A DNA stretch of 64,000 nucleotides from Candidatus Kapaibacterium sp. GTDB taxonomy: Bacteria; Bacteroidota; Ignavibacteria; Kapaibacteriales; NICIL-2. Shown piece after piece: positions 1 through 64,000 of the stretch. The notes beneath the pieces were generated by a model that saw nothing but the letters and a program-made list of their open reading frames with translations, made no database searches and was not told where the DNA came from. Numbering within the stretch: position 1 is the first letter of the stretch; each line of letters begins with the position of its first letter. The stretch covers positions 285,377 to 349,376 of the forward strand of contig JANWWF010000001.1 of the NCBI GenBank assembly GCA_025055755.1, in the 5' to 3' direction. The translations under genes and the position numbers were made by a program.

Positions 1-273
1 GCGCACAACCTGGACACTGTTTCGATAGAGTCCATCAAGGTTGCGCAGGACGTTCTCATACGTGACCACCCCTTGCTCGATCCGAGTAATGACAGAACTG
101 ACTGCCCTTTCAAATTCCATTTGGCGCCGTGTTCGTAGCGAATTGTCGAGGATGTACATTATCGCAACACTAAGTGCAATTCCTCCCAACAGAATGGAAA
201 CAACGACGAGGTATTTCGAAAGAGGTAATCGTGTCCTAATGTTTTCTTCTGCTACGATTTGGGCTGTGTACAT
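1..273 (-). CDS. CHASE-domain membrane sensor, N-terminal part (cut by window edge)
   Basis: The first 91 codons of a gene that runs off the left edge. ATG is at 271..273. About 20 mostly polar residues precede one hydrophobic membrane segment (about residues 21-42, YLVVVSILLGG onward). After it comes a stretch that reads like the start of an extracytoplasmic CHASE domain: MEFERAVSSVITRIEQGVV, then YENVLRNLDGLYRNS. CHASE domains are small-molecule sensors at the front of histidine kinases, diguanylate cyclases or adenylate cyclases; the output domain lies outside the window, so the class is unknown. A 97-bp gap separates it from the OmpA-family gene upstream, so it may have its own promoter; an 8-bp inverted repeat lies just before the start codon. 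The domain call rests on pattern recognition only. Confidence 0.6.
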   Translation of the reverse strand, partial: MYTAQIVAEENIRTRLPLSKYLVVVSILLGGIALSVAIMYILDNSLRTRRQMEFERAVSSVITRIEQGVVTYENVLRNLDGLYRNSVQVVR

Positions 274-278
274 TGTTT

Positions 279-303
279 CTAACCGGTCTTAGTATCCGGT
301 TAG
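279..303. promoter_or_regulatory. Perfect 8-bp inverted repeat in front of the CHASE gene
   Basis: CTAACCGG and CCGGTTAG are perfect inverted copies separated by 9 nt, ending 6 bp before the start codon at 273. It could be an operator or an mRNA hairpin at the 5' end of the message. No T-tract follows, so it is not a classic terminator for the upstream operon. Confidence 0.45.
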
Positions 304-370
304 TGTATCGGCCACCTTGAAAAAAAGTGTAGTTAACGAGATTACAAGAAAGAAGATGTTCGCCCTGAAT

Positions 371-1729
371 CTATTGAACAACAGTGATCTCTACTCGGCG
401 GTTTGCCATTCTTCCTTGGGGGGTGCGATTGCTCTGGATTGGGTTGCGTGCCCCCATCCCCGATGCCAGCAAGCGTCCCCGGGGAATACCTTTACTCATT
501 AGATAGCGGACCACCTGCAATGCTCGCTCATCCGACACACGTTGTGTTTCCACTGGCGAGCCCCCAAAGTTGTCCGAGTGCCCGACAATACGTACCTCTG
601 CACGAGGATTCTGCTTGAGATAATCTGCTAAAGCATCTAAATACCGCCGTAGTTCATCTGTTAATGCTGTATCGGTAGGACTCGAATATCCAGTGAAAAT
701 TTGAAGCTGATTCGGCACAATGCGTACTGGAGGCAACGGTCGTGCTGGAGTAGGTGCTGTAGGCTGTGGAACAATGTCCACCGCTTCCGATGTCGGCAAT
801 AACGTTGCTATATAAAGACCATCTGTTGGGGGAATAGGTACATTTATCTGTTGCGTCGTTAACACCGGTAATGCTGGTGGAGCTGCCTGTTGAGCATTAG
901 GATTACGAGGGAGAATAGTTTCCGTAACAACATCTTCGCCAAATGTCAGTGCCGCTCCTCCACGAAGATATGCACTATTCCAGTTTGAACCATTTCTGGA
1001 ATAGCTAGTTGTTCCTATATGAAGTGTCAGGAATGGCGTGAGCGTCATTCTCCACGTCCCAATAAGCCCGGCAAATAAATCCCATCCTGCACCAATGTGC
1101 CCTCCGACACGTAAATAATTAGGCTGAAAGCCAATCCGACGGCGTACTTCGATTTGTTCATCATTATACCGAACATCTGTCCGTTCGAGAGCTTTGGTTG
1201 TAAGAACATCAATATCAGCGCCGACTAAAAAGTGTAAGCCTGGATAATCAGTGTAATAGTATCGCGCCTGAGGCATAAAAGTTATGTAGGTCAATACATT
1301 ACGTGCGACGATAGTATTATCCAACTCGAACGAAGGATTTAGAGGCAGTCCGGGTACTCGTGTAACCGACGTTGTTTGACGGATATCTACAATGCTGACC
1401 ATGAACGAGACTCCCCAAAGCGATCCTTGGGGATGATATACGTATTGCCCCCCGATGCCAATCCCTCCCCCTCCTACCCCACCACTGTTTAGCAACAAGT
1501 ACCCATCAGTAGGGCATACCAGGTTTGCAGGGATAATGAGTTTCCCAAAATGCATATGATAGGTACCAGAGAGCATAGGACCCACGCGCCAATCACCAGG
1601 TGAGCGCAGCATCACCACAGTATCCCCATCAGAGCGCAGATACCGTAAGCTGAGCGTGTCAATACCGGCTACTTGTGCCCATGCTGGCACAAGTATCAGG
1701 ACAATCAAGACAATAGCTCGCAGAACCAT
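371..1729 (-). CDS. OmpA-family outer-membrane protein
   Basis: A 452-aa protein with an N-terminal signal peptide (hydrophobic MVLRAIVLIVLILVPAWAQ). Residues about 30-270 have the alternating pattern expected of an outer-membrane beta-barrel or barrel-like domain. A Pro/Ala-rich linker (about 280-325) leads to a C-terminal OmpA domain (about 335-452) with the peptidoglycan-binding signature: VRIVGHSDNFGG, then SDERALQVVRYLMSKGI, ending NRRVEITVVQ. The family anchors the outer membrane to the cell wall. It is the last gene of a run starting near 7859: only 5 bp separate it from the gene upstream, so co-transcription is likely. The barrel assignment is less certain than the OmpA domain. Confidence 0.85.
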   Translation of the reverse strand: MVLRAIVLIVLILVPAWAQVAGIDTLSLRYLRSDGDTVVMLRSPGDWRVGPMLSGTYHMHFGKLIIPANLVCPTDGYLLLNSGGVGGGGIGIGGQYVYHPQGSLWGVSFMVSIVDIRQTTSVTRVPGLPLNPSFELDNTIVARNVLTYITFMPQARYYYTDYPGLHFLVGADIDVLTTKALERTDVRYNDEQIEVRRRIGFQPNYLRVGGHIGAGWDLFAGLIGTWRMTLTPFLTLHIGTTSYSRNGSNWNSAYLRGGAALTFGEDVVTETILPRNPNAQQAAPPALPVLTTQQINVPIPPTDGLYIATLLPTSEAVDIVPQPTAPTPARPLPPVRIVPNQLQIFTGYSSPTDTALTDELRRYLDALADYLKQNPRAEVRIVGHSDNFGGSPVETQRVSDERALQVVRYLMSKGIPRGRLLASGMGARNPIQSNRTPQGRMANRRVEITVVQ

Positions 1730-1734
1730 GGCAA

Positions 1735-3072
1735 TCAGCGCAGAAGTTGAATTTTCAAAATCGCGCGCGATAGCTCGACTGTTGGGTCATCAACAGGCTT
1801 AGCAATAAGCACGACATTGTAAAGGCCTTGCGATGCTTGATCAGGAGCGTTCCATACGATTGTGTTGAATGTACCAGGAGCAGTGCGAGACACAACAACA
1901 TTATCAAGCAGCAGTGCAAGCTCCTTGCCGGTGACATCATAAACCTTTGCTGTCATCCGAACGCGATCTTCAACCGTGTACCGGATAGTGGCCTGTGTTG
2001 TTGTCGGATTGGGATACACCGTTGCACTTGAAATCACGCTATTTGGCACTCGAATAGAAGTCGTATCGAGGAACCGCCTGCTTCCATCGAACATGATTGC
2101 TGAAAGCTCGTATTCATATACGACATCGCGTAACTCGACTGTATCAGGAGTTGACATTGAATAGTCAAATCCCACTGTCGTTGTTCCCTTTGAGAATAAT
2201 GCTGTGTCGAATGGAATGCCAAAGCGTCGTATCTCACGGAATTCCGTCTCGCTGGGCGGAAGACTTGAACACAAGCAGCGGCGTCGGATAATAAAGCCAC
2301 GCACCCCTTGCTCACAGAGTGTTGACCAATACAGTTGCACTAAGCGATCACCCAAGTATTCAGCCCGAAAGCTCCCCACTTTCAGCGTTAGACACAATTC
2401 TGGCGCCGGTGCAACACGAAAAGAATCGGTTCGCACTATCACCTGCTGCATATCTTTGATGCGAGGATAATTCCGCATTTCGACATTGTCGTCGGCACGA
2501 TACCACCGCACGCCATAGGCAATACTGTCCACTTCCATCTTGTATGCATTTGCTTGATAGTAATCGATCGGTTCCATCCAGCTCACTGAATTTCCAATAC
2601 GTCCTCCATCAGTCATCGTGATACGGAAACGCCCTAATCGTAGAGTGGAGTCAAACGGAAAGAACTTCGCGTCACGGAACTCATCTGGACCGTAGATGAA
2701 CACCGAAATCCATCCCTCATGTTGAGTTATGCAGTAGCTATAGCTTGTCAGCTGTGCATTCGAGTATGGTGCAATTGGTAAATCCGAGCTATTCGGTAGG
2801 AGCTCAACACGCATGGAATTAGGTGAGTACCGAGCTGGAGAAACGCCAACTACTTGGAATTGAAACGTCCCATTCGCCCATCGTTCCCACACACTTGATG
2901 TTCGGCGAAGTGTCAAGGAAAATTCAATTGTCTGCGGATCAACCACTGCAATATCCTCGATGGAGACGATCGAGAGGATCTCTCGCTGAATGGATTGCGC
3001 ACAGCCAGGAACTGGGTGTGCAAAGAATGCGACAGTGATAAATCCTACTGCTATGATGACCAATCGTCTCAT
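1735..3072 (-). CDS. Secreted protein with T9SS type A C-terminal sorting domain
   Basis: A 445-aa protein with a signal peptide (about residues 1-25, MRRLVIIAVGFITVAFF). The last ~90 residues match the type IX secretion sorting domain: VYPNPTTTQATIRYTVED, then MTAKVYDVTGKELALLLDN, and a final SQGLYNVVLIA strand. Such domains send proteins across the outer membrane and attach them to the surface. The middle (about 30-340) is beta-rich with a LKVGSFRAEYLGDRLVQLYW segment typical of fibronectin-like modules before T9SS tails; I see no enzyme motif. The ATG overlaps the stop of the upstream gene (ATGA), which indicates translational coupling. Its cargo function is unknown. Confidence 0.8.
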   Translation of the reverse strand: MRRLVIIAVGFITVAFFAHPVPGCAQSIQREILSIVSIEDIAVVDPQTIEFSLTLRRTSSVWERWANGTFQFQVVGVSPARYSPNSMRVELLPNSSDLPIAPYSNAQLTSYSYCITQHEGWISVFIYGPDEFRDAKFFPFDSTLRLGRFRITMTDGGRIGNSVSWMEPIDYYQANAYKMEVDSIAYGVRWYRADDNVEMRNYPRIKDMQQVIVRTDSFRVAPAPELCLTLKVGSFRAEYLGDRLVQLYWSTLCEQGVRGFIIRRRCLCSSLPPSETEFREIRRFGIPFDTALFSKGTTTVGFDYSMSTPDTVELRDVVYEYELSAIMFDGSRRFLDTTSIRVPNSVISSATVYPNPTTTQATIRYTVEDRVRMTAKVYDVTGKELALLLDNVVVSRTAPGTFNTIVWNAPDQASQGLYNVVLIAKPVDDPTVELSRAILKIQLLR

Positions 3073-5198
3073 CGGGGTACGTTTGTTGTTCTACCGCGAT
3101 TGTTCCATGTTTTGTTTGCATCGCGGGTCGTCACGATGCCGCTCATGTCTGTATCACGATTGAGGTATCCTTCGGTAACGCATCCATTCCAAATCGCGTC
3201 GTAGTCTGTTCGATCATTGATATCGACACTACCATCACCATTAACGTCACCGGCCACCATGCCAAAGATGACACCATCGGTGGGAGTATAATCAATTGGT
3301 TTGAGTGCTGCAGCTCCACCAAGCACTGCTGTTGATGAGCTGAGCGATAGCGGCTGGGGTAGTGTTTCGTCCCCTGCCAAACGATATGGGGATGCTGTGA
3401 TAATCGCCAAATGCGTGCGATGATGAATCGCGACATAATATGCAGTAGTATCCACTGTAGGATCGAAACACAGTCGCGACGCACCATCTACATCAACAAG
3501 AGACCCGTCGGCTCGAAGAAGGGCGGTACGATAAATGCGATGTTGACTTGTCATTGTCGGCCGAAGTTCGACAAGAACCCAGTCCACAATTCCCGTGTCA
3601 ATGACTCGGGCATTGATGGCATTTCGATTAGGATCTCGGTTATAGGGGTAAATGTTTGGTGGAGTCGGTGGAATTAGGCGACGGCGAGCTAAGTCCGTTG
3701 CCATAGCCCCATTCCGGTACGGACCTTCAAGTACCACTTTTGCATCAAGACATACTTGTGTCGGAACTGGATATCCAATTGCAAATGGTCCCAACTGGGA
3801 CAATGTATCTGCCAGGGAATATGCCCACCCACTATTATCATACGACGCAGGAGTGCGCGATGAGCGAATATTTCGCCAGCGTGCACCATTCCAATGCAAG
3901 AGAATAACCTTCGAGCGATCGAGTCCGTTTGATTCATCAGTCTGAGGTTCCTGAGGGGTATCAAGCCACGCGTAGCCTATTGTATATGGTAACGCTCCAA
4001 GTAGCCTTCCTTCCTTATCTGTTGCATCTACAAACAACGCTCTCCGCACTTTGGTGGTCCCTTCTGGAAAAGGTGGGAATGTCTGCGGTAAGCTCCGGAG
4101 AGTAATTGCTCCTGGTACTTGCGCATTCGGAACCCGAGGAGCTATCCATGTAAATCGGTTATTGTAGAATTGGGGAATGCTATCCCCTCGAATCCCTGTC
4201 CGACGGAACGAGCCAATGACTTCTGCTCGAGGATGCCTATACAGGGGATCTAACTCAGCATGTGTGTAGGTGAGTACGTATCGCTCTACTGTATCACGCT
4301 CTGTAAACACAAACGTTGGTTGAGATTCGGTGCCCACAACCAACGAATCGTTTACCGTAACATGTCGATCTAACTGCAGCCCACCACTATTTAGTACGGT
4401 AAGGGATTGGAGGATTCGTTCATCTGCGGGAATTTCGTTTCCGGTGACAATGCGCCCGCTACCTTGGTAACGGATAGAGTATCCTCCCTGATACTTGAGA
4501 AAGTCTTCCACCGCTCCTGAGTCTGTCCGTATTACCAGTGACCGCGCTTCCATTGAGATATTGCTCCCTTCTGTATTCTTGAGCACCCCGCGATGGAGAT
4601 ACAACGTATGGCGCATCGCGATAAGCGCAGAATCTCCCATACGTACCCCCGCCGGATTATCCACTTCAAGTACACTCATCTGCCCGTTCCCTGTGAGCAG
4701 TTGCTCTCGTGTACCGCGAAGAACAATTGCTCCTACTGCGCCTTCTCGATTGACTGCTCCATCATGATGAACCCGACCAAGAGCAACTAATGGAAGATCC
4801 CGCTGTATGCGTAGCTCACTGGGCTTTTCCACCACTAAAGTATCGGAACTTACAAGCGAACGTCTTGCTGTTGGATCTAAATGCTTGGTACTTTGCCCTC
4901 GGAAGTAGAGCACCTCATAGGTAATCTGCGGCACTTGTTGCGCCTTACCACTACTATCACCGATAAATTCTGTTCGTCCGCGGAGAATGTCTTGCTCGAT
5001 CCGCGCATCACCAGTAATTGTAATTCGTCCACTCTCGTTACGGATGAAACCACCACTATAGCTGTGCAGTTGCCCCCGGACTTCGATAAGTCCTCTATTG
5101 ACAATGCGCCCGCAGGTGTTATTGTCAAGCTGCTGGCTCCAGCTGTGCGATGCAACAGCCCCAACTCCAATAAGAAGGAAACCAAACAATTTATTCAT
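3069..5198 (-). CDS. Secreted N-x-G-x-I protein with C-terminal dockerin-like Ca-binding repeats
   Basis: Start chosen at 5198 (MNKLFGFLLIGVGAVASHSWS, a clear signal peptide), giving 709 aa; the open frame extends 75 codons further but only inside the upstream gene. The mature N-terminus carries NTCGRIVNRGLIEVRG, matching the N-terminus of the next gene (NEACGRISNSGTIRIR). The body is beta-rich with repeated N-x-G / SGxI strands, suggesting a beta-helix or filamentous fold. The last ~70 residues contain two loops like dockerin type I/EF-hand repeats: GDVNGDGSVDINDR and NRDTDMSGIVTTRDAN. Dockerin-like loops bind calcium and can mediate attachment or close a surface protein. Both ends overlap neighbours (8 bp upstream, 4 bp downstream). 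No T9SS tail is visible. Function unknown. Confidence 0.7.
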   Translation of the reverse strand: MNKLFGFLLIGVGAVASHSWSQQLDNNTCGRIVNRGLIEVRGQLHSYSGGFIRNESGRITITGDARIEQDILRGRTEFIGDSSGKAQQVPQITYEVLYFRGQSTKHLDPTARRSLVSSDTLVVEKPSELRIQRDLPLVALGRVHHDGAVNREGAVGAIVLRGTREQLLTGNGQMSVLEVDNPAGVRMGDSALIAMRHTLYLHRGVLKNTEGSNISMEARSLVIRTDSGAVEDFLKYQGGYSIRYQGSGRIVTGNEIPADERILQSLTVLNSGGLQLDRHVTVNDSLVVGTESQPTFVFTERDTVERYVLTYTHAELDPLYRHPRAEVIGSFRRTGIRGDSIPQFYNNRFTWIAPRVPNAQVPGAITLRSLPQTFPPFPEGTTKVRRALFVDATDKEGRLLGALPYTIGYAWLDTPQEPQTDESNGLDRSKVILLHWNGARWRNIRSSRTPASYDNSGWAYSLADTLSQLGPFAIGYPVPTQVCLDAKVVLEGPYRNGAMATDLARRRLIPPTPPNIYPYNRDPNRNAINARVIDTGIVDWVLVELRPTMTSQHRIYRTALLRADGSLVDVDGASRLCFDPTVDTTAYYVAIHHRTHLAIITASPYRLAGDETLPQPLSLSSSTAVLGGAAALKPIDYTPTDGVIFGMVAGDVNGDGSVDINDRTDYDAIWNGCVTEGYLNRDTDMSGIVTTRDANKTWNNRGRTTNVPR

Positions 5199-7407
5199 CG
5201 CCAATTTGCAATCGCCCAGCATTTTGGATCCACCCAGTGTTGCGTAACAAATTGACGCGGAGCGTCGGACGCGGTGTTGTCGCAAAGATGACCAGACCTT
5301 TCTCCTTCGGCTCTGCTGCCGTCGTCCGTCGTGCATAACGCTCGAAATCCACTGCAGAAAGGTCTTCTCGTGGCGTACCAAGTGTATCGCACCCTCGCAA
5401 TTCCAGAATACCGTTACGTCCAACCGTTGTTGCTAAGTATTCACTTGCACTGCCAATGACAAATAGACCATTAGTCTGTGGTGCAGTAGAATCCACACCA
5501 AACACTAACGCCGCATTCGCATTGGAGTGATCAACGATCACATAAGCAGCCATTGCTAATGGGTAAGCTTCTGGTATTGCATAACCATCCCATCCATTTG
5601 CTACAGGTCGAACAAATCCCGCCCAGACATTGTGGCGAATAACTGCAGTATCATAAGGCAACGGCTCAGCCTGGTCGATCCATGTTGCAGGATTTGACCA
5701 CCGTCCATCTCGTGCGGTTATAACACGCGATGGAGCCGCACGAAGGAGAAGGTCGCTCCCATCGAGTAAGCCGTTTTCGCCGCGCGGGGCAATATCTGCA
5801 GCTTCTACCCAAAGGAATGCACAGCTTGTATCTATTGAGCGTTGATAAGCATTGCCGATACGGTTAGGCTCTGCATTGCGGGGGGCGTTGTATGTCCGCA
5901 ATCCACGCACGGAGGCTAAGCCACCGAGTGAACGTGTTTCATCAACACGAAAGCCAGCTCGTACTGTCGCACGCCATTGGGGCGGGGTACGAGTGCTTGG
6001 TCCATAACCAACAGTGATCTTACGGTAAACATCACTTGAGGGGTTGTAGCTGTTCGGTGCTGCCGAAGGAAATACGCCAAGTGAGATACTTGATGGCAAC
6101 CCCGTGGTATCACTAAAGCGAAAGGTTGTAAAGCGATTGTTGAAAGTGAGAGGTTGCTGCATCACAACTGAACTTCGTAATCCTTCATGCCGGAAAAGAC
6201 CGACAACCTCAGAACCTGCCTGGCAATCAGACAGTGTACGATCGTATGTCACCGGTGTCAAGGTAGAATCAGTATGGTGCACAGTTAGTGTATAGTCACC
6301 CATACGTATCGCATGAGGCTTAGATCCCGTATTGATATGCAGTCCGCAGCCAACATGGACATCCCCATTTGCGCGTTTATCTCCCCCTTGCGTTTCGAGT
6401 TTGCCATAACGATGGTTGGGGGGAGCGGCAGTTGCTTGGAGAATTTGGTTCGGATACGTGCCTAGATACCGCACGGTGGTTCCGCACTCATACAATGCGT
6501 TTAGGAGCGATGGAGCGGTGTTTAGATATGTTCCGTACACATCCATTGCAGCGGTGCCAAGCAGAGAGTAGCGACCTGCTGTTGCCGATGCATCCACACG
6601 GAATGTCGAGCCTGAATCAATAACAAACGCGGCCGGCTGCTGCGTACTGGAAACGATCAGATGGCCGTTGTTATCTGCTCGCAAAAGGGAATTATTTGAA
6701 ACCCGAAGTGAAGAGGTGGGATGAGTAACGAGGATTGCACTTCCATTCCCTGCCACTGCCATTGGAGCTTCTGTAAGGGATTGTCCCCGCAGGTCGAGTA
6801 CCCCACCGCTATTGACACTAAATCCACCCACATTCGATGCATGATTGACGAATTGTTCACGGACTACTGCAGTATCTGTAGCTAAGAATTTGTTCTGCCC
6901 TTGTGCTCCATTGAGGAGAGTTAAGCTACGATATGCGTTGGCACCCTTTTCCGGAACAACCTGCTGTTGCTGTGTTCCGTCGTAATAGAATGTTCCCTCG
7001 TATACTCGACGTCCCGTGCCCGTCGCAATAGAGTATTGCGCCCCAACAAATACCGAGTCACTCACAAGTTTTGCTCCACCGGACAAAGCAAGATTAGTGT
7101 ACCAGCGTGCCTGAACACGTTGGCTGTCAGAAATCGCGGACCACAAGACAGTACCCCCTATACGACTTGTGGCAGATGCACCGAGAGAATTACTTCCGGT
7201 AAAGCGATTACCGATAGCTGCCATCTCAATAGTGCCACTATTGACGACTTGAGCAACAGGTGCCTCATTCTGAAAGTGTGCATTAACAGTCCGAATGCGT
7301 ATTGTCCCGCTATTCGATATACGGCCACAGGCTTCATTGACAATATTTTGTCCCACCAAGCTATTGACCGCTACCACCATCGTAAGTATGAGGAGCCGCA
7401 GCATCAT
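5191..7407 (-). CDS. Secreted beta-rich N-x-G-x-I protein, paralogue of its neighbours
   Basis: A 738-aa protein with a signal peptide (MMLRLLILTMVVAVNSLVG). After cleavage it begins NIVNEACGRISNSGTIRIRT, like the downstream neighbour. Several N-S-G-T-I type turns and a DGRWSNPATWIDQAEPLP segment (about residues 570-590) occur; the latter resembles the W-S-x-x-x-T-W ... P ... D motif seen in G8-like and beta-helix modules of surface proteins. It ends NTGWIQNAGRLQIGDE, again the N-x-G theme. No catalytic motif is visible. It overlaps the upstream gene by 4 bp (ATGA) and the downstream gene by 8 bp. It could be a filament or a cell-surface scaffold; the family is not one I can name. Confidence 0.65.
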   Translation of the reverse strand: MMLRLLILTMVVAVNSLVGQNIVNEACGRISNSGTIRIRTVNAHFQNEAPVAQVVNSGTIEMAAIGNRFTGSNSLGASATSRIGGTVLWSAISDSQRVQARWYTNLALSGGAKLVSDSVFVGAQYSIATGTGRRVYEGTFYYDGTQQQQVVPEKGANAYRSLTLLNGAQGQNKFLATDTAVVREQFVNHASNVGGFSVNSGGVLDLRGQSLTEAPMAVAGNGSAILVTHPTSSLRVSNNSLLRADNNGHLIVSSTQQPAAFVIDSGSTFRVDASATAGRYSLLGTAAMDVYGTYLNTAPSLLNALYECGTTVRYLGTYPNQILQATAAPPNHRYGKLETQGGDKRANGDVHVGCGLHINTGSKPHAIRMGDYTLTVHHTDSTLTPVTYDRTLSDCQAGSEVVGLFRHEGLRSSVVMQQPLTFNNRFTTFRFSDTTGLPSSISLGVFPSAAPNSYNPSSDVYRKITVGYGPSTRTPPQWRATVRAGFRVDETRSLGGLASVRGLRTYNAPRNAEPNRIGNAYQRSIDTSCAFLWVEAADIAPRGENGLLDGSDLLLRAAPSRVITARDGRWSNPATWIDQAEPLPYDTAVIRHNVWAGFVRPVANGWDGYAIPEAYPLAMAAYVIVDHSNANAALVFGVDSTAPQTNGLFVIGSASEYLATTVGRNGILELRGCDTLGTPREDLSAVDFERYARRTTAAEPKEKGLVIFATTPRPTLRVNLLRNTGWIQNAGRLQIGDE

Positions 7408-7859
7408 GGCAGACCCACCTCAATAAGACCACTATTTGAACATGAGCCGCGATTAATAAAATCGCGCCATACTACAATTGTGGAACGGTTTTGTATTTCC
7501 CCCTGGTTCACGATTGAGCCTTTTACAGTCAGCAATCCCGTCCCATTTCGTATCAAGAAACCATAGGCGGTTGTACACGGGATACCTCCCGTTGTGAGAT
7601 TGCTATCCACGGTTGCAACTGCGCGTCCGTTGAGTGTTGCACGTCCTGAGTGGATGTGCATTGCGCCTGTTATCCGCAGACTTGCACTATCCTCAGCAGT
7701 TAGTTGACCATTTGCAACACTACTGTAACTGCCATTGATTAGCATGACCGCACGGGGACTAAGGTAAATAGTTCCACCATTATTGGTCATTGTTTGCGCT
7801 GACACGACAGTAGTTACCACCGTACATAGAGCAAGAACGGCACCTAACCGCCACTGCAT
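7404..7859 (-). CDS. Small secreted N-x-G-x-I protein
   Basis: Start placed at 7859 (MQWRLGAVLALCTVVTTVVSAQ, a signal peptide ending A-Q), giving 151 aa; the frame is open 17 codons further upstream but without signal-like sequence. The mature part repeats the theme of the two downstream genes: NNGGTIYLSP, NQGEIQNRSTIVV, NRGSCSNSGLIEVGLP. It looks like a short version of the same fold, with its C-terminus resembling that of the 738-aa protein. Its stop overlaps the next ATG, so the three are translated in series. It is separated from the fibre gene by 70 bp. Function unknown. Confidence 0.65.
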   Translation of the reverse strand: MQWRLGAVLALCTVVTTVVSAQTMTNNGGTIYLSPRAVMLINGSYSSVANGQLTAEDSASLRITGAMHIHSGRATLNGRAVATVDSNLTTGGIPCTTAYGFLIRNGTGLLTVKGSIVNQGEIQNRSTIVVWRDFINRGSCSNSGLIEVGLP

Positions 7860-7929
7860 CCTGTTTGTTCTCCGTGTACTTTTTGTGGAAAGTATCGGCA
7901 CAATGCACATGGTGCTTTACTCAGTAGAA

Positions 7930-10905
7930 TTACTGAATGCGAGTGAACTTGATATACGAGCTGGCACGTGCTACTGTTGGTGTTGCATCAGCAGTACTTT
8001 GTGCCCATTGGAGGCGTATAGTCCCGCTGGTATTGCCCATAATCACGATACCACGGACGAACACTACTGCTGCTCCTCCAGCAGGTATTCCAAGAGACGC
8101 GCTCCCACTGCTAAGCACCCCTGCACGGAATGCGGTGGGGCTACCATCATTGCTGTGGTAACTGAGCTTATAGGTAGCCCCTGTTGGCACACTTAATCCA
8201 AAAGTCACCCCTGGTGTTGACGAGGTAGAACCAAAGTCAATCATCCCCTCAAATTCCCAAATCTCATTGGCTCCGGCTAAGGTAAACAAGTGATCATCAT
8301 CTTGTAAGACATTTGAATTGGAGACACTTTCATCGCTTGTTTTATATCGCGTAACAATCGTTGAATTAGCTGAAATCGTACTGATAAGTGGCATCCATCG
8401 CACACCGTCATAATACCAGAATCCCTCTTGCGCGGCGGTTGTCACATACACCAAAAGACCTTCTGCTGGTGTAGCTATTGCGTCGCGCTCGCTGGCAGTC
8501 ATACGCGGAACAAGGAAACCACGGCTATTACTATTGAGCTCAACAAGAGCGGAGCTACTTGGTCCGTTTGTCCCTATCCCAATCCGACCATCTGCAGTGA
8601 TGCGGAGTCGTTCCTGATTGTTTGTAATAATTGGAAGAGGGACGTTGTCTTTTGTCCCTAACACTTGTTCGGTGCCGAGGGAATTTCCCCCAAGTAGCCA
8701 GGTGGAGCTTCCAAACAAGCTAATCGGTGAAGCCCACTGCGGCGCTGCTGAAAATCCTTGCGAAATAAGCACCTGCCCGGGGGCCCCAGGCCCGAACCCA
8801 CCACCTTGGAGCGATGCAACCAACTCTCCGGATACATTTAAATGGTGAACATATGTGCGATTAGGATTACCATTCGGCAACAGAGTATTCCGCAATGGGG
8901 TCGGCGTAAGAGAGTCAACATGCCCTAAATAGACATTCCCTATAGCACCAGCTACCAGTGCATAGTTATTCGTCCCACCCGCTGCTACAAAATATCCACC
9001 AACATTCAAGTATGACAGAGACTGTTTCGATGCTTGGAATGCCATCGTCACAGTACTGGAGGCATCGGATCCTGGAACACTGCCAGTTGAATACACAGCA
9101 AGGGCACTGTAGTTAACCTGTGTGCTGTTGTCAGTTATTTGGACTGTACCAAACGCATTGCTGACAGCGGTGTTGGTTCCAATGCCAATTGCTACTTTCC
9201 CATCCGGTTTTATGCGTATTCGCTCTGTGTTATTGGTGCGTATCGCAAGTGCACGATTATCCGTCGTACCGAGAAAATTGAATTGAGGTGCATCAGGATT
9301 GGTTCCCGTATTCCCCAGTGTTGACCATGCCCCAAGGGTGCCTGCACTGAGCGTTTGCCATGTTGGTGCACCAGCACCATTAGACACTAACACCTGTCCT
9401 GGCAGTCCCGCTGCTGTGAATCCAAGTGCTGTGCCTGTTGAGTAAGCAACAGAGCCTGGCCCTCCAATTGTAGAAACTCCCGTCCCCCCTTTATCTACAG
9501 GCAACACCCCTGCTACTTCTCCTGTACCAAGATCTACCGCTGTCGTCAAGGATCCAGTGCCAACAAATTGATTTGCCCGGATAACGCCTGTGCCACTTGG
9601 AATCAGCACAGAACTATTCCCCACTATCAGCGTTTGCCCTGTATTCGTCCCTGTCTTCACAGAGTCGAAGGGAACAGCAATAGGAATTGGACGAGAGACG
9701 ATTATGGAATCTGCGCGAAGTACCGTTGTCGTAAGCGTATCAATCCGACCATCGCGTACATAGAGTGTGTCAAAACGTGCAAAGCGACTCAGGAGACTAT
9801 CAATTCGACCGAGATGGGAGTAAAGCGTATCAATCCGACCATCCCGCACATACAATGTGTCATAGCGGCTAAAGTGCCCAACAAGACTGTCTATACGAGC
9901 AACCAGACTTCGGAGCGTATCAATTCGACCATCGCGGGCAAAGAGGGTATCGCGGACAAATAGGGTATCGAAACGTCCATAGCGAGAAATCACGCTATCG
10001 AGGCGAGCTATATGGCTCCAGAGCGTATCAATCCGCCCATCGCGGACAAAGAGGGTATCAAAACGCCCAAACCGTCCAATTAGGCTATCGATCCGTGCAA
10101 GATGGCTCCAGAGCGTGTCCACTCTTCCATCTCGGGAATAGAGACTATCCGCTCTTCCTAACCGAGTGAATAACGTATCAATCCTTCCTGCACGTGCAAA
10201 TAGCGTATCGACTGTAAGCTGTCGTAGCAGCAATCGGCGAATTGAGAGGGAATCAAGGGATTTTGTCCACTGAGGCTGAGATGAAGAGCCATTGCTTACC
10301 AACAGATCTCCAGGTTGTCCTGGATTACCACTCATTTGTAAAAGAGCAGTGGACCCCTGCAAATTGAGTCCTTGAGCGGTGATTTGTCCATTCCCATTTA
10401 CTTGAAACTGTGAGGCAGCCCCTACCGACAATAAAGCAAGTGGGTTGGTAGTTCCTATTCCGACGTTCCCTGTGGGAAGAATTGTGATGCGCTCTTGGTT
10501 GTTAGTCTTGAAAATTAGTGGCTGCGCATCGGTTGTACCTAAGAAATTCAATGTAGGATTGATCCCGCTATTCCCTTGCAAGGACCAGAAAGTAGCAGTG
10601 CCAATTCCTAAAGGTACCCAATTAGGTGCTGTCGGCGTACCGTCATTGTATTCAAATCGGTTAGTTGTTGTATTGAAGATTATTAGGCTTTTTGCGGGAA
10701 GAATGATTGCATCCCGTTGAGCAGTTGTCATACGAGGGATCAGCAACCCTTGGCGTGTTGAACGGAGTTCAAGTAGCGCAGATGTATCCGGCGTAGAAGT
10801 TCCAATTCCAACGTTCCCATCCGCCCATAAAGAAGACGACAGCACAGCAAGTATGACACCTAGGTACAAAATCAGTCGTTGAGCGGAGGAATGCTGCCGT
10901 ATCAT
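7930..10905 (-). CDS. Large secreted tail-fibre-like protein with decapeptide-repeat stalk
   Basis: Start taken at the ATG at 10905 (MIRQHSSAQRLILYLGVILA, signal peptide); a TTG 4 codons upstream is the alternative. 991 aa. The modules in order are: a GNVGIGTSTPD...LLELRS...QRDAI segment (about 30-100), repeated near residues 770-860; three GTTD/TKD...NNQERIRI... units followed by GIGT turns; a stalk of about 18 ten-residue repeats (about 231-400); a VLPVDKGGTG segment typical of phage tail fibres (about 475); and a beta-sandwich-like C-terminus ending SSYIKFTRIQ. Such modular fibres occur as exported proteins in Bacteroidota/Ignavibacteria relatives. Likely a surface fibre or adhesin. No T9SS tail is seen, so the export route is open. 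Confidence 0.7.
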   Translation of the reverse strand: MIRQHSSAQRLILYLGVILAVLSSSLWADGNVGIGTSTPDTSALLELRSTRQGLLIPRMTTAQRDAIILPAKSLIIFNTTTNRFEYNDGTPTAPNWVPLGIGTATFWSLQGNSGINPTLNFLGTTDAQPLIFKTNNQERITILPTGNVGIGTTNPLALLSVGAASQFQVNGNGQITAQGLNLQGSTALLQMSGNPGQPGDLLVSNGSSSQPQWTKSLDSLSIRRLLLRQLTVDTLFARAGRIDTLFTRLGRADSLYSRDGRVDTLWSHLARIDSLIGRFGRFDTLFVRDGRIDTLWSHIARLDSVISRYGRFDTLFVRDTLFARDGRIDTLRSLVARIDSLVGHFSRYDTLYVRDGRIDTLYSHLGRIDSLLSRFARFDTLYVRDGRIDTLTTTVLRADSIIVSRPIPIAVPFDSVKTGTNTGQTLIVGNSSVLIPSGTGVIRANQFVGTGSLTTAVDLGTGEVAGVLPVDKGGTGVSTIGGPGSVAYSTGTALGFTAAGLPGQVLVSNGAGAPTWQTLSAGTLGAWSTLGNTGTNPDAPQFNFLGTTDNRALAIRTNNTERIRIKPDGKVAIGIGTNTAVSNAFGTVQITDNSTQVNYSALAVYSTGSVPGSDASSTVTMAFQASKQSLSYLNVGGYFVAAGGTNNYALVAGAIGNVYLGHVDSLTPTPLRNTLLPNGNPNRTYVHHLNVSGELVASLQGGGFGPGAPGQVLISQGFSAAPQWASPISLFGSSTWLLGGNSLGTEQVLGTKDNVPLPIITNNQERLRITADGRIGIGTNGPSSSALVELNSNSRGFLVPRMTASERDAIATPAEGLLVYVTTAAQEGFWYYDGVRWMPLISTISANSTIVTRYKTSDESVSNSNVLQDDDHLFTLAGANEIWEFEGMIDFGSTSSTPGVTFGLSVPTGATYKLSYHSNDGSPTAFRAGVLSSGSASLGIPAGGAAVVFVRGIVIMGNTSGTIRLQWAQSTADATPTVARASSYIKFTRIQ
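9721..10215 (-). repeat. About 18 tandem decapeptide (30-bp) repeats inside the fibre gene
   Basis: In-frame units with consensus R-[IFVLY]-D-[TS]-L-[FWYI]-x-[RH]-x-[GA], for example RIDTLFTRLG, RVDTLWSHLA, RFDTLYVRDG, RIDTLYSHLG. A higher-order 30-residue period is visible: RFDTL(F/Y)VRDG, then RIDTL(W/Y)SH(I/L)(A/G), then R(I/L)DS..., about four times. One junction (RFDTLFVRDTLFARDG) is 4 residues short, a slip in the array. At DNA level the units are degenerate, so the array is old or under selection at protein level. Confidence 0.9.
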
Positions 10906-11012
10906 GTGCTCTGTCAAGGTAGTGAGACCCTAATTTGTATTACGGCCAATAATTCGAGAAGTCTTTTTGCCGCAATACAGATGCAAATTTGGGGTTGCAA
11001 TAGTCCCTGGCC

Positions 11013-11032
11013 AATACGTACTACTACGTATT
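11013..11032. promoter_or_regulatory. 20-bp perfect palindrome between response regulator and fibre gene
   Basis: AATACGTA-CTAC-TACGTATT: two perfect 8-bp inverted arms with a 4-nt centre, 108 bp upstream of the fibre start and 89 bp past the end of the regulator gene. Size and symmetry fit an operator for a dimeric LuxR/NarL-type HTH protein; no T-tract follows, so a terminator is less likely. Binding by the adjacent regulator is inference. Confidence 0.45.
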
Positions 11033-11120
11033 TCACAATAATGCCAAGGGGGTAGATAAATTGTAAAGACAGATTAGAGGGATTGTAACAGCGATTTGGA
11101 GAGGGAGCGCAAGAAGTACG

Positions 11121-11831
11121 TTAGTAAGATTTCGCTGCGCTTGTGTCTCGATTAGAGCTGAAATACATTGTATGGAGAAGGGCGTAACGGACCAATGAAG
11201 CTGCATTCTTTGCACCCAATTTTTCCATAAGGTGGGCTCTGTGTGTTTCTACCGTTCGTGGACTGATAAACAGGCGATCAGCAATTTCATTGCTGGTTAG
11301 CCCTTGTGCCACTAACTCAAGTATTTCTTGCTCTCGTTTAGTAAGCGTCACTGTTGGAGGGGGCGCAAATGCTTCTTGTTTTTGGCGGCCACCCTGAATG
11401 AGTGCAATGATTGAGCGCGAGAAGACTCGTGCTCCCTGTAAGACTGAATGGATAGCATCGATCAACTCCTGGCGAGAGACATCTTTGGATAAGTATCCAT
11501 CTGCCCCAACTGCAAGCGCTTGTTCAAGATAATGTCGATCTTCAAATGTTGTCAGCATAATTATGTATGGCTTTCCAACCGGTGTATGACTGCGTAATTG
11601 CCGTGCAGCATCAAGCCCATTCTGTCGCGGCAGAAGGATATCCAGTAATACCACATCGGGATTCCGATTCTGAACAAGTTCAACTACTGCATCTCCACTT
11701 GCTGCCTCTCCTACGACCTCTATGGTGGGATCTGTGGCTAACATTCGACTCAATCCAAGCCGTACCAACTCATGATCATCCACTATTGCTACTCGGATGC
11801 TTTCACTGGTTGTGCTCTGTTGGCGGCTCAT
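11121..11831 (-). CDS. NarL/LuxR-family two-component response regulator
   Basis: A 236-aa protein. The receiver domain (about residues 12-130) has the acidic pair D18/D19, the phosphoacceptor D64 (VVLLDILLP), the conserved T94 (MLTT) and K116 (LSKD). A 30-residue linker leads to a LuxR-type HTH (about 163-225; TKREQEILELVAQGL, then SPRTVETHRAHLMEKL). These proteins activate or repress transcription when phosphorylated by a histidine kinase; no kinase is next to it. It lies 74 bp downstream of nadE on the same strand and directly upstream of the fibre gene, whose promoter region contains a 20-bp palindrome, so it may control the surface module (inference). Confidence 0.92.
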   Translation of the reverse strand: MSRQQSTTSESIRVAIVDDHELVRLGLSRMLATDPTIEVVGEAASGDAVVELVQNRNPDVVLLDILLPRQNGLDAARQLRSHTPVGKPYIIMLTTFEDRHYLEQALAVGADGYLSKDVSRQELIDAIHSVLQGARVFSRSIIALIQGGRQKQEAFAPPPTVTLTKREQEILELVAQGLTSNEIADRLFISPRTVETHRAHLMEKLGAKNAASLVRYALLHTMYFSSNRDTSAAKSY

Positions 11832-11905
11832 GTGGGAAATCAGATCGTGACTTAGTCAAATTGTCGGATTTTTTTGAAAAAGGTTAACTTGCACCGTAAA
11901 AGCTA

Positions 11906-13834
11906 TTACAGCACTTGTAACCACACTGCATTGCTTGCATCGCTTGGCATACGCCAATCGGCCCGGGGTGACAGGGCGATCGAACCAACTTTAGGACCAT
12001 CAGGCAAACAAGAACGTTTGAATTGATTAGAGAAAAACCGTTGTATATACAGCTCAAGCCACATTTTTAGTTCCTCGGGACGGTAAATTCCCTCGAATGC
12101 CCATATTGCAAGCTGGAGAAGCTTCGGCGGCTTCGCTCCCCACCGTATAGTGTGATAAAGATAAAAATCGTGCACTGCATACGGTCCGAGCACCTCCTCA
12201 GTCCGCTGCCGTATCGAGCCATCAGGATTGGGAGGAAGTAACTCTGGGCTAATAGGTGTTGACAGGATTGCCTCAATCGCCGCCTTTGCAGCAGGATTTG
12301 GTGTTGTCTGCCCCCACCATTCGATGATGTAGCGTACCAACGTCTTTGGGATCCCAGCATTGACGCCATACATACTCATATGATCACCACCATAGGTAGT
12401 CCACCCAAGCGCAAGCTCGGACAAATCGCTTGTACCAACCATCAATGCATTATAGCGATGACATAAATCCATGAGGATTTGAGTGCGTTCCCGAGCTTGG
12501 GCATTCTCATAGAGAACGTCGTCTCGCCTGGTATGCTCCAAGTCCCGTAGATGCTGCTCAACAGCGGACGTGATGGGTATAGTGAGGACCGTTACGCCCA
12601 ACGCTCGCGCAAGTTCCTCAGCTTGCCGAGGTGTTCGCTCCGACGTTCCAGGTCCAGGAAGAATGACAGCATAAATGCCATTTCTATCGTATCCCAAAAT
12701 ATCGAATGCTTCAACGCAGACCAAAAGCGCCAATGCCGAATCGAGTCCGCCTGAGACCCCTAGTACTACTGAACGAATACCAGTATGAGACAACCTCTTT
12801 GCTAGTGCTGTGCGTTGTATCGTTAAAATCTCTTGGCATCGAGCACTTCTCTCTTGTACCTGCGTGGGAACAAACGGATAGGCTTCAATTGTGCGCAAGG
12901 GGCGGACATCAACTAATACCGGAACTTCAACTTCAACCCGACGCAGCCGTGGAATCAAATGCTGACCAAATGTCGCTATTCGCCGCCGATCGAATGCTAA
13001 ACGCTCGGTATCAATATCTGCCACACTCCACCGCGACTCGAATGAGAAAGAGCGATCTTCATTCAATATAGTGCCATTTTCTGCCACTATACAATGACCA
13101 CTAAAAACTGTATCTGTGGTCGATTCTCCTGCCCCTGCTGACGCATAAACATATGCTGCAATACACCGTGCCGACTGCATGCGAACCAGGTCGCGCCTAT
13201 ATTCCGCCTTCATCAGCAGCTCATTGCTTGCAGAAAGATTGACTAAGACGTCTGCCCCTCCAACAGCCAATCGCCCACTTGGCGGCTCCACAGCCCAAAG
13301 GTCTTCACATAATTCAATCCCTACTACGCCCTGGACAGTGCCCTCACATTGCAACTCAAACAGTATATCCGTCCCGAAAGGAATACTTTGGTTGTTGATG
13401 GTAATTGTCGGAGGAAGATCACCAACCCCTCGACTGAACCAACGGTGTTCGTAATACTCACTGTAGTTGGGCACAAATTGTTTAGGCACAATTCCTGCAA
13501 TTCCCTTGCTGCTTATGACAACAGCACAATTGAACAGCCGACCCCAGCCGCGTACTGGTGCTCCCACAATAAGCACGCCTTGCTCAACAGCAACCAACTC
13601 AGCAAGCTGTATAAGGGCTTGATCAGATGCATCAAGCAGTGGCTGCTGGAGCAGCAAATCTCCGCATGTGTACCCGACGGTAGCAAGCTCAGGAAATACT
13701 GCAAGCTGAACCCCTTGAGCGCGTAGTTGACGGTAAGCTTCAACAATACTTGCGACGTTGTGATCAACGTCGGCTACACGGACAGATGAACTGATAGCAG
13801 CAACCCGAAGATAGCCAAGACGAGTAAGATTCAC
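11906..13834 (-). CDS. nadE: Glutamine-dependent NAD+ synthetase
   Basis: The final step of NAD synthesis: amidation of nicotinate adenine dinucleotide with glutamine as N donor. An N-terminal nitrilase-fold glutaminase domain has the Glu of FPELATVGY, the Lys of VPKQFVPNY and the Cys of GIELCEDLW; a C-terminal synthetase domain has the ATP-binding SGGLDSAL and GTSDLSELALG. I place the start at a GTG (13834; VNLTRLGYLRVAAIS), giving 642 aa, close to the ~640-680 aa of the large NadE type. The frame stays open upstream, but that extension would run through a terminator and the tRNA gene, so it is not coding. No ATG is available near the conserved start. Confidence 0.93.
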   Translation of the reverse strand: MNLTRLGYLRVAAISSSVRVADVDHNVASIVEAYRQLRAQGVQLAVFPELATVGYTCGDLLLQQPLLDASDQALIQLAELVAVEQGVLIVGAPVRGWGRLFNCAVVISSKGIAGIVPKQFVPNYSEYYEHRWFSRGVGDLPPTITINNQSIPFGTDILFELQCEGTVQGVVGIELCEDLWAVEPPSGRLAVGGADVLVNLSASNELLMKAEYRRDLVRMQSARCIAAYVYASAGAGESTTDTVFSGHCIVAENGTILNEDRSFSFESRWSVADIDTERLAFDRRRIATFGQHLIPRLRRVEVEVPVLVDVRPLRTIEAYPFVPTQVQERSARCQEILTIQRTALAKRLSHTGIRSVVLGVSGGLDSALALLVCVEAFDILGYDRNGIYAVILPGPGTSERTPRQAEELARALGVTVLTIPITSAVEQHLRDLEHTRRDDVLYENAQARERTQILMDLCHRYNALMVGTSDLSELALGWTTYGGDHMSMYGVNAGIPKTLVRYIIEWWGQTTPNPAAKAAIEAILSTPISPELLPPNPDGSIRQRTEEVLGPYAVHDFYLYHTIRWGAKPPKLLQLAIWAFEGIYRPEELKMWLELYIQRFFSNQFKRSCLPDGPKVGSIALSPRADWRMPSDASNAVWLQVL

Positions 13835-13880
13835 AGTATGCGCTACTCTACATTCGCAACAAACAAAGTTACCAACCCCA

Positions 13881-13906
13881 AAACAAAATGGTGCCCCGCG
13901 GGCACC
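13881..13906 (-). terminator. Rho-independent terminator downstream of tRNA-Pro
   Basis: Reading the minus strand, a 7-bp stem GGTGCCC / GGGCACC with loop GCG is followed by ATTTTGTTTT. It sits 6 nt past the 3' end of the tRNA and upstream of nadE, so it ends the tRNA transcript. Confidence 0.85.
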
Positions 13907-13911
13907 ACTTG

Positions 13912-13985
13912 TCGGAGTGGCGGGATTTGAACCCGCGACCACACCCACCCCAAAGGTGTGCGCTACCGGGCTGCGCTACACTCCG
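13912..13985 (-). tRNA. tRNA-Pro (anticodon GGG)
   Basis: Full cloverleaf on the minus strand: acceptor CGGAGTG / CACTCCG, D stem GCGC / GCGC, anticodon stem CACCT / GGGTG around loop TTGGGGT (anticodon GGG), 5-nt variable loop, T stem GCGGG / CCCGC with loop TTCAAAT, discriminator A. CCA is not encoded. It is followed by a strong terminator and preceded by a TATTTTTG element 7 nt from its 5' end. Confidence 0.96.
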
Positions 13986-13992
13986 ATCGCTG

Positions 13993-14000
13993 CAAAAATA
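13993..14000 (-). promoter_or_regulatory. Bacteroidota-type -7 element of tRNA-Pro (TATTTTTG)
   Basis: The minus strand reads TATTTTTG, a perfect match to TAnnTTTG, ending 7 nt before the tRNA 5' end, the spacing expected for a -7 box. No clear TTTG -33 box is seen upstream, which lies inside the MFS gene end. Confidence 0.55.
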
Positions 14001-14001
14001 C

Positions 14002-15210
14002 TTATCCCTGTGCATTTGCTCGACGCACATGGCGACGACGCAACCACCAAAGCAAGACAGGAACACTCCCTACACAACTTGCGGCAATGAAGAACATCAG
14101 GCGTAAGCCACCATGAGCTGCAATCCACCCTCCAACAGGAGGTGAGATAAGATTCCCAAGAAGCATGGCGCTTGAAGCAAGAGACATCATACCGCTTTGA
14201 CGTCCTTCCGGCACGCGCGTACTGACAAAGGTATTGAGAGCAGGTACTAATCCAGCCAACGCGATTCCCAGAAATCCTCGGGAGAAAAAGACCGTTTCTA
14301 CCGAGCAAGCAACCCCTTGAACTATCAACAAGAGTGCCGCTGCGGTAGCACTACTCATTACCACAACGCGCGGTCCGTGCTTGTCCACAACTTTTCCGAT
14401 TTGAGGTGCAGCAACCAGGGTTGCAAGACCTGTGATACCCACTAATGTCCCGGTGACAATCTGCAATTGTGACATTGGTATCCCCAATGACTCAAGGTAA
14501 AATGGCATCTGTGGATTTGGCATAATTGTTCCCATCTGAGACAGTGTGATGCAGGCAAGTGCAACCATAAAGCCTGGAATTTGCCATGCGGTTTGGAGGT
14601 TGTTCCAAACAGTAGCGGAATCGGTCCTCTGTGCACGGGAAGTGGACTTCTCTCGCACAAGTGCAATTACTAAAGCACTACTAATAACACAAACACTACT
14701 CATTATCCAGAACACAATACGCATTCCCGCGTAATGGGAAATTATGCCGCCAAGAAAGGGGCCTATGACTGCTCCTATTGATTGGGACGTCTGCAGAACA
14801 CCAATAGCATAGCCCCGAAAGGCATGGGGTGTTTCTGCAACGACAAACCCTAAGGTTGCTGCAATAAAGCCACTAATGCCCCCCTGCACCAACCGCCATA
14901 GAAAAAGCTCTTGGACATTTCGGGAAAACCCCATCAAAGCAAATGCAACAGCAAGTCCTATGACAGCGCGCACAACCATCGTTTTTCGGCTGTACCGATC
15001 TGCTAAGGCACCCCATATTGGCTGCGCGATAATTGCAGTCAGAAATGGTGCAGAAAATACGTAGCCACTCCAGTGGTGTACTGCAACTGGATCGTTTATT
15101 CCAAGTTGGCGGACAAAGAGGGGAAGAAATGGTACAACAGCACTCATTCCAACCATTGCCAGAACCTGCGCCAGCCAGAGAACCCAGAGATTTCTGCGCC
15201 ATAGCTCCAT
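14002..15210 (-). CDS. MFS transporter, DHA1-type drug exporter family
   Basis: A 402-aa polytopic protein with about 12 hydrophobic segments in two halves joined by a polar loop (about 185-205). The loop between segments 2 and 3 carries the MFS motif A (GALADRYSRKT, about residues 67-77), and the second half has the matching GKVVDKHGPR loop. These features are typical of proton-coupled drug/H+ antiporters such as the MdtG/YceE group; the substrate cannot be read from sequence. It lies 5 bp downstream of trxB on the same strand, so the two are probably co-transcribed, and its end abuts the tRNA promoter. Confidence 0.85.
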   Translation of the reverse strand: MELWRRNLWVLWLAQVLAMVGMSAVVPFLPLFVRQLGINDPVAVHHWSGYVFSAPFLTAIIAQPIWGALADRYSRKTMVVRAVIGLAVAFALMGFSRNVQELFLWRLVQGGISGFIAATLGFVVAETPHAFRGYAIGVLQTSQSIGAVIGPFLGGIISHYAGMRIVFWIMSSVCVISSALVIALVREKSTSRAQRTDSATVWNNLQTAWQIPGFMVALACITLSQMGTIMPNPQMPFYLESLGIPMSQLQIVTGTLVGITGLATLVAAPQIGKVVDKHGPRVVVMSSATAAALLLIVQGVACSVETVFFSRGFLGIALAGLVPALNTFVSTRVPEGRQSGMMSLASSAMLLGNLISPPVGGWIAAHGGLRLMFFIAASCVGSVPVLLWWLRRRHVRRANAQG

Positions 15211-15215
15211 GAGAG

Positions 15216-16190
15216 CTATACGCTGACCTCCGCAGTGTGACGTATTGTTTCAAGCCAACGCGTTGCATCAATAGCAGCCATGCAACCACTGCCAGCAGCT
15301 GTAATTGCTTGGCGATAGATATGGTCCTGCACATCCCCACAGGCAAACACCCCTTCAACTGATGTGCGAGTTGACTTGCATTCGGTGATAATGTAGCCGT
15401 TATCATCCATTGCAAGTTTACCTCGGAAGATATCAGTGTTGGGCTTGTGCCCTATTGCTACGAATGCCCCATCAAATGGCTCATCCCATATTTTCCCATC
15501 GCGGACATTCCGTAATCGAAGTGCAACAAGACGCCTAATCCCGGAAGGCAATGTTTCCCCAATAAACTCCTCGACTACTGTTGAGGTAATCCAACGAATT
15601 TTTTCATTCTGCTTTGCACGTAAAAGCATAATCTTCGATGCTCGGAACTCTTCACGCCGGTGGATAACTACAACTTCCGAAGCAAAGCGTGTCAAGTACA
15701 GAGCTTCTTCCATGGCGGTATCACCGCCCCCAATGACTGCTACTCGTTGGTTACGGAAGAAGAACCCATCGCATGTCGCACATGCCGAGACACCGTAGCC
15801 CATGTATGCTGCTTCGCCTGGGACACCGAGCATTTTCGCGCTTGCACCCGTGGCAATAATCACCGCATCAGCAGTATAATTGCGATCGCGGTCGGTTACG
15901 AGAGTAAATGGACGTTTGTCGAAATCAACCGCTACTACCTGCTCATACACCGATTGGGCTCCAAAGCGGTGGGCTTGTTTGCGCATGATATCCATGAGCT
16001 CTGGTCCCATGATTCCGTGTTCAAATCCAGGATAGTTTTCTACCTCCGTGGTAATGGTTAACTGCCCACCTGGTTGATTCCCTTCAAACACTAACACCGT
16101 CTGTTGTGCACGGGCAGCGTAAAGCGCTGCTGTCAACCCTGCTGGACCGGAGCCAATAATCGCAATATCTGTGTGACGAGTATCGGTCAT
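15216..16190 (-). CDS. trxB: Thioredoxin reductase
   Basis: A 324-aa low-molecular-weight thioredoxin reductase, the usual length. FAD-binding GSGPAG near residues 13-18, redox-active CATC (C137/C140), NADPH-binding GGGDTAMEEA near 154-163, and the C-terminal FAD motif FACGDVQD. It transfers electrons from NADPH to thioredoxin in the cytoplasm. ATG at 16190 chosen because MTDTRHTDIAIIGSGPAG fits the family N-terminus; a further 23 codons are open but not conserved-looking. The MFS gene follows after 5 bp. Confidence 0.96.
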   Translation of the reverse strand: MTDTRHTDIAIIGSGPAGLTAALYAARAQQTVLVFEGNQPGGQLTITTEVENYPGFEHGIMGPELMDIMRKQAHRFGAQSVYEQVVAVDFDKRPFTLVTDRDRNYTADAVIIATGASAKMLGVPGEAAYMGYGVSACATCDGFFFRNQRVAVIGGGDTAMEEALYLTRFASEVVVIHRREEFRASKIMLLRAKQNEKIRWITSTVVEEFIGETLPSGIRRLVALRLRNVRDGKIWDEPFDGAFVAIGHKPNTDIFRGKLAMDDNGYIITECKSTRTSVEGVFACGDVQDHIYRQAITAAGSGCMAAIDATRWLETIRHTAEVSV

Positions 16191-16255
16191 AATGCCTTGC
16201 ACTATTGTGGTGGTACGATGCAGAGAGATACGATGCTCATCTGCGATGCATCGGT

Positions 16256-18784
16256 TCAATTCAATTGGTACGAGGGCAAACCCTCTGAGCTTGCACCATC
16301 CGAGGGAGACAGCCGATCACCCGCTTCACTATCTCCCCCATTATCGGGACCATTGTCGGGAGGAGCTACCGCTATGTCTGCTATTTCTTCTCCTTCCTCA
16401 AGCCGAATAAGACGAACGCCTTGGGTATTTCGCCCAATGAGCCGAATGTCCCGTGCAGGCTGTCGAATAAGACGACCTGATTTTGTTATTACTACAAGAT
16501 CATCGTCATCGGTGATTTCGAGCAAGGCTACCACATTTCCTGTTTTTTCCGTAATGTTCATTGAGATCACTCCCTTTGCCCCACGGCGAGTGAGGCGAAA
16601 GTCCTGGTATCGGGTTCGTTTGCCGTACCCTCGTTCACTGACGACAACCACTTGCGTGTCAGAATGCTTGATGGCAGTCATCGAGACAACGAAATCATCG
16701 TCTTCCAGTTTGATTCCGCGTACTCCTGCTGCCGTTCGTCCCATTGGTCGAACATCACTTTCGCGGAAACGGCATGCCATTCCGCGATGAGTGCCAATGA
16801 TAATGTCACATGTTCCATCGGTCAACCGGGCATCAAGCAAGACATCCCCAGGCTCAAGAGTAATGGCAATCTTTCCACTGGAGCGAACACTCTCGAACTC
16901 CGAAAGAACGGTTTTCTTAACCACCCCATGGCGGGTGCACATGAAAATGTACTTGTCAGGGGAAAAGTCTCCTTGCACCAAAAGATGTGCAGTAATGCGC
17001 TCGCCTGCTTCTACGTTAACGATGTTTGCAATCGATCGCCCTTTTGCTGTGCGCCCGCCTTCCGGAATATCGTACACCTTGATGCGGAAGACTCTGCCCC
17101 GGTCGGTGAAAAACAATAAGTAGTCGTGCGTAGATGCCCGAAGCAAGTGTTGGACAAAATCATCGTCGTATGTACTTGCACCACTTAGACCTTTTCCTCC
17201 TCGACTTTGACGGCGGAAGCTCGACAAGGGCGTCCGCTTAATCATCCCTCTGCGCGAGATGGTAACGATAACATCTTCATTGGCGATCATGTCCTCAATT
17301 GTGAACTCGCGCGCATCGAAGACAACATCAGTGCGGCGCTCATCACCAAACTTTTCCGCGATATGGCGAAGCTCTTCGCTGATGACCTGGAGCTGCAGCT
17401 CTTTACTGGCAAGGATAGCGCGCAACCGCTCAATTGTCTTTATCAGCTCCCGGTATTCCTGCTGAATTTTCTCTCGCTCCAGTCCAGTCAAGCGCTGCAG
17501 ACGCATGTCGAGGATAGCTTTTGCTTGGATTTCTGTCAACCCAAACCGCTCCTGCAAGCGAACCGATGCAATGTCGGGAGTTTCAGAGCGCTTGATGGTC
17601 TCAATCACCGCGTCGATGTTGTCGAGTGCGATGATGAAGCCCTCGAGAATGTGTGCTCGCCGCTCTGCTTGCTCAAGTTCATATTGCGTGCGGCGTACTA
17701 CTACTTCGTTACGGAAAAGCAGAAATTGTTCTAAGAGCTCCCGAAGAGTCAAGAGTTTCGGTCGCCCTCCCACCAACGCAATCATATTGGCAGCAAAGGT
17801 TGTCTGGAGCTGCGTTTTCTTGTACAAATTATTCAAGATTACTCGAGGGATTGCATCGCGTCGCAATTCAAGCACAATGCGAATCCCATCACGGTCCGAT
17901 TCATCACGAATGTCAGTGATTCCGTCGAGTGCTTTATTCCGAACCAGCTCCGCAATTTTCTCGATTAAGCTCGCTTTGGTAACTCCAAAAGGAATCTCTG
18001 TGATAATGATAGATTCTTTGCCTGATTTTGCTACCTCAATCGTAGCCCGCGCTCGCACTTGTATGGAACCGCGACCGGTTAAGTATGCCTCCCGAACGCC
18101 TTCGTAGCCATAGATGATACCACCAGTGGGAAAATCCGGAGCTTTTACATACTGGAGAAGCTCCTCATCGCTGATCGATGGATTTGTGATCAATGCCTGG
18201 AGAGCAGCGACAATTTCTCGAAGGTTGTGTGGGGGTATCTTCGTGCTCATGCCAACAGCAATCCCCTCTGCCCCGTTGACAAGCAGGAGTGGAACTGCTG
18301 TTGGTAACACTTTTGGTTCTTGAAGTGACTCATCAAAATTGGGACGGAAATCAACAGTGTTTTTCTCAATATCCCGCAGCACCTCCAGTGCAATTGGTGC
18401 AAGGCGAGCTTCGGTGTAGCGCATCGCTGCGGGCGCATCATCATCAATCGAGCCAAAATTCCCTTGCCCATCGATAAGAGGATAGCGAAGTGTCCACTCT
18501 TGTGCCATCCGCACCATTGCGTCGTACACCGACGCATCCCCATGCGGATGGTACTTTCCGAGCACTTCCCCAACAATGCGGGCGGATTTTCGATAAGGGC
18601 GATTGGGAAGCAGTCCCAATTCGTTCATCGCATAAAGAATTCGTCGCTGGACAGGTTTTAGTCCATCCCGTACGTCAGGTAATGCGCGGGAAACTATTAC
18701 TGACATCGCATAGTCGAGATACGCAGAGCGCATCTCGTCTTCAAAGAGCACGGGGACAATATGCCCTGAACGTGAAATATCCAT
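16256..18784 (-). CDS. gyrA: DNA gyrase subunit A
   Basis: 842 aa from the ATG at 18784 ([18 protein letters not shown]), whose distance to the conserved PV..ED..M matches other GyrA proteins; a TTG 8 codons upstream is rejected. The N-terminal breakage-reunion domain has the catalytic Tyr123 (MRYTEARL). The C-terminal beta-pinwheel has six recognisable strands (for example [26 protein letters not shown]) and a GyrA-box variant QSRGGKG, which supports gyrase rather than topoisomerase IV. The quinolone-determining stretch reads [10 protein letters not shown]: alanine occupies the position of E. coli Ser83. The tail is acidic ([14 protein letters not shown]). It has its own TATTTTTG promoter and a palindromic leader. 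Confidence 0.97.
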
Positions 18785-18792
18785 GAACCAAG

Positions 18793-18807
18793 TGACAAGT
18801 CTTGTCA
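18793..18807. promoter_or_regulatory. Perfect 15-bp palindrome in the gyrA leader
   Basis: TGACAAG-T-CTTGTCA, 9 bp upstream of the gyrA ATG and downstream of the predicted -7 box, so it would lie in the 5' untranslated leader. It could bind a repressor or form a small hairpin at the ribosome-entry region. Confidence 0.45.
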
Positions 18808-18828
18808 AACGATTGCATTAGCGCATTG

Positions 18829-18853
18829 CAAAAATACCGTTACCACAGCACAA
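18829..18853 (-). promoter_or_regulatory. Putative gyrA promoter (TTG, 14 nt, TATTTTTG)
   Basis: The minus strand has TATTTTTG (18836 to 18829) with TTG 14 nt upstream (18853 to 18851). It matches TAnnTTTG exactly and gives a leader of about 35-40 nt before gyrA, containing the palindrome. Confidence 0.55.
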
Positions 18854-19189
18854 CGAGCTATTGTCCCTTAATACGTTCCCGCAATGTACTTTAGTATCGA
18901 TGGACACTTTCCCGGTGATATGGGATTTTTTTATCCAACTCGATCTCTTGATGAATCAAGAAAGTTGAAATCTTGACTTTTTGGAAGTGCCCCTATTCTT
19001 GTTGCTACCTAACGTGGCTTGTCGCTCCAGTGTTGTCTTTGCACTCGACAACTACTCTGCTCGCATTGTTAGACCAGTTATAGACAATCACTCACTTGTG
19101 ACATTGCAGATGCTCATTCTGCGACTTCTGGTAAGCCGTCATGAAATCTTCACAACGCACACAGCAACTGTAACTCATGCACTAGTCTT
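18854..19189. other. Intergenic region between gyrA and the YitT-family gene
   Basis: With the gyrA promoter and leader this is the only gene-free stretch over 300 bp. I see no convincing gene. It holds a hairpin cluster at 18946..18982, a near-match -7 box (TATTCTTG, 18994..19001, plus strand) that would give the YitT gene a leader of about 180 nt, and a weak hairpin GTTGTC / GACAAC at 19032..19052. A 70-codon open frame with a TTG start ends over the next ATG but shows no protein-like features. Confidence 0.5.
18946..18982 (+). promoter_or_regulatory. Two mutually exclusive hairpins with a T-run
   Basis: TCTTGAT-GA-ATCAAGA (18946..18961) is a perfect inverted repeat with a 2-nt centre. The second arm can instead pair with TCTTGA at 18971..18976 (9-nt loop), which is followed by CTTTTT. 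The layout resembles a weak terminator with an alternative structure, or overlapping operator half-sites. Confidence 0.35.
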
Positions 19190-20059
19190 ATGAATTTCAG
19201 AGTCACACAGGTGCATCTGTATGAAGCTGTTCTCCTTTGTGGAGGTGTTATCTCTGCAACAATTGGTCTCCGTGGATTTTTACTGCCCGTTGGTTTCCTC
19301 GACGGTGGTGTGACAGGTACATCACTGCTATTAGCTATCATCACGGGCATTCCTCTGCCGCTCTGGCTCATCGTTATCAATGCACCCTTCATCATGTTAG
19401 CCTATCGCCATCAAGGCAAGCAATTTGCCCTTCGAACATTAGTTGCAATAGCCCTACTGGCAGTATCTGTTGCTGTGTTTCCTCTTGATGTCGTGACGAA
19501 GGACAAGTTTCTCGATGCGATCTTTGGCGGTATCTTCTTAGGTGCCGGTATCGGTCTTGCAATCCGTGGAGGTGGAGTCCTTGACGGTACAGAAATTCTT
19601 GCTGTATTAGTCAGTCGCCGCTCTATCCTTAGCATCGGAGATGTGATTTTGCTTTTTAACATCGCATTGTTTAGCATAGCTGCCGTGCTTCTTTCTGTCG
19701 AAGTAGCACTATATGCAATCATCACCTATGCTGTTGCATCGAAAACCGTTGATTTCATTGTCGACGGTATCGAAGAGTACATTGCAGTAATAATTGTCTC
19801 TGACCACAGCGATCAAATTCGCCAGGCAATCATCGTGCAGCTTGGCAGCGGCTGCACAGTCTTGGAAGGCAAGCGAGGATTTGCTCTTGAGCAGGGGCAA
19901 TTACGGAAAACGGAGATCCTCTACAGCGTCATTACACGGTTAGAGGTTACACGTTTCCTTAGCACAGTCCGAAGTATTGATCCTGAGGCATTTATTGTGA
20001 TGATGCCAGCAAAAGACCTTCGCGGCGGCTGGGTCAAGAAGCGTCCCCTCAAGCATTAG
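19190..20059 (+). CDS. YitT-family membrane protein (DUF161 + DUF2179)
   Basis: A 289-aa protein. Residues about 10-190 contain five hydrophobic membrane segments with glycine-rich turns (GFLDGGVTGTSLLLA; GIGLAIRGGGVLDGTEILAVL), the signature of the YitT membrane family. Residues about 200-285 are soluble and match DUF2179, including the G-C-T-V-L-EGKRGF region and a closing DPEAFIVMMPAKDLRGGW. The family is widespread; its transport or signalling role is not settled. It stands alone on the plus strand, divergent from gyrA. Length is normal for the family (about 280-290 aa). Confidence 0.9.
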   Translation: MNFRVTQVHLYEAVLLCGGVISATIGLRGFLLPVGFLDGGVTGTSLLLAIITGIPLPLWLIVINAPFIMLAYRHQGKQFALRTLVAIALLAVSVAVFPLDVVTKDKFLDAIFGGIFLGAGIGLAIRGGGVLDGTEILAVLVSRRSILSIGDVILLFNIALFSIAAVLLSVEVALYAIITYAVASKTVDFIVDGIEEYIAVIIVSDHSDQIRQAIIVQLGSGCTVLEGKRGFALEQGQLRKTEILYSVITRLEVTRFLSTVRSIDPEAFIVMMPAKDLRGGWVKKRPLKH

Positions 20060-20124
20060 CCCCACATTTATGCCACGCACTTGCCCTATCTTCGCGAAAG
20101 GTATGTTCCTTATTCCGAAAACTC

Positions 20125-21276
20125 ATGCCACGCGGATTTTCGACAAAAGCAATTCACATTGGACAAGAGCCCGATGCCCTCACTGGTAGCATGACTGTTC
20201 CCTTATACCAAACGTCAACATTCGCTCAAGAGGCAATCGGCAAACACAAAGGTTTCGAATACGCAAGGACCAATAATCCAACCCGCGCTGCGTGGGAGCG
20301 CAATATCGCTGCACTCGAAGAAGGCACCGATGCTATCGCTTTCAGCAGCGGAATGGCCGCTATTGACGCGATAGCCCGCCTATTCAATGCAGGCGACCAT
20401 ATCCTGCTTGCTGAGGATATGTACGGCGGCACGTTTCGCCTGTTTGATACCGTTCTTTCGCGACATGGAATAGCGTTCGACACTGTGGATATGCGCGATC
20501 TTCGCGCTGTTGAGCGGATGATCCGCCCTACCACAAAGCTTCTGTTTACAGAAACTCCCACTAATCCGCTGATGACCATCAGCGACATAGCAACACTAGC
20601 ACAGGTTGCCCATGCCCATGGTGCACTGCTGGCTGTTGACAACACCTTTGCATCGCCTTATTTCCAGCAGCCCCTCACTCTCGGTGCAGACATTGTTGTC
20701 CACTCGGCAACTAAATACCTGGGCGGGCATTCAGACGTTGTCCATGGTGTTGTCGTCGTGCGATCGCAAGATTTGGCAGAGCGCTTGCACTTTATACAGA
20801 ACACCGTCGGGGCAATCCCGAGTCCTTTTGACTGCTGGCTTCTTCTTCGGTCGGTCAAGACTCTTGCATTACGGATGGAGCAACACCAGCGAAATGCCCT
20901 TGCAGTCGCACAACTCTGTCAGTCGCATCCAGCTGTCAAGCAGGTGTACTATCCTGGTTTGCCATCTCATCCTCAGCACGAGATTGCCCAACGGCAAATG
21001 CGGGGATTTTCTGGAATGGTTTCAATTGAGCTTGGCAGTCGAGCTCGAGCAGAGCGCTTTCTCACCTCCCTTCAAGTGATTACGCTGGCTGAATCACTCG
21101 GCGGCGTGGAATCTCTTGCCTGCCACCCCGACACAATGACTCATGCCAGCATTCCAGAACCTATTCGCCGTGCCCGCGGAATAACCGAAGGACTTGTTCG
21201 CCTGAGCATTGGTATTGAGGACACCGAAGACCTTATCGAAGACGTCCGCCATGCACTCGACTGCTGTGGCGAATAA
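20125..21276 (+). CDS. Cys/Met metabolism PLP enzyme (cystathionine gamma-synthase/lyase family)
   Basis: A 383-aa PLP-dependent fold-type I enzyme. The PLP lysine lies in SATKYLGGHSDVVHG, with upstream DNTFASPYFQQPL (the PLP-ring Asp), YARTNNPTR for phosphate contact from the partner subunit, and SSGMAAI. The C-terminus has SLGGVESLACHP and the substrate-carboxylate Arg in GLVRLSIGIED. Members include MetB, MetC and cystathionine gamma-lyase; sequence features visible here do not separate them, though the SLGG...HP...TH pattern fits gamma-synthase/lyase better than MetC. It acts in transsulfuration or methionine synthesis. Its end overlaps tsaB by 26 bp. Confidence 0.9.
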   Translation: MPRGFSTKAIHIGQEPDALTGSMTVPLYQTSTFAQEAIGKHKGFEYARTNNPTRAAWERNIAALEEGTDAIAFSSGMAAIDAIARLFNAGDHILLAEDMYGGTFRLFDTVLSRHGIAFDTVDMRDLRAVERMIRPTTKLLFTETPTNPLMTISDIATLAQVAHAHGALLAVDNTFASPYFQQPLTLGADIVVHSATKYLGGHSDVVHGVVVVRSQDLAERLHFIQNTVGAIPSPFDCWLLLRSVKTLALRMEQHQRNALAVAQLCQSHPAVKQVYYPGLPSHPQHEIAQRQMRGFSGMVSIELGSRARAERFLTSLQVITLAESLGGVESLACHPDTMTHASIPEPIRRARGITEGLVRLSIGIEDTEDLIEDVRHALDCCGE

Positions 21277-21952
21277 GCCATCGTACATCCTTGCCATCGA
21301 AACAAGTGGGCAAAGTTGTAGCGTTGCCCTTGCTGAAGGAGAGCAGATTATTGCGGAGTACTGGCTCGACGAGCCGAACGTCCATGACCGCATGCTTGGT
21401 GTGCTTGCCCAGCGCCTTCTGCGAGACACAGCCACCGATATTACCACCATCAGAGCAGTAGCCGTTTCTGCCGGTCCAGGTTCGTTTACAGGTTTACGGA
21501 TCGGATTTGCCTTTGCCAAAGGTCTATGTTTTGCAACCGGCAGCGCTTTCATTACCGTCCCGACCCTGGATGCTTGTGCCTATGCTACGGTCCCTGTTGC
21601 AATGCACCTGCCCAATTGCGATATTGCCGCCATCACACCCGCGCACGACAATCTGCACTTCCTTCGTCATTACTCTGCGCATGGAGAGCCATTGACCGAT
21701 GTTGAGCTTCTCCCCGAGGCTGCCATCGAAAAGCGACTAACTACCCAAACAATTGTGTGCGGACCTGGAGCAACTGCATTTCGACGTGGCATCCATATTC
21801 CAGGGCTGCAGCGACTGGCAGCACGTTTTATCGCTCGTGCTGCGGCGAATATGCTTGCGCAAGGCGTTACTACCGACCCCACTACTGCAGCTCCGCTCTA
21901 CATCGAAGAGTTTACCCCACGGCAGCGCATAGCACTATCGGACACTACCTGA
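21251..21952 (+). CDS. tsaB: tRNA threonylcarbamoyladenosine biosynthesis protein TsaB
   Basis: Start set at the ATG at 21251 (MHSTAVANKPSYILAIETSG), giving 233 aa, normal for TsaB. ASKHA-fold features: ILAIETSGQSCSVAL at the N-terminus, the TsaB/TsaD motif SAGPGSFTGLRIG (about residues 78-90) and GLCFA after it. TsaB is the non-catalytic partner of TsaD in making t6A at position 37 of ANN-decoding tRNAs. The C-terminal part retains P-LYI-EEF, common to the family. The start lies inside the preceding gene in another frame, 26 bp before its stop. Confidence 0.93.
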   Translation: MHSTAVANKPSYILAIETSGQSCSVALAEGEQIIAEYWLDEPNVHDRMLGVLAQRLLRDTATDITTIRAVAVSAGPGSFTGLRIGFAFAKGLCFATGSAFITVPTLDACAYATVPVAMHLPNCDIAAITPAHDNLHFLRHYSAHGEPLTDVELLPEAAIEKRLTTQTIVCGPGATAFRRGIHIPGLQRLAARFIARAAANMLAQGVTTDPTTAAPLYIEEFTPRQRIALSDTT

Positions 21953-22001
21953 GCTCCTATCTTCGCATCTCGATTTGCACTGACAACTCCCGTCCTGACG
22001 C

Positions 22002-23300
22002 ATGATCGAACGCTATACACGCCCACAAATGGGGGCGATTTGGAGTGACCAGAACAAGTTCCGCATTTGGCTTGAAATTGAACTGCTTGCCGTCGAAGCA
22101 CACGTTCAGCTCGGCATTGTCCCAAGGGAAGACTACGAGGAGCTCCGCGCAAAAGCGGGATTTTCTATCGAGCGCATCGCCGAAATTGAGCGCACAACAA
22201 AACACGACGTGATTGCTTTCCTGACTTGCGTGGCAGAGCAGGTTGCTTCCCCTGTCTCTCGATGGTTGCACATGGGCATGACCAGTAGCGATGTTCTCGA
22301 CACGTGTTTGGCAGTCCAACTCAAGCAAGCCGGGGAACTAATCATCGAGGGACTGGAGCGGCTACGCGAAGTTCTTGCTCGTCGCGCACGCGAGCATCGC
22401 ACCACGCTCTGCGTTGGACGCACCCACGGTGTGCATGCTGAGCCGATGGTTTTTGGCTTGAAGTTTTTGCTCTACCACGAAGAATGCAAACGCAACATTG
22501 AACGCATGCGCCGAGCAATCGAAACTATCGCCGTTGGGAAGATCAGCGGCGCGATAGGGACGTTCGAACATTTGGACCCACGCGTGGAGGAATACGTCTG
22601 TGCTAAACTTGGTTTGCGTCCTGACCCAATTACCACGCAGGTAATCCAGCGCGATCGCCATGCGGAGTACATGGCAACCCTTGCAATCATCGCCAGCTCG
22701 CTAGAAAAAATTGCGCTCGAAGTGCGTCACCTGCAACGCACTGAGGTCCGCGAGGCGGAAGAATACTTCAGTGCAGGGCAAAAAGGCTCCTCTGCGATGC
22801 CGCACAAACGCAATCCCATTCACAGTGAGCGGATATGTGGCCTGGCACGATTGCTTCGGAGCTACGCGCAGGCTGCCTTTGAGAACAATGCCCTTTGGCA
22901 TGAGCGCGATATTTCTCATAGCAGCGTCGAACGTGTGATCTTTCCCGATGCAACCATCGCGCTTGATTACATGATTGCGCAAACTACGGAGCTCGTTGAG
23001 ACCCTTGTCGTTTATCCTGAGCGTATGCGTCAGACTATTGAACAATCCCACGGGCTTGTTTTTTCGCAGGCAGTGTTGTTAGAACTGGTTCGGCGGGGCA
23101 TGACACGCGAACAGGCATACAGCCTTGTCCAAGCTGCGGCAATGCGTTCGTGGGACGAAAATCGCCATCTGCGAGAAACGCTCAGCGAGGACTCCACCGT
23201 CTCCACCTATATCTCTGCCGATGAGCTAGATGCCATTTTTCGCGGCGAGCGGTCACTGTCGAACATATCCTACCTGTATCGGCGATGTGGTCTCGAATAA
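22002..23300 (+). CDS. purB: Adenylosuccinate lyase
   Basis: A 432-aa member of the fumarase/aspartase superfamily. It carries the signature loop GSSAMPHKRNP (about residues 262-272), the catalytic-His region TSSDVLDT (about 90-97) and the VGRTHGVHAEPM stretch (about 132-143). The N-terminus MIERYTRPQMGAIW matches PurB. It removes fumarate from SAICAR and adenylosuccinate in purine synthesis. Length fits the shorter B. subtilis-type enzyme (about 430 aa). Its stop overlaps the next gene by 16 bp. Confidence 0.96.
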   Translation: MIERYTRPQMGAIWSDQNKFRIWLEIELLAVEAHVQLGIVPREDYEELRAKAGFSIERIAEIERTTKHDVIAFLTCVAEQVASPVSRWLHMGMTSSDVLDTCLAVQLKQAGELIIEGLERLREVLARRAREHRTTLCVGRTHGVHAEPMVFGLKFLLYHEECKRNIERMRRAIETIAVGKISGAIGTFEHLDPRVEEYVCAKLGLRPDPITTQVIQRDRHAEYMATLAIIASSLEKIALEVRHLQRTEVREAEEYFSAGQKGSSAMPHKRNPIHSERICGLARLLRSYAQAAFENNALWHERDISHSSVERVIFPDATIALDYMIAQTTELVETLVVYPERMRQTIEQSHGLVFSQAVLLELVRRGMTREQAYSLVQAAAMRSWDENRHLRETLSEDSTVSTYISADELDAIFRGERSLSNISYLYRRCGLE

Positions 23301-24511
23301 TCTGCCTTCTTGTGTGCATAGTTCCCATCCTGCCGGCACAGGATGTTGTGACACCGAAAGTAACCCGCAAGTGGCGGCTACCGGGCGAGGTCAATGCCCA
23401 TCAGCCGGTTGTTGCTCCTGTGCTCTCGCCAGATGGAAGCATCCTCTACTTTTCGCGGAAGTATTACCCCGGCAATGTAGGCGGCTCAAGCGATCCAGAC
23501 GATATCTGGTTTGTCCGACGGACGAGTGACTCTACCTGGGGCACTCCGCAACGGCTTGACGCCCTGAACACTCCCAATAGTGACGTCCTCTTTGGATTTG
23601 CCTCCGACGGGAAAACTGCTCTCGTCCAGCGCGGAAGCGGAAATGGACAAACTGAACAGTTTGTTCTGGCACGACAAAACGGAACACAATGGACCTTCGA
23701 GCCAATCACCATCGAAAACTACGTGAACCGCTCGCGCTACTACTACGCCTACATGACCCCCGATATGCGCACCATTCTGCTTTCGATCGAGGGACCTGAT
23801 TCGCGCGGCGGGCTTGATCTATACGTTTCTCACCGCATTGGAAATACGCTTCAATGGTCAACACCGCAGCACTTAGGAAGCACGGTCAATTCCGAGGGCA
23901 TGGAGTCATCCCCTTTCCTTGCAGCAGATGGACGAACGCTCTACTTTGCCTCAAGTGGATTTGAGTCAAACGGCAAATACGACATCTACATTTCTCGGCG
24001 TCTTGATGATACATGGCAACAATGGTCTGCACCTGTCCGCTTGCCGGCTCCCATCAATACAGACGAGATGGACTTATGCTGGTGGCTCTTCCCTACGGGT
24101 GATACAGCGATTTACATCTCGACCGACGATGGTTCCCAGCGTATGGGAATATGCTTGGTTACCTTGGAAAAGCAGTTTCAACCTCTACCCCAGCGTTCCT
24201 GGATAGTACACTTCGAGTACAACAGTGCAAAACTACAGACTGATGCTATCCCCGACACCATCCTCCAACTTTTGAAAGATGCACGGATTATTCAGCTCGA
24301 CGGACACTGTGATTCAATTGGTAGCGCAGAATACAACCGGCACCTTTCTTACCAACGTGCACTTGCTGTTCGCAATTACCTTATACAGCAGGGTGTATCC
24401 ATCCAGCGCATCCGTACTCGTGGGCACGGAAGCACCCAACCTATTGCGTCGAATCAAACTGAATCAGGACGCGCACTTAACCGTCGCGTCGAGATTGAGT
24501 GGGAAAAGTAG
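23285..24511 (+). CDS. PD40-OmpA family envelope protein
   Basis: A 408-aa protein with a signal peptide (MWSRIICLLVCIVPILPAQ). Residues about 40-290 contain WD40-like PD40 beta-propeller blades: LSPDGSILYFSRK, AADGRTLYFASSGFESNGKYDIYISRR, FPTGDTAIYISTDD. Residues about 300-408 form an OmpA domain (VHFEYNSAKLQTDAIPD, LDGHCDSIGSAEYN, NRRVEIEWEK). The combination is common in Bacteroidota and is thought to tie periplasmic or surface assemblies to peptidoglycan. It starts within the end of purB. Its last 35 bp overlap the convergent GH57 gene. Confidence 0.9.
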   Translation: MWSRIICLLVCIVPILPAQDVVTPKVTRKWRLPGEVNAHQPVVAPVLSPDGSILYFSRKYYPGNVGGSSDPDDIWFVRRTSDSTWGTPQRLDALNTPNSDVLFGFASDGKTALVQRGSGNGQTEQFVLARQNGTQWTFEPITIENYVNRSRYYYAYMTPDMRTILLSIEGPDSRGGLDLYVSHRIGNTLQWSTPQHLGSTVNSEGMESSPFLAADGRTLYFASSGFESNGKYDIYISRRLDDTWQQWSAPVRLPAPINTDEMDLCWWLFPTGDTAIYISTDDGSQRMGICLVTLEKQFQPLPQRSWIVHFEYNSAKLQTDAIPDTILQLLKDARIIQLDGHCDSIGSAEYNRHLSYQRALAVRNYLIQQGVSIQRIRTRGHGSTQPIASNQTESGRALNRRVEIEWEK

Positions 24512-26162
24512 CCGGATGCATAGCGCCAAATGGGGAAAAAGTACCATCTTCGTCTGACTGCATAATTGGCTGCTGTACCGCAGTGGGTACAGGAATCCCC
24601 ATAATACGATAAGCCGCTTCAAGGTGTAATCGAAATAACCTGTCAAACACAAAGCGAAAAGCTGCTCGGTGCTCGTCGCCAAACCACCAAAACCAATCAC
24701 TCCCTTCCGCAGTAAGCAGGTGACGATATGCACCGGCACGCGCCTGTTCGTCCAAGAGTTGAGCACGCTCAGCGAATGCATGGCGTGCATCGCGAAGAAG
24801 CGCCCACGCCATGCGGTCTTCTGCATGCCCACTCCAGATGCGGAGACTGCCCCCTATCCATGACCCTGGCACAACATGGTGAAGCACCGGAGTTTCTGCA
24901 GCCGCGATAGCCTGTTGTGCAACTTCACTAAATGTCACCGTTTCGATTGTATCATCGCTTGTGAGAGCTTCATAGAGTGCTTCGAGAAAAGGGAGACCAT
25001 TGCGTTCGTAGTATTCCCAACAATTTTCCCCGTCGAGAATAACCGGCACCACAGCATGAGAAAGGAACTGCTCTCCCTCGTGCTCAATTATGGCTTCGCG
25101 GAGGGCGTGCAACCGCTCAAGAAAATCACGTGCTGCTGCGTTCGCCTCCCAGCTACTGTAAACAAAGCCAATTGCATCGCTCAAGACCGGATCTCGGAAT
25201 AAGAGCACAATTTTTCTTCCCTCCTGTTCCCACCGAAATGGTTGATACCACGCCGATGACGGCAGCTCGGGAGCAGATCGGCGAAGAACCATCTGGTCGC
25301 TTGCTGCCCATATTATGCCACTATCCGCTATGATAGCGAGAGCCTCATCGCTGATTGCACCTTCGCTGGGCCACATTCCCACAATCGAGGTCTCGAAATA
25401 GCGCTGGACACTACCGATAGCACGCGTTACCTGCTCACGTGCATCCTCGGACCATGCAAAAGATGGCTGTAATAGCTCAATATCGGGATCAGACTGCGCG
25501 ACTACATCGGTTGAACATAAAAGGGGAAGTATCGGGTGGTAATACGGCGAACAGCTTATCTCCGCTATTCCATGCTGCACCAGCGCTCGCATTCTTTCGA
25601 AAACCGAGAGCAGCAAGCCTTGCTCGAGTGCACATAGTCGTGCTCGATCCTCTGCAGAAAAGAAGCGCCCTTTCTCAATCATTGGGGCGACAGGCGGCAC
25701 ACGGCGAACTGTCTCTCCCAGCCATGCAAGACGCATCCATACTTGCAGGTCCAGCCAATCCTGTGGCTGCCACTTGGTGTATTCCCCTTTTGCAGCACTA
25801 TTGCGAAGCTGGCGATAGCGCTCGAATGGTTCTATAAGCCGAGTAGCATTGCCGACAAAACCCCATTGAAGTAACGACTGACGTTCTGCATCAGTCATCT
25901 GCATCGGATCTGACAGTGACAAAAGTGCATGGTCATCACTGAGCACCCCGCGACGGTATTCATCCAGCTGCTCCAGTAAAATTGGAGTGAAGTTATATGT
26001 TAGCCGTAGCCGAGGGAAACGACGATGAATCGCTGGAAGCTCTGCGTAGTCCTTTGTTGCATGGAGCCGCACCCATGGCAATGATGATACGCCCTCACCT
26101 ATGCGATAATCAGGCTGATGGAAATGCCAGAGAATTGCGACGCGAAGCGGAGAGGCGCTCAT
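24477..26162 (-). CDS. Glycoside hydrolase family 57 protein
   Basis: A 561-aa protein with GH57 hallmarks: an N-terminal HFHQPDY (motif 1, about residues 13-19), the nucleophile region GMWPSEGAISDEA (Glu near residue 260) and the acid/base region VILDGENCWEYYERNG (about 370-385). The family includes alpha-amylases, amylopullulanases and 4-alpha-glucanotransferases; the exact activity is not clear. There is no signal peptide, so it is cytoplasmic and probably acts on storage glucan. It is the last gene of the carotenoid-cluster operon (ATGA overlap with the M1 peptidase gene) and overlaps the convergent PD40-OmpA gene by 35 bp. Confidence 0.88.
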   Translation of the reverse strand: MSASPLRVAILWHFHQPDYRIGEGVSSLPWVRLHATKDYAELPAIHRRFPRLRLTYNFTPILLEQLDEYRRGVLSDDHALLSLSDPMQMTDAERQSLLQWGFVGNATRLIEPFERYRQLRNSAAKGEYTKWQPQDWLDLQVWMRLAWLGETVRRVPPVAPMIEKGRFFSAEDRARLCALEQGLLLSVFERMRALVQHGIAEISCSPYYHPILPLLCSTDVVAQSDPDIELLQPSFAWSEDAREQVTRAIGSVQRYFETSIVGMWPSEGAISDEALAIIADSGIIWAASDQMVLRRSAPELPSSAWYQPFRWEQEGRKIVLLFRDPVLSDAIGFVYSSWEANAAARDFLERLHALREAIIEHEGEQFLSHAVVPVILDGENCWEYYERNGLPFLEALYEALTSDDTIETVTFSEVAQQAIAAAETPVLHHVVPGSWIGGSLRIWSGHAEDRMAWALLRDARHAFAERAQLLDEQARAGAYRHLLTAEGSDWFWWFGDEHRAAFRFVFDRLFRLHLEAAYRIMGIPVPTAVQQPIMQSDEDGTFSPFGAMHPATFPTQSRRDG

Positions 26163-28120
26163 CGTGTAACTACAAAGGGGACAACTGTGCGCTCACCAGC
26201 CTCGCTTATGCCAACAGCAGTATATGCACCACTGGGAAGGTCTCCTGCTGGAAGCGCGACCGGTCCGCGGGCACTAAGACGGCGCACCAGCTTGCCAAGG
26301 CTATCATGTAGCTCAACTGCTTGAAGCGGCACTGTCGGGATAACCCAGATGACCTCAGTTGCCGGATTGGGATAAACGTGCAGCAGCACTCCCCTTTCTG
26401 CTGCTTCCACATTGCTCACTTGGGGGCGAGCGGCAAGTAGCACCAGTGAGCGCACCGCTTTCCCCACGTTGATTGCAATTGTGGTGAATGCATTGAGGGA
26501 ATCAAACTCGACGGTCTGTTCCGCAGATGTCATCAGCACTTCGCGATGCACTGTATCTGTGCCGATAAAGCTTAGTTCAAGCGGTAGTGTAGTGTACCGG
26601 CCCAGTGAGTCTGGCTGTCGCTGAACGATACGCACCACTGCCTTCCACCCTTGCGACGTTGGTATACGGAGCGCCTCGATATCGAGCACAGCCCATCCTT
26701 TACCCCGAATCCATTCGCTAAAGAAACGCTCAATGAGCTCCGGCTTACCACTCTGTGCCGCAAGCGTCTGCTGTAAGGTGTCGATCGAGACGTTGCCATA
26801 ACGATACCGCTCCATCAAGGTACGACACCAACCAAAGAACACGCTATCACCTACTATGTAGCGCAACATACCAAGCACAGCAGCGCCTTTTTCATAGATC
26901 ACATGCGGATAGTTCGACGACGGAGGCGTGCGACTAAAATCATACATCGTTAGCACACCCTCGTAGAGGGGACTGCCCGCTTTTGCGTATTGGTTGAGAT
27001 ATGCAGCGATTTTGCGCTGCTGAAGTTCAAGGTAAGCGCGGTAGCCAGCACGTGCTTCTTGCCAAAGTGACTCGCTCAGTGTCGCAAAGCTTTCGTTGAA
27101 CCATGCATCCCGGAAGTCATACGGTGTAACGCAATTGCCAAACCATTGATGGGCAAGCTCGTGCGCAGCAATCAGATTTACCGTATCTCCTGTTCGCGCA
27201 AGGGATGTCGGATATGAGATCATCGTCTGGTGCTCCATAGCACCTTTTTGCGTCATCACGTATCCCACTTTTTCGAAGGGATAGGCACCGTAAAGCCGCT
27301 CAAATGTTTGCACCATCGCCGGTAACAGGCGAAAGCTTCGTGCAGTGGCGGCTGAATCAGCTCGTCGCGCGTAGAGTAGAATTGGCACCGGTAGCGAGGT
27401 AGTATCGCGAATGACGCTCAGTACTGAAGCAGGAATAGCAGCAAAAGTCAACAGGTACGTCGCCGCAGGATAGCGCGAGCGAAAACGGTAGATACGCCAT
27501 TGGCTGCTATCACGAACAGGAAGTTCTTCCCCATTGGAAGCCACCACGTAGCTAGAGGGCACACGAAAGGCAAGCGAGAATGTGGCTTTGTCCGACGGAT
27601 GGTCATAGCACGCAAGCCAATGCTGCGTTGCCGAGACGTAGTTGTTATAGAACCCCACCCCCAGAGCATAGACAATACTGCCCTCTTGCTGGACACCGCC
27701 CCACGAAAGCCCATTTCGCACAGGCTCACCCGTCATCGTGCCGCTGTAGGTAATGCGAAGCTGTACGGTGTCTCCTGCTCGATGCTGCGGCAAGGCTCCA
27801 ACGGCATAATGGTACGTGGCATCACTTGGCTGGCCGCGTTCGAACCACTGGACCGGAAGAGTAGAACCTTGCGCAAGGTATTCCACCCGCTCTACGCGGA
27901 GCGAGCGCAGGTGGAAACGCAACGTGTCGGGAGCACGTCGCCATCGAACAGTCCAGGTACATGTGCTCTGCCCAAGAATTGGGCGAGGAAGAGAGTCAAG
28001 CGCAAGGAAAGCGTCGTAGTGAAGCACATCGAATGATTGTTCAATGTAGCGCACCGGCGAAGAAATATCAGCTGCCCACAAAAGAGTTGTGCACCCAAGA
28101 AGAGCTATTGCAACCATCAT
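26159..28120 (-). CDS. M1-family zinc aminopeptidase with T9SS C-terminal domain
   Basis: Start at the ATG at 28120 that overlaps the upstream stop (ATGA), giving 653 aa and a signal peptide (MMVAIALLGCTTLLWAAD); the 55-codon extension upstream is Cys-rich noise in the cruF gene. Gluzincin motif H320-E-L-A-H324 with the third zinc ligand E343 (FNESFATLSE), preceded by the exopeptidase motif GAMEH (about 293-297), a variant of GAMEN. The last ~75 residues resemble a T9SS sorting domain (VYPNPATEVIWVIP, then LPAGDLPSGAYTAVGI). It is probably a secreted or surface-attached peptidase. Confidence 0.9.
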   Translation of the reverse strand: MMVAIALLGCTTLLWAADISSPVRYIEQSFDVLHYDAFLALDSLPRPILGQSTCTWTVRWRRAPDTLRFHLRSLRVERVEYLAQGSTLPVQWFERGQPSDATYHYAVGALPQHRAGDTVQLRITYSGTMTGEPVRNGLSWGGVQQEGSIVYALGVGFYNNYVSATQHWLACYDHPSDKATFSLAFRVPSSYVVASNGEELPVRDSSQWRIYRFRSRYPAATYLLTFAAIPASVLSVIRDTTSLPVPILLYARRADSAATARSFRLLPAMVQTFERLYGAYPFEKVGYVMTQKGAMEHQTMISYPTSLARTGDTVNLIAAHELAHQWFGNCVTPYDFRDAWFNESFATLSESLWQEARAGYRAYLELQQRKIAAYLNQYAKAGSPLYEGVLTMYDFSRTPPSSNYPHVIYEKGAAVLGMLRYIVGDSVFFGWCRTLMERYRYGNVSIDTLQQTLAAQSGKPELIERFFSEWIRGKGWAVLDIEALRIPTSQGWKAVVRIVQRQPDSLGRYTTLPLELSFIGTDTVHREVLMTSAEQTVEFDSLNAFTTIAINVGKAVRSLVLLAARPQVSNVEAAERGVLLHVYPNPATEVIWVIPTVPLQAVELHDSLGKLVRRLSARGPVALPAGDLPSGAYTAVGISEAGERTVVPFVVTR

Positions 28121-28860
28121 GCTTGTGCCTGCGGCAGTTTGCGCAGTGCAAAATACTGCACCCACTGCGTGCGAAAGATCGCTCCATCCACGACCAGAAG
28201 AAGTATCCCAACAGCAGCTGCACCCACAAGTCCGGACCGAAGCGCAACTATGGTGAAGAACGCAACAACAGCACAGCCTACCCAATGCGATGGCTTATGC
28301 TCTGCAGCATGTTGCTTCACTGGTAACAAGGCCAGTAGGCTTACCACAAACCACCCAAAGAAATTCACCGTTGGAACGCCATAGTACACTCCATCTTGAT
28401 GCCATGTCCATAGCCGCATCGGTCCAATCGCAACAGGATCAATTAGTAAGTCATAGGCGGTCATTAGCGCTGCAGCAAAAAGACGTGCTCCCCATAGCGT
28501 GCTCACCACCTTCGTCGCGCTTGTCCATGCATAGGAAAGAAGCACAAACCACGCTGCTACCATTACTACTGGCACATGGGCAATAGCGGTACCAAGCGTA
28601 TCGGTGTAACGGTACACACCATATGGAATCCCTGTTGCTACACCAACGATTTCACTTGCAAAACCAATCAATGACCCCACAAGGATCTGCCGATGCACCG
28701 GATGCGGATGGAGTGCAATCGTTGCAGCAGCTACCCATAGAAAGAACATTTCGCCGTAGCGTCGCAACAATAGTATGTCGCTGGTGGCAGGGCTTGTCGA
28801 TGCACCACCAATAACCAGCACAATAAACAACAGAACAACACCTTTACGAAGCCATCTCAT
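28117..28860 (-). CDS. cruF: CruF-like carotenoid 1',2'-hydratase (DUF422 family)
   Basis: A 247-aa integral membrane protein with about 7 hydrophobic segments. Conserved blocks of the carotenoid hydratase family are present: FASEIVGVATGIPYGVYRYT (about residues 68-87), AYDLLIDPVAIGPMRLWTW (about 139-157) and GVYYGVPTVNFFGWF (about 160-174). CruF-type enzymes add water across the terminal double bond of lycopene-like ends to give a 1'-hydroxy group, the point where a sugar is later attached. The neighbouring desaturase and glycosyltransferase fit that role. Overlaps: 17 bp with the gene upstream, 4 bp with the M1 peptidase gene. Confidence 0.85.
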   Translation of the reverse strand: MRWLRKGVVLLFIVLVIGGASTSPATSDILLLRRYGEMFFLWVAAATIALHPHPVHRQILVGSLIGFASEIVGVATGIPYGVYRYTDTLGTAIAHVPVVMVAAWFVLLSYAWTSATKVVSTLWGARLFAAALMTAYDLLIDPVAIGPMRLWTWHQDGVYYGVPTVNFFGWFVVSLLALLPVKQHAAEHKPSHWVGCAVVAFFTIVALRSGLVGAAAVGILLLVVDGAIFRTQWVQYFALRKLPQAQA

Positions 28861-30322
28861 AGCGTTGAATCAGGTTGAACGCAAGCTTAGAGGAAAGGAT
28901 CACCATTGGCGTTCCCCCGCCCGGATGAGTGCTGCCCCCGACGTAATACACCCCCTTCACGAACCGATCACGCATCGCAGGGCGGAGAAACGTAGTCCTG
29001 TACGAATGTGAGGCAAAGCCATAGATAGAGCCACCGGGCATGCCGTATTCTTGCTCGAAACGCTGGGGTGTCCACGCAGACAGTGTCGCAATGTCCCTTT
29101 CATCCAGCTCTACTCCTGCGCGACGGAGAACACCTGCAACCCGCTCCCATAGCTGTTGTGTCATTTCAGCCCAGGGAATGTCCGTTCGTGCAGGCGCGTT
29201 TGCCATGATAAAGAGCGTTTCCCCACCGGGCGGCGCAACAGTAGTATCGGTCTTGCTTGTGACGTTCAAGTACACCGTAGGCTCAGTTGGAAAGACAGCA
29301 TCCTCTACAAGCTCTCTAAACTCACGCTGGTAGTCTGAGGAAAACACGATTGTGTGGTGGTGTATGTCCTCTGGAAGCCGGCGTTTCAGACCAACCAAGA
29401 ACACTACCCCGGACATCGAGCGCTCGGGTAAACGTCTCCACCGCAAAGGGCGACCAAGGAGCGCATCAGCGGTACTTGCATCTCCGTTATACGCTACTAC
29501 ATCTGCAGGGATCATCTCTCCATTGGCCAGACGCACCCCTGTTACTTGCCCATTGTGGTGAAGTATTTGCTCAACAGAAACGCCTGTCAACAGCGAGACA
29601 TTGCGTTCACGCAATGCAGCGACAATGGTCTCAACAATCCGATACAAGCCACCGTCGGGATACCAACCCCCATGGGCAAATTCAAGGTAGGGTATGACGA
29701 GAAGCGTAGCTGGTGATCGGTACGGCGATGAGCCAACATATGTAGGATAGCGCAGAAAAATTCGGCGTAGATATTCGCTGTGCACATACCGCTCCACTGT
29801 TCGTGCATAATTCCCCCATGCATTCCGGAAAGGAAACCAGCGAAGGCTACCAAGCAAGTCGCGCAGTTCTGTTCTCGATGGAAGCTCAGTTGGCACTGTG
29901 CGGAAAAACGTACGCCAGGAAAGCTCAAATAGTCGGGCTCCTGTGCTCATAAGGTGCCAAAAGCCACGTCCCCCGTCGGGTTCAAATCTTTCAAGCACTG
30001 TTGCCACATCCGGTAAAGTGCCAGGATAGGGAATTCGCGTACCGTCGGGATACACATAGAGCGTTAAGGGCTGCAGGCGACGGAAGTGAAGATGATCTCG
30101 CTTAACCTGACAGCTATCGAAAAGCTCGAAAAAAATCTGCGGCAGTGTGATGAGCGATGGACCAGTGTCGAATACAAATCCACTGTCGCAATAGCGGTTC
30201 ATTTTCCCGCCAGGAGAATGATGCCGCTCGACAACGGTAACATTCCAGCCCTGGCTAGATGCTCGCAATGCCAGCGATAAACCTCCTAACCCAGCACCGA
30301 TGACTACCAAGCGACGCTTCAT
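28844..30322 (-). CDS. CrtI/CrtD-family carotenoid desaturase
   Basis: Start at the ATG at 30322 (MKRRLVVIGAGLGGLSLALR), overlapping the upstream stop as ATGA, giving 492 aa. An N-terminal dinucleotide-binding fold (GAGLGG) is followed by a family block FVFDTGPSLITLPQ, with the C-terminal signature GVYYVGGSTHPGGGTPM near residues 455-471. One of two CrtI-family paralogues here. Since phytoene desaturation needs only one CrtI, this copy may be the C-3',4' desaturase (CrtD-like) acting after CruF, but the order of the two roles cannot be settled by eye. Confidence 0.88.
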   Translation of the reverse strand: MKRRLVVIGAGLGGLSLALRASSQGWNVTVVERHHSPGGKMNRYCDSGFVFDTGPSLITLPQIFFELFDSCQVKRDHLHFRRLQPLTLYVYPDGTRIPYPGTLPDVATVLERFEPDGGRGFWHLMSTGARLFELSWRTFFRTVPTELPSRTELRDLLGSLRWFPFRNAWGNYARTVERYVHSEYLRRIFLRYPTYVGSSPYRSPATLLVIPYLEFAHGGWYPDGGLYRIVETIVAALRERNVSLLTGVSVEQILHHNGQVTGVRLANGEMIPADVVAYNGDASTADALLGRPLRWRRLPERSMSGVVFLVGLKRRLPEDIHHHTIVFSSDYQREFRELVEDAVFPTEPTVYLNVTSKTDTTVAPPGGETLFIMANAPARTDIPWAEMTQQLWERVAGVLRRAGVELDERDIATLSAWTPQRFEQEYGMPGGSIYGFASHSYRTTFLRPAMRDRFVKGVYYVGGSTHPGGGTPMVILSSKLAFNLIQRYEMAS

Positions 30323-31440
30323 TGCGCAGTGCTGACTGGTTGAACATGGCGATATGAACGACCTTTCCACTCTACCCCACTTGTGAAATTCCACCGCCAC
30401 CATGAATACACCCCCAGTGCAAGCAAAACAAGCTCTGCAAACGGATGAAACAGAATTGGCCAAACCGGCTGACCGAAACGAAAAGCCAGTGCAAGACGCG
30501 CAACAACAACCGAACCAGCAGCAATTATCGCTGGCAGCGAGAACGCACCAAGGAGCAATCCAAACGGCAACGTAAATACAAGCGCATGGATTGCTAAGAC
30601 CAGCACAAAGAGACTTGCATGGCGAAAACCGGGGTAGAAGTTTTTCGTGAACCCTTGCCAGATTTGTCCGAACGTGCGATACATTCGCACACGTACCCCG
30701 CTTCCATCACAGCAGAGAGTACGTATTCCACGCGAGCGCCAATAGCGCGCCAGCGCTGTATCCTCGAAAAGCTCGCTACGGACCGAACCATGTCCATAGA
30801 GCATAGTGTAAACGGAGCGCTCACAGAGAATACAAGCACCATGCGCCAAGGCATACCGAGGTGCAAGTGACCATTGTTGCAAGGGAGTTGGCAGTAGAGT
30901 GAACACGTAGAAGTTTAGCATAGGCATCAAAAGTTTCTCGCTAAGGGAAATCATTTCTAATCGCGGCCAAGCAGATAGGAATGGAACACAATAGCGCTGC
31001 GCTGTTGCAAGGAGCTGTTCGACAGCGCCTGGCGCTAAGCGAGTGTCTGCATCAAGAAAAAGCAGCCACTCCCCCGTCGCATGTTGTGCAAGCTGCATAC
31101 ATGCGTGGGGCTTCCCATACCATCCAGCAGGCAAGGTATTCGTCGGTACTAAGCGTACACGTGAATCCTTTACACTCCACTCAATTGCTATCTCTCGTGT
31201 GCGATCAGAGGATTCATCATCATAAATCAGCACTTCTGCGACGGTGTTTCCTTGAGCAAGGACGCTTTCGATACATCCGGGGAGTGTCTCCTCCTCATCC
31301 CGTGCCGGAATAAGCACACTTACGCTATTAGTTGGCAATGGTTTTTTCGAACCTCTCATGCGCGGAAATGTGAGGGCATTTACAATCGCAACAATGCCAA
31401 ACCACGCTGCAGCACCAGCAAGTAACCACTCAAGACTCAT
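30319..31440 (-). CDS. Carotenoid-cluster GT2 glycosyltransferase (CruC/CrtQ-like)
   Basis: A 373-aa protein: an N-terminal membrane helix (about 4-24), then a GT-A domain with VLIPARDEEETLP, the DxD-type FLDADTRL (about 128-135), an ELFEDTALARYW block (about 223-234) and a QIWQGFTKNFYPG motif. Two or three membrane segments follow (about 275-350), and the protein ends W-KGRSYR. This layout is that of carotenoid glycosyltransferases such as CrtQ and CruC. It would add a sugar to a hydroxyl or carboxyl of the carotenoid. ATGA overlaps on both sides show tight coupling with the hydrolase and second desaturase. Confidence 0.8.
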   Translation of the reverse strand: MSLEWLLAGAAAWFGIVAIVNALTFPRMRGSKKPLPTNSVSVLIPARDEEETLPGCIESVLAQGNTVAEVLIYDDESSDRTREIAIEWSVKDSRVRLVPTNTLPAGWYGKPHACMQLAQHATGEWLLFLDADTRLAPGAVEQLLATAQRYCVPFLSAWPRLEMISLSEKLLMPMLNFYVFTLLPTPLQQWSLAPRYALAHGACILCERSVYTMLYGHGSVRSELFEDTALARYWRSRGIRTLCCDGSGVRVRMYRTFGQIWQGFTKNFYPGFRHASLFVLVLAIHALVFTLPFGLLLGAFSLPAIIAAGSVVVARLALAFRFGQPVWPILFHPFAELVLLALGVYSWWRWNFTSGVEWKGRSYRHVQPVSTAQ

Positions 31441-32171
31441 CGGGCAAACACCAACGATGCAACACGGGCAGGTGCTTCATCAATGAGCAAATGCCCTGCT
31501 TGGGGAATACAATGCAATCCCTCGATAGCAAGGACACGTTGCCACTGTGGTATCGCTTCTTTTACACCACGAAATGTTCGTTCTCCCCATACGAGGGTCA
31601 CAGGGACCTTCAGGGCATGGTAGCGCTCTGGTCCTGGCAGCGTGCCAAGGAGGTGCAGATACTGCTGTGTCGTACCTGCATCTTTATCTGAAAATGACGA
31701 CGTTAGGTCTGAAGAGCGCGTGCGTCGAAACCAAAGGAAAGCATTAACAAGCTTTCTCCCGATTTCTGTGCCAAAGGTCAAATGGTATGCAATACTCCCT
31801 ACGGTTCCGAGCGTGAAAAGACGGAAGTACCAGGGCATCGTTGCAAAAAGGTCCAATGCGACAATACGCTCAATATGATTCGGCACGCGTAGCGCTGTTT
31901 CTAACGCAAGCACGGCACCGCTGCAGGAGCCAACAAGCACAACGGGCGTTTCGCACCGCCGAATGTGCTCCGCAAGAGCATCTGCGACGATTTCAATCGA
32001 ATCAAGCCGCGCAGGTGGGGATTTACCGTAGCCAGGAAGATCAACTGCAACAAGTCGCCACTGCGGAGGCATATATGGAAGCAGAGGTACAAAAGTCCGA
32101 TGGTCTCCTCCCCAGCCATGAATACCGAAGGCAATGTTCTTGCCACTTCCGAATTCAGCCACGTACATCAT
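31437..32171 (-). CDS. Alpha/beta hydrolase in the carotenoid operon
   Basis: A 244-aa alpha/beta-hydrolase-fold protein. Oxyanion region GIHGWGGDHRTF (about 17-28), nucleophile elbow GSCSGA (Ser near residue 84, with Cys instead of the usual His or Tyr next to it), acid VTLVWGERT (Glu near 197 replaces the usual Asp) and catalytic His in PQAGHLLIDEAP (about 224-235). No signal peptide. It sits between crtI and the glycosyltransferase gene with overlaps on both sides (17 bp and 4 bp), so a role in carotenoid modification, such as ester hydrolysis or acyl transfer, is an attractive inference. The substrate is unknown. Confidence 0.8.
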   Translation of the reverse strand: MMYVAEFGSGKNIAFGIHGWGGDHRTFVPLLPYMPPQWRLVAVDLPGYGKSPPARLDSIEIVADALAEHIRRCETPVVLVGSCSGAVLALETALRVPNHIERIVALDLFATMPWYFRLFTLGTVGSIAYHLTFGTEIGRKLVNAFLWFRRTRSSDLTSSFSDKDAGTTQQYLHLLGTLPGPERYHALKVPVTLVWGERTFRGVKEAIPQWQRVLAIEGLHCIPQAGHLLIDEAPARVASLVFAR

Positions 32172-33624
32172 TGCTGATGCGCTCTGCTGTCATACGACCA
32201 CTAAGCACAACCATAGGCATGCCGGTGCCAGGTGTTGTGCTTGCACCGACGTAATACAGCCCTTGAATGTTGGGATCGCGGTTTGGCGCCCGCAATGGTC
32301 CAATGTGGCGAAGCGCGTGGCTAAGTCCGAACGCGGAGCCGTCGTATAATCCAAAGCGCTCTTTCCATTCGATCGGTGTCCAGACATGCTCCACTACAAT
32401 GTCCGATTGTGCAATGGAAAAACCGTGGTGAGCAAGTCGCTCAAAAACACGAGTTCGGACGCTATCCACAACAGCAGACCAATCAGAGATCATGCGAGCA
32501 TTGCTAAGAGTCGGAGTGGGCACAAGCACAAACATCGTATGGTGCCCCGTAGGGGCAAGAGAGGGATCAGTTGCAGTAGCAAGGCAAGTGTAGAATGGTA
32601 GATCCTCTGGAATGTTGGTCCGAAGCTGGTCAAATGCCCGTCGCATATCGGCAGGGAGAAAAATTGCGTGGTGGTGCAATTCACCCGGCTTATGCTTAAG
32701 TCCCCAGTAGAACGTTATCACCCCAGGTGTCATCGTCCATCGGTAGCGAGGAATAGAGGCTCCTTCGAGCATGCGATGGGTAGTAGGTACATCCACATTC
32801 GACACAACGATCTCACACGGCACAAAGGTTTCGTTGCTAAGCTCGATTCCTGTAACGCGCCCATCGCGCACTTGAATGGAGCGAACAGGAGTATTAGTGA
32901 TGACACGCACTCCAAGCTCTTGGGCACGACGGTAGATAGCTTCCACCAGCGCATAAATACCGCCACGAGGATACCACAAGCCGTAGTAAAGCTCTCCAAA
33001 GGGAAGGATCGAAAAAGTCCCCGGTAACTCATACGGAGAGCCACCTAAATACATCGCATACGAGCCCAATGCAGCTCGGACGTATGGCGAACGGAAGTAA
33101 CGTCCAAGCTCGCTATCAAGGGAGCGCGTGATCCCTAAACGGACAAGCCCTCGCTTTGGCACTGGACGTATCCACTGAAACACCGTTTCAGCATTCGATG
33201 TCACCAAGTGCGCAAACGTAAAGCGGAATCGCTCCTGCGTTGTAGCAAGCCACCGGGCAAGCTGCACGTGAGCTGCATGCTCGAACTTCGAAAGGTCGCG
33301 TGCCATACGGTCGAAATCAGCGCTGAGAGTCAAGTGGGCGCCATCACGCCAGTAGAACACCACCGAAGGATCAAGCGGCAATAGCTCTACGTAGTCCCTC
33401 ATCTGTGCTCCCGTGGCGCTAAACAGCTCCTCAAACACCCATGGATAGTTGACCAGCGAGGGACCAGTGTCAAATCGAAAGCCTCTGTCCTCGATACGAT
33501 TTGCTCTGCCGCCCACAAGAGCATTTTTTTCGTACACAGTAACCTCGAAGCCTTTCATGCGGAGATGCATGGCAGCGCTCAATCCCCCAAGTCCAGCGCC
33601 AACGATCACAACGGCCTTGCTCAT
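32155..33624 (-). CDS. crtI: Phytoene desaturase family protein
   Basis: Start at the ATG at 33624 overlapping the crtB stop (ATGA), giving 489 aa. FAD-binding fold at the N-terminus (VVIVGAGLGGLSAA), GFRFDTGPSLVNYP block, and the C-terminal CrtI signature GLYYVGASTTPGTGMPM. CrtI enzymes convert phytoene to neurosporene or lycopene in the membrane. Being directly coupled to crtB, this copy is the better candidate for phytoene desaturation. It overlaps the hydrolase gene by 17 bp. Related to but clearly distinct from the second copy at 28844..30322. Confidence 0.9.
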   Translation of the reverse strand: MSKAVVIVGAGLGGLSAAMHLRMKGFEVTVYEKNALVGGRANRIEDRGFRFDTGPSLVNYPWVFEELFSATGAQMRDYVELLPLDPSVVFYWRDGAHLTLSADFDRMARDLSKFEHAAHVQLARWLATTQERFRFTFAHLVTSNAETVFQWIRPVPKRGLVRLGITRSLDSELGRYFRSPYVRAALGSYAMYLGGSPYELPGTFSILPFGELYYGLWYPRGGIYALVEAIYRRAQELGVRVITNTPVRSIQVRDGRVTGIELSNETFVPCEIVVSNVDVPTTHRMLEGASIPRYRWTMTPGVITFYWGLKHKPGELHHHAIFLPADMRRAFDQLRTNIPEDLPFYTCLATATDPSLAPTGHHTMFVLVPTPTLSNARMISDWSAVVDSVRTRVFERLAHHGFSIAQSDIVVEHVWTPIEWKERFGLYDGSAFGLSHALRHIGPLRAPNRDPNIQGLYYVGASTTPGTGMPMVVLSGRMTAERISNDVRG

Positions 33625-34628
33625 CGCCCATACTCCGGAGTAATCAAGCTCACAGGAACAATCCAATACTTCGATGCCGGCAGGCACGCAAACTTTCGAT
33701 GCAGTGGGACACTCAAGCGGCGATTCGGCTCCTTTGCTTGCTCCAGCATTGTGGTAAGCTCGCCGTACACTGCTATACATGCCCCAATGGCAGGAATGCA
33801 GCTTGCATCAAATGTGCCAAGGCGTTTCTCTGCTTCACGGTAATACGACCATGCAACTTCTGCATAGTGCTCGATAATCTTCTCAGTCGCTGCAGGATGT
33901 GTTCCTGCTAAAAACTCCTCATAACTTATTCCCACGCTGGCAAGCAACTGCTGAGGTACGTAACACCGACGGCGCTCATGGTCCTCCCGAACGTCCCGCA
34001 AGAAATTGGTCAGCTGTAATGCGATTCCCAGCGAACGGGCGGCATGGAGTGCTTCTTCCATAGATTGACCCGGGGCGGTGCCATACACGTATGTCAAAAA
34101 GTATCCAACGACAATGGCGCTGCCATACACATACCGCTCAATGAGGTCGTCGAAGGTAGCAAAAGGCTGAGGCGCTATGTCAAACTCCATTGCATCGAGA
34201 AATGCATGGTAATGCTCCGGTGGTATGCCATAACGCCGGACAACATCAGCAAATCCTGCAACAAAAGGGGGAACTTCTGCACGAACACTCTCCAAAAGGG
34301 AGGAATAGCTAAGTGCACGCTCATACTGCGTGCGCCATAATGCAAGAAGTGTACGCTTGGTGCTACTGTCCAGGGGAAAGGTATCAACGATCTCGTCTGG
34401 ATACCGGACGGCAGCATAGATAAGCTCGACATCTCGCCGTTTCTGGCGAGGGAGAAACCGTGTTACGATGAAAAAGCTTGTGCTATAGTGACGCAAGACG
34501 CGCCATGCTGCATCGGCGATGATCTTGTGTGCATGCGAGTTTGAGTGCGCTGTTGCTAATTGTGCACGAATACTTTGCTCGAAATTCTGCCACTGTTCGT
34601 AACTCCAGTCACGACTCGTTCGCTGCAT
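33621..34628 (-). CDS. crtB: Phytoene synthase
   Basis: A 335-aa squalene/phytoene synthase. The second Asp-rich motif is classic (LTNFLRDVREDHERRR, about residues 207-222). The first appears as YPDEIVDTF (D78-E-I-V-D82), a D-x-x-x-D form with Glu in place of the second Asp. It condenses two geranylgeranyl diphosphates to phytoene, the committed step of the pathway. It is the first gene of the eight-gene operon, 65 bp downstream of the amidohydrolase gene; the gap holds a TAACTTTT sequence that only partly matches the -7 box. Confidence 0.92.
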   Translation of the reverse strand: MQRTSRDWSYEQWQNFEQSIRAQLATAHSNSHAHKIIADAAWRVLRHYSTSFFIVTRFLPRQKRRDVELIYAAVRYPDEIVDTFPLDSSTKRTLLALWRTQYERALSYSSLLESVRAEVPPFVAGFADVVRRYGIPPEHYHAFLDAMEFDIAPQPFATFDDLIERYVYGSAIVVGYFLTYVYGTAPGQSMEEALHAARSLGIALQLTNFLRDVREDHERRRCYVPQQLLASVGISYEEFLAGTHPAATEKIIEHYAEVAWSYYREAEKRLGTFDASCIPAIGACIAVYGELTTMLEQAKEPNRRLSVPLHRKFACLPASKYWIVPVSLITPEYGR

Positions 34629-34693
34629 CCGGTGACTACCGCCGAAAAGTTATTGGCAAGCAAACATTCGGGCACCGGACCTAAGTTCCCCAA

Positions 34694-40358
<5,665 letters not shown>

Positions 40359-40363
40359 GAGCC

Positions 40364-42019
40364 ATGCATGTGCTGCTGTGGGCTGTTTTTCCCACTTTGT
40401 ACATAGCGTGGAGCCAAGTGGTCATCAATGAAGTGCAGCCTGTTCCGCCAACCGGCGAGCCGGAGTGGGTAGAGCTTTTCAATCCTGCAGATACGGATGT
40501 CACGCTCACTAACCTCTACCTCTACGACCGCACTGCACGCGTTCTGCTTAGTGGAGTGACCGTTCCTGCACGTGGTTTTGCAATCCTTACGCGCGATACA
40601 GATGACCTAAAACTTAGCCGCCGCATTCCGCCAATTGCACGACTATATCAGCTCTCCCTGCCTACTCTCAATAACACCACCGAGAGCATTTTCATTGCTA
40701 CACGTGATACTACTGTGTTGGATTCGGTGTACTACGACATGCGCTGGGGCGTGCGTGGGCGGACTCTGGAACGCGTTGATGCGAAGCGCCCAGGTTACTT
40801 GCGCGATAACATCGCTGCATGCATTGCGCCAGATTCGGCAACATGCGGGTATGACAACTCTGTCAGCATCATCGAGCGCGACATCGCTGTGCGCTCAATT
40901 GTTGTTGAAGACGGCTCAGTGGCGTGGATTGAGCTTGCTAATCGTGGACGAAGCGCGTTTTCCCAACTTGCTGTGCTATTGCGCTTGCGGCGTCCGAGCT
41001 GGCAGTGGTGGATTGAACTTGGAACCATCACGTTCGACTACATCCCTCCTGCTTCAACATCTCAGCAGCGTATTGACCTCACAAAGTTCCCTGCATTAGT
41101 ACAACTGGGCTATGGGCAGTTTCTACTGCAGGCAATTGCACAAGCAAGCGACCTTCGTTCGTGGAACGATACCGCAGCAGCACTCTTGTTTGTGCCTTTT
41201 CCGCCTGGTACCGTTGTGTTCAACGAGATTATGTACGACCCCAGCGATGGCCGTAGTGAGTACATTGAGTTAGTCAATCCTACACCTGACACCCTCTACC
41301 TTGGTGGGCTCCTTCTGGGCGATGCAAATCCACCTCAAAGTGCAATTCCAGGGATTGTGTTACCTCCGGGAGAACTGGTCACTTTTGCTCTGGACACAGC
41401 GATTTGGACAGCTTTCCCGGAGCTTCGTGGCAGTCCCTGCCTTGTGCCTATTCGCTCGTCGTGGACGCTTAGCAATTCTGGCGAAACGCTTCTCATTGCA
41501 AACCCAGATGGAAGTGTAGTTGATAGTGTCCCCTATGATCCTTCATGGCACTTTTGGGGACTAAAACTTTCCAAAGGGCGCTCGCTTGAAAAGCTGCGCC
41601 CAGACCTTCCTTCGAGCGACAATCGCTCTTGGTCCAGCGCAACAGCCGACCGCGGCGGTACCCCTTGTTCCCCCAACAGCATCATCCCGCGTGATAGCCT
41701 CCGCGCACTACTTATGGCATCACCCAATCCCTTTTCTCCCACCAGCGCTGATCCACGGCTTCACCAAACAATGATCCGCTATCGCCTTCCCTGGCAAAGT
41801 GCCCGTGTAACTGTGCGCATTTTCAACGCAAATGGCATACCCATTCGCGAGCTTGCAAATGGTATGTACTCGGGGGCAGAAGGAGTACTGCTGTGGGATG
41901 GCCGCAACAGTGAAGGCTTTGCCGTTGGCGCAGGAGTGTATGTGGTTCTCCTGGAAGCAACCGATGCTCTCTCGAGCGAGACCGTGCACGAGCGTACCGT
42001 TGTAGTCATTGGCAAATAG
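40364..42019 (+). CDS. Secreted protein with two lamin-tail domains and FlgD-like/T9SS-like C-terminus
   Basis: A 551-aa protein with a signal peptide (MHVLLWAVFPTLYIAWSQ). Two lamin-tail (LTD) domains: VVINEVQPVPPTGEPEWVE (about 19-150) and VVFNEIMYDPSDGRSEYIE (about 284-410), both with the N-E-(I/V)...E-x-(I/V)-E-L-x-N-P pattern. The C-terminus (about 450-551) resembles a FlgD Ig-like or T9SS-associated domain (ASPNPFSPTS, LLWDGRNSEGFAVGAGVYVV). LTDs in bacteria occur on secreted surface proteins and nucleases; no nuclease motif is seen here. Co-directional with msrC 5 bp upstream; converges on the riboflavin synthase gene. Confidence 0.82.
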   Translation: MHVLLWAVFPTLYIAWSQVVINEVQPVPPTGEPEWVELFNPADTDVTLTNLYLYDRTARVLLSGVTVPARGFAILTRDTDDLKLSRRIPPIARLYQLSLPTLNNTTESIFIATRDTTVLDSVYYDMRWGVRGRTLERVDAKRPGYLRDNIAACIAPDSATCGYDNSVSIIERDIAVRSIVVEDGSVAWIELANRGRSAFSQLAVLLRLRRPSWQWWIELGTITFDYIPPASTSQQRIDLTKFPALVQLGYGQFLLQAIAQASDLRSWNDTAAALLFVPFPPGTVVFNEIMYDPSDGRSEYIELVNPTPDTLYLGGLLLGDANPPQSAIPGIVLPPGELVTFALDTAIWTAFPELRGSPCLVPIRSSWTLSNSGETLLIANPDGSVVDSVPYDPSWHFWGLKLSKGRSLEKLRPDLPSSDNRSWSSATADRGGTPCSPNSIIPRDSLRALLMASPNPFSPTSADPRLHQTMIRYRLPWQSARVTVRIFNANGIPIRELANGMYSGAEGVLLWDGRNSEGFAVGAGVYVVLLEATDALSSETVHERTVVVIGK

Positions 42020-42025
42020 TTCCTT

Positions 42026-42616
42026 TTAGCGCCACTGGAGAAGGCGCTCAACATACTTAGCAAGAATATCAAACTCAAGATTGACGCGATCACCAGGACG
42101 GCGATATTGAATGGTTGTGTGCGTCCACGTATGGGGAATGATCGCGATCATGAAGCGCTTCTCTTCAACGCGGGCAACCGTAAGACTTATGCCATCGATT
42201 GCGATTGAACCAACAGGCACAACATATCGCATCATCTGTAGAGGGCATTCTATCCACAGTTGCCAGCTCGACTCAAGCTCGTGGAGATCGACTATCGTAC
42301 CAACTGTATCTACATGCCCCTGCACAATGTGCCCCCCCATTCGTGTGGTCGGCAAAAGTGCACGTTCCAGGTTTACCGGTGTTCCTATTACGCAATCACC
42401 AAGCGTCGTCTTTTGAAGCGTTTCTTCCACTGCAATAACACGAAACCAATCTTCCCCCCGAGCAACAACAGTCAAGCACACTCCTTGCACGGCAATGGAG
42501 TCGCCAAGTTTTAGGTCCTCCATCACAGTGCGTGCTTCGATAGTCAGTTCACGCCCGCCATTGGATTGGCGAATCTCTCGCACATGCCCAATTTCCTCTA
42601 CAAGCCCAGTAAACAT
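42026..42616 (-). CDS. ribE: Riboflavin synthase alpha subunit
   Basis: A 196-aa protein starting MFTGLVEEIG, the family signature. It contains two similar lumazine-binding barrels (about 1-87 and 98-185): first SIAVQGVCLTVV, second SIAIDGISLTVA, with the bridging GGHIVQGHVDTVG. It dismutates 6,7-dimethyl-8-ribityllumazine to riboflavin. Length is normal. It is a single-gene unit between the convergent lamin-tail gene (6-bp gap) and the divergent addB (58-bp gap); no riboswitch could fit upstream. Confidence 0.96.
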   Translation of the reverse strand: MFTGLVEEIGHVREIRQSNGGRELTIEARTVMEDLKLGDSIAVQGVCLTVVARGEDWFRVIAVEETLQKTTLGDCVIGTPVNLERALLPTTRMGGHIVQGHVDTVGTIVDLHELESSWQLWIECPLQMMRYVVPVGSIAIDGISLTVARVEEKRFMIAIIPHTWTHTTIQYRRPGDRVNLEFDILAKYVERLLQWR

Positions 42617-42674
42617 ATCGCCCGCGTAATTTGGACACCTACAGACTGCTCTTGACTTTGCTCGCTACTGCACG

Positions 42675-45600
42675 ATGTACCTTCTTGCCAACAGAGCTGC
42701 AGAACAGCTTGCCGACCAAGTCCGTTCCTTCACTACCGCCGAAGGATTCAAAAGCCTGGAGTTTTTGGAGCAGTGGTACAGCGTATATCCTCCAAAGCCG
42801 CTGTGCTACGTCGTACCGACAGGACGTCGCGTGCGCTGGACAATGCGCGAAATTACTCGGCGCCTCTATGCTCGCACACACCGACCGCTTCTTGGCTTTT
42901 CGGTAATGAATCTGGCACAGCTCGCTCATTCTCTGCATAACCGTCTATTCCCCGAGGATGATGCTATCGTGCTCAGCGACGCATTGCGCCTTGCACTTTT
43001 CGAACGCGCCATTGAAGAACTTGCAGCAGAAGGGCATCTGCCATTTTATGCCCCCACGGGAAAGCCCTCGTGGTCGCTGGTAGAGCGTCTTGCTGAGGTC
43101 GTTTACGGCCTACGCAAAGATGGTATCACCCCTGATGACTTGGCACGGGACCTTGAGGCAAATACTGAGCCATTCGCTATTGACCGTAATCGCCTGGCTG
43201 ACATCCACCGCGTGTTTGTACGCTATCTGCATCTCCTCGGCGACCAGTATCGCGACGAGACAGCGATCTTTGATCGCTGCAGTGAAGCTCTACTTTACCG
43301 TTCTGAGCCACTTGACCATCCCCCGATTGTTATCGAGGGCTTTTCGGAATTCCGCCTGCCTGAGCGTCGCATGGTAGGGGCGCTTGCTGTTGCCGGTATC
43401 CCAACGTGCATATTGCTGGCTTATTCTCCCTTCAATGGACCCCTCTTTGGCAATCTCGAAGAAACGTACCAATCGCTTGTTTCCCTTGGCTATCAGCCGT
43501 GGTTATTCGATCCGCAGGACACGGAGCAGCCCCTCTGGCTCCGCCCTCACACGGCATACCTACGCCGATGGCTCTTCAACACCGAGAAGGAAATTCGTAA
43601 TCCTGGCTTCAATGCAGCAATCTCGATTTTAGGTTGCACCAATCGAGTCGAGGAAGTCACCCTCATCGCTAAATACGTCAAGCACTGCATCAGCAGAGAT
43701 AAGATTCCGCCCCATCGCATTTGCGTGGCAATGCGGGACCCAGAGCTGTATGCAAATCTCTTTCGTGAACTTTTTGCTCTTCATGGAATCCCTGCCAATA
43801 TCACCGACCGCTTTCGGCTGGATCGCTCGCCTGTCGCGATTGCAGTAATGTCTGTGCTTGAAGTGTTCGTGCGCGGCTGGCGGCGGCAAGATGTGCATCG
43901 CATGCTGGCAAATCCATTCATCCGCTGCACTCGTCCCGATGGCTCAGCACTGGATGCATCAGTTCTTAACGCTGTTGCGGAACGTCAGCGTATCACCGGA
44001 GGTCATGCTCAAGGAGGACTCCAAGGATGGCACGATCGGCTTCATTCAAGCCTCAATCATGCCCGAGCGTACTTGGAGATGCTCCGTGCTCAATCATACG
44101 CTGACCCCATCGAACTACGCGATGCAGAGTTAGACGTACAGCAAATCGAACAAGCCATTCAAGACCTTGAGGTGCTGACAGCGGTCCTTTCTCCTCCTTC
44201 CCGGCAGCTGACTGCCACAGAGTTCTGTGCTTACGTGCGGGAGACGATCCTCGATCGCTTGGGTATCTCTGCAAGCATGGAGGAAACATTTGAGCAAATG
44301 TGGAATTCACCTAAGCAAACTCCTGAGGACATCGCCCGTATAGAGCTGCTTGAAAAAGACACCCGTGCATACGCTGCTTTCCTGGATGTTCTTGCAGAAA
44401 TCGAGCACGCATGGAGCATTGACAACACCACGCGGAAACGTCCGCTGGAGGAATACGTCGAGCTGCTGGCGACTATGCTCCGAAGCTCGCGGTATCAAAT
44501 CGCCGAAAAAGCTTCCTATGGCGTTACCGTTACGTCCATTGAGCAAACACGTGGCATTCCCTACGATGTGTACATCCTCTGCGGATTAGTTGACGGTGAG
44601 TTTCCTCAAGCATACTCGACCGAATACTTTCTCGGCAAGGAACTACCCGCAAGCGAACAGCGCCACATCCGTGCTGAGCGTATCCAGTTTTACGAAGCAC
44701 TCACCAACAACCCCATCGCACTCGAACAAGGCACGTGGCGAATGCTTATCACCTATCCGCGTCTGACCACAAACGGCGAGCAACTGGTGCGTTCTTCCTT
44801 CATTGACAAACTGCTCAAAGTCACAACGCTGGCTGAGCGCTGCTACCTTGCACACGAGCTTGTAGCCCAGTACGAAAGCAGCGGCACTCTGCCCCAAGGT
44901 TTCGAGTGGATTGCTACCCTGACTGCACCGGAGGAGCTCTGGCGCTTCGAGCAGCCTAATGGTGACACTACTGCAGACTGGGCACCAACTGCCCAGGTGA
45001 CTCTTGACACCACTGCCCAAAAAGCTATCGAGCCTCTGACTTGCCGCTCGTATTCAGCAACCGAGCTGGAGACGTATGTGAATTGCCCATACCAGTACTT
45101 TGCTCGTCACATTCTCCGGCTGCGCACACCCGTTGAATATGACTTAGCGCTAAGTGCATTGGAAAACGGTGCTCTCCTGCACCGCATAGTGCACCGCTTT
45201 TACCGCACCATCCTTGATAGTGAGGGCAGTGACAACTTTTCTACTGGCTTGCGTTCTGTCCGGCTCGATCCTGGGAGGCGTGAGCATTATGCCGATATTC
45301 TTTCTCAAATCGCCACAAGCGAACTTGAACGTCTGCGCTACAGCCATCCTCTCTTCGCGCTCGAATGGGAGCAGCTTCTCGGGACACCGCAGCAGGCAGG
45401 AATTCTTTCCCAGTGGCTCGACCGCGAGCTGGAACGGTTCGCTGAAGGGTGGGAGTATGAGCCGGCACTATTTGAGCTCAGTTTCGGTATGCCCAGCACT
45501 CAAGGACACGGTGTCGAAGAACCCGTCGAGCTGTCATCTCGATTGTCGTTGCACGGCAGAATTGATCGCCTAGAAATCACCAAGCGTGGCACCCAGTGGC

Positions 45601-46049
45601 ATGTGGTTGTCGCAGACTACAAACTCAGCTCTCGAGGCTCAACCAATACAGCGATACGACGAGGGGAAGCATTCCAGATGCCCCTTTACATGCTTGCAAC
45701 AGAAAAAATATTCCAGCGACGCTACGGGATCACCCCCGTGCTCGACGGAGGAGTGTACTACATTTTCCGTCCTGAAGGGGAAGACATGAGCTTTGTTGCA
45801 ATGCCTGCAAATGCGAATGCATATGCACAAAAGCGTCAACGCAACACTTCACAGGTAGTGAACGATTACCAACAGCAGCGGGAGCTACTCAATCATGCAC
45901 TTGAGCATGCCGAAGCAGTTATTGAGCGTATTCACCATGGACTATTTACCGTTGCTCCGCGTCACCCCACGGTATGTGAACGGTGCGATTTTAGCAGCGT
46001 CTGTCGCATCCGTCAACTCCGGGATGAGGGAGTACTCGCCAGTAGGTAA
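42675..46049 (+). CDS. addB: AddB-type nuclease/helicase-like protein (PD-(D/E)XK, 4Fe-4S)
   Basis: A 1124-aa protein. The N-terminal ~750 residues look like an inactive UvrD-like helicase body as in AddB (CYVVPTGRRVRWTMRE, then PIVIEGFSEFRLPERR; YGVTVTSIEQTRGIPYDVYILCGLVDG). The C-terminal ~300 residues are a RecB-family nuclease: ENGALLHRIVHRFY, LHGRIDRLEI, VVVADYKLSS, QMPLYMLA. Cysteines for the Fe-S staple are present (NCPYQYFARHIL near 803; CERCDFSSVCR near 1100). AddB partners AddA in end resection for recombination; no addA is in the window. A simple ATP-binding Walker A was not apparent at the N-terminus. Confidence 0.85.
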   Translation: MYLLANRAAEQLADQVRSFTTAEGFKSLEFLEQWYSVYPPKPLCYVVPTGRRVRWTMREITRRLYARTHRPLLGFSVMNLAQLAHSLHNRLFPEDDAIVLSDALRLALFERAIEELAAEGHLPFYAPTGKPSWSLVERLAEVVYGLRKDGITPDDLARDLEANTEPFAIDRNRLADIHRVFVRYLHLLGDQYRDETAIFDRCSEALLYRSEPLDHPPIVIEGFSEFRLPERRMVGALAVAGIPTCILLAYSPFNGPLFGNLEETYQSLVSLGYQPWLFDPQDTEQPLWLRPHTAYLRRWLFNTEKEIRNPGFNAAISILGCTNRVEEVTLIAKYVKHCISRDKIPPHRICVAMRDPELYANLFRELFALHGIPANITDRFRLDRSPVAIAVMSVLEVFVRGWRRQDVHRMLANPFIRCTRPDGSALDASVLNAVAERQRITGGHAQGGLQGWHDRLHSSLNHARAYLEMLRAQSYADPIELRDAELDVQQIEQAIQDLEVLTAVLSPPSRQLTATEFCAYVRETILDRLGISASMEETFEQMWNSPKQTPEDIARIELLEKDTRAYAAFLDVLAEIEHAWSIDNTTRKRPLEEYVELLATMLRSSRYQIAEKASYGVTVTSIEQTRGIPYDVYILCGLVDGEFPQAYSTEYFLGKELPASEQRHIRAERIQFYEALTNNPIALEQGTWRMLITYPRLTTNGEQLVRSSFIDKLLKVTTLAERCYLAHELVAQYESSGTLPQGFEWIATLTAPEELWRFEQPNGDTTADWAPTAQVTLDTTAQKAIEPLTCRSYSATELETYVNCPYQYFARHILRLRTPVEYDLALSALENGALLHRIVHRFYRTILDSEGSDNFSTGLRSVRLDPGRREHYADILSQIATSELERLRYSHPLFALEWEQLLGTPQQAGILSQWLDRELERFAEGWEYEPALFELSFGMPSTQGHGVEEPVELSSRLSLHGRIDRLEITKRGTQWHVVVADYKLSSRGSTNTAIRRGEAFQMPLYMLATEKIFQRRYGITPVLDGGVYYIFRPEGEDMSFVAMPANANAYAQKRQRNTSQVVNDYQQQRELLNHALEHAEAVIERIHHGLFTVAPRHPTVCERCDFSSVCRIRQLRDEGVLASR

Positions 46050-46070
46050 TAAAGGCAGCCGTCTCCATCG

Positions 46071-46095
46071 TTGCATCCTTGCCACTCTATTTTTG
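46071..46095 (+). promoter_or_regulatory. Putative nuoJ promoter (TTG, 14 nt, TATTTTTG)
   Basis: TATTTTTG at 46088..46095 matches TAnnTTTG; TTG at 46071..46073 lies 14 nt upstream, the same spacing as at gyrA. It ends 28 bp before the nuoJ ATG, so the nuoJK pair appears to have its own promoter. Confidence 0.55.
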
Positions 46096-46123
46096 CACCT
46101 AACGTACATACCGCGGACGTAGA

Positions 46124-46633
46124 ATGTCTCTTCAGGTAGCATTATTTCTGCTTTTTGGTATTGGTGCAATCGCAACGGCAATAGGGACAATCACTCGCCG
46201 GAACCCTGTGGCAGCAGCTGTCAATTTGATTGCCCACTTCTTCATGCTTGCAGGCTTGTATCTGACTCTCGAGGCGCAGTTCTTGGCAGTGCTCCAGATA
46301 CTCGTCTATGCAGGGGCGATTATGGTACTAGTGGTATTTGTCATCATGCTTCTCAACTTAGGCGATGAAGAAAGGCTTCGGGAGCAGTTTACAGTACGGA
46401 AGGTACTCGGTGTTGTTATCGCGGCAATTCTTTTGCTCCAATTAGGAGTACTGTTCAATGCCCGTCCAACAGGAGCGCAGACACTATTGCCTCGTGCAGC
46501 AGCATTGGGAACGGCTGAGAGTGTTGGTCAAGCACTTTTTACACAGTACCTTTTCCCCTTCGAAGCAATTTCTCTATTGCTCCTAACGGCACTGGTTGGC
46601 GCTGTAATTCTGGCAAAGCGAAAAGTTGAATAA
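46124..46633 (+). CDS. nuoJ: NADH-quinone oxidoreductase subunit J
   Basis: A 169-aa membrane protein with five hydrophobic segments. Family features: [55 protein letters not shown] read as segments 2-3, with the conserved [16 protein letters not shown], and a final [13 protein letters not shown]. NuoJ is a membrane subunit of respiratory complex I near the quinone/proton path. nuoK follows after 14 bp; no other nuo gene flanks the pair (addB upstream, ppk1 convergent downstream). Confidence 0.95.
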
Positions 46634-46647
46634 CACTCCACCATGCT

Positions 46648-46962
46648 ATGAATCTCCAGAGCATTCCTCTTGACTGGTACTTGTTGCTTGCGGCAGCGCT
46701 ATTCACTATTGGTGTTGTGGGCGTTGTTACTCGACGCAACGCCATCATCATTTTCATGGCGATTGAAATGATGCTTAACTCAGTGAACTTGGTATTTGTC
46801 AGCCTTGCGCAGTTTATGGGTGATATAGCAGGGCAAGTTTTCGTGCTCTTTGTCATGGCAATTGCTGCCGGCGAAGCTGCAATTGGACTTGCGATTGTGC
46901 TTGCTCTCTTCCGCAACAAGCGTACAGTGTACGTGGATGAAGTAAATGTGCTCAAGTGGTAA
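46648..46962 (+). CDS. nuoK: NADH-quinone oxidoreductase subunit K
   Basis: A 104-aa protein with three membrane segments, the standard NuoK size. The conserved membrane glutamates are visible in [13 protein letters not shown] (about residue 37) and [15 protein letters not shown] (about residue 71), which act in proton translocation. It follows nuoJ directly. The usual nuoL/M/N do not follow; instead ppk1 converges after 74 bp. Confidence 0.96.
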
Positions 46963-47036
46963 ACTCTTTCCCGGATTTTCCTCATGCTACTGCCTTGAAT
47001 ACCTCTTTCGGTCCCTACACAGAAGGATGCAATACT

Positions 47037-49163
47037 CTATCCGCCTGTGCGCCGTATTCGCTCAAGGAAGTAGTTCTGTGCGTTGAAGGGTGCTTCTCCC
47101 AGTGTAGGCTGCCGCTTAAGTCGTCGACCGTCTGGCTGTAATACTCGTGCTTTAACGTTGTCGCGCCAATAGGTTTCAAAAATTTCCTGCAGCTGATCAG
47201 CGATGTGTTCATCGGGAACTTCCAGAAGAGTCTCAACACGGCGATAGAAATTCCGCGGCATCCAGTCCGCACTGCTGATAAACACGCGCCGCTGCTCCCC
47301 CTGTTCGACAATCAACAGGCGAGAGTGTTCAAGAAATCGCCCAACAATGCTGCGCACTTCGATATTCGAGCTAACACCTGTTACCCCGGGACGGAGACAG
47401 CATATTCCTCGCACAAGTAACCGAACCTGTACCCCAGCCATTGATGCCCGGTAGAGTGCGCGAATCACATCCGGATCGACAAGGGCATTAAGTTTGGCAG
47501 AAATACGGCACTGCTGTCCTTCTACTGCAGCCTGCGTAGTCTCTTCGATAAGCGCGACAACTGCATGGACCAAATGCTGTGGAGCAAGGATTAGTCGTTC
47601 TGTCTCGACGTGCCGTGCATTTGCAGTCAGCAAATTGAACAGGTTTGCTACATCGCGTCCAATGTCCTCCCGTGCAGTGAAGTAGCCAAAGTCCGTGTAC
47701 ACGCGCGCTGTTGCATGGTTATAATTGCCCGTTGCCAGATGAACGTAGGTTCGCATCCCTTCTACCTCCCGCCGCACTATCATCAGCGCTTTTGCATGGA
47801 CTTTTAGCCCTAGCACTCCGTAAACGACATGCACACCGGCGCGTTCAAGTTCACGCGCCCAGATGATGTTGTTTTCCTCATCAAACCGTGCTTTGAGCTC
47901 AACAACAGCAGTGACACTTTTACCATTCATAGCAGCAGCCTTCAGCGCTTCAATTACGGGCGAATCTCCTCCAGCCCGGTAGAGGATGATTTTTATTGCG
48001 ACAACGGTAGGGTCAGTAGCTGCAAAGCGCACAAGTTTGACTACGGTATTTGAGAAGGAATCGAACGGGTGGTGCACAAAGACATCTCGCTGGCGGATCA
48101 TCTCAAAAAGATGCTCCCCCTCCCCGACGAACTCCGGTGGAATTCGAGTCGTAAACGGCTGATCCTTTAGATGGCGAAGATCGAGCTTTAGGAGTACCAG
48201 AAAGTCCGAAAGGTTCATCGGTCTTCGATGTTCGTACACGTCGCTGGGCTCCAAGCCAAGCGACTGCATGATGAGATTGCGCATCGCTGGGGGCATGGCA
48301 GCATCAACCTCAAGCCGTACAGCATCAGCACCCCAATTGCGCACTCGTGTTTGTTCGGCTATTTCACGTAACAGGTCTTCTGCTTCATCTTCCGCGATTT
48401 CTAATTCTGCATCTCGCGTCACCCGAAAACAATAGCTGTTAAGTATTTGCCATCCCTTGTAGAGCTCTTCTGCATTCGATTGGACAACCTCCTCGAGCAG
48501 CACAAACGAAAACGACTCTTCCTGCGGTATTGGTAGCAACCTGGGCAATAAGGGCGGAAGTTGCAATACGCCAACCGCATGCTCTCCGCGACCATCGGCA
48601 GGAGCAAGATGAAATGCGATGTTGATACTCCGATTCAGTAGGCGCGGGAATGGATGCCCCGGATCGAGAATAAGCGGCGTGAGGATGGGAAACACATCTC
48701 GAGCAAAATAGCGGCGAAAGTGTGCTTGTTGCTGTTCGTTAAGGTCTGCATACGGAATGATTCGTATCCCCTCACGGGCAAGTGCCGGGAGAACATCTTC
48801 CAGAAGAACTCGCTCGTGGCGTGCATAAAGATCAAGCAGACGCTCTCGTATTCGGCGCAGTTGCTCTTGGGGCGAGATATTATCCGGAGTCGGCTCGACA
48901 ATCCCCGCTGCAATTTGCTCTTTGAGTGCCGCAACGCGAATCATAAAGAATTCGTCCAAGTTCGATGCGACAATGCACAGGAATTTGAGCCGCTCCAACA
49001 GCGGATGCGAACAATCAAGTGCTTCTTCAAGCACTTCTTCCTGGAAATCCAGCGCACTCAACTCGCGATTGAAGTACAGAGAAGGATCATACAAATTCAC
49101 TGTTTTCCGCGCTCTCCCATTTCGAGAGCTCAGTCGTGGAGAGCGACTCTGTGTCTGTCTCAT
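47037..49163 (-). CDS. ppk1: Polyphosphate kinase 1
   Basis: A 708-aa enzyme, usual length (about 690-720). N-terminal domain SLYFNRELSALDFQEEVLEEA; the central head domain; two PLD-like catalytic halves with the phosphohistidine region YGVLGLKVHAKALMIVRR, the DFGYFTAREDIG block and the C-terminal FISSADWMPRNFYRRVE. It polymerises the ATP gamma-phosphate into polyphosphate, reversibly, at the membrane. The stop is 74 bp from the convergent nuoK. The downstream edge of amiC lies 2 bp upstream of its ATG, so amidase and ppk1 are probably co-transcribed from further upstream. Confidence 0.97.
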   Translation of the reverse strand: MRQTQSRSPRLSSRNGRARKTVNLYDPSLYFNRELSALDFQEEVLEEALDCSHPLLERLKFLCIVASNLDEFFMIRVAALKEQIAAGIVEPTPDNISPQEQLRRIRERLLDLYARHERVLLEDVLPALAREGIRIIPYADLNEQQQAHFRRYFARDVFPILTPLILDPGHPFPRLLNRSINIAFHLAPADGRGEHAVGVLQLPPLLPRLLPIPQEESFSFVLLEEVVQSNAEELYKGWQILNSYCFRVTRDAELEIAEDEAEDLLREIAEQTRVRNWGADAVRLEVDAAMPPAMRNLIMQSLGLEPSDVYEHRRPMNLSDFLVLLKLDLRHLKDQPFTTRIPPEFVGEGEHLFEMIRQRDVFVHHPFDSFSNTVVKLVRFAATDPTVVAIKIILYRAGGDSPVIEALKAAAMNGKSVTAVVELKARFDEENNIIWARELERAGVHVVYGVLGLKVHAKALMIVRREVEGMRTYVHLATGNYNHATARVYTDFGYFTAREDIGRDVANLFNLLTANARHVETERLILAPQHLVHAVVALIEETTQAAVEGQQCRISAKLNALVDPDVIRALYRASMAGVQVRLLVRGICCLRPGVTGVSSNIEVRSIVGRFLEHSRLLIVEQGEQRRVFISSADWMPRNFYRRVETLLEVPDEHIADQLQEIFETYWRDNVKARVLQPDGRRLKRQPTLGEAPFNAQNYFLERIRRTGG

Positions 49164-49165
49164 GG

Positions 49166-50803
49166 CTAATTCCGGGAGCGTGCAACTAATTGGTTATAGT
49201 GATGAACATACTGCACAATCGCCAAGGCAAGAGCATCGGCGATGCGTGCTTGATATTTCTTTGCACGAAGAAGGCGCTCTTCGTCTGGATTGGACAAAAA
49301 TCCCATCTCGACAAGCACACTTGGCATTGATGCACCAACGAGCACTAAAAATCCTGCACTCTGCACTCCACGTGTTGGAGTACCTAACCTTTTGGCAAGG
49401 ACACTATCGAATATCGCTGCAAGGTGATGGCTCAATTCTAAAAAACCTCGCTGGGCAACTGACCCGAGAATGTACTGCTCAACATCCACACTACGATAGC
49501 GAGCACTATCATTCTCGAGCGCAATTGAAGCATTCTCCCGTGCTGCTATAGCAGCAGCCTCATTAGTGCGTGCAGGGCTGAGCACGTACACTTCCGCTCC
49601 ACGGGCAGAATGTATCCGCTGTGGAGCTGCATTACAGTGCAGCGAGACAAATAACTTGCCACCGGACTTATTGGCTATCTCTCCCCGCCGGTGTAACTCG
49701 ACGAATTCATCACGTTGGCGGGTCATCACGATGCGAATCCCCGGCAACAACGTCCGAAGCTGCTGGGAAAGACGCTTCGCAACAGCCAAAGTGACATCCT
49801 TTTCCTTTGTCCCCAAAGGACCAATTGTACCCGGATCATGCCCACCATGTCCCGCATCAAGAACGATACAATCGAAAGACCAGCGCGATGATGAAACTGT
49901 TCGTGGTGTAATCTCCAGGACCAGGTGTCGCGCACTTGGATAATGCAGCCGTGCACTTCGCTCAGAGCTGCGGAGCATAAGTATCAATTCAGACTTTCCA
50001 GCAGAAGAGTCTACACGATACCCCGCCAAGCGAACACGCCGCAAGGGTGCCAGGACCTGGTGCGTCCATCGCACTCCTGGTAAGAAAAGCCGAATCTCCC
50101 GCTCTTTTTGACGAAGCATGATAGTTTCCACTGCAATCGCCTCACTCAAAAAGATGTGAACTCTGGTTGTGTCGCCGGAAACATTGACCCTAATCTGGCG
50201 AACCATCCCGATGTTTTCCGTCCGCATCGGCATAGCATCCAAGGACGCAAGAAATGCCGATGCACGCACAACAGGAAGAAACGGTTGGGGAAAGCCATCT
50301 GCCCTGGAGTTGTCGAGAGATGGTCTCCGCAGCATTGGCGGTAAGCGGTAGCGGAGAGGGGGTGGTTCTTCTCTCCGCGTGGGAGGTATCAGTTCTGTTG
50401 TTACCACACGGATGTGGAGCAGATGAGGATTCCACTTTACACAACCTGCAGACGCAAGAATTTGCATACATTCCTGCAAGGGAACGAAAATTCTGCCTTT
50501 CTGCACTATCGCAGGGCGCAAGCTCTGGACAACTCGTGTGCTATTGTCTTGAGTAATCAAGACAAAAAAACCAGGCGCACTCCATCGTACTGCTGCGGTG
50601 GGAAAAACTATCTGATCCGGTCTATAGTACCCCCCTACCGCACTTCCCAATGCATCCCAGGCTATATACGGCATTTCGCCGATTACCTGAATAGGCACCG
50701 TTCGAGTGCTCTTTCCTTTTAGCACAGTGAGAGGACGCCCTTGTATTGTCGCTGCAAAAACAGCTGCTCCACAAAGCAACACGGTACAGGCAATACAATT
50801 CAT
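49166..50803 (-). CDS. N-acetylmuramoyl-L-alanine amidase (Amidase_3)
   Basis: Start at the ATG at 50803, overlapping the recombinase stop (ATGA), 545 aa with a signal peptide (MNCIACTVLLCGAAVFAA). Residues about 20-130 resemble a copper-amine-oxidase-like N-terminal or AMIN-type module; about 190-310 a second beta-rich AMIN-like region. The Amidase_3 domain (about 320-535) has IVLDAGHGGHDPGTIG (zinc His), ELHRRGEIAN (zinc Glu), FVSLHCNAA (zinc His) and VLVEMGFLSNPDEE (catalytic Glu). It cleaves the bond between MurNAc and the peptide stem during cell separation or wall turnover. Confidence 0.93.
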   Translation of the reverse strand: MNCIACTVLLCGAAVFAATIQGRPLTVLKGKSTRTVPIQVIGEMPYIAWDALGSAVGGYYRPDQIVFPTAAVRWSAPGFFVLITQDNSTRVVQSLRPAIVQKGRIFVPLQECMQILASAGCVKWNPHLLHIRVVTTELIPPTRREEPPPLRYRLPPMLRRPSLDNSRADGFPQPFLPVVRASAFLASLDAMPMRTENIGMVRQIRVNVSGDTTRVHIFLSEAIAVETIMLRQKEREIRLFLPGVRWTHQVLAPLRRVRLAGYRVDSSAGKSELILMLRSSERSARLHYPSARHLVLEITPRTVSSSRWSFDCIVLDAGHGGHDPGTIGPLGTKEKDVTLAVAKRLSQQLRTLLPGIRIVMTRQRDEFVELHRRGEIANKSGGKLFVSLHCNAAPQRIHSARGAEVYVLSPARTNEAAAIAARENASIALENDSARYRSVDVEQYILGSVAQRGFLELSHHLAAIFDSVLAKRLGTPTRGVQSAGFLVLVGASMPSVLVEMGFLSNPDEERLLRAKKYQARIADALALAIVQYVHHYNQLVARSRN

Positions 50804-51843
50804 GAGGATGCGGGCTGGGTGCGACGGTGCCGTGGTATCAAGACAAGCTGCTGAATGTCCGGGCGCTGGTTGCTGCCCAGCGTCCCAGCCAATTTGTAAT
50901 ACCGTTCTGCTGTAGGGCGCCAATAAATACGCCACCGTTCCATCAAGTATTCGATCGGTACTCCGCTTTCTGCAAGAATAATGCCACCGGTGTGGCGAAG
51001 CGAAAATGGTGTTAGGCGAAGTTTGTCGTGCTCATCGCGAATACCAGCTCGTTGGTATTGTTCCTCGATTGCAACATGAATCGAGCGGATGCTCAGCCGT
51101 TTACCACGAGAACGCTTACTCATACTGCGAAACAGGGGCGCTGTAGGCTCCTGCTCTCCAAACAATGAGCGGTATTGCTCTATTGCCTCCATTGCAGGCT
51201 GAGGAATTGCAACCTTTTCCACTTTGAGATGTTTGCCTTTCCCACGCACTCGTGCATACCATACTTTACCGACACACTCAAAATCCCCAATGTCCAAGTT
51301 ATGTATCTCAATTTCCGACAACCCAGCACCAAGCATGAGAAGAATCATTGCGCGATCGCGAATGATTTCCTCGGTGTTACCATCGAGCACACTGAGCAAT
51401 GCATCGAGTTCGGCAAGCGTCAGTGCTCGTCGGTGATAGCGCGAGGGACGCTTCCCACCACTAACACTGCGGGCGGGATTCTTCGTAAGCACTCCCTCGA
51501 CGACCAAAAATTCACAAAAGCGTCGTAGAGCTGTTAGATACTGAGACATTGCAACTTCGGTTAGCCCGACCCCTTTTCCACGCTGGCGACGTTTGCGTCG
51601 GAGTAGGTAATCCCGATATCGTTCCACACATGCAGGAGTAAAACGGAATGCTCGGTCAACAGAAGCAACATAATACACAAACTCCCGTAAACATCGCTTG
51701 TATGTGCCGATTGATTGCGGACTATAGTTCCGAATTGTGTAGATATATCGCGCAATGTACTCAGCAATCTGATGAGGAGTGAGCACAACGGGCTCAAATA
51801 CATCTTCTGCACCAGGAATGAGCAGCGTACGCTTAGCCGGCAT
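50800..51843 (-). CDS. XerC/D-like tyrosine recombinase lacking the first catalytic arginine
   Basis: ATG at 51843 gives 347 aa (a GTG at 51867 is the alternative). N-terminal SAM-like core-binding domain (about 25-125; IARYIYTIRNYSPQSIGTYK). C-terminal catalytic domain has SLRHTGGIILAESG (Arg II and His), ERW in place of LGH, and YYKLAG with the nucleophile Tyr. The block usually reading T-G-L-R-x-S-E-L here is AGLSEIEIHNL: the Arg and one neighbour are absent. The first His of H-x-L-R-H is also replaced (TPFSLRHT). It may be inactive, or use another residue. It overlaps AI-2E permease upstream (11 bp) and amidase downstream. Confidence 0.85.
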   Translation of the reverse strand: MPAKRTLLIPGAEDVFEPVVLTPHQIAEYIARYIYTIRNYSPQSIGTYKRCLREFVYYVASVDRAFRFTPACVERYRDYLLRRKRRQRGKGVGLTEVAMSQYLTALRRFCEFLVVEGVLTKNPARSVSGGKRPSRYHRRALTLAELDALLSVLDGNTEEIIRDRAMILLMLGAGLSEIEIHNLDIGDFECVGKVWYARVRGKGKHLKVEKVAIPQPAMEAIEQYRSLFGEQEPTAPLFRSMSKRSRGKRLSIRSIHVAIEEQYQRAGIRDEHDKLRLTPFSLRHTGGIILAESGVPIEYLMERWRIYWRPTAERYYKLAGTLGSNQRPDIQQLVLIPRHRRTQPASS

Positions 51844-53095
51844 GACTGGATGCAGCAGAGTGTTCACCGTGGTCGTACGTCTGCGCCAGCGCGTGGGTCC
51901 AGCGATTGAAGTACATCATTAGCACTGCTGTTACCGGCACTGCGACAATTAACCCAAGCAATCCAAAAAAGTGCCCAAAAACAAACAATGCTGCAATGAG
52001 CAGCACCGGATGAAGGCCAACTCGTTTCCCTGTGACCCGAGGATCAATAATGTAGGTTGCTACAAAGTGCAGTACATTCACAATCACCACCACGAGCACA
52101 ATATCAAGCAGTGGATTGGGTGGCTGTGCCATAACGATAGCAACAATTGCAATAAGGATGCTTGCGAGCAATCCAACATAGGGAATAGGATTGAGGATTC
52201 CACACAGCACTCCCAAAAACACTCCGTAAGGGATCGCAGCAATTGAAAAAAGCAATACAGCAAAGGCACCAACAAAACTTGCTGTGATAAGCTGACCAGT
52301 AATGTATGCACGGACAATGCGATTGATCGCTACAACATCCGAAAAGATGCGAGGGGAACGGGATTCAAGTACCGTGCGCAATAGCTGCTTAAGTCGTGGC
52401 ATATCAACCAGGAAATAAAACGCTAACAGGGGCACTAAGATGATATTCACTAAATGCGCAACGATACCTGCAGCTCCTTCCAGAAAGGACACGACCAAGT
52501 TGAACACATACTGCGACACGCCTTCTAATCGTGGGATGAGATAATCCTGCACCAGTGCCCGCACTTGTTCGCTTGGTAAACCAAGGGCACGGAGCCAATT
52601 GTATACCTGCCGGCCATCGAGAAATTGCTGCGCAGTGGTAACAAAGGTTGATATGCTTGTCATAATTGCTTGGAGCTGATTCCATAAAACAGGGGCTACA
52701 AAGAGTGCCACCACAGTCAACGTCCCAATTAAGGCTGCATTGATTCCTAGCGCAGACAGCCAACGGGGGATTCGCCGACGCTCCAAACGATTGAGCAATG
52801 GATCAAAAACATAAGCGATAAAGAAACCAAGTACAAAAGGCAAAAGAAGCGTGCCTAAATCCGTCAGTATCCACAACGCAAAGAGGAATGTTGCCCAATT
52901 ACCTAATTGTCGTGCCAGAGGAGAGCGTTTCCGAAGAGGCACTAAAAACATCATTGCACTCCCATAAAGGACAATTGGCGCAAGCACCCCATTGAGTACC
53001 CCCGATATTGCAACAAATGCTCCTATGAGTGTCAGCCCCAGAGCTATCCCCCATCCCATCCATGGAATGTGATGATCACTTTCTCCACTTGTCAT
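51833..53095 (-). CDS. AI-2E family transporter (PerM/YdiK-like)
   Basis: Start at the ATG at 53095 (MTSGESDHHIPWMGWGIALG), 420 aa; 27 further codons upstream would overlap brxA. About 8 membrane segments with the family layout: two at the N-terminus, FVLGFFIAYVFDPLLNRLERRRIPR (split here as FVLGFFIAYVFDPLL and RRIPR), a long soluble part (about 165-245), then VPLLAFYFLVD, NPIPYVGLLASI, and VLHFVATYIIDPRVTGKRVGLHP. The family includes efflux or transport proteins of varied, mostly unknown substrates, and Na+/H+ antiporter-like members. Transcribed with brxA upstream (13-bp gap). Confidence 0.9.
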   Translation of the reverse strand: MTSGESDHHIPWMGWGIALGLTLIGAFVAISGVLNGVLAPIVLYGSAMMFLVPLRKRSPLARQLGNWATFLFALWILTDLGTLLLPFVLGFFIAYVFDPLLNRLERRRIPRWLSALGINAALIGTLTVVALFVAPVLWNQLQAIMTSISTFVTTAQQFLDGRQVYNWLRALGLPSEQVRALVQDYLIPRLEGVSQYVFNLVVSFLEGAAGIVAHLVNIILVPLLAFYFLVDMPRLKQLLRTVLESRSPRIFSDVVAINRIVRAYITGQLITASFVGAFAVLLFSIAAIPYGVFLGVLCGILNPIPYVGLLASILIAIVAIVMAQPPNPLLDIVLVVVIVNVLHFVATYIIDPRVTGKRVGLHPVLLIAALFVFGHFFGLLGLIVAVPVTAVLMMYFNRWTHALAQTYDHGEHSAASSHAG

Positions 53096-53108
53096 GGTGC
53101 GCCTGCAA

Positions 53109-53564
53109 TCATGCAAGAATAGTAGTATCGTTTTTTTGGCAATAGCGATCGTATGCCTCGACGAGCATCTGCGCAATCGTTTCCGGGTAATGCCCTTCGA
53201 TTTGGTACCGATGGATCATCGTCGCTAATTTTCCATTAACAAATAGTGCTATCGAGGGAGAAGAAGGGGGCTGACCGATAAGGTAACGTTCACGTACGTG
53301 TTGCGTTGCCTCAATATCCATCCCCGCAAAGACCGTCACAAGGTAATCAGGCTTGATAGTGTGGCGAAGTGAAAGCGCAACTGCAGGTCGAGCACTGCCA
53401 GCTGCACAGCCACACACAGAATTAATGACAAGCAGCGTTGTCCCTGGACGCTCCAACGCTCGATCAACATCCTCTGGTGTATGTAGCTCTTCGAACCCAA
53501 GCCGCACCAGTTCTTCGCGCATTGGTGCAACAAATAAAGGATCGTACCGCATGGCTACTTCCAT
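53109..53564 (-). CDS. BrxA/BrxB-family bacilliredoxin (YphP/YqiW)
   Basis: Start at ATG 53564 (MEVAMRYDPLFVAPMREELV), giving 151 aa, the size of the YphP/YqiW family. The characteristic C51-G-C53 active site lies in NSVCGCAAGSARPAVAL, in a thioredoxin-like fold. These proteins remove bacillithiol from thiolated proteins in Firmicutes and are also found in Bacteroidota. Preceded by its own TAGTTTTG promoter with a TTTG box, divergent from panC; the permease gene follows after 13 bp. Confidence 0.93.
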   Translation of the reverse strand: MEVAMRYDPLFVAPMREELVRLGFEELHTPEDVDRALERPGTTLLVINSVCGCAAGSARPAVALSLRHTIKPDYLVTVFAGMDIEATQHVRERYLIGQPPSSPSIALFVNGKLATMIHRYQIEGHYPETIAQMLVEAYDRYCQKNDTTILA

Positions 53565-53581
53565 AATTGTTGTCTTCTCTG

Positions 53582-53609
53582 CAAAACTACAGCGATAATA
53601 TGATGCAAA
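53582..53609 (-). promoter_or_regulatory. Putative bacilliredoxin promoter (TTTG, 16 nt, TAGTTTTG)
   Basis: Minus-strand TAGTTTTG (53589 to 53582) with TTTG 16 nt upstream (53609 to 53606): the most complete -33/-7 pair in the window. It ends 17 bp before the ATG at 53564. Confidence 0.6.
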
Positions 53610-53620
53610 TCCACAGCAAA

Positions 53621-53628
53621 TAATTTTG
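53621..53628 (+). promoter_or_regulatory. Putative panC -7 element (TAATTTTG)
   Basis: A perfect TAnnTTTG 27 bp before the panC ATG, back to back with the bacilliredoxin promoter. No clear -33 TTTG is seen at the right spacing. Confidence 0.5.
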
Positions 53629-53655
53629 TGGCAGGTCAACTGAACATGAGAACAC

Positions 53656-54510
53656 ATGCTCATTGAAGCGATTGCTCAGATGCAGCAGTGGAGTGAGGCC
53701 ATGCGTACCCAAGGCAACATTATCGGCTTAGTACCAACGATGGGCTTTCTCCACGAAGGACATTGCGCTCTGATCAAAACTGCTGCACAGGAATGCTCGG
53801 TTGTGATAACAACCGTGTTTGTTAATCCCTTGCAGTTTGGTCCATCCGAAGATTTTGCCCGCTATCCCCGTGATTTGGAGCGAGATATACAACTTGCAAC
53901 CCAGGCAGGAGCAACCGTAGTCTTTGCACCTACCGTCGAGCACATGTATCCTGCCGGCTATGCGGCAATGATTGATCCTGGACCTATTGCAGAAAAGTTT
54001 GAGGGCATATTTCGTCCTGGACACTTCCGTGGTGTTGCGACAGTCGTGGCAAAGCTATTCAACATCACAAAGCCTCACGTCGCATACTTTGGGCAGAAAG
54101 ACTACCAGCAGACTCTGGTCATTTCTCAGCTAATTCGGGATTTAAATTTCGACATCCGCATGCGTGTGCTTCCAACAGTACGGCAAGACGACGGACTTGC
54201 ACTAAGCTCACGCAACGTGTACTTATCGCCTCAAGAACGCCAACAGGCGACAATTCTCTACCGTGCCCTCCAAGAGGCAGAATATGCAATTCGACAAGGT
54301 GAACGGCGCCGGGAAACAATTAACACCCTCCTTCGCCACACTATTGAAGCCGGCTGCCCTGAGATCAAAATTGAATACGCTGCTGCTGCGACCGCAGAGA
54401 CGTTGGAAGAACCTGAGTTCTTTGCTTCAGGTAGTCGAGTAGTATTACTCTTGGCTGTGCGTCTCGGCACTGCAAGATTAATTGACAATTCTCTTGTCGA
54501 GGTACCTTAA
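53656..54510 (+). CDS. panC: Pantothenate synthetase
   Basis: A 284-aa protein, normal length. ATP-binding signature PTMGFLHEGH (about residues 27-36), then VFVNPLQFGPSEDFARYPRDLERD, KLFNITKPHVAYFGQKDYQQ and a KMSK-like LSSRNVYLSPQER (about 176-188). It joins pantoate and beta-alanine with ATP. panD, which supplies beta-alanine, lies 1.2 kb away on the opposite strand. Converges on the Rieske gene with a 4-bp overlap. Confidence 0.97.
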   Translation: MLIEAIAQMQQWSEAMRTQGNIIGLVPTMGFLHEGHCALIKTAAQECSVVITTVFVNPLQFGPSEDFARYPRDLERDIQLATQAGATVVFAPTVEHMYPAGYAAMIDPGPIAEKFEGIFRPGHFRGVATVVAKLFNITKPHVAYFGQKDYQQTLVISQLIRDLNFDIRMRVLPTVRQDDGLALSSRNVYLSPQERQQATILYRALQEAEYAIRQGERRRETINTLLRHTIEAGCPEIKIEYAAAATAETLEEPEFFASGSRVVLLLAVRLGTARLIDNSLVEVP

Positions 54511-54926
54511 ACTTGGTCAATCAAATACACAACCCCCTTTTCTATGCGGAGAGGAATGCGAGGCAGTGGCTGTGTTGGAGGCCCTTGTACTACCTCGCCC
54601 CGGCTATTGAACACCCCACCATGGCAGGGGCATACAAATTCCCCTGTTAAGTTGTTGCGCTGAACACTACAATTTCCGTGCGTGCAGCGCAAAAGAAGTG
54701 CATAGGGCTCTTCCGTTTCCCAAGCAATAAAGTATAGTTGGCGTCCAATTGTTATGATCGTCCCCTCCTGCAGAGCTCGAAGTGCTTCAACACGCCCAAT
54801 AGCTATCTTCCGAAGCTGCCGGCGAATAGTTATTCCCATTCCCCGCAGAAGGCGCACACTTAGCCAGCCCAGGATACCAATCCATATTGCATGCAATGCA
54901 AGATGGAAAAAACTACGCCGTTCCAT
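54507..54926 (-). CDS. Orphan membrane-anchored Rieske [2Fe-2S] protein
   Basis: ATG at 54926 (MERRSFFHLALHAIWIGILG), 139 aa, with one N-terminal membrane anchor (about 10-28). The Rieske motifs are C81-T-H83-x-x-C86 and C99-P-C-H102-G-G, all four cluster ligands and both disulfide cysteines present. Close in architecture to the short Rieske subunits of cytochrome bc/b6f complexes, but no cytochrome b gene is next to it. CTHGNC (G-N) differs from the usual C-T-H-L-G-C. It could serve an alternative complex or a plant-type ferredoxin role. An upstream extension is open but unlike the family. Confidence 0.8.
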   Translation of the reverse strand: MERRSFFHLALHAIWIGILGWLSVRLLRGMGITIRRQLRKIAIGRVEALRALQEGTIITIGRQLYFIAWETEEPYALLLRCTHGNCSVQRNNLTGEFVCPCHGGVFNSRGEVVQGPPTQPLPRIPLRIEKGVVYLIDQV

Positions 54927-54952
54927 CCCAGAGGAAAAAGGTATCACAATGC

Positions 54953-55708
54953 TTATTGCTGAGACCTGTCCTGCATGCTCACCAGAGTAGCTAATGCAGT
55001 CAGCTGCTCTGGAGTATTGACACCAGCAAATTGGTGCCATTCAGGGCAGCACCACACATGGACTAACTTACCTTGCCCAACAAGCTGAGCCACTGCGTCT
55101 GTAAGGTAGTATTCTTGCTGTGCATTGGTGTTCTTGACCGATCTAAGTGCTTCCAGCAGTGTTTCAGACTCTGCTGCATAGATACCCGCATTGACTTCTG
55201 TTATCGATCGTTGTGCAGGCTGAAGATCTGCTTCTTCGACAATAGCGGTCAGCGACCCATCGTGAGATCGGATTATGCGTCCATAACCGTTCGGAGACGG
55301 CACTATGGTAGAAAGAACACTTAACGCTGCCCCACTGGTTGCATGGGACTGGAGGAAAGCATCGAGTGTATCGGGTTGAACTAGTGGAACATCCCCATTG
55401 ACAATAAGAAGTGTTGTACCTGCGGATACATAGGGTGCTATTTGAAGCACTGCGTGTCCCGTACCCTTTTGCTCTTCCTGAATAGCAATGAACACCTGGG
55501 GGAAATGCTCTGTAAGGAAGTCAATAACGAGCTCTCGCCGATAGCCAACAACGGTAATAATTTGATCCAAGTTAAGTGGAAGGAGTGCCTCAATAACCCA
55601 CTGCAGTAGAGGTTTTCCCTTAAGCTGCACTAACACTTTAGGCACTTCTGGATTATGCATGCGTTTCCCCTTCCCCGCAGCAAGAATGACTCCAACAATC
55701 CTGCTCAT
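54953..55708 (-). CDS. GlmU-N-like sugar-1-phosphate nucleotidyltransferase
   Basis: A 251-aa protein with the nucleotidyltransferase signature VILAAGKGKRM (about 7-17) followed by K24VLVQLKGKPL, EEQKGTGHAVL (GlmU-like GTGHA), VNGDVPL and EVNAGIYAAE, then NAQQEYYLTD. These match the uridyltransferase half of GlmU, but the left-handed beta-helix acetyltransferase half is absent (GlmU is about 450 aa). It probably makes UDP-GlcNAc or a related NDP-sugar. panD is 8 bp upstream and the Rieske gene 26 bp downstream. Confidence 0.88.
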   Translation of the reverse strand: MSRIVGVILAAGKGKRMHNPEVPKVLVQLKGKPLLQWVIEALLPLNLDQIITVVGYRRELVIDFLTEHFPQVFIAIQEEQKGTGHAVLQIAPYVSAGTTLLIVNGDVPLVQPDTLDAFLQSHATSGAALSVLSTIVPSPNGYGRIIRSHDGSLTAIVEEADLQPAQRSITEVNAGIYAAESETLLEALRSVKNTNAQQEYYLTDAVAQLVGQGKLVHVWCCPEWHQFAGVNTPEQLTALATLVSMQDRSQQ

Positions 55709-55716
55709 GCAATTGC

Positions 55717-56103
55717 CTACTGAATAACTCGGTTTGCGTATACCTCAGCGCTAATTTCGACCACTCGATTTTGGTCGTCAACAAGTACGACTGTGGGGGT
55801 GTGGCGATGTGCTTCTTCGTCGGTCATCTCTGCATAGGTAAGGATGATCACTTTGTCTCCCACCACTCCTTTTCGGGCTGCGGCACCATTGAGACATACA
55901 ACACCGCTTCCCCGCTCGCCTGGAATGACATAAGTTTCAAACCGCTCACCATTGTTTATATTGAGGACACTCACTTGCTCATACGGAAGGATGTCAGCAG
56001 CTTCCATTAGTGCTTGGTCGAGCGTCAAGCTGCCTTCATAATGCAAGTTTGCCTCAGTAATTGTTGCCCGATGCACTTTCGATTTAAACATGATCCGTCG
56101 CAT
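55717..56103 (-). CDS. panD: Aspartate 1-decarboxylase
   Basis: Start at 56103 ([16 protein letters not shown]), aligning with the E. coli start; 128 aa. The self-cleavage site G24-S25 lies in [11 protein letters not shown]25 becomes the pyruvoyl group. [22 protein letters not shown] and the conserved Tyr region follow. It decarboxylates aspartate to beta-alanine for pantothenate. Follows fliN after 79 bp; the 5' end may belong to a separate promoter. Confidence 0.95.
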
Positions 56104-56182
56104 AGAAGCTACCGTGTTAACTCCGCACAACAACAAAGTTACATGTTGTAAACGGATTTAACCACGGTACTATTGCTTGTGT

Positions 56183-56602
56183 TCAGCGACGGAGTGATCG
56201 CAAACGGTCGCTGGGGTCAACAAGCGAGGTGATACGAATACCAAAATGTTTATCTATGACCACTACCTCCCCTTCTGCAATCTTACGTCCATTGACAAGC
56301 ACATCGACTGGTTCACTGACGAGCTTATCGAATTCGACAACAGAACCACGCCCGAGCCGGAGAATATCACGGATCATCATCGTTGTCCTCCCCAGTTCGA
56401 TAGACAATACCAGCTGTAAATCGTAGAGGAGGTCAAGCTTCGGATTGAGTCCCTGTGCTATTCCTTCGGTAGTTGTCCCGGAGGAAGCATCAATTTCGCT
56501 GAATACCGGCTCTGCCACAGGAACTTTCTCTTCTTCAGCCGGCGGTTCCTGCTGTGGCATGTTTTTTAGCAATGCATCGATATCTTCTTGCGACATAGCC
56601 AT
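56183..56602 (-). CDS. fliN: Flagellar motor switch protein FliN
   Basis: A 139-aa protein with the C-terminal FliN/SpoA domain (about 55-135): LYDLQLVLSIELGRTTMMIRD, LGRGSVVEFDKLVSEPVDVLVNGRKIAEGEVVVIDKHFGIRIT in outline. The N-terminus SQEDIDALLKNM resembles the CheY-P-binding EIDALL peptide of FliM/FliY. Part of the C-ring that sets rotation direction. fliM lies 12 bp upstream. Confidence 0.94.
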   Translation of the reverse strand: MAMSQEDIDALLKNMPQQEPPAEEEKVPVAEPVFSEIDASSGTTTEGIAQGLNPKLDLLYDLQLVLSIELGRTTMMIRDILRLGRGSVVEFDKLVSEPVDVLVNGRKIAEGEVVVIDKHFGIRITSLVDPSDRLRSLRR

Positions 56603-56614
56603 AAGCGATCAAGC

Positions 56615-57619
56615 CTAATGTGACGAACTATGCAGGAGAATATCCTCAACACCTAACACGCGCGTGATGCGTATTGCTCTTTTGTCCCCCACTTTGCCGG
56701 GACGAGCAGCAAAGCGGGGTTTTGCGTCTACTGAGACAACCAACTCACCAGTGATACTTGTATCGAGCTTTATGACATCCCCAACATTCAATTCGAGTAA
56801 TTCGCGTACTGTCAGCGTTGCCCTTCCTAACTCAGCAACAATAGGCAAATCCACAACACTAAGCAACTGTTGGAGAATGCGCAGACTTTCCTGTTCTCGT
56901 TCCTTACGCCGTCCTACGTGACGAGTAGTTAATCCTTCTGTGTTGAGACGAGCAATAACCTCTTCTAAGGCAAAGGTAGGGAAACACAAGTTCATCACGA
57001 ATGCATGTAATCCGATGCTTACATCAAATGACACAACCAGCACGATTTCTGATGCCGGTGCGATCTGCACAAAATCAGGTTCACTTTCAAAGCGATTGTA
57101 GCGAAAGGTGCATTCCGTTACTGATCGCCACGCTGCTGATAGTTCCGACAGTATATGTTCAACAACACCCCTAAGCACTGCTTGTTCAATCGGCGTAATC
57201 GATCGAGGCTTACGAGGTTGGTCAGCTGCTCCACCCAACAATCGCTCAATGAGGGTAAGGGCTAACGGAGGACTAATTTCTAACACTCCAGAGCCATCGG
57301 CGCCTTCTATATCGAACACATACAAGCAATTCGGGTTTGTAACCGAGAGAATGTACTCTGAGTAGAAGAGCTGATCTACAGAGGTGACATTAACTGTCGC
57401 AACAGTCTGGAGCTTGGAAACAAAGTAGTAACTGATAGATTCTGCAAAGGTCTCGTGAATGTTCTGGATTGTTCGTAGCTGATTTTTCGATATGCGATTG
57501 GGTCGGCGGAAATCATAACTGACCACATCTCGCTGGAATCGTTGCTCAAAGCCAAGGGCTTCTTGCTTTGCAGCCTGGAGAAGACTGTCTATTTCTTCCT
57601 GCGTAAGGAACTCAGCCAT
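56615..57619 (-). CDS. fliM: Flagellar motor switch protein FliM
   Basis: A 334-aa FliM: CheY-P-binding N-terminus LTQEEIDSLL (residues 5-14), the central CheC-like domain (about 45-235; FDIEGADGSGVLEISPPL, LLGG) and the C-terminal SpoA domain (about 250-330; LPIVAELGRATLTVRELLEL, VGDVIKLD). Length is standard. FliL lies 6 bp upstream and FliN 12 bp downstream, the usual C-ring order. Confidence 0.95.
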   Translation of the reverse strand: MAEFLTQEEIDSLLQAAKQEALGFEQRFQRDVVSYDFRRPNRISKNQLRTIQNIHETFAESISYYFVSKLQTVATVNVTSVDQLFYSEYILSVTNPNCLYVFDIEGADGSGVLEISPPLALTLIERLLGGAADQPRKPRSITPIEQAVLRGVVEHILSELSAAWRSVTECTFRYNRFESEPDFVQIAPASEIVLVVSFDVSIGLHAFVMNLCFPTFALEEVIARLNTEGLTTRHVGRRKEREQESLRILQQLLSVVDLPIVAELGRATLTVRELLELNVGDVIKLDTSITGELVVSVDAKPRFAARPGKVGDKRAIRITRVLGVEDILLHSSSH

Positions 57620-57625
57620 CGCACA

Positions 57626-58186
57626 TTATTGGATAACAAACTTTGGAAAATACACATTGCGAATTTTAACGCCCTCAAGGGCGTTGAAATATGGTTTCAA
57701 GTCATTTCGAATAATTGTTCGGAGAGAATCGCGCAATTGGAGATCCTGCAATTGCTCTAGCGTATAGCTTGACACTCGGGCGATGATACGGTCCTGGATA
57801 GGTATCATAAGTTTTTCTTCCACTTCCTTTGCTTTTTCAGCTGGCGATACTTCAATTCCTACAGACACCACAACAATGTGATTGGCAGAGCCACGGGGAT
57901 TGATGTATAGGTCACTTTTCGGTGTAACAATACCTTCAACTTTTTGAACAAGAATAGGTCCCGTCTCTTCTTCCTCGTGATGACTCGAATCTTGAATTGC
58001 TTCCGCTGTATGCTCTGATGGTGGTGAAGCAGTGTCTGCAGATGGTGCGAATATTTTGAGGGCAGCCAGTACAATGCCAGCCTGCACAATAATGATACCC
58101 AAAATGATGCCGATCAGAATTGGAAGCCGTATTCCTTTCTTCGGAGCTTCCTCGACGACCGGTTGCTCTTGCTCGAACTCAGCCAT
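57626..58186 (-). CDS. fliL: Flagellar basal-body protein FliL
   Basis: A 186-aa FliL: a short cytoplasmic N-terminus (EFEQEQPVVEEAPKKG), one membrane helix (about 21-45, LPILIGIILGIIIVQAGIV), a low-complexity His/Glu linker (about 55-75), then the periplasmic domain ending ALEGVKIRNVYFPKFVIQ (V-YF-FVIQ is family-like). FliL surrounds the stator. First gene of fliL-fliM-fliN; a sigma-54-like site lies 37 bp upstream. Confidence 0.88.
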   Translation of the reverse strand: MAEFEQEQPVVEEAPKKGIRLPILIGIILGIIIVQAGIVLAALKIFAPSADTASPPSEHTAEAIQDSSHHEEEETGPILVQKVEGIVTPKSDLYINPRGSANHIVVVSVGIEVSPAEKAKEVEEKLMIPIQDRIIARVSSYTLEQLQDLQLRDSLRTIIRNDLKPYFNALEGVKIRNVYFPKFVIQ

Positions 58187-58222
58187 AAGTAAGCCTCACT
58201 GAGAAACCACCAGATAAATGAT

Positions 58223-58238
58223 GGAAAAAATGTGCCAA
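58223..58238 (-). promoter_or_regulatory. Sigma-54-like promoter upstream of fliL
   Basis: Minus strand TTGGCAC-ATTTT-TTCC: the -24 half is perfect (TGGCAC), the -12 half has TTCC instead of TTGC. Spacing is correct. It sits 37 bp before the fliL ATG. A TATCTTTTG (one extra nt relative to TAnnTTTG) also occurs just upstream, so the choice is open. Confidence 0.35.
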
Positions 58239-58308
58239 TAGGCCACCAAAAGATATCGTCACAATTTATCCAAACTGTTGTGGGGCAAGCACCGATAATT
58301 GTTGAGAG

Positions 58309-58316
58309 TAAATTTG
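58309..58316 (+). promoter_or_regulatory. Putative -7 element (TAAATTTG)
   Basis: A perfect TAnnTTTG 18 bp before the ATG at 58335. It supports that ATG over an upstream TTG that would fall at the promoter itself. Confidence 0.5.
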
Positions 58317-58334
58317 TTAAAATTTCTATTGATT

Positions 58335-59978
58335 ATGGCGACCCAACAGTACATGTGGCATCCAAACTGGCGTATTTCCGTAGTTGTCACCACACTATTG
58401 ATTACATCCACATGCTTTGCACAGGCTGAGCATTCCGAGGTTGTAAGTGGGAATATTCCTACCCATGGTTACCACCTGATCCCATCATTTCGTCCAACAA
58501 GAACTCTTCGCTCGCTTTCGTTCGGGATCCCCAGCACGCCAGTGCACCTTCGGATTTTAGGCATCAAACTTCCACTTGAATCCGACACTACAAGTACCAT
58601 CCGCTATGCCATTGTAGATACAAATGGCAACGCAATCGCAGGAGTAAAGTTTCTTTCCACAATCGGACATATTGTCTTTCGCAACGAAGATGGACCGCTC
58701 TACCAAACCTCGCCTACTTTCTTCCCCTTCGATAGCGCGTGGATAACAACACAACTCCGCATAGCAATATGCATCGATGCCTCTGCCTGTAGCAGGCGAT
58801 TTTATCCGATTATTCGATTAGCTTTAGACTCGCTTCATTGGGCACTTGGTCCATTCGATTCCCTGTCACTCATTCTTGCATCTCATTATCCCGTGTATTT
58901 GTTTCCCATGACATTGCAACGGTCAATACCTTCCCTGGGCAGATTCCTTGAAAGTACCTCACACTCTGGTTTAAGCCGTCTTTACTACACAGTTTTGCAT
59001 ACACTTCGAATGCTACATCCATCAGCTGCAATTATTATCACCGGCTGTGATGACTATGCTTCATACGATATTCTGCCTGACGATGTTCTTCTGCTCGCAC
59101 ACAGATTGAACATTCCTCTTTACTGTATCGCTATCGGGGAAAATGTTGACTCTACGCCTTGGGAGATACTTAGCGCCTACAGCGGAGGACGATTCTATCG
59201 TATTCATTCTGCCGATGACATCCAATACCTATGTGATGCACTCATTGAGATTGTTCGTACCGAGCAGATAGCAAGCCGCGCAGAAGCGGTTTTGCCAGCA
59301 TCGTTTGTCTCACTTCTGTCTGATGGCTGCTCAGTAGAATTAGCAATACCAGTTAGTGGACAATTGGTGCGCGATTCTGTATTGATACCACCTCGGCAAG
59401 CGGCAAATCCTCTGCGCCAGATTGTGGCGCTATTTGAGAACAGTTCGGCAACAGTGGACTCGCTCTATATCCCTTTTATTCAGGCTCTCGCCTTGCTGCT
59501 TCGTGCTAATCCATCAGAGCGAATCGAGCTGATAGGACATGCCTATGAAGAAGGTAGTGAGCATGGGATGCGAAATCTCTCCGCAGAACGTGTGCGAGCA
59601 ATTTGGGAAAAGCTAAGGTCCCTCGGCGTATCAGCTGACCAGATTCGGCTTCGTGCAGTGGGAGCACTAAAACCTATCTACCCGACAGCACTATCTGCCG
59701 AAGAGTTTGCCCTTAACCGCCGTGTAGAGCTTCGGTGGCTTCACCCATCGCTTTTTCCTTACGAATTGGTTGTCGCATATACCTACCGAGAAGATGATGC
59801 TCTTGAAACTGTGGAGCAATGGCAACAACGAGGCTACCACGCCTACGTAGAAAATGTTGTCATTGCTGGGCGTCCTGCATTTCGCGTCAAGCTATGGGGA
59901 TTTGCAACAGAGCAACAGGCACGCTTGGCCGCAGCATCAATAGCACGAAAGTACCACACCGTCGTCACAATTGAATAG
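58335..59978 (+). CDS. VWA-like, OmpA and SPOR triple-domain envelope protein
   Basis: Start at ATG 58335 (MATQQYMWHPNWRISVVV), 547 aa, signal peptide ending near STCFAQ. Residues about 140-305 look like a von Willebrand A domain, but the MIDAS DxSxS appears as IDASAC. Residues about 365-465 form an OmpA domain (LIGHAYEEGSEHGMRN, AERVRAIWEKLRSLG, NRRVELRW). The last ~70 residues resemble a SPOR peptidoglycan-binding repeat (VVAYTYREDDALETVEQWQ, AFRVKLWGFATEQQARLA). Two cell-wall-binding modules on a VWA-like domain suggest an envelope scaffold. Its end overlaps the convergent GT2 gene by 14 bp. Confidence 0.8.
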   Translation: MATQQYMWHPNWRISVVVTTLLITSTCFAQAEHSEVVSGNIPTHGYHLIPSFRPTRTLRSLSFGIPSTPVHLRILGIKLPLESDTTSTIRYAIVDTNGNAIAGVKFLSTIGHIVFRNEDGPLYQTSPTFFPFDSAWITTQLRIAICIDASACSRRFYPIIRLALDSLHWALGPFDSLSLILASHYPVYLFPMTLQRSIPSLGRFLESTSHSGLSRLYYTVLHTLRMLHPSAAIIITGCDDYASYDILPDDVLLLAHRLNIPLYCIAIGENVDSTPWEILSAYSGGRFYRIHSADDIQYLCDALIEIVRTEQIASRAEAVLPASFVSLLSDGCSVELAIPVSGQLVRDSVLIPPRQAANPLRQIVALFENSSATVDSLYIPFIQALALLLRANPSERIELIGHAYEEGSEHGMRNLSAERVRAIWEKLRSLGVSADQIRLRAVGALKPIYPTALSAEEFALNRRVELRWLHPSLFPYELVVAYTYREDDALETVEQWQQRGYHAYVENVVIAGRPAFRVKLWGFATEQQARLAAASIARKYHTVVTIE

Positions 59979-60708
59979 TATGCCTTCGATGATGATGTCG
60001 AATAACAAACACCTCCCTAAGGGTGCGAAAAGCATCCCTCAATGCTCGGACCCGTGTGCGCTCGTCGTTGTACCATTCAACGGCGATTTGCTCAATCACC
60101 AGGCCTAACTGCCGAGCTATGTACAGCATTTCGATGTCAAATGCAAAACCATCCACTACTGCACGCGAGAAAATCTCTACTGCAGCTCGGTCGGTGCAAC
60201 CCTTGAAGCCACATTGCGTGTCTTCATAACCTGGGAGCAGGAGTGCTTGAACGAGCTTGTTCCCCATTACTCCAATCATCTCCCGATACCACGGCTGATG
60301 CTTTTTGACCAGGCTTCGATCAAGTCGTCGGCTACCGATAACAACATCTGCCCCACGCTGGAATGCCGCCATCATCTTCTCCAGCTCCTCGATAGGTGTT
60401 GAAAGATCAGCATCAGTAAACACACGGTAGCGACCATGAGTGGCAAGCATACCCGTTCGCACTGCAGCCCCTTTCCCATAGTTTCTCACAAGAGAATGCA
60501 CCTTTACCTGCGGTGCATACGCCGCTGCAACAGCAGCAGTATGATCGCTTGATCCATCGTCAACCACCATTACCTCCCAGGAGTATGGCTTTGCATGAAG
60601 GTATGCAAGCACTTTGTCCAGCGTTGTGCCGATGCGCTCTTCTTCGTTGTATGCAGGTATAATCAGGGAAAGCCAGATATCCTCCCTGCTCGCATTGAGG
60701 TATGTCAT
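59965..60708 (-). CDS. GT2 glycosyltransferase, dolichyl-phosphate sugar transferase type
   Basis: ATG at 60708 (MTYLNASREDIWLSLIIPAYNEEERI), 247 aa; 55 further codons upstream lie in the DUF2723 gene. GT-A domain with LIIPAYNEEERIGTTLD, VMVVDDGSSDHT, NYGKGAAVRTGML, VFTDADLSTP (DxD) and DTQCGFKGC, the pattern of ALG5/DPM-type enzymes that load a sugar onto polyprenyl phosphate. No membrane domain follows. Its partner may be the adjacent DUF2723 protein, which could use the lipid-linked sugar (inference). 2 bp separate the two genes. Confidence 0.88.
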   Translation of the reverse strand: MTYLNASREDIWLSLIIPAYNEEERIGTTLDKVLAYLHAKPYSWEVMVVDDGSSDHTAAVAAAYAPQVKVHSLVRNYGKGAAVRTGMLATHGRYRVFTDADLSTPIEELEKMMAAFQRGADVVIGSRRLDRSLVKKHQPWYREMIGVMGNKLVQALLLPGYEDTQCGFKGCTDRAAVEIFSRAVVDGFAFDIEMLYIARQLGLVIEQIAVEWYNDERTRVRALRDAFRTLREVFVIRHHHRRHTIQL

Positions 60709-60710
60709 CG

Positions 60711-63700
60711 CTACGAGTTCTTCTTGCTGTCGAGCAGGAGTTGAACGTCGAATATCAACCGCCGTATATCTGGGCTGAAGGCCTGTTTGTCGGGTTGGAG
60801 CATATACTCTGCCTGCTTTTGTTGCAGCGCAGCTAATGCTTCGGCATACTTTTGCTCTGCCAATAGTTGCCAAATAGGAAGCAAGTCTTGCCGAACAGGA
60901 ATACGGGGATCTTCAGGTGCAGTCGCCTGGTAAGATTTGAGTACATTCTCTGCATCTTTGATTCTGCCAAGGAGCGCATAGGCATCAGCTAAGTACAAAT
61001 GGGGAGCATAATATGGACTTCGGGCACCGCTTTCAAAATCTGCATACCCAGGATTGTTGATAATTTGCCAGGTGCGTTCCACGATACGATTTGCAAAATC
61101 ATGGGCACGATCTATCCGCCCGCATGCCCAATAGAACTCCGCAATGTTCTGCATATCAATGTAGCTGATGGGGAATTGATCCGGAGATATCACACTATTC
61201 ATCCGCTCAAGGGCGGAAATTGCCGCTTGGCGGTCCCGCTTTTCCTGAAGCAAGTACGCTGTGTACTGCAAGAACAATCTACGATATGTCTCTAAGTAGT
61301 TTCGTGTCGGCTCATCGTAGTACACCCCACTGTTGTTGAGATTACGGAATTTGAATCCGTAATGGGGTTCTTTGTATGCAACATCTGCGGGAATATCTGT
61401 CATCAGGCATTTGCGCATAACTTCCGCGTTAATAGCGATCCCACTGGCATTTGGCTGCTGAGGAGCAGGACAAACACGGTACGCCATCCCTTCTAAGCGG
61501 AGAAAGTCCCCTAGTCCAACGAATACATCACTTCCTGGGTAGCCAACTGTTACGGAGAAATATATTGGGCGTGTAAACCGTGACGTCTCGATAATGTTCC
61601 GAATGAGTTTGTCTTGCACACGAATCAGATACAATGGTTGTCCTCCCTCAGTCCCATAGCGCTGCCCTGTGAATGTCCATTCCATTAGCCCTCGGTTGAT
61701 ATACGCCGTATCTGTTGTGAACCGCCGTAAAATCTCTCGATCAACGGCAACCCGCACGGTTTCCGCAGGACCCAGGGAGTACGTCAGTGCCTGGTCGCTT
61801 TCTTCATTTACTCGCAGCATGCTATCGGGGAATGAAATAGGCACTTTCTTGGCACCCCAAGGCTCAAGATTTTTCAACTGATCGATATACCACAGGGTGT
61901 TTCCTAAACTGAGGTTCACAACACGCACATCACGCCGAATACCGGCGACATCCTGTAAGTACCACAAGGGGAATGTGTCATTGTCGCCATTGGTAAACAG
62001 GATTGCATCCTTCTCACAGCTCTGGAGAATGTTATACGAGTAATCGAAAGGCACGTAATTTCCTGCTCGCGAGTGAATGGGCCATCCTCCCACCGCCATA
62101 TTCACTGGAACAGCAATCAGTGTTACTATTGTCCCCGCAACCGCCGCAAGAGTATGAGACAGTCGCTGTGCCAGCATTTCGATAATAGCATATGTGCCAA
62201 CCCCTATCCATAAGCACCACACCATAAATGAACCTGCGTAGAAGTAATCCCGCTCGCGTGGCTGGGGTTCTTGCTGATTTTGTGCGATAGCAGCCAACAC
62301 CCCCATCATGAGAAACATGACCAGATACACAAACCACATCGATCGGCTCTGGCGCATGTGGTAGAAAAATCCTACCAGCCCCACGACAAGAGGCAATGCG
62401 AAAAATCGCACCGGGAAGCGGTCACGGTAGCCACTGTTAAAGTTCCGCATGTCGGCTTCTTTTGTCGAAATAAAGGTCCAGCCAGAATCCTGGAGGTCGC
62501 TACTGCGTCCAACAAAGTTCCAGAGAAAGTAGCGGATGTACATGTGATTGATTTGATATTGCCACAGGTAGTTCAGCTCACCGGCATAGTTAAGCCGTTT
62601 CAGCTCAGGGATGCTAACAACGCGACCATCTTTACGAGTTACTTGCTTCATCGTAGGCTCATACCACTTCCCGTATTTGCGATAGTTACTGATTTTCTGG
62701 GGATCTTGCATTTCATACCGGCGAGGAAAAAGAAGCGGTGCTTCCCCGTACTGTTCCCGCCCTAAGTATGCAATCAAAGCACGAAATGTCTTCGGACTGT
62801 TTTCATTCATTGGGGGGTCTGCGTTTGCTCGCAAGAGGACATGGGTATAGGTAGTGTATCCCAAAAGCATGAGCAAAAACGCAGTGCATGAAAGCTGAAG
62901 AACAGGCTTCGCTCTTTTTGCGCCGTAATAGGCTCCGTAGCCTATAAGCCCAATAAGAAGCAAGGCAGCGATCCGCACCAACGGCTGATTTTCTACATAG
63001 TACTCGCGTAGCTCATTTTTAAACGGCAAGTTCCCCGCAAGAAGTGTTGGAACCCACATGAGAATGACCTTATACACTGCATAAAATGCTATCAGAGCGA
63101 CCACCGTAGCTACGATAAAGTTCTTTGGGGTATGCGGATAACGGCGGAAGTACACCAAATACACAATCGAGAAAATTGCCAGAATCGAAAGCAAGTGCAC
63201 CCCTGTGGAAAGGCCGATTAGGTACGCAATCGCCAAAAGATATCGTTCATTGCCCTCCCGATCTGCTTGCTCATTCCAGAGCATCATCAGGTACACTATG
63301 ATTTGTACCAGAAGTGATGACATCGCATAAACTTCTGATTCCACTCCATTGAACCAGAATGTATCAGAAAAATTGAGAGCAAGCGAACCAACAAGAGCTG
63401 CACCACACACTGCCAGAGCATCGCTCCACCCTTCAATAATCCGCTGACGGAAATGGATGATAACCTTCACAATTGTCAGATAGAGCAGCCAAACAGTGAA
63501 TGCTGATGCTACTACGGAAACGAAGTTTATTCGAATTCCCGTATCCCATGCTGGCTGCCCCTCCAGAGGCAATAACAGGTGAAATATGCGGGCAATAGTA
63601 AGAAAAAAAGGTGCACCAGGAGGATGCGGTACTTGTTGCCATGCTGCGGCCGCTGAAAACTCTCCACAATCCCAGAAGGGAACAGTGGGCTGTACAGTAA

Positions 63701-63776
63701 GCGAGTAAGTAAGTAGCGAGACTACAAATGCAATAGCACCAAATAGGCGATGAATCCACCGCACATCATTTTGCAT
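60711..63776 (-). CDS. DUF2723 family multipass membrane protein with TPR-like tail
   Basis: A 1021-aa protein. An N-terminal DUF2723 region (about 1-190) with LTYSLTVQPTVPFWDCGEFSA and HPPGAPFF, the signature acidic and histidine residues, a GT-C-like membrane domain with about 12 hydrophobic segments to residue ~560, then a periplasmic part. The C-terminal ~200 residues contain helical repeats like TPRs (RIDRAHDFANRIVERTW; LADAYALLGRIKDAENVL). DUF2723 proteins are typical of Bacteroidota and are predicted sugar transferases onto proteins. The GT2 gene 2 bp downstream could supply the lipid-linked sugar donor. Confidence 0.9.
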   Translation of the reverse strand: MQNDVRWIHRLFGAIAFVVSLLTYSLTVQPTVPFWDCGEFSAAAAWQQVPHPPGAPFFLTIARIFHLLLPLEGQPAWDTGIRINFVSVVASAFTVWLLYLTIVKVIIHFRQRIIEGWSDALAVCGAALVGSLALNFSDTFWFNGVESEVYAMSSLLVQIIVYLMMLWNEQADREGNERYLLAIAYLIGLSTGVHLLSILAIFSIVYLVYFRRYPHTPKNFIVATVVALIAFYAVYKVILMWVPTLLAGNLPFKNELREYYVENQPLVRIAALLLIGLIGYGAYYGAKRAKPVLQLSCTAFLLMLLGYTTYTHVLLRANADPPMNENSPKTFRALIAYLGREQYGEAPLLFPRRYEMQDPQKISNYRKYGKWYEPTMKQVTRKDGRVVSIPELKRLNYAGELNYLWQYQINHMYIRYFLWNFVGRSSDLQDSGWTFISTKEADMRNFNSGYRDRFPVRFFALPLVVGLVGFFYHMRQSRSMWFVYLVMFLMMGVLAAIAQNQQEPQPRERDYFYAGSFMVWCLWIGVGTYAIIEMLAQRLSHTLAAVAGTIVTLIAVPVNMAVGGWPIHSRAGNYVPFDYSYNILQSCEKDAILFTNGDNDTFPLWYLQDVAGIRRDVRVVNLSLGNTLWYIDQLKNLEPWGAKKVPISFPDSMLRVNEESDQALTYSLGPAETVRVAVDREILRRFTTDTAYINRGLMEWTFTGQRYGTEGGQPLYLIRVQDKLIRNIIETSRFTRPIYFSVTVGYPGSDVFVGLGDFLRLEGMAYRVCPAPQQPNASGIAINAEVMRKCLMTDIPADVAYKEPHYGFKFRNLNNSGVYYDEPTRNYLETYRRLFLQYTAYLLQEKRDRQAAISALERMNSVISPDQFPISYIDMQNIAEFYWACGRIDRAHDFANRIVERTWQIINNPGYADFESGARSPYYAPHLYLADAYALLGRIKDAENVLKSYQATAPEDPRIPVRQDLLPIWQLLAEQKYAEALAALQQKQAEYMLQPDKQAFSPDIRRLIFDVQLLLDSKKNS

Positions 63777-63826
63777 CGAGAATACGCTCGGATAGTTGAA
63801 CGTTTCACTATATAGAGCATCGCAAT

Positions 63827-64000
63827 CTACAAAATTGTTTCTGCTGCCTGCGGCAATGCATGCTCCACAAGATGAAGTAACTCAACCGTTACTGTATCAC
63901 AAAGTGCATACCCTTTTTTAGTCAATCGGAAGACAGAAGCACTCTTTACTGCAATGCCCTCTTCTTGCAAGTGGGCCCATTGGCGGGCAAGGGGGCCGAC
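63827..64000 (-). CDS. Coproporphyrinogen III oxidase-like (HemW/HemN) C-terminal end
   Basis: The last 57 codons of a gene that enters from the right edge. It reads GPLARQWAHLQEEGIAVKSA, then FRLTKKGYALCDTVTVELL, which matches the C-terminal helical/wing segment of HemW/HemN-type radical-SAM proteins (...EGL...RLT..G..L.D.I...L). Stop TAG at 63827..63829. The catalytic CxxxCxxC is outside the window, so identity is tentative. It would encode a heme-synthesis or heme-chaperone protein; the stop lies 50 bp upstream of the DUF2723 ATG. Confidence 0.55.
   Translation of the reverse strand, partial: VGPLARQWAHLQEEGIAVKSASVFRLTKKGYALCDTVTVELLHLVEHALPQAAETIL

Follow-up and report, generated by a model that had tools for sequence, protein, structure and literature searches.

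The question raised by this locus is what a long array of decapeptide repeats does within a giant, phage-fiber-like protein encoded on a bacterial chromosome. The gene encodes 995 residues on the minus strand at positions 7930-10917 of the window (the whole 64,000-nucleotide stretch of DNA that was analyzed), counted from the listed TTG start; an ATG at 10905 is the likelier start. By eye, residues 5-32 resemble a signal peptide, ending LWA with DG following. A plus-strand open reading frame at 9568-9963 was dismissed as mechanical overlap with the minus-strand fiber frame.

The array occupies residues 234-407 (9697-10218, minus strand), essentially where the initial annotation had placed it, and consists of decads of the form R-h-D-[TS]-L-x-x-R-x-G as judged by motif spacing and self-identity. 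The strict motif h-D-[TS]-[LIVM] occurred 17 times between residues 236 and 402, so that the array itself stands while the earlier count of about 18 becomes 17. The spacing between motifs was exactly 10 residues save for one interval of 16 (316 to 332). This interval is the slip of 4 residues noted previously (20 minus 4), and it holds an extra hexad, DTLFAR (residues 323-328; 9934-9951, minus strand), which is common to this array and one ortholog (L006/L053). Self-identity reached 0.40 for a lag of 10 residues and 0.52 for a lag of 30, compared with maxima of 0.18 and 0.22, respectively, in 5000 shuffles. Given that the lag-30 value lies above all 5000 shuffles, the previously proposed 30-residue superperiod is real; one such unit reads RIDTLWSHIA RIDSLIGRFG, then RFDTLYVRDG.

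Further regularities were apparent in 84 motif-anchored decads taken from this array and its orthologs, a few of which lie in the flanks, adjacent to the 10-spaced runs but not within them. Position 1 was Arg in 72 of the 84, position 10 was Gly or Ala in 67, and position 5 was L, I or V; the Asp and the Thr/Ser that follows it are demanded by the definition of the motif. The array contains no Lys, Glu, Asn, Gln, Pro, Met or Cys, is rich in Arg (16%) and Asp (13%), and has I, L, V, F, Y or W at about 38% of its residues, in fixed positions. Mismatch between decads in the D-[TS]-L codons was 0.18, 0.15 and 0.62 at codon positions 1, 2 and 3, respectively. This third-position excess indicates purifying selection on the minus-strand reading and repeats old enough for synonymous drift. 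Thus, the decad array is a selected coding feature. In agreement with the initial annotation, the repeat matched no known family in Pfam or NCBIfam, where pentapeptide, LRR and other repeat models gave no match at E values up to 1, and no solved structure in PDB by sequence.

Four further genomes of the genus (G001, G002, G003 and G005) carry orthologs that include the array. Counted from the 10-residue spacings, complete arrays held 11 (L054), 14 (L053), 17 (this window) and 23 (L052) decads; the G001 ortholog is split by a contig end and was left out of these counts. The flanks on either side of the variable arrays were about 77% identical. Variable copy number had been named beforehand as support for a stalk, and the range of 11 to 23 decads among orthologs supplies it. 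The L052 array is built of 50-residue (five-decad) units, one 150-nucleotide unit being 100% identical to its neighbor, and L003 has 30-residue units with a 90-nucleotide-lag stretch that is 92% identical in DNA. Such near-identical neighboring units indicate that expansion was recent in those two arrays; the units of the present array have diverged among themselves, to about 70% DNA identity at best. Divided by 3, each of the four counts gives a remainder of 2, as though whole three-decad turns come and go; this pattern is only suggestive, having been noticed afterwards and with n = 4.

In two orthologs of the same family (L032 and L033), both ends of the fiber and the neighboring genes are kept around other central modules, with zero decads. 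Given the variable decad number between strongly conserved flanks, and given that other modules fill the middle in these orthologs, the array can be read as a spacer. The closed genome G004, of the same genus, retains a 157-residue open frame corresponding to the N-terminal part of the fiber gene only. This remnant (L035, G004:C1:970000-976000, at about 3341-3811) adjoins remains of the following gene, which suggests a deletion in G004 and an adhesin that is dispensable.

The initial annotation had looked to Ignavibacteria and Kapabacteria at large for the repeat, an expectation that was not borne out. Beyond the genus, a decad profile gave no convincing match in 391 class genomes and 395 phylum genomes, and no relative of the decads was found in viral contigs or phage records; within the genomes searched, the array was found only in this genus. 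Weak extra-genus matches to a single sequence or to the profile were taken as chance or low complexity, those that were read being a pentapeptide-repeat protein (L047), a low-complexity DSVRADSIR stretch from Bacteroidota (L142) and unrelated enzymes (L143 and L144).

A possible origin for the array is visible in a paralogous giant fiber of G005 (L056), in which a module of ~130 residues is present in more than fifteen near-identical copies. In each copy, a few degenerate decads precede a PFDSVKSG..QTLTVGNGS..GTGIVRAN segment, the counterpart of the segment 3′ of the array here. Given this architecture, the array resembles an internally expanded form of a fiber module common to both proteins. 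The paralog decads (LDSVDVGRLT VDHIWSDTLT ADSVRARVGR FDSVVVDFVR) are Val/Thr-rich and beta-looking. The L056 locus (G005:C1:33500-49500, 709-12000) comprises several open frames (644, 468 and 2248 residues), and the breaks reflect either real frameshift or assembly error. Many more fiber paralogs are present in the genome to which the window belongs (G000; contigs C60, C72 and C114, L057-L059), several of them near contig ends, which suggests that its fiber repertoire is repeat-rich and assembly-breaking.

The remainder of the protein is a series of phage-type modules, all on the minus strand. The N-terminal domain (residues 33-104; 10606-10821; NVGIGT..GLLIPRMTTAQRDAI..) falls within a match to the PHROG 9942 tail fiber family at residues 33-196, and a second copy of this type of domain is found at residues 775-846. 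It is followed by fiber module 1 (residues 108-180; 10378-10596), which reads WSLQGNSG..NFLGTTD..PLIFKTNNQER..GNVGIGTTNP. Residues 127-195 matched PDB entry 8ojn by phmmer with an E value of 6e-5; this entry is a crystal structure of Bd3182, one of the mosaic adhesive trimers (MATs) of Bdellovibrio (PMC10769870). Judged by this sequence homology, the modules are probably of the beta-helical trimeric type found in MATs. The array is succeeded by a module (residues 408-500; 9418-9696; VPFDSVKTG.N..QTL.VGNGS...GTG..RANQF..GEVAGVLPVDKGGTG) that is conserved in orthologs and in paralogs L049/L056. Module 2 (residues 528-580; 9178-9336) repeats a motif of module 1, LGN..FNFLGTTD..RTNNTER, and PHROG 18345, also a tail fiber family, matches residues 513-798. 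Module 3, together with the second N-terminal-type domain, was assigned by sequence comparison to residues 738-846 (8380-8706).

The C-terminal tip (residues 846-995; 7933-8382, minus strand) is matched by PHROG 24062 and has 46 viral homologs. An AF2 model of the C-terminal 150 residues, built with 30 of the viral homologs aligned, was all-beta with a pLDDT of 92, and it confidently predicts a TNF/C1q-like jelly roll. By VIA-align, the tip came closest to the TNF-like lectins PLTL and the BC2L-C N-terminal domain, with a Z of 11.5 and an rmsd of 2.2 Å across 117 residues; C1q-type and BclA heads ranked next. The tip of the Bdellovibrio MAT Bd2734 (8okw) was among the proteins listed by Foldseek (E 1.5e-3). 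The model is thus consistent with a diversified MAT tip of known adhesive fold, and TNF-like proteins are usually trimers (PMC12914763). Four viral contigs with the same tip (L066, L085, L086 and L091) encode collagen-like GXX (triple-helix) repeats in open reading frames of the fetched region, and many structural matches of the tip among phage proteins in BFVD bear the names collagen triple helix repeat or tail fiber. Given that collagen-like repeats accompany the tip in viruses, the knob seems to be carried on other kinds of stalk as well.

The tail-fiber matches in PHROG and the viral homologs of the tip raise the question of whether the gene belongs to the tail of a prophage or tailocin. 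The surrounding genes make this very improbable. A NarL/LuxR-type response regulator (11121-11831) lies upstream, and three further genomes of the genus, all named as Chlorobiota or Candidatus Kapabacteria MAGs, keep the housekeeping gene order trxB-MFS-nadE-response regulator together with the fiber and the next genes. Three genes on the same strand (7404-7910, 5191-7407 and 3069 to about 5339) follow the fiber, and beyond them come a T9SS type-A sorting-tail protein (TIGR04183; 1735-3072) and, last in the series and on the fiber strand, an OmpA-family protein (371-1729). No phage morphogenesis genes adjoin the fiber, and the decads occur on no phage record or viral contig examined. Together with the signal peptide, these data place the fiber in a cell-envelope locus that is not a prophage and uphold the earlier description of a phage-tail-fiber-like yet chromosomal secreted protein. 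The fiber itself has no T9SS tail; the downstream OmpA-family and T9SS-tail proteins are possible candidates for a surface-anchoring apparatus. The stretch at 3069-3300 encodes a C terminus reading GDVNGDGSVDINDRTDYDAIWN...DTDMSGIVTTRDANKTWNNRG, which is dockerin/EF-hand-like by eye and has no match in Pfam. PADLOC returned no hit.

The fold adopted by the decads was approached by prediction. An AF2 monomer model of the stalk, run with its three orthologs and forming part of the check proposed at the outset, gave a pLDDT of 30, which establishes neither a fold nor plain disorder; its low-confidence trace switches between helix and strand at intervals of about 30 residues. In a Fourier analysis of hydrophobicity, the peaks at 72, 108, 144 and 180 degrees were mixed and differed between orthologs, so the analysis did not decide between alpha and beta structure. 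A flexible, disordered linker would agree with the low confidence throughout, but is improbable for a sequence with strong selection, an invariant Asp, about two-fifths of its residues hydrophobic at fixed positions, and no Pro, Lys, Glu, Gln or Asn. The initial annotation had suggested a coiled coil or a beta-solenoid; its stalk-like array is supported, and the two structures fare differently. A strict period of 10 corresponds to 10/3, or 3.33, residues per turn, the assumed lower limit for coiled coils (Hartmann et al., PMC4786415), and no confident helix was predicted. Given this period and a composition without the usual helix formers (no Glu, Lys or Gln), an ordinary coiled coil is less likely and an intertwined beta-type trimer is favored. 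A beta-solenoid formed by one chain, each 30-residue rung being a turn of three decads, is possible but unlikely: it would explain the superperiod and the shared remainder of the decad counts, but the five-decad unit of L052 would rotate its faces, and the adjoining modules and tip are of trimeric types, with which a trimeric fiber fits better. Moreover, AF2 usually recognizes regular single-chain solenoids, and the array gave a pLDDT of only 30.

The alternation of helix and strand in the low-confidence trace makes a mixed alpha/beta structure possible for a trimeric stalk. Here, two decads of every 30 residues (RIDTLWSHIA RIDSLIGRFG) would make up a short helix of coiled-coil type, with the third (RFDTLYVRDG) as a beta layer, an arrangement that would account for a superperiod of 30 and not 10. 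Hydrophobic positions 2, 5, 9, 12, 16 and 19 of the unit fit heptads when read from the sequence, and beta layers are known to occur in coiled coils where the periodicity is too low (PMC4786415). We nevertheless regard this reading as doubtful, given that the trace is unreliable at a pLDDT of about 30, that the five-decad unit of L052 breaks a strict 2+1 pattern, that the paralog decads look beta-like, and that the array lacks Glu, Lys and Gln. An intertwined, beta-rich trimer carrying ladders of Asp-Thr/Ser and Arg is preferred, although unproven.

Taken together, the data are probably best explained by a MAT-like trimeric surface adhesin in which an amplified decad spacer, or stalk, carries a TNF/C1q-like lectin-type knob with tunable reach. 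The fiber would be a chromosomal, exported adhesin related to phage fibers and built like the Bdellovibrio MATs, with an N-terminal domain on the anchor side, tandem trimeric modules, and the knob at its C terminus. The internally amplified array would hold this knob, putatively of a sugar-binding type, off the cell, each decad forming one rung of an intertwined and probably beta-rich trimeric stalk. The invariant Asp-Thr/Ser and the Arg may form lateral ladders or salt bridges, a proposal for which the precedent is the beta-helix of T4 gp5, where the N/D position of the VxGxxxxx octad provides a hydrogen-bond ladder and a charged position provides salt bridges (PMC4576200). Recombination between near-identical repeats could add or remove three- or five-decad units and thereby tune the reach of the knob. 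Nearly perfect short repeats with natural length variants of this kind could uncover a new fold among fibrous trimers and show how bacteria adjust adhesin reach. It is a tentative suggestion that the decad signature itself marks a new trimeric stalk fold distinct from the coiled coil, collagen, the VxG beta-helix and the triple beta-spiral, with a length quantized in three-decad turns and evolving by unit gain and loss.

Several known systems share parts of this design. The T4 gp5 triple-stranded beta-helix is likewise a short-period repeat stalk of tunable length with Asn/Asp ladder and salt-bridge positions, but its octads carry VxG whereas the array is made of h-D-[TS]-L decads spaced by 10, and the two have no sequence match. 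The phi29 head fiber and the R-pyocin rods offer further short-repeat, intertwined trimeric stems in phage-type fibers. The rods use a helix-plus-turn motif (PMC6116203) and do not match the array in sequence, and the phi29 gp8.5 stem was rejected as a template, its repeat being about 26 residues by eye and its composition unlike. At the tip, the fold resembles PLTL and the BC2L-C N-terminal domain, yet identity is 11-14% and sugar binding by the tip is putative. Phage tail fibers with a TNF/C1q-like end (PHROG 24062, BFVD) have a homologous C-terminal domain, often with collagen-like repeats; by contrast, the present fiber is host-encoded, has a signal peptide, and carries decads in place of those repeats. 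The closest overall likeness is to the Bdellovibrio MAT superfamily which, in the available portion of Caulton et al. (2024, PMC10769870), comprises exported chromosomal fibers of about 1000 residues with phage-like modules, a conserved, beta-rich N-terminal domain of ~130 residues, and variable C-terminal tips that are TNF-like in Bd2734 and Bd2439. The fiber's own N-terminal domain matches PHROG 9942, its host is of a Kapabacteria type not known as a predator, and a decapeptide stalk is not described for the Bdellovibrio MATs in that portion of the account. Most likely, then, the decad-stalked fiber follows the known MAT-like adhesin design with an array absent from the family libraries searched, to which only the fold of the decads could add more, and it carries the mosaic, phage-derived adhesive fiber design into an uncultured Chlorobiota/Kapabacteria lineage, here with a lectin-type knob of TNF-like fold.

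Follow-up and report, generated by a model that had tools for sequence, protein, structure and literature searches.

A tyrosine-recombinase-like gene in the window (the whole stretch of 64,000 nucleotides analysed here) probably encodes a pseudo-recombinase, that is, an ancient, vertically inherited chromosomal protein that binds DNA and does not recombine it. As judged from sequence comparison, the support for this consists of active-site substitutions, a single copy per genome, purifying selection and loss of each catalytic residue at some point in the family. Because the key cutting residues were lost long ago and the gene has nevertheless been kept by selection, binding to DNA without cutting it is probable.

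The gene is an intact open reading frame on the minus strand, as the sequence-only reading had described it, and both the permease gene and the amidase gene that this reading had placed beside it were found, each overlapping it:
51833 to 53176, minus strand: AI-2E family transporter gene (PF01594), upstream, overlapping the start of the recombinase-like gene
50800 to 51843, minus strand: tyrosine-recombinase-fold gene, an open reading frame of 347 aa from ATG 51843
51463 to 51777, minus strand: N-terminal core-binding (CB, DNA-binding) domain of its product, residues 31-135, with helices 31-44, 50-69, 78-94 and 104-123 in the model
49166 to 50803, minus strand: N-acetylmuramoyl-L-alanine amidase gene (PF01520, Amidase_3), downstream, its ATG overlapping the stop of the recombinase-like gene (ATGA)

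ATG 51843 matches the starts of the orthologues in alignment A2 and is preferred over an in-frame alternative, GTG 51867, which would give 355 aa; residue numbers are counted from GTG 51867. The product scores above the Pfam cut-offs for PF00589 (52.9 bits) and PF02899 (25.1 bits), and by Pfam and Foldseek it has the SAM-like N-terminal domain and the integrase catalytic domain of the tyrosine recombinase superfamily. The best PDB matches of its modest AlphaFold2 model (six-sequence input, pLDDT 75.5, pTM 0.59) are XerA (E 1.6e-09), Cre and XerD, with an rmsd of about 10-18 Å. The 30 residues ahead of the first helix are largely of low confidence and carry no Pfam domain.

By alignment, the six catalytic positions are occupied as follows:
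51316 to 51318, minus strand: Ser184 (TCG), replacing catalytic Arg I, with Glu185 next (gapless alignments and codon)
51238 to 51240, minus strand: Lys210, the catalytic Lys of the beta-hairpin, kept
51004 to 51006, minus strand: Phe288, replacing catalytic His II
50995 to 50997, minus strand: Arg291, catalytic Arg II, kept
50926 to 50928, minus strand: Ile314, replacing catalytic His III (LGH in Xer), with Arg313 just before it
50899 to 50901, minus strand: Tyr323, at the position of the nucleophile, kept

The protein thus reads S-K-F-R-I-Y against the canonical R-K-H-R-(H/W)-Y, with three of the six positions changed, and it lacks the catalytic set of a tyrosine recombinase that acts as an enzyme. 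Arg I and one neighbour had been taken to be cleanly absent. However, the segment GAGLSEIEIHNL aligns without a gap to GAGLRVSELCNL of 4a8e (deposited as XerC-like) and is likewise gapless against XerD 1a0p, the box having changed from the canonical L-R-V/T-x-E to L-S-E-I-E. The plasmid recombinases described below provide a closer comparison, in which GLRTIE corresponds to GLSEIE. Since the alignments are gapless, the loss of Arg I is attributed to two adjacent substitutions (Arg to Ser and Thr/Val to Glu) and not to a 6-nt indel, and a clean deletion of Arg I is ruled out. Codon 184 is TCG in the window and TCC, TCC, TCA and TCG in four orthologues from other assemblies, so Ser184 is not a sequencing error, and the 6-nt sequencing indel that had been named as a possible refutation is not borne out by the genus, where all six genomes have Ser. 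Orthologues with the canonical Arg, sought for the same reason, are absent from the genus and occur in two of 87 family rows (L138 and L141). The earlier observations that the first His of HxLRH is Phe and that Arg II, the His of LRH and the Tyr are kept (Arg291, His292 and Tyr323) agree with the alignment, and the replacement of the third catalytic His had been missed.

The gene has an orthologue in all six genomes of the genus, including the window's own, the other five being 70-72% identical; the copy in one of them (G003) is cut by a contig end. All eight genomes of the taxonomic family match the window protein, G001 only at the level of a Xer protein, and the G002 orthologue is 44% identical. 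At class level, 39 of 197 genomes match at E<=1e-37, and group f14 adds 13 with E values of 1e-24 to 1e-18, these thresholds having been picked after the match list was viewed. Across the phylum, 84 of the 395 sampled genomes match a 23-row profile at E<=1e-40 with one match per genome, or 83 once a canonical relative (L155, from G486) is removed, and the reading frames are mostly open. The gene was not found in the sampled genomes of the related groups f3 and f4 at E<=1e-40. A 99-row tree places 86 family rows on one side (98, starred) and 47 class rows in one clade (97, starred). Many taxonomic groups form single clades in it, and f2, f19, f22, f47 and f48 are split or not resolved. Group f14 sits on a very long branch (2.47), within a clade with f22 and f19 in this tree (96, starred) and without a resolved placement in a smaller, 67-row tree. 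One clade that roughly tracks taxonomy suggests that the family has been inherited broadly vertically.

The catalytic positions were tabulated for 87 family rows, comprising the window protein and the members fetched as loci. Left out of the table were L155, four non-family recombinases (L001, L002, L003 and L010), L012 (the same as L005), the fragment L008, the f21 members L042, L044 and L048, which were dropped before alignment and read S-K-Y-K-L-Y, and members that were matched but retrieved as short duplicates only or not at all. Of the 87 rows, 85 have another residue in place of Arg I (Ser 62, Thr 15, Ala 3, Lys 2, Gln, Gly and Asn 1 each; Arg in the remaining 2), and Glu185 is present in 73. 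The catalytic Lys is kept in 82 of 87. At the His II position H occurs in 35 rows, F in 22, D in 11 and Y in 9, besides others; at the Arg II position R occurs in 51, T in 26 and K in 4, besides others. Among 86 rows, His III is His in 34 and the Tyr is kept in 68 and lost in 18, including all 11 rows of f14. Parsimony on the 99-row tree (90 rows, four of them canonical) gave three changes for Tyr, five each for His II and Arg II and two each for His III and Arg I; the seven changes for Lys are inflated by misaligned Xer rows. The row L138 carries the complete set of six catalytic letters, and Arg I is also found in L141. Both belong to genus g142 and are nested among Ser-bearing relatives, so a regain of Arg I is likely. 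Each catalytic residue, the Tyr included, has been lost somewhere in the family, and beyond Arg I the losses were piecemeal.

Selection was estimated by the Nei-Gojobori method for pairs with dS < 1, the remaining pairs having dS > 1 or being saturated. The pair from the genus of the window (G005/G003) gave a dN/dS of 0.078 at dS 0.34, compared with 0.234 for XerD of the same genomes, based on 319 codons; for the family only 247 codons, mostly of the CAT domain, could be compared, the G003 gene being truncated by a contig end. Values of 0.033 at dS 0.73 and 0.141 at dS 0.32 were obtained for one Tyr-less pair each of f14 and f51, and other pairs gave 0.066 (f31), 0.108 (f11) and 0.152 (f50). 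The view that the gene is not decaying is therefore upheld by the low dN/dS together with the Ser found at codon 184 of the orthologues. In ten pairs drawn from five genomes, which are not independent, the CB domain is better conserved than the CAT domain in 9 of 10 for the family and less conserved in 10 of 10 for XerD; for G000-G002 the values are 0.52 against 0.42 for the family and 0.31 against 0.56 for XerD. When the genus is compared with the order, residues 285-330, which hold Arg II and the Tyr, are best conserved (0.63), followed by CB (0.44) and residues 150-284 (0.36). CB exceeds residues 150-284 in most group comparisons (0.44/0.36, 0.48/0.38, 0.46/0.36 and 0.53/0.36) and within f14 (0.69 against 0.57), whereas f51 against its relatives shows the reverse (0.35 against 0.43). 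The conservation of residues 285-330 speaks for some role of a putative Arg II/Tyr pocket. Because this wider comparison is mixed, weight was moved slightly from the pseudo-recombinase to an active enzyme of the IntDOT type, which is discussed below.

The closest kin among the rows compared are recombinases of plasmids. In the 67-row tree, 36 family rows form one clade (100/100, starred) that joins canonical plasmid recombinases (99/92, starred), and the two together stand apart from XerC, XerD and other recombinases. The six relatives used are a small choice from the 213 and 756 plasmid records matched; the search with 213 matches had a best E of 2e-21 at about 30% identity. They come from Tenacibaculum CP116296, Flavobacterium NZ_CP092372, S. 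thermophilus pSMQ308, L. fermentum NZ_CP034100 and L. amylovorus NZ_CP090604, with L155 as the sixth. All six carry the letters R-K-H-R-H-Y, in contrast to the disarmed family, and they share with it xQGKG (in most), a GxRxTTR-like motif and LRH/ARH. The tree and this shared signature indicate common ancestry with plasmid tyrosine recombinases. Genes for ParA, RepB or DnaB-like proteins are found close to four of the five plasmid relatives, the L. amylovorus stretch having none of these, and L155 lies near a Rep3 initiator gene, whereas the family stands beside housekeeping genes. The window gene itself is on a 674,718-base contig (C48) with housekeeping neighbours, not on a plasmid with Rep or Par genes.

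The order panC, PF06491 gene, AI-2E permease gene, recombinase-like gene, amidase gene and ppk1 is the same in all four genus loci that span the region. A fifth (L008) begins within the recombinase-like gene and shows the amidase gene and ppk1, so that the amidase gene is downstream in 5 of 5 genus loci and the AI-2E gene upstream in the 4 of 4 that hold the region. L057, L058 and L062 likewise have an amidase gene, one to three positions downstream, and AI-2E genes occur nearby, in varied arrangements, in L057, L081, L148 and L149; this neighbourhood is mostly limited to the order of the window gene. Among 85 loci compared, leuS follows immediately in 23 and after one intervening gene in another two; it is directly downstream in all 11 f14 loci and likewise in most f19, f21 and f22 loci. 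Elsewhere in the phylum, the family gene is often preceded by one for a 2-oxoacid dehydrogenase E2 and followed by SecA. By group, the neighbours are thus PPK1, amidase and AI-2E; leuS; or pyruvate dehydrogenase E2, SecA and H+-PPase. The loci compared across groups show no common functional theme, only housekeeping genes that vary by group. Upstream of the gene in f14, f21 and f31 no conserved inverted repeat that could be an operator was seen by eye, only promoter-like blocks.

The source genome, 2.33 Mb in size and 99.23% complete, carries four PF00589 genes, namely the recombinase-like gene, XerD, a XerC-type gene and L003. The canonical XerC/XerD pair that the sequence-only reading had suggested looking for is thus present elsewhere in the genome: the XerD gene scores 360.9 bits, above the TIGR02225 cut-off, and the XerC gene matches the XerC model best with 291.9 of the 335.15 bits needed. 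The window protein falls below both cut-offs (88.5 against 335.15 for TIGR02224 and 81.4 against 329.6 for TIGR02225). It resembles XerC and XerD in its two-domain size and fold and differs in its catalytic set and in the tree, where it lies outside the XerC/XerD grouping. At E<=1e-68, TIGR02225 matches 349 of the 395 phylum genomes. By a hand comparison of the lists, 44 of the 46 genomes without a match carry the family, the others being G153 and G287. Since 44 of 83 carriers have no TIGR02225 match at this threshold, the family does not need XerCD; these carriers amount to roughly a single observation, as the 29 sampled rows of their groups fall into a single clade (93, not starred). One genome of this clade has a GH12 protein matching 2bw8/1h0b and another has xanthorhodopsin, matching 3ddl over 273/273 residues; we take them to be Rhodothermus-like and Salinibacter-like, respectively.

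A pseudo-recombinase of this kind would retain the two-domain, DNA-clamping fold of its plasmid relatives. With Ser, Phe and Ile in place of Arg I, His II and His III, the scissile phosphate would no longer be activated. The protein may then clamp a specific, probably dyad-symmetric chromosomal site and act by occupancy or bending, in an architectural or regulatory role, neither cleaving the DNA nor exchanging strands. The retention of synteny and a low dN/dS in the Tyr-less groups favours this reading. Against it stand the wide retention of the Tyr, of the Lys and, in the order of the window, of Arg II, together with the strong conservation of residues 285-330, the six letters of L138, the Arg I of L141, the less conserved CB of f51, the long branch of f14, the absence of the gene from the sampled f3 and f4 genomes and the varying neighbours.

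The main rival is an active recombinase resembling IntDOT, in which another Arg would stand in for Arg I and a chromosomal site would still be recombined; we regard this as unlikely. IntDOT reportedly has Ser at the Arg I position, and its substitute Arg is said to lie two residues ahead of the catalytic Lys, the place of Arg208 in the window protein. IntDOT is also said to be the subject of a study by Kim et al. 2010. In the part of the source available to us, some IntCTnDOT integrases lack Arg I; these integrases otherwise keep the pentad and carry an additional AB domain at the N terminus, and in IntDOT an Arg further downstream does the work (PMC8138268). The window protein keeps Tyr, Lys and Arg II, and the stretch around Arg II and Tyr is the best conserved part within its order. 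However, unlike these integrases as described there, it has lost both catalytic His residues, and its first helix, at residue 31, begins too early to leave space for an AB domain. Of 84 rows, 12 have Arg at position 208 and 59 have Gln, and Thr or Lys takes the place of Arg II in 30 of 87. Arg313, present in 78 of 86 rows, does not look compensating because it is equally common with and without the Tyr (62 of 68 and 16 of 18) and accompanies an intact Arg I both in L155 and in the plasmid recombinases. The row counts at these two places, 208 and 313, seem not to fit a compensating Arg. Of the two ideas offered by the sequence-only reading, a DNA-binding derivative or a different catalytic set, the first thus seems the better supported, and the second may still apply to members that keep the Tyr.

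An improbable role is that of a non-catalytic partner in a mixed synaptic complex with XerC, XerD or another recombinase, determining in which order or direction strands are exchanged. XerCD as a rule forms hetero-tetramers, both XerC and XerD are encoded in the same genome, and each of the 19 carriers searched has at least two PF00589 matches. On the other hand, the carriers without a TIGR02225 match speak against it, although they are close to one observation, and no partner type common to all 44 was found, one canonical recombinase type being shared by 25 of them only (E<=1e-25). It is highly improbable that the gene is kept for its position only, as an upstream cistron providing a promoter or translational coupling for the amidase gene or leuS: its start and stop overlap the neighbours in the window, and leuS recurs downstream, but the protein sequence is constrained and the neighbour changes among groups. 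A decaying or mis-sequenced gene, which the three missing catalytic residues might suggest, is hardly credible and is refuted by the orthologues, given Ser184 in separate assemblies of all six genus genomes, the dN/dS of the genus pair and the mostly open frames across the phylum.

For the pseudo-recombinase, a tentative history would be that the chromosome acquired a recombinase for plasmid resolution before the carrier classes diverged. Disarmed at Arg I, it would since have become a DNA-binding protein that is sequence-specific, is inherited vertically and has a regulatory role or one in chromosome organisation, kept with XerC/XerD in Kapabacteria and others and without them in a lineage presumably of Rhodothermus/Salinibacter type. 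A phage or viral origin was rejected: searches of viral contigs with two patterns gave no relatives, and the best of 15 matched phage records is XerC-like (E 3e-14). A defence system was also rejected, P0001 having no PADLOC match and PHROGs matches to two integrase families only.

The reuse of recombinase domains in predicted DNA-binding proteins is known already, as is the substitution of Arg I in active integrases (IntDOT, PMC8138268). In the part of the source available, the ALOG domains of plants are a case in which the DNA-binding domain of an XerC/D-like recombinase was taken over by a protein predicted to bind DNA; they correspond to the N-terminal domain, carry a zinc ribbon and come from DIRS1-like retroposons (PMC3537659). 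Whereas ALOG keeps the N-terminal domain only, the family described here retains both. The IntDes subgroup of Desulfovibrio, as far as that source describes it, has a shifted first Arg, Tyr in place of the first His and an AB domain (PMC8138268). The window protein is also altered at the first Arg and first His of the pentad and differs in having Ser184 and Phe288 and no AB domain; Tyr at the His II position occurs in 9 of the 87 family rows. A narrow literature search found no published account of the disarmed family, and nothing on disarmed families was found in the part available of a review of archaeal recombinases (PMC8371274). The family constitutes a phylum-scale bacterial series of recurrent, stepwise active-site loss under purifying selection, and thus a natural series on what tyrosine recombinases do without catalysis. 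It suggests that some genes that would be annotated as recombinase or integrase may neither move nor recombine.

Among the 395 genomes sampled from the phylum, a profile search found no match to the XerD model TIGR02225 at E ≤ 1e-68 in 46, and 44 of these 46 carry the disarmed family, the chromosomal tyrosine-recombinase-fold proteins in which Arg I is generally replaced. This set includes, among others, genomes G203, G207, G224, G239, G245, G336, and G470, and the loci given for it are L175, L177, L196, L199, L201, L212, and L214. Separate from its disarmed family member, G203 encodes a further recombinase with the full catalytic set; the gene adjoining it is miaA-like, as judged by eye. This full-set recombinase is matched (E ≤ 1e-25) in 25 of the 44 disarmed-family carriers lacking a TIGR02225 match, at 44% identity or more in 18 of the 25, and proteins of its type may be the working Xer of this lineage.

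Within the disarmed family, the column adjoining the lost Arg I (185) is occupied by Glu in 73 of the 87 rows. Glu185 is present in 66 of the 68 rows that bear the catalytic Tyr, whereas only 6 of the 18 Tyr-less rows have it, and because of this distribution the residue may be tied to whatever role the kept Tyr has. Two members from genus g142, L138 (genome G417) and L141 (genome G379), again have Arg at the Arg I position (codon CGC), and L138 has all six catalytic letters. Both nest among Ser-bearing relatives, which points to a possible regain of catalysis.

The genome that contains the window has a fourth recombinase, L003, on a short contig (C64, 10.9 kb); its aligned letters include Arg I, His II, Arg II, His III, and Tyr. 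A canonical plasmid-type recombinase, L155, is sited on a 587-kb contig of genome G486, near the following genes:
Rep3 initiator gene
impB/mucB/samB polymerase gene
DUF1016 gene
resolvase gene
These neighbors make it likely that the region is an integrated plasmid or mobile region.
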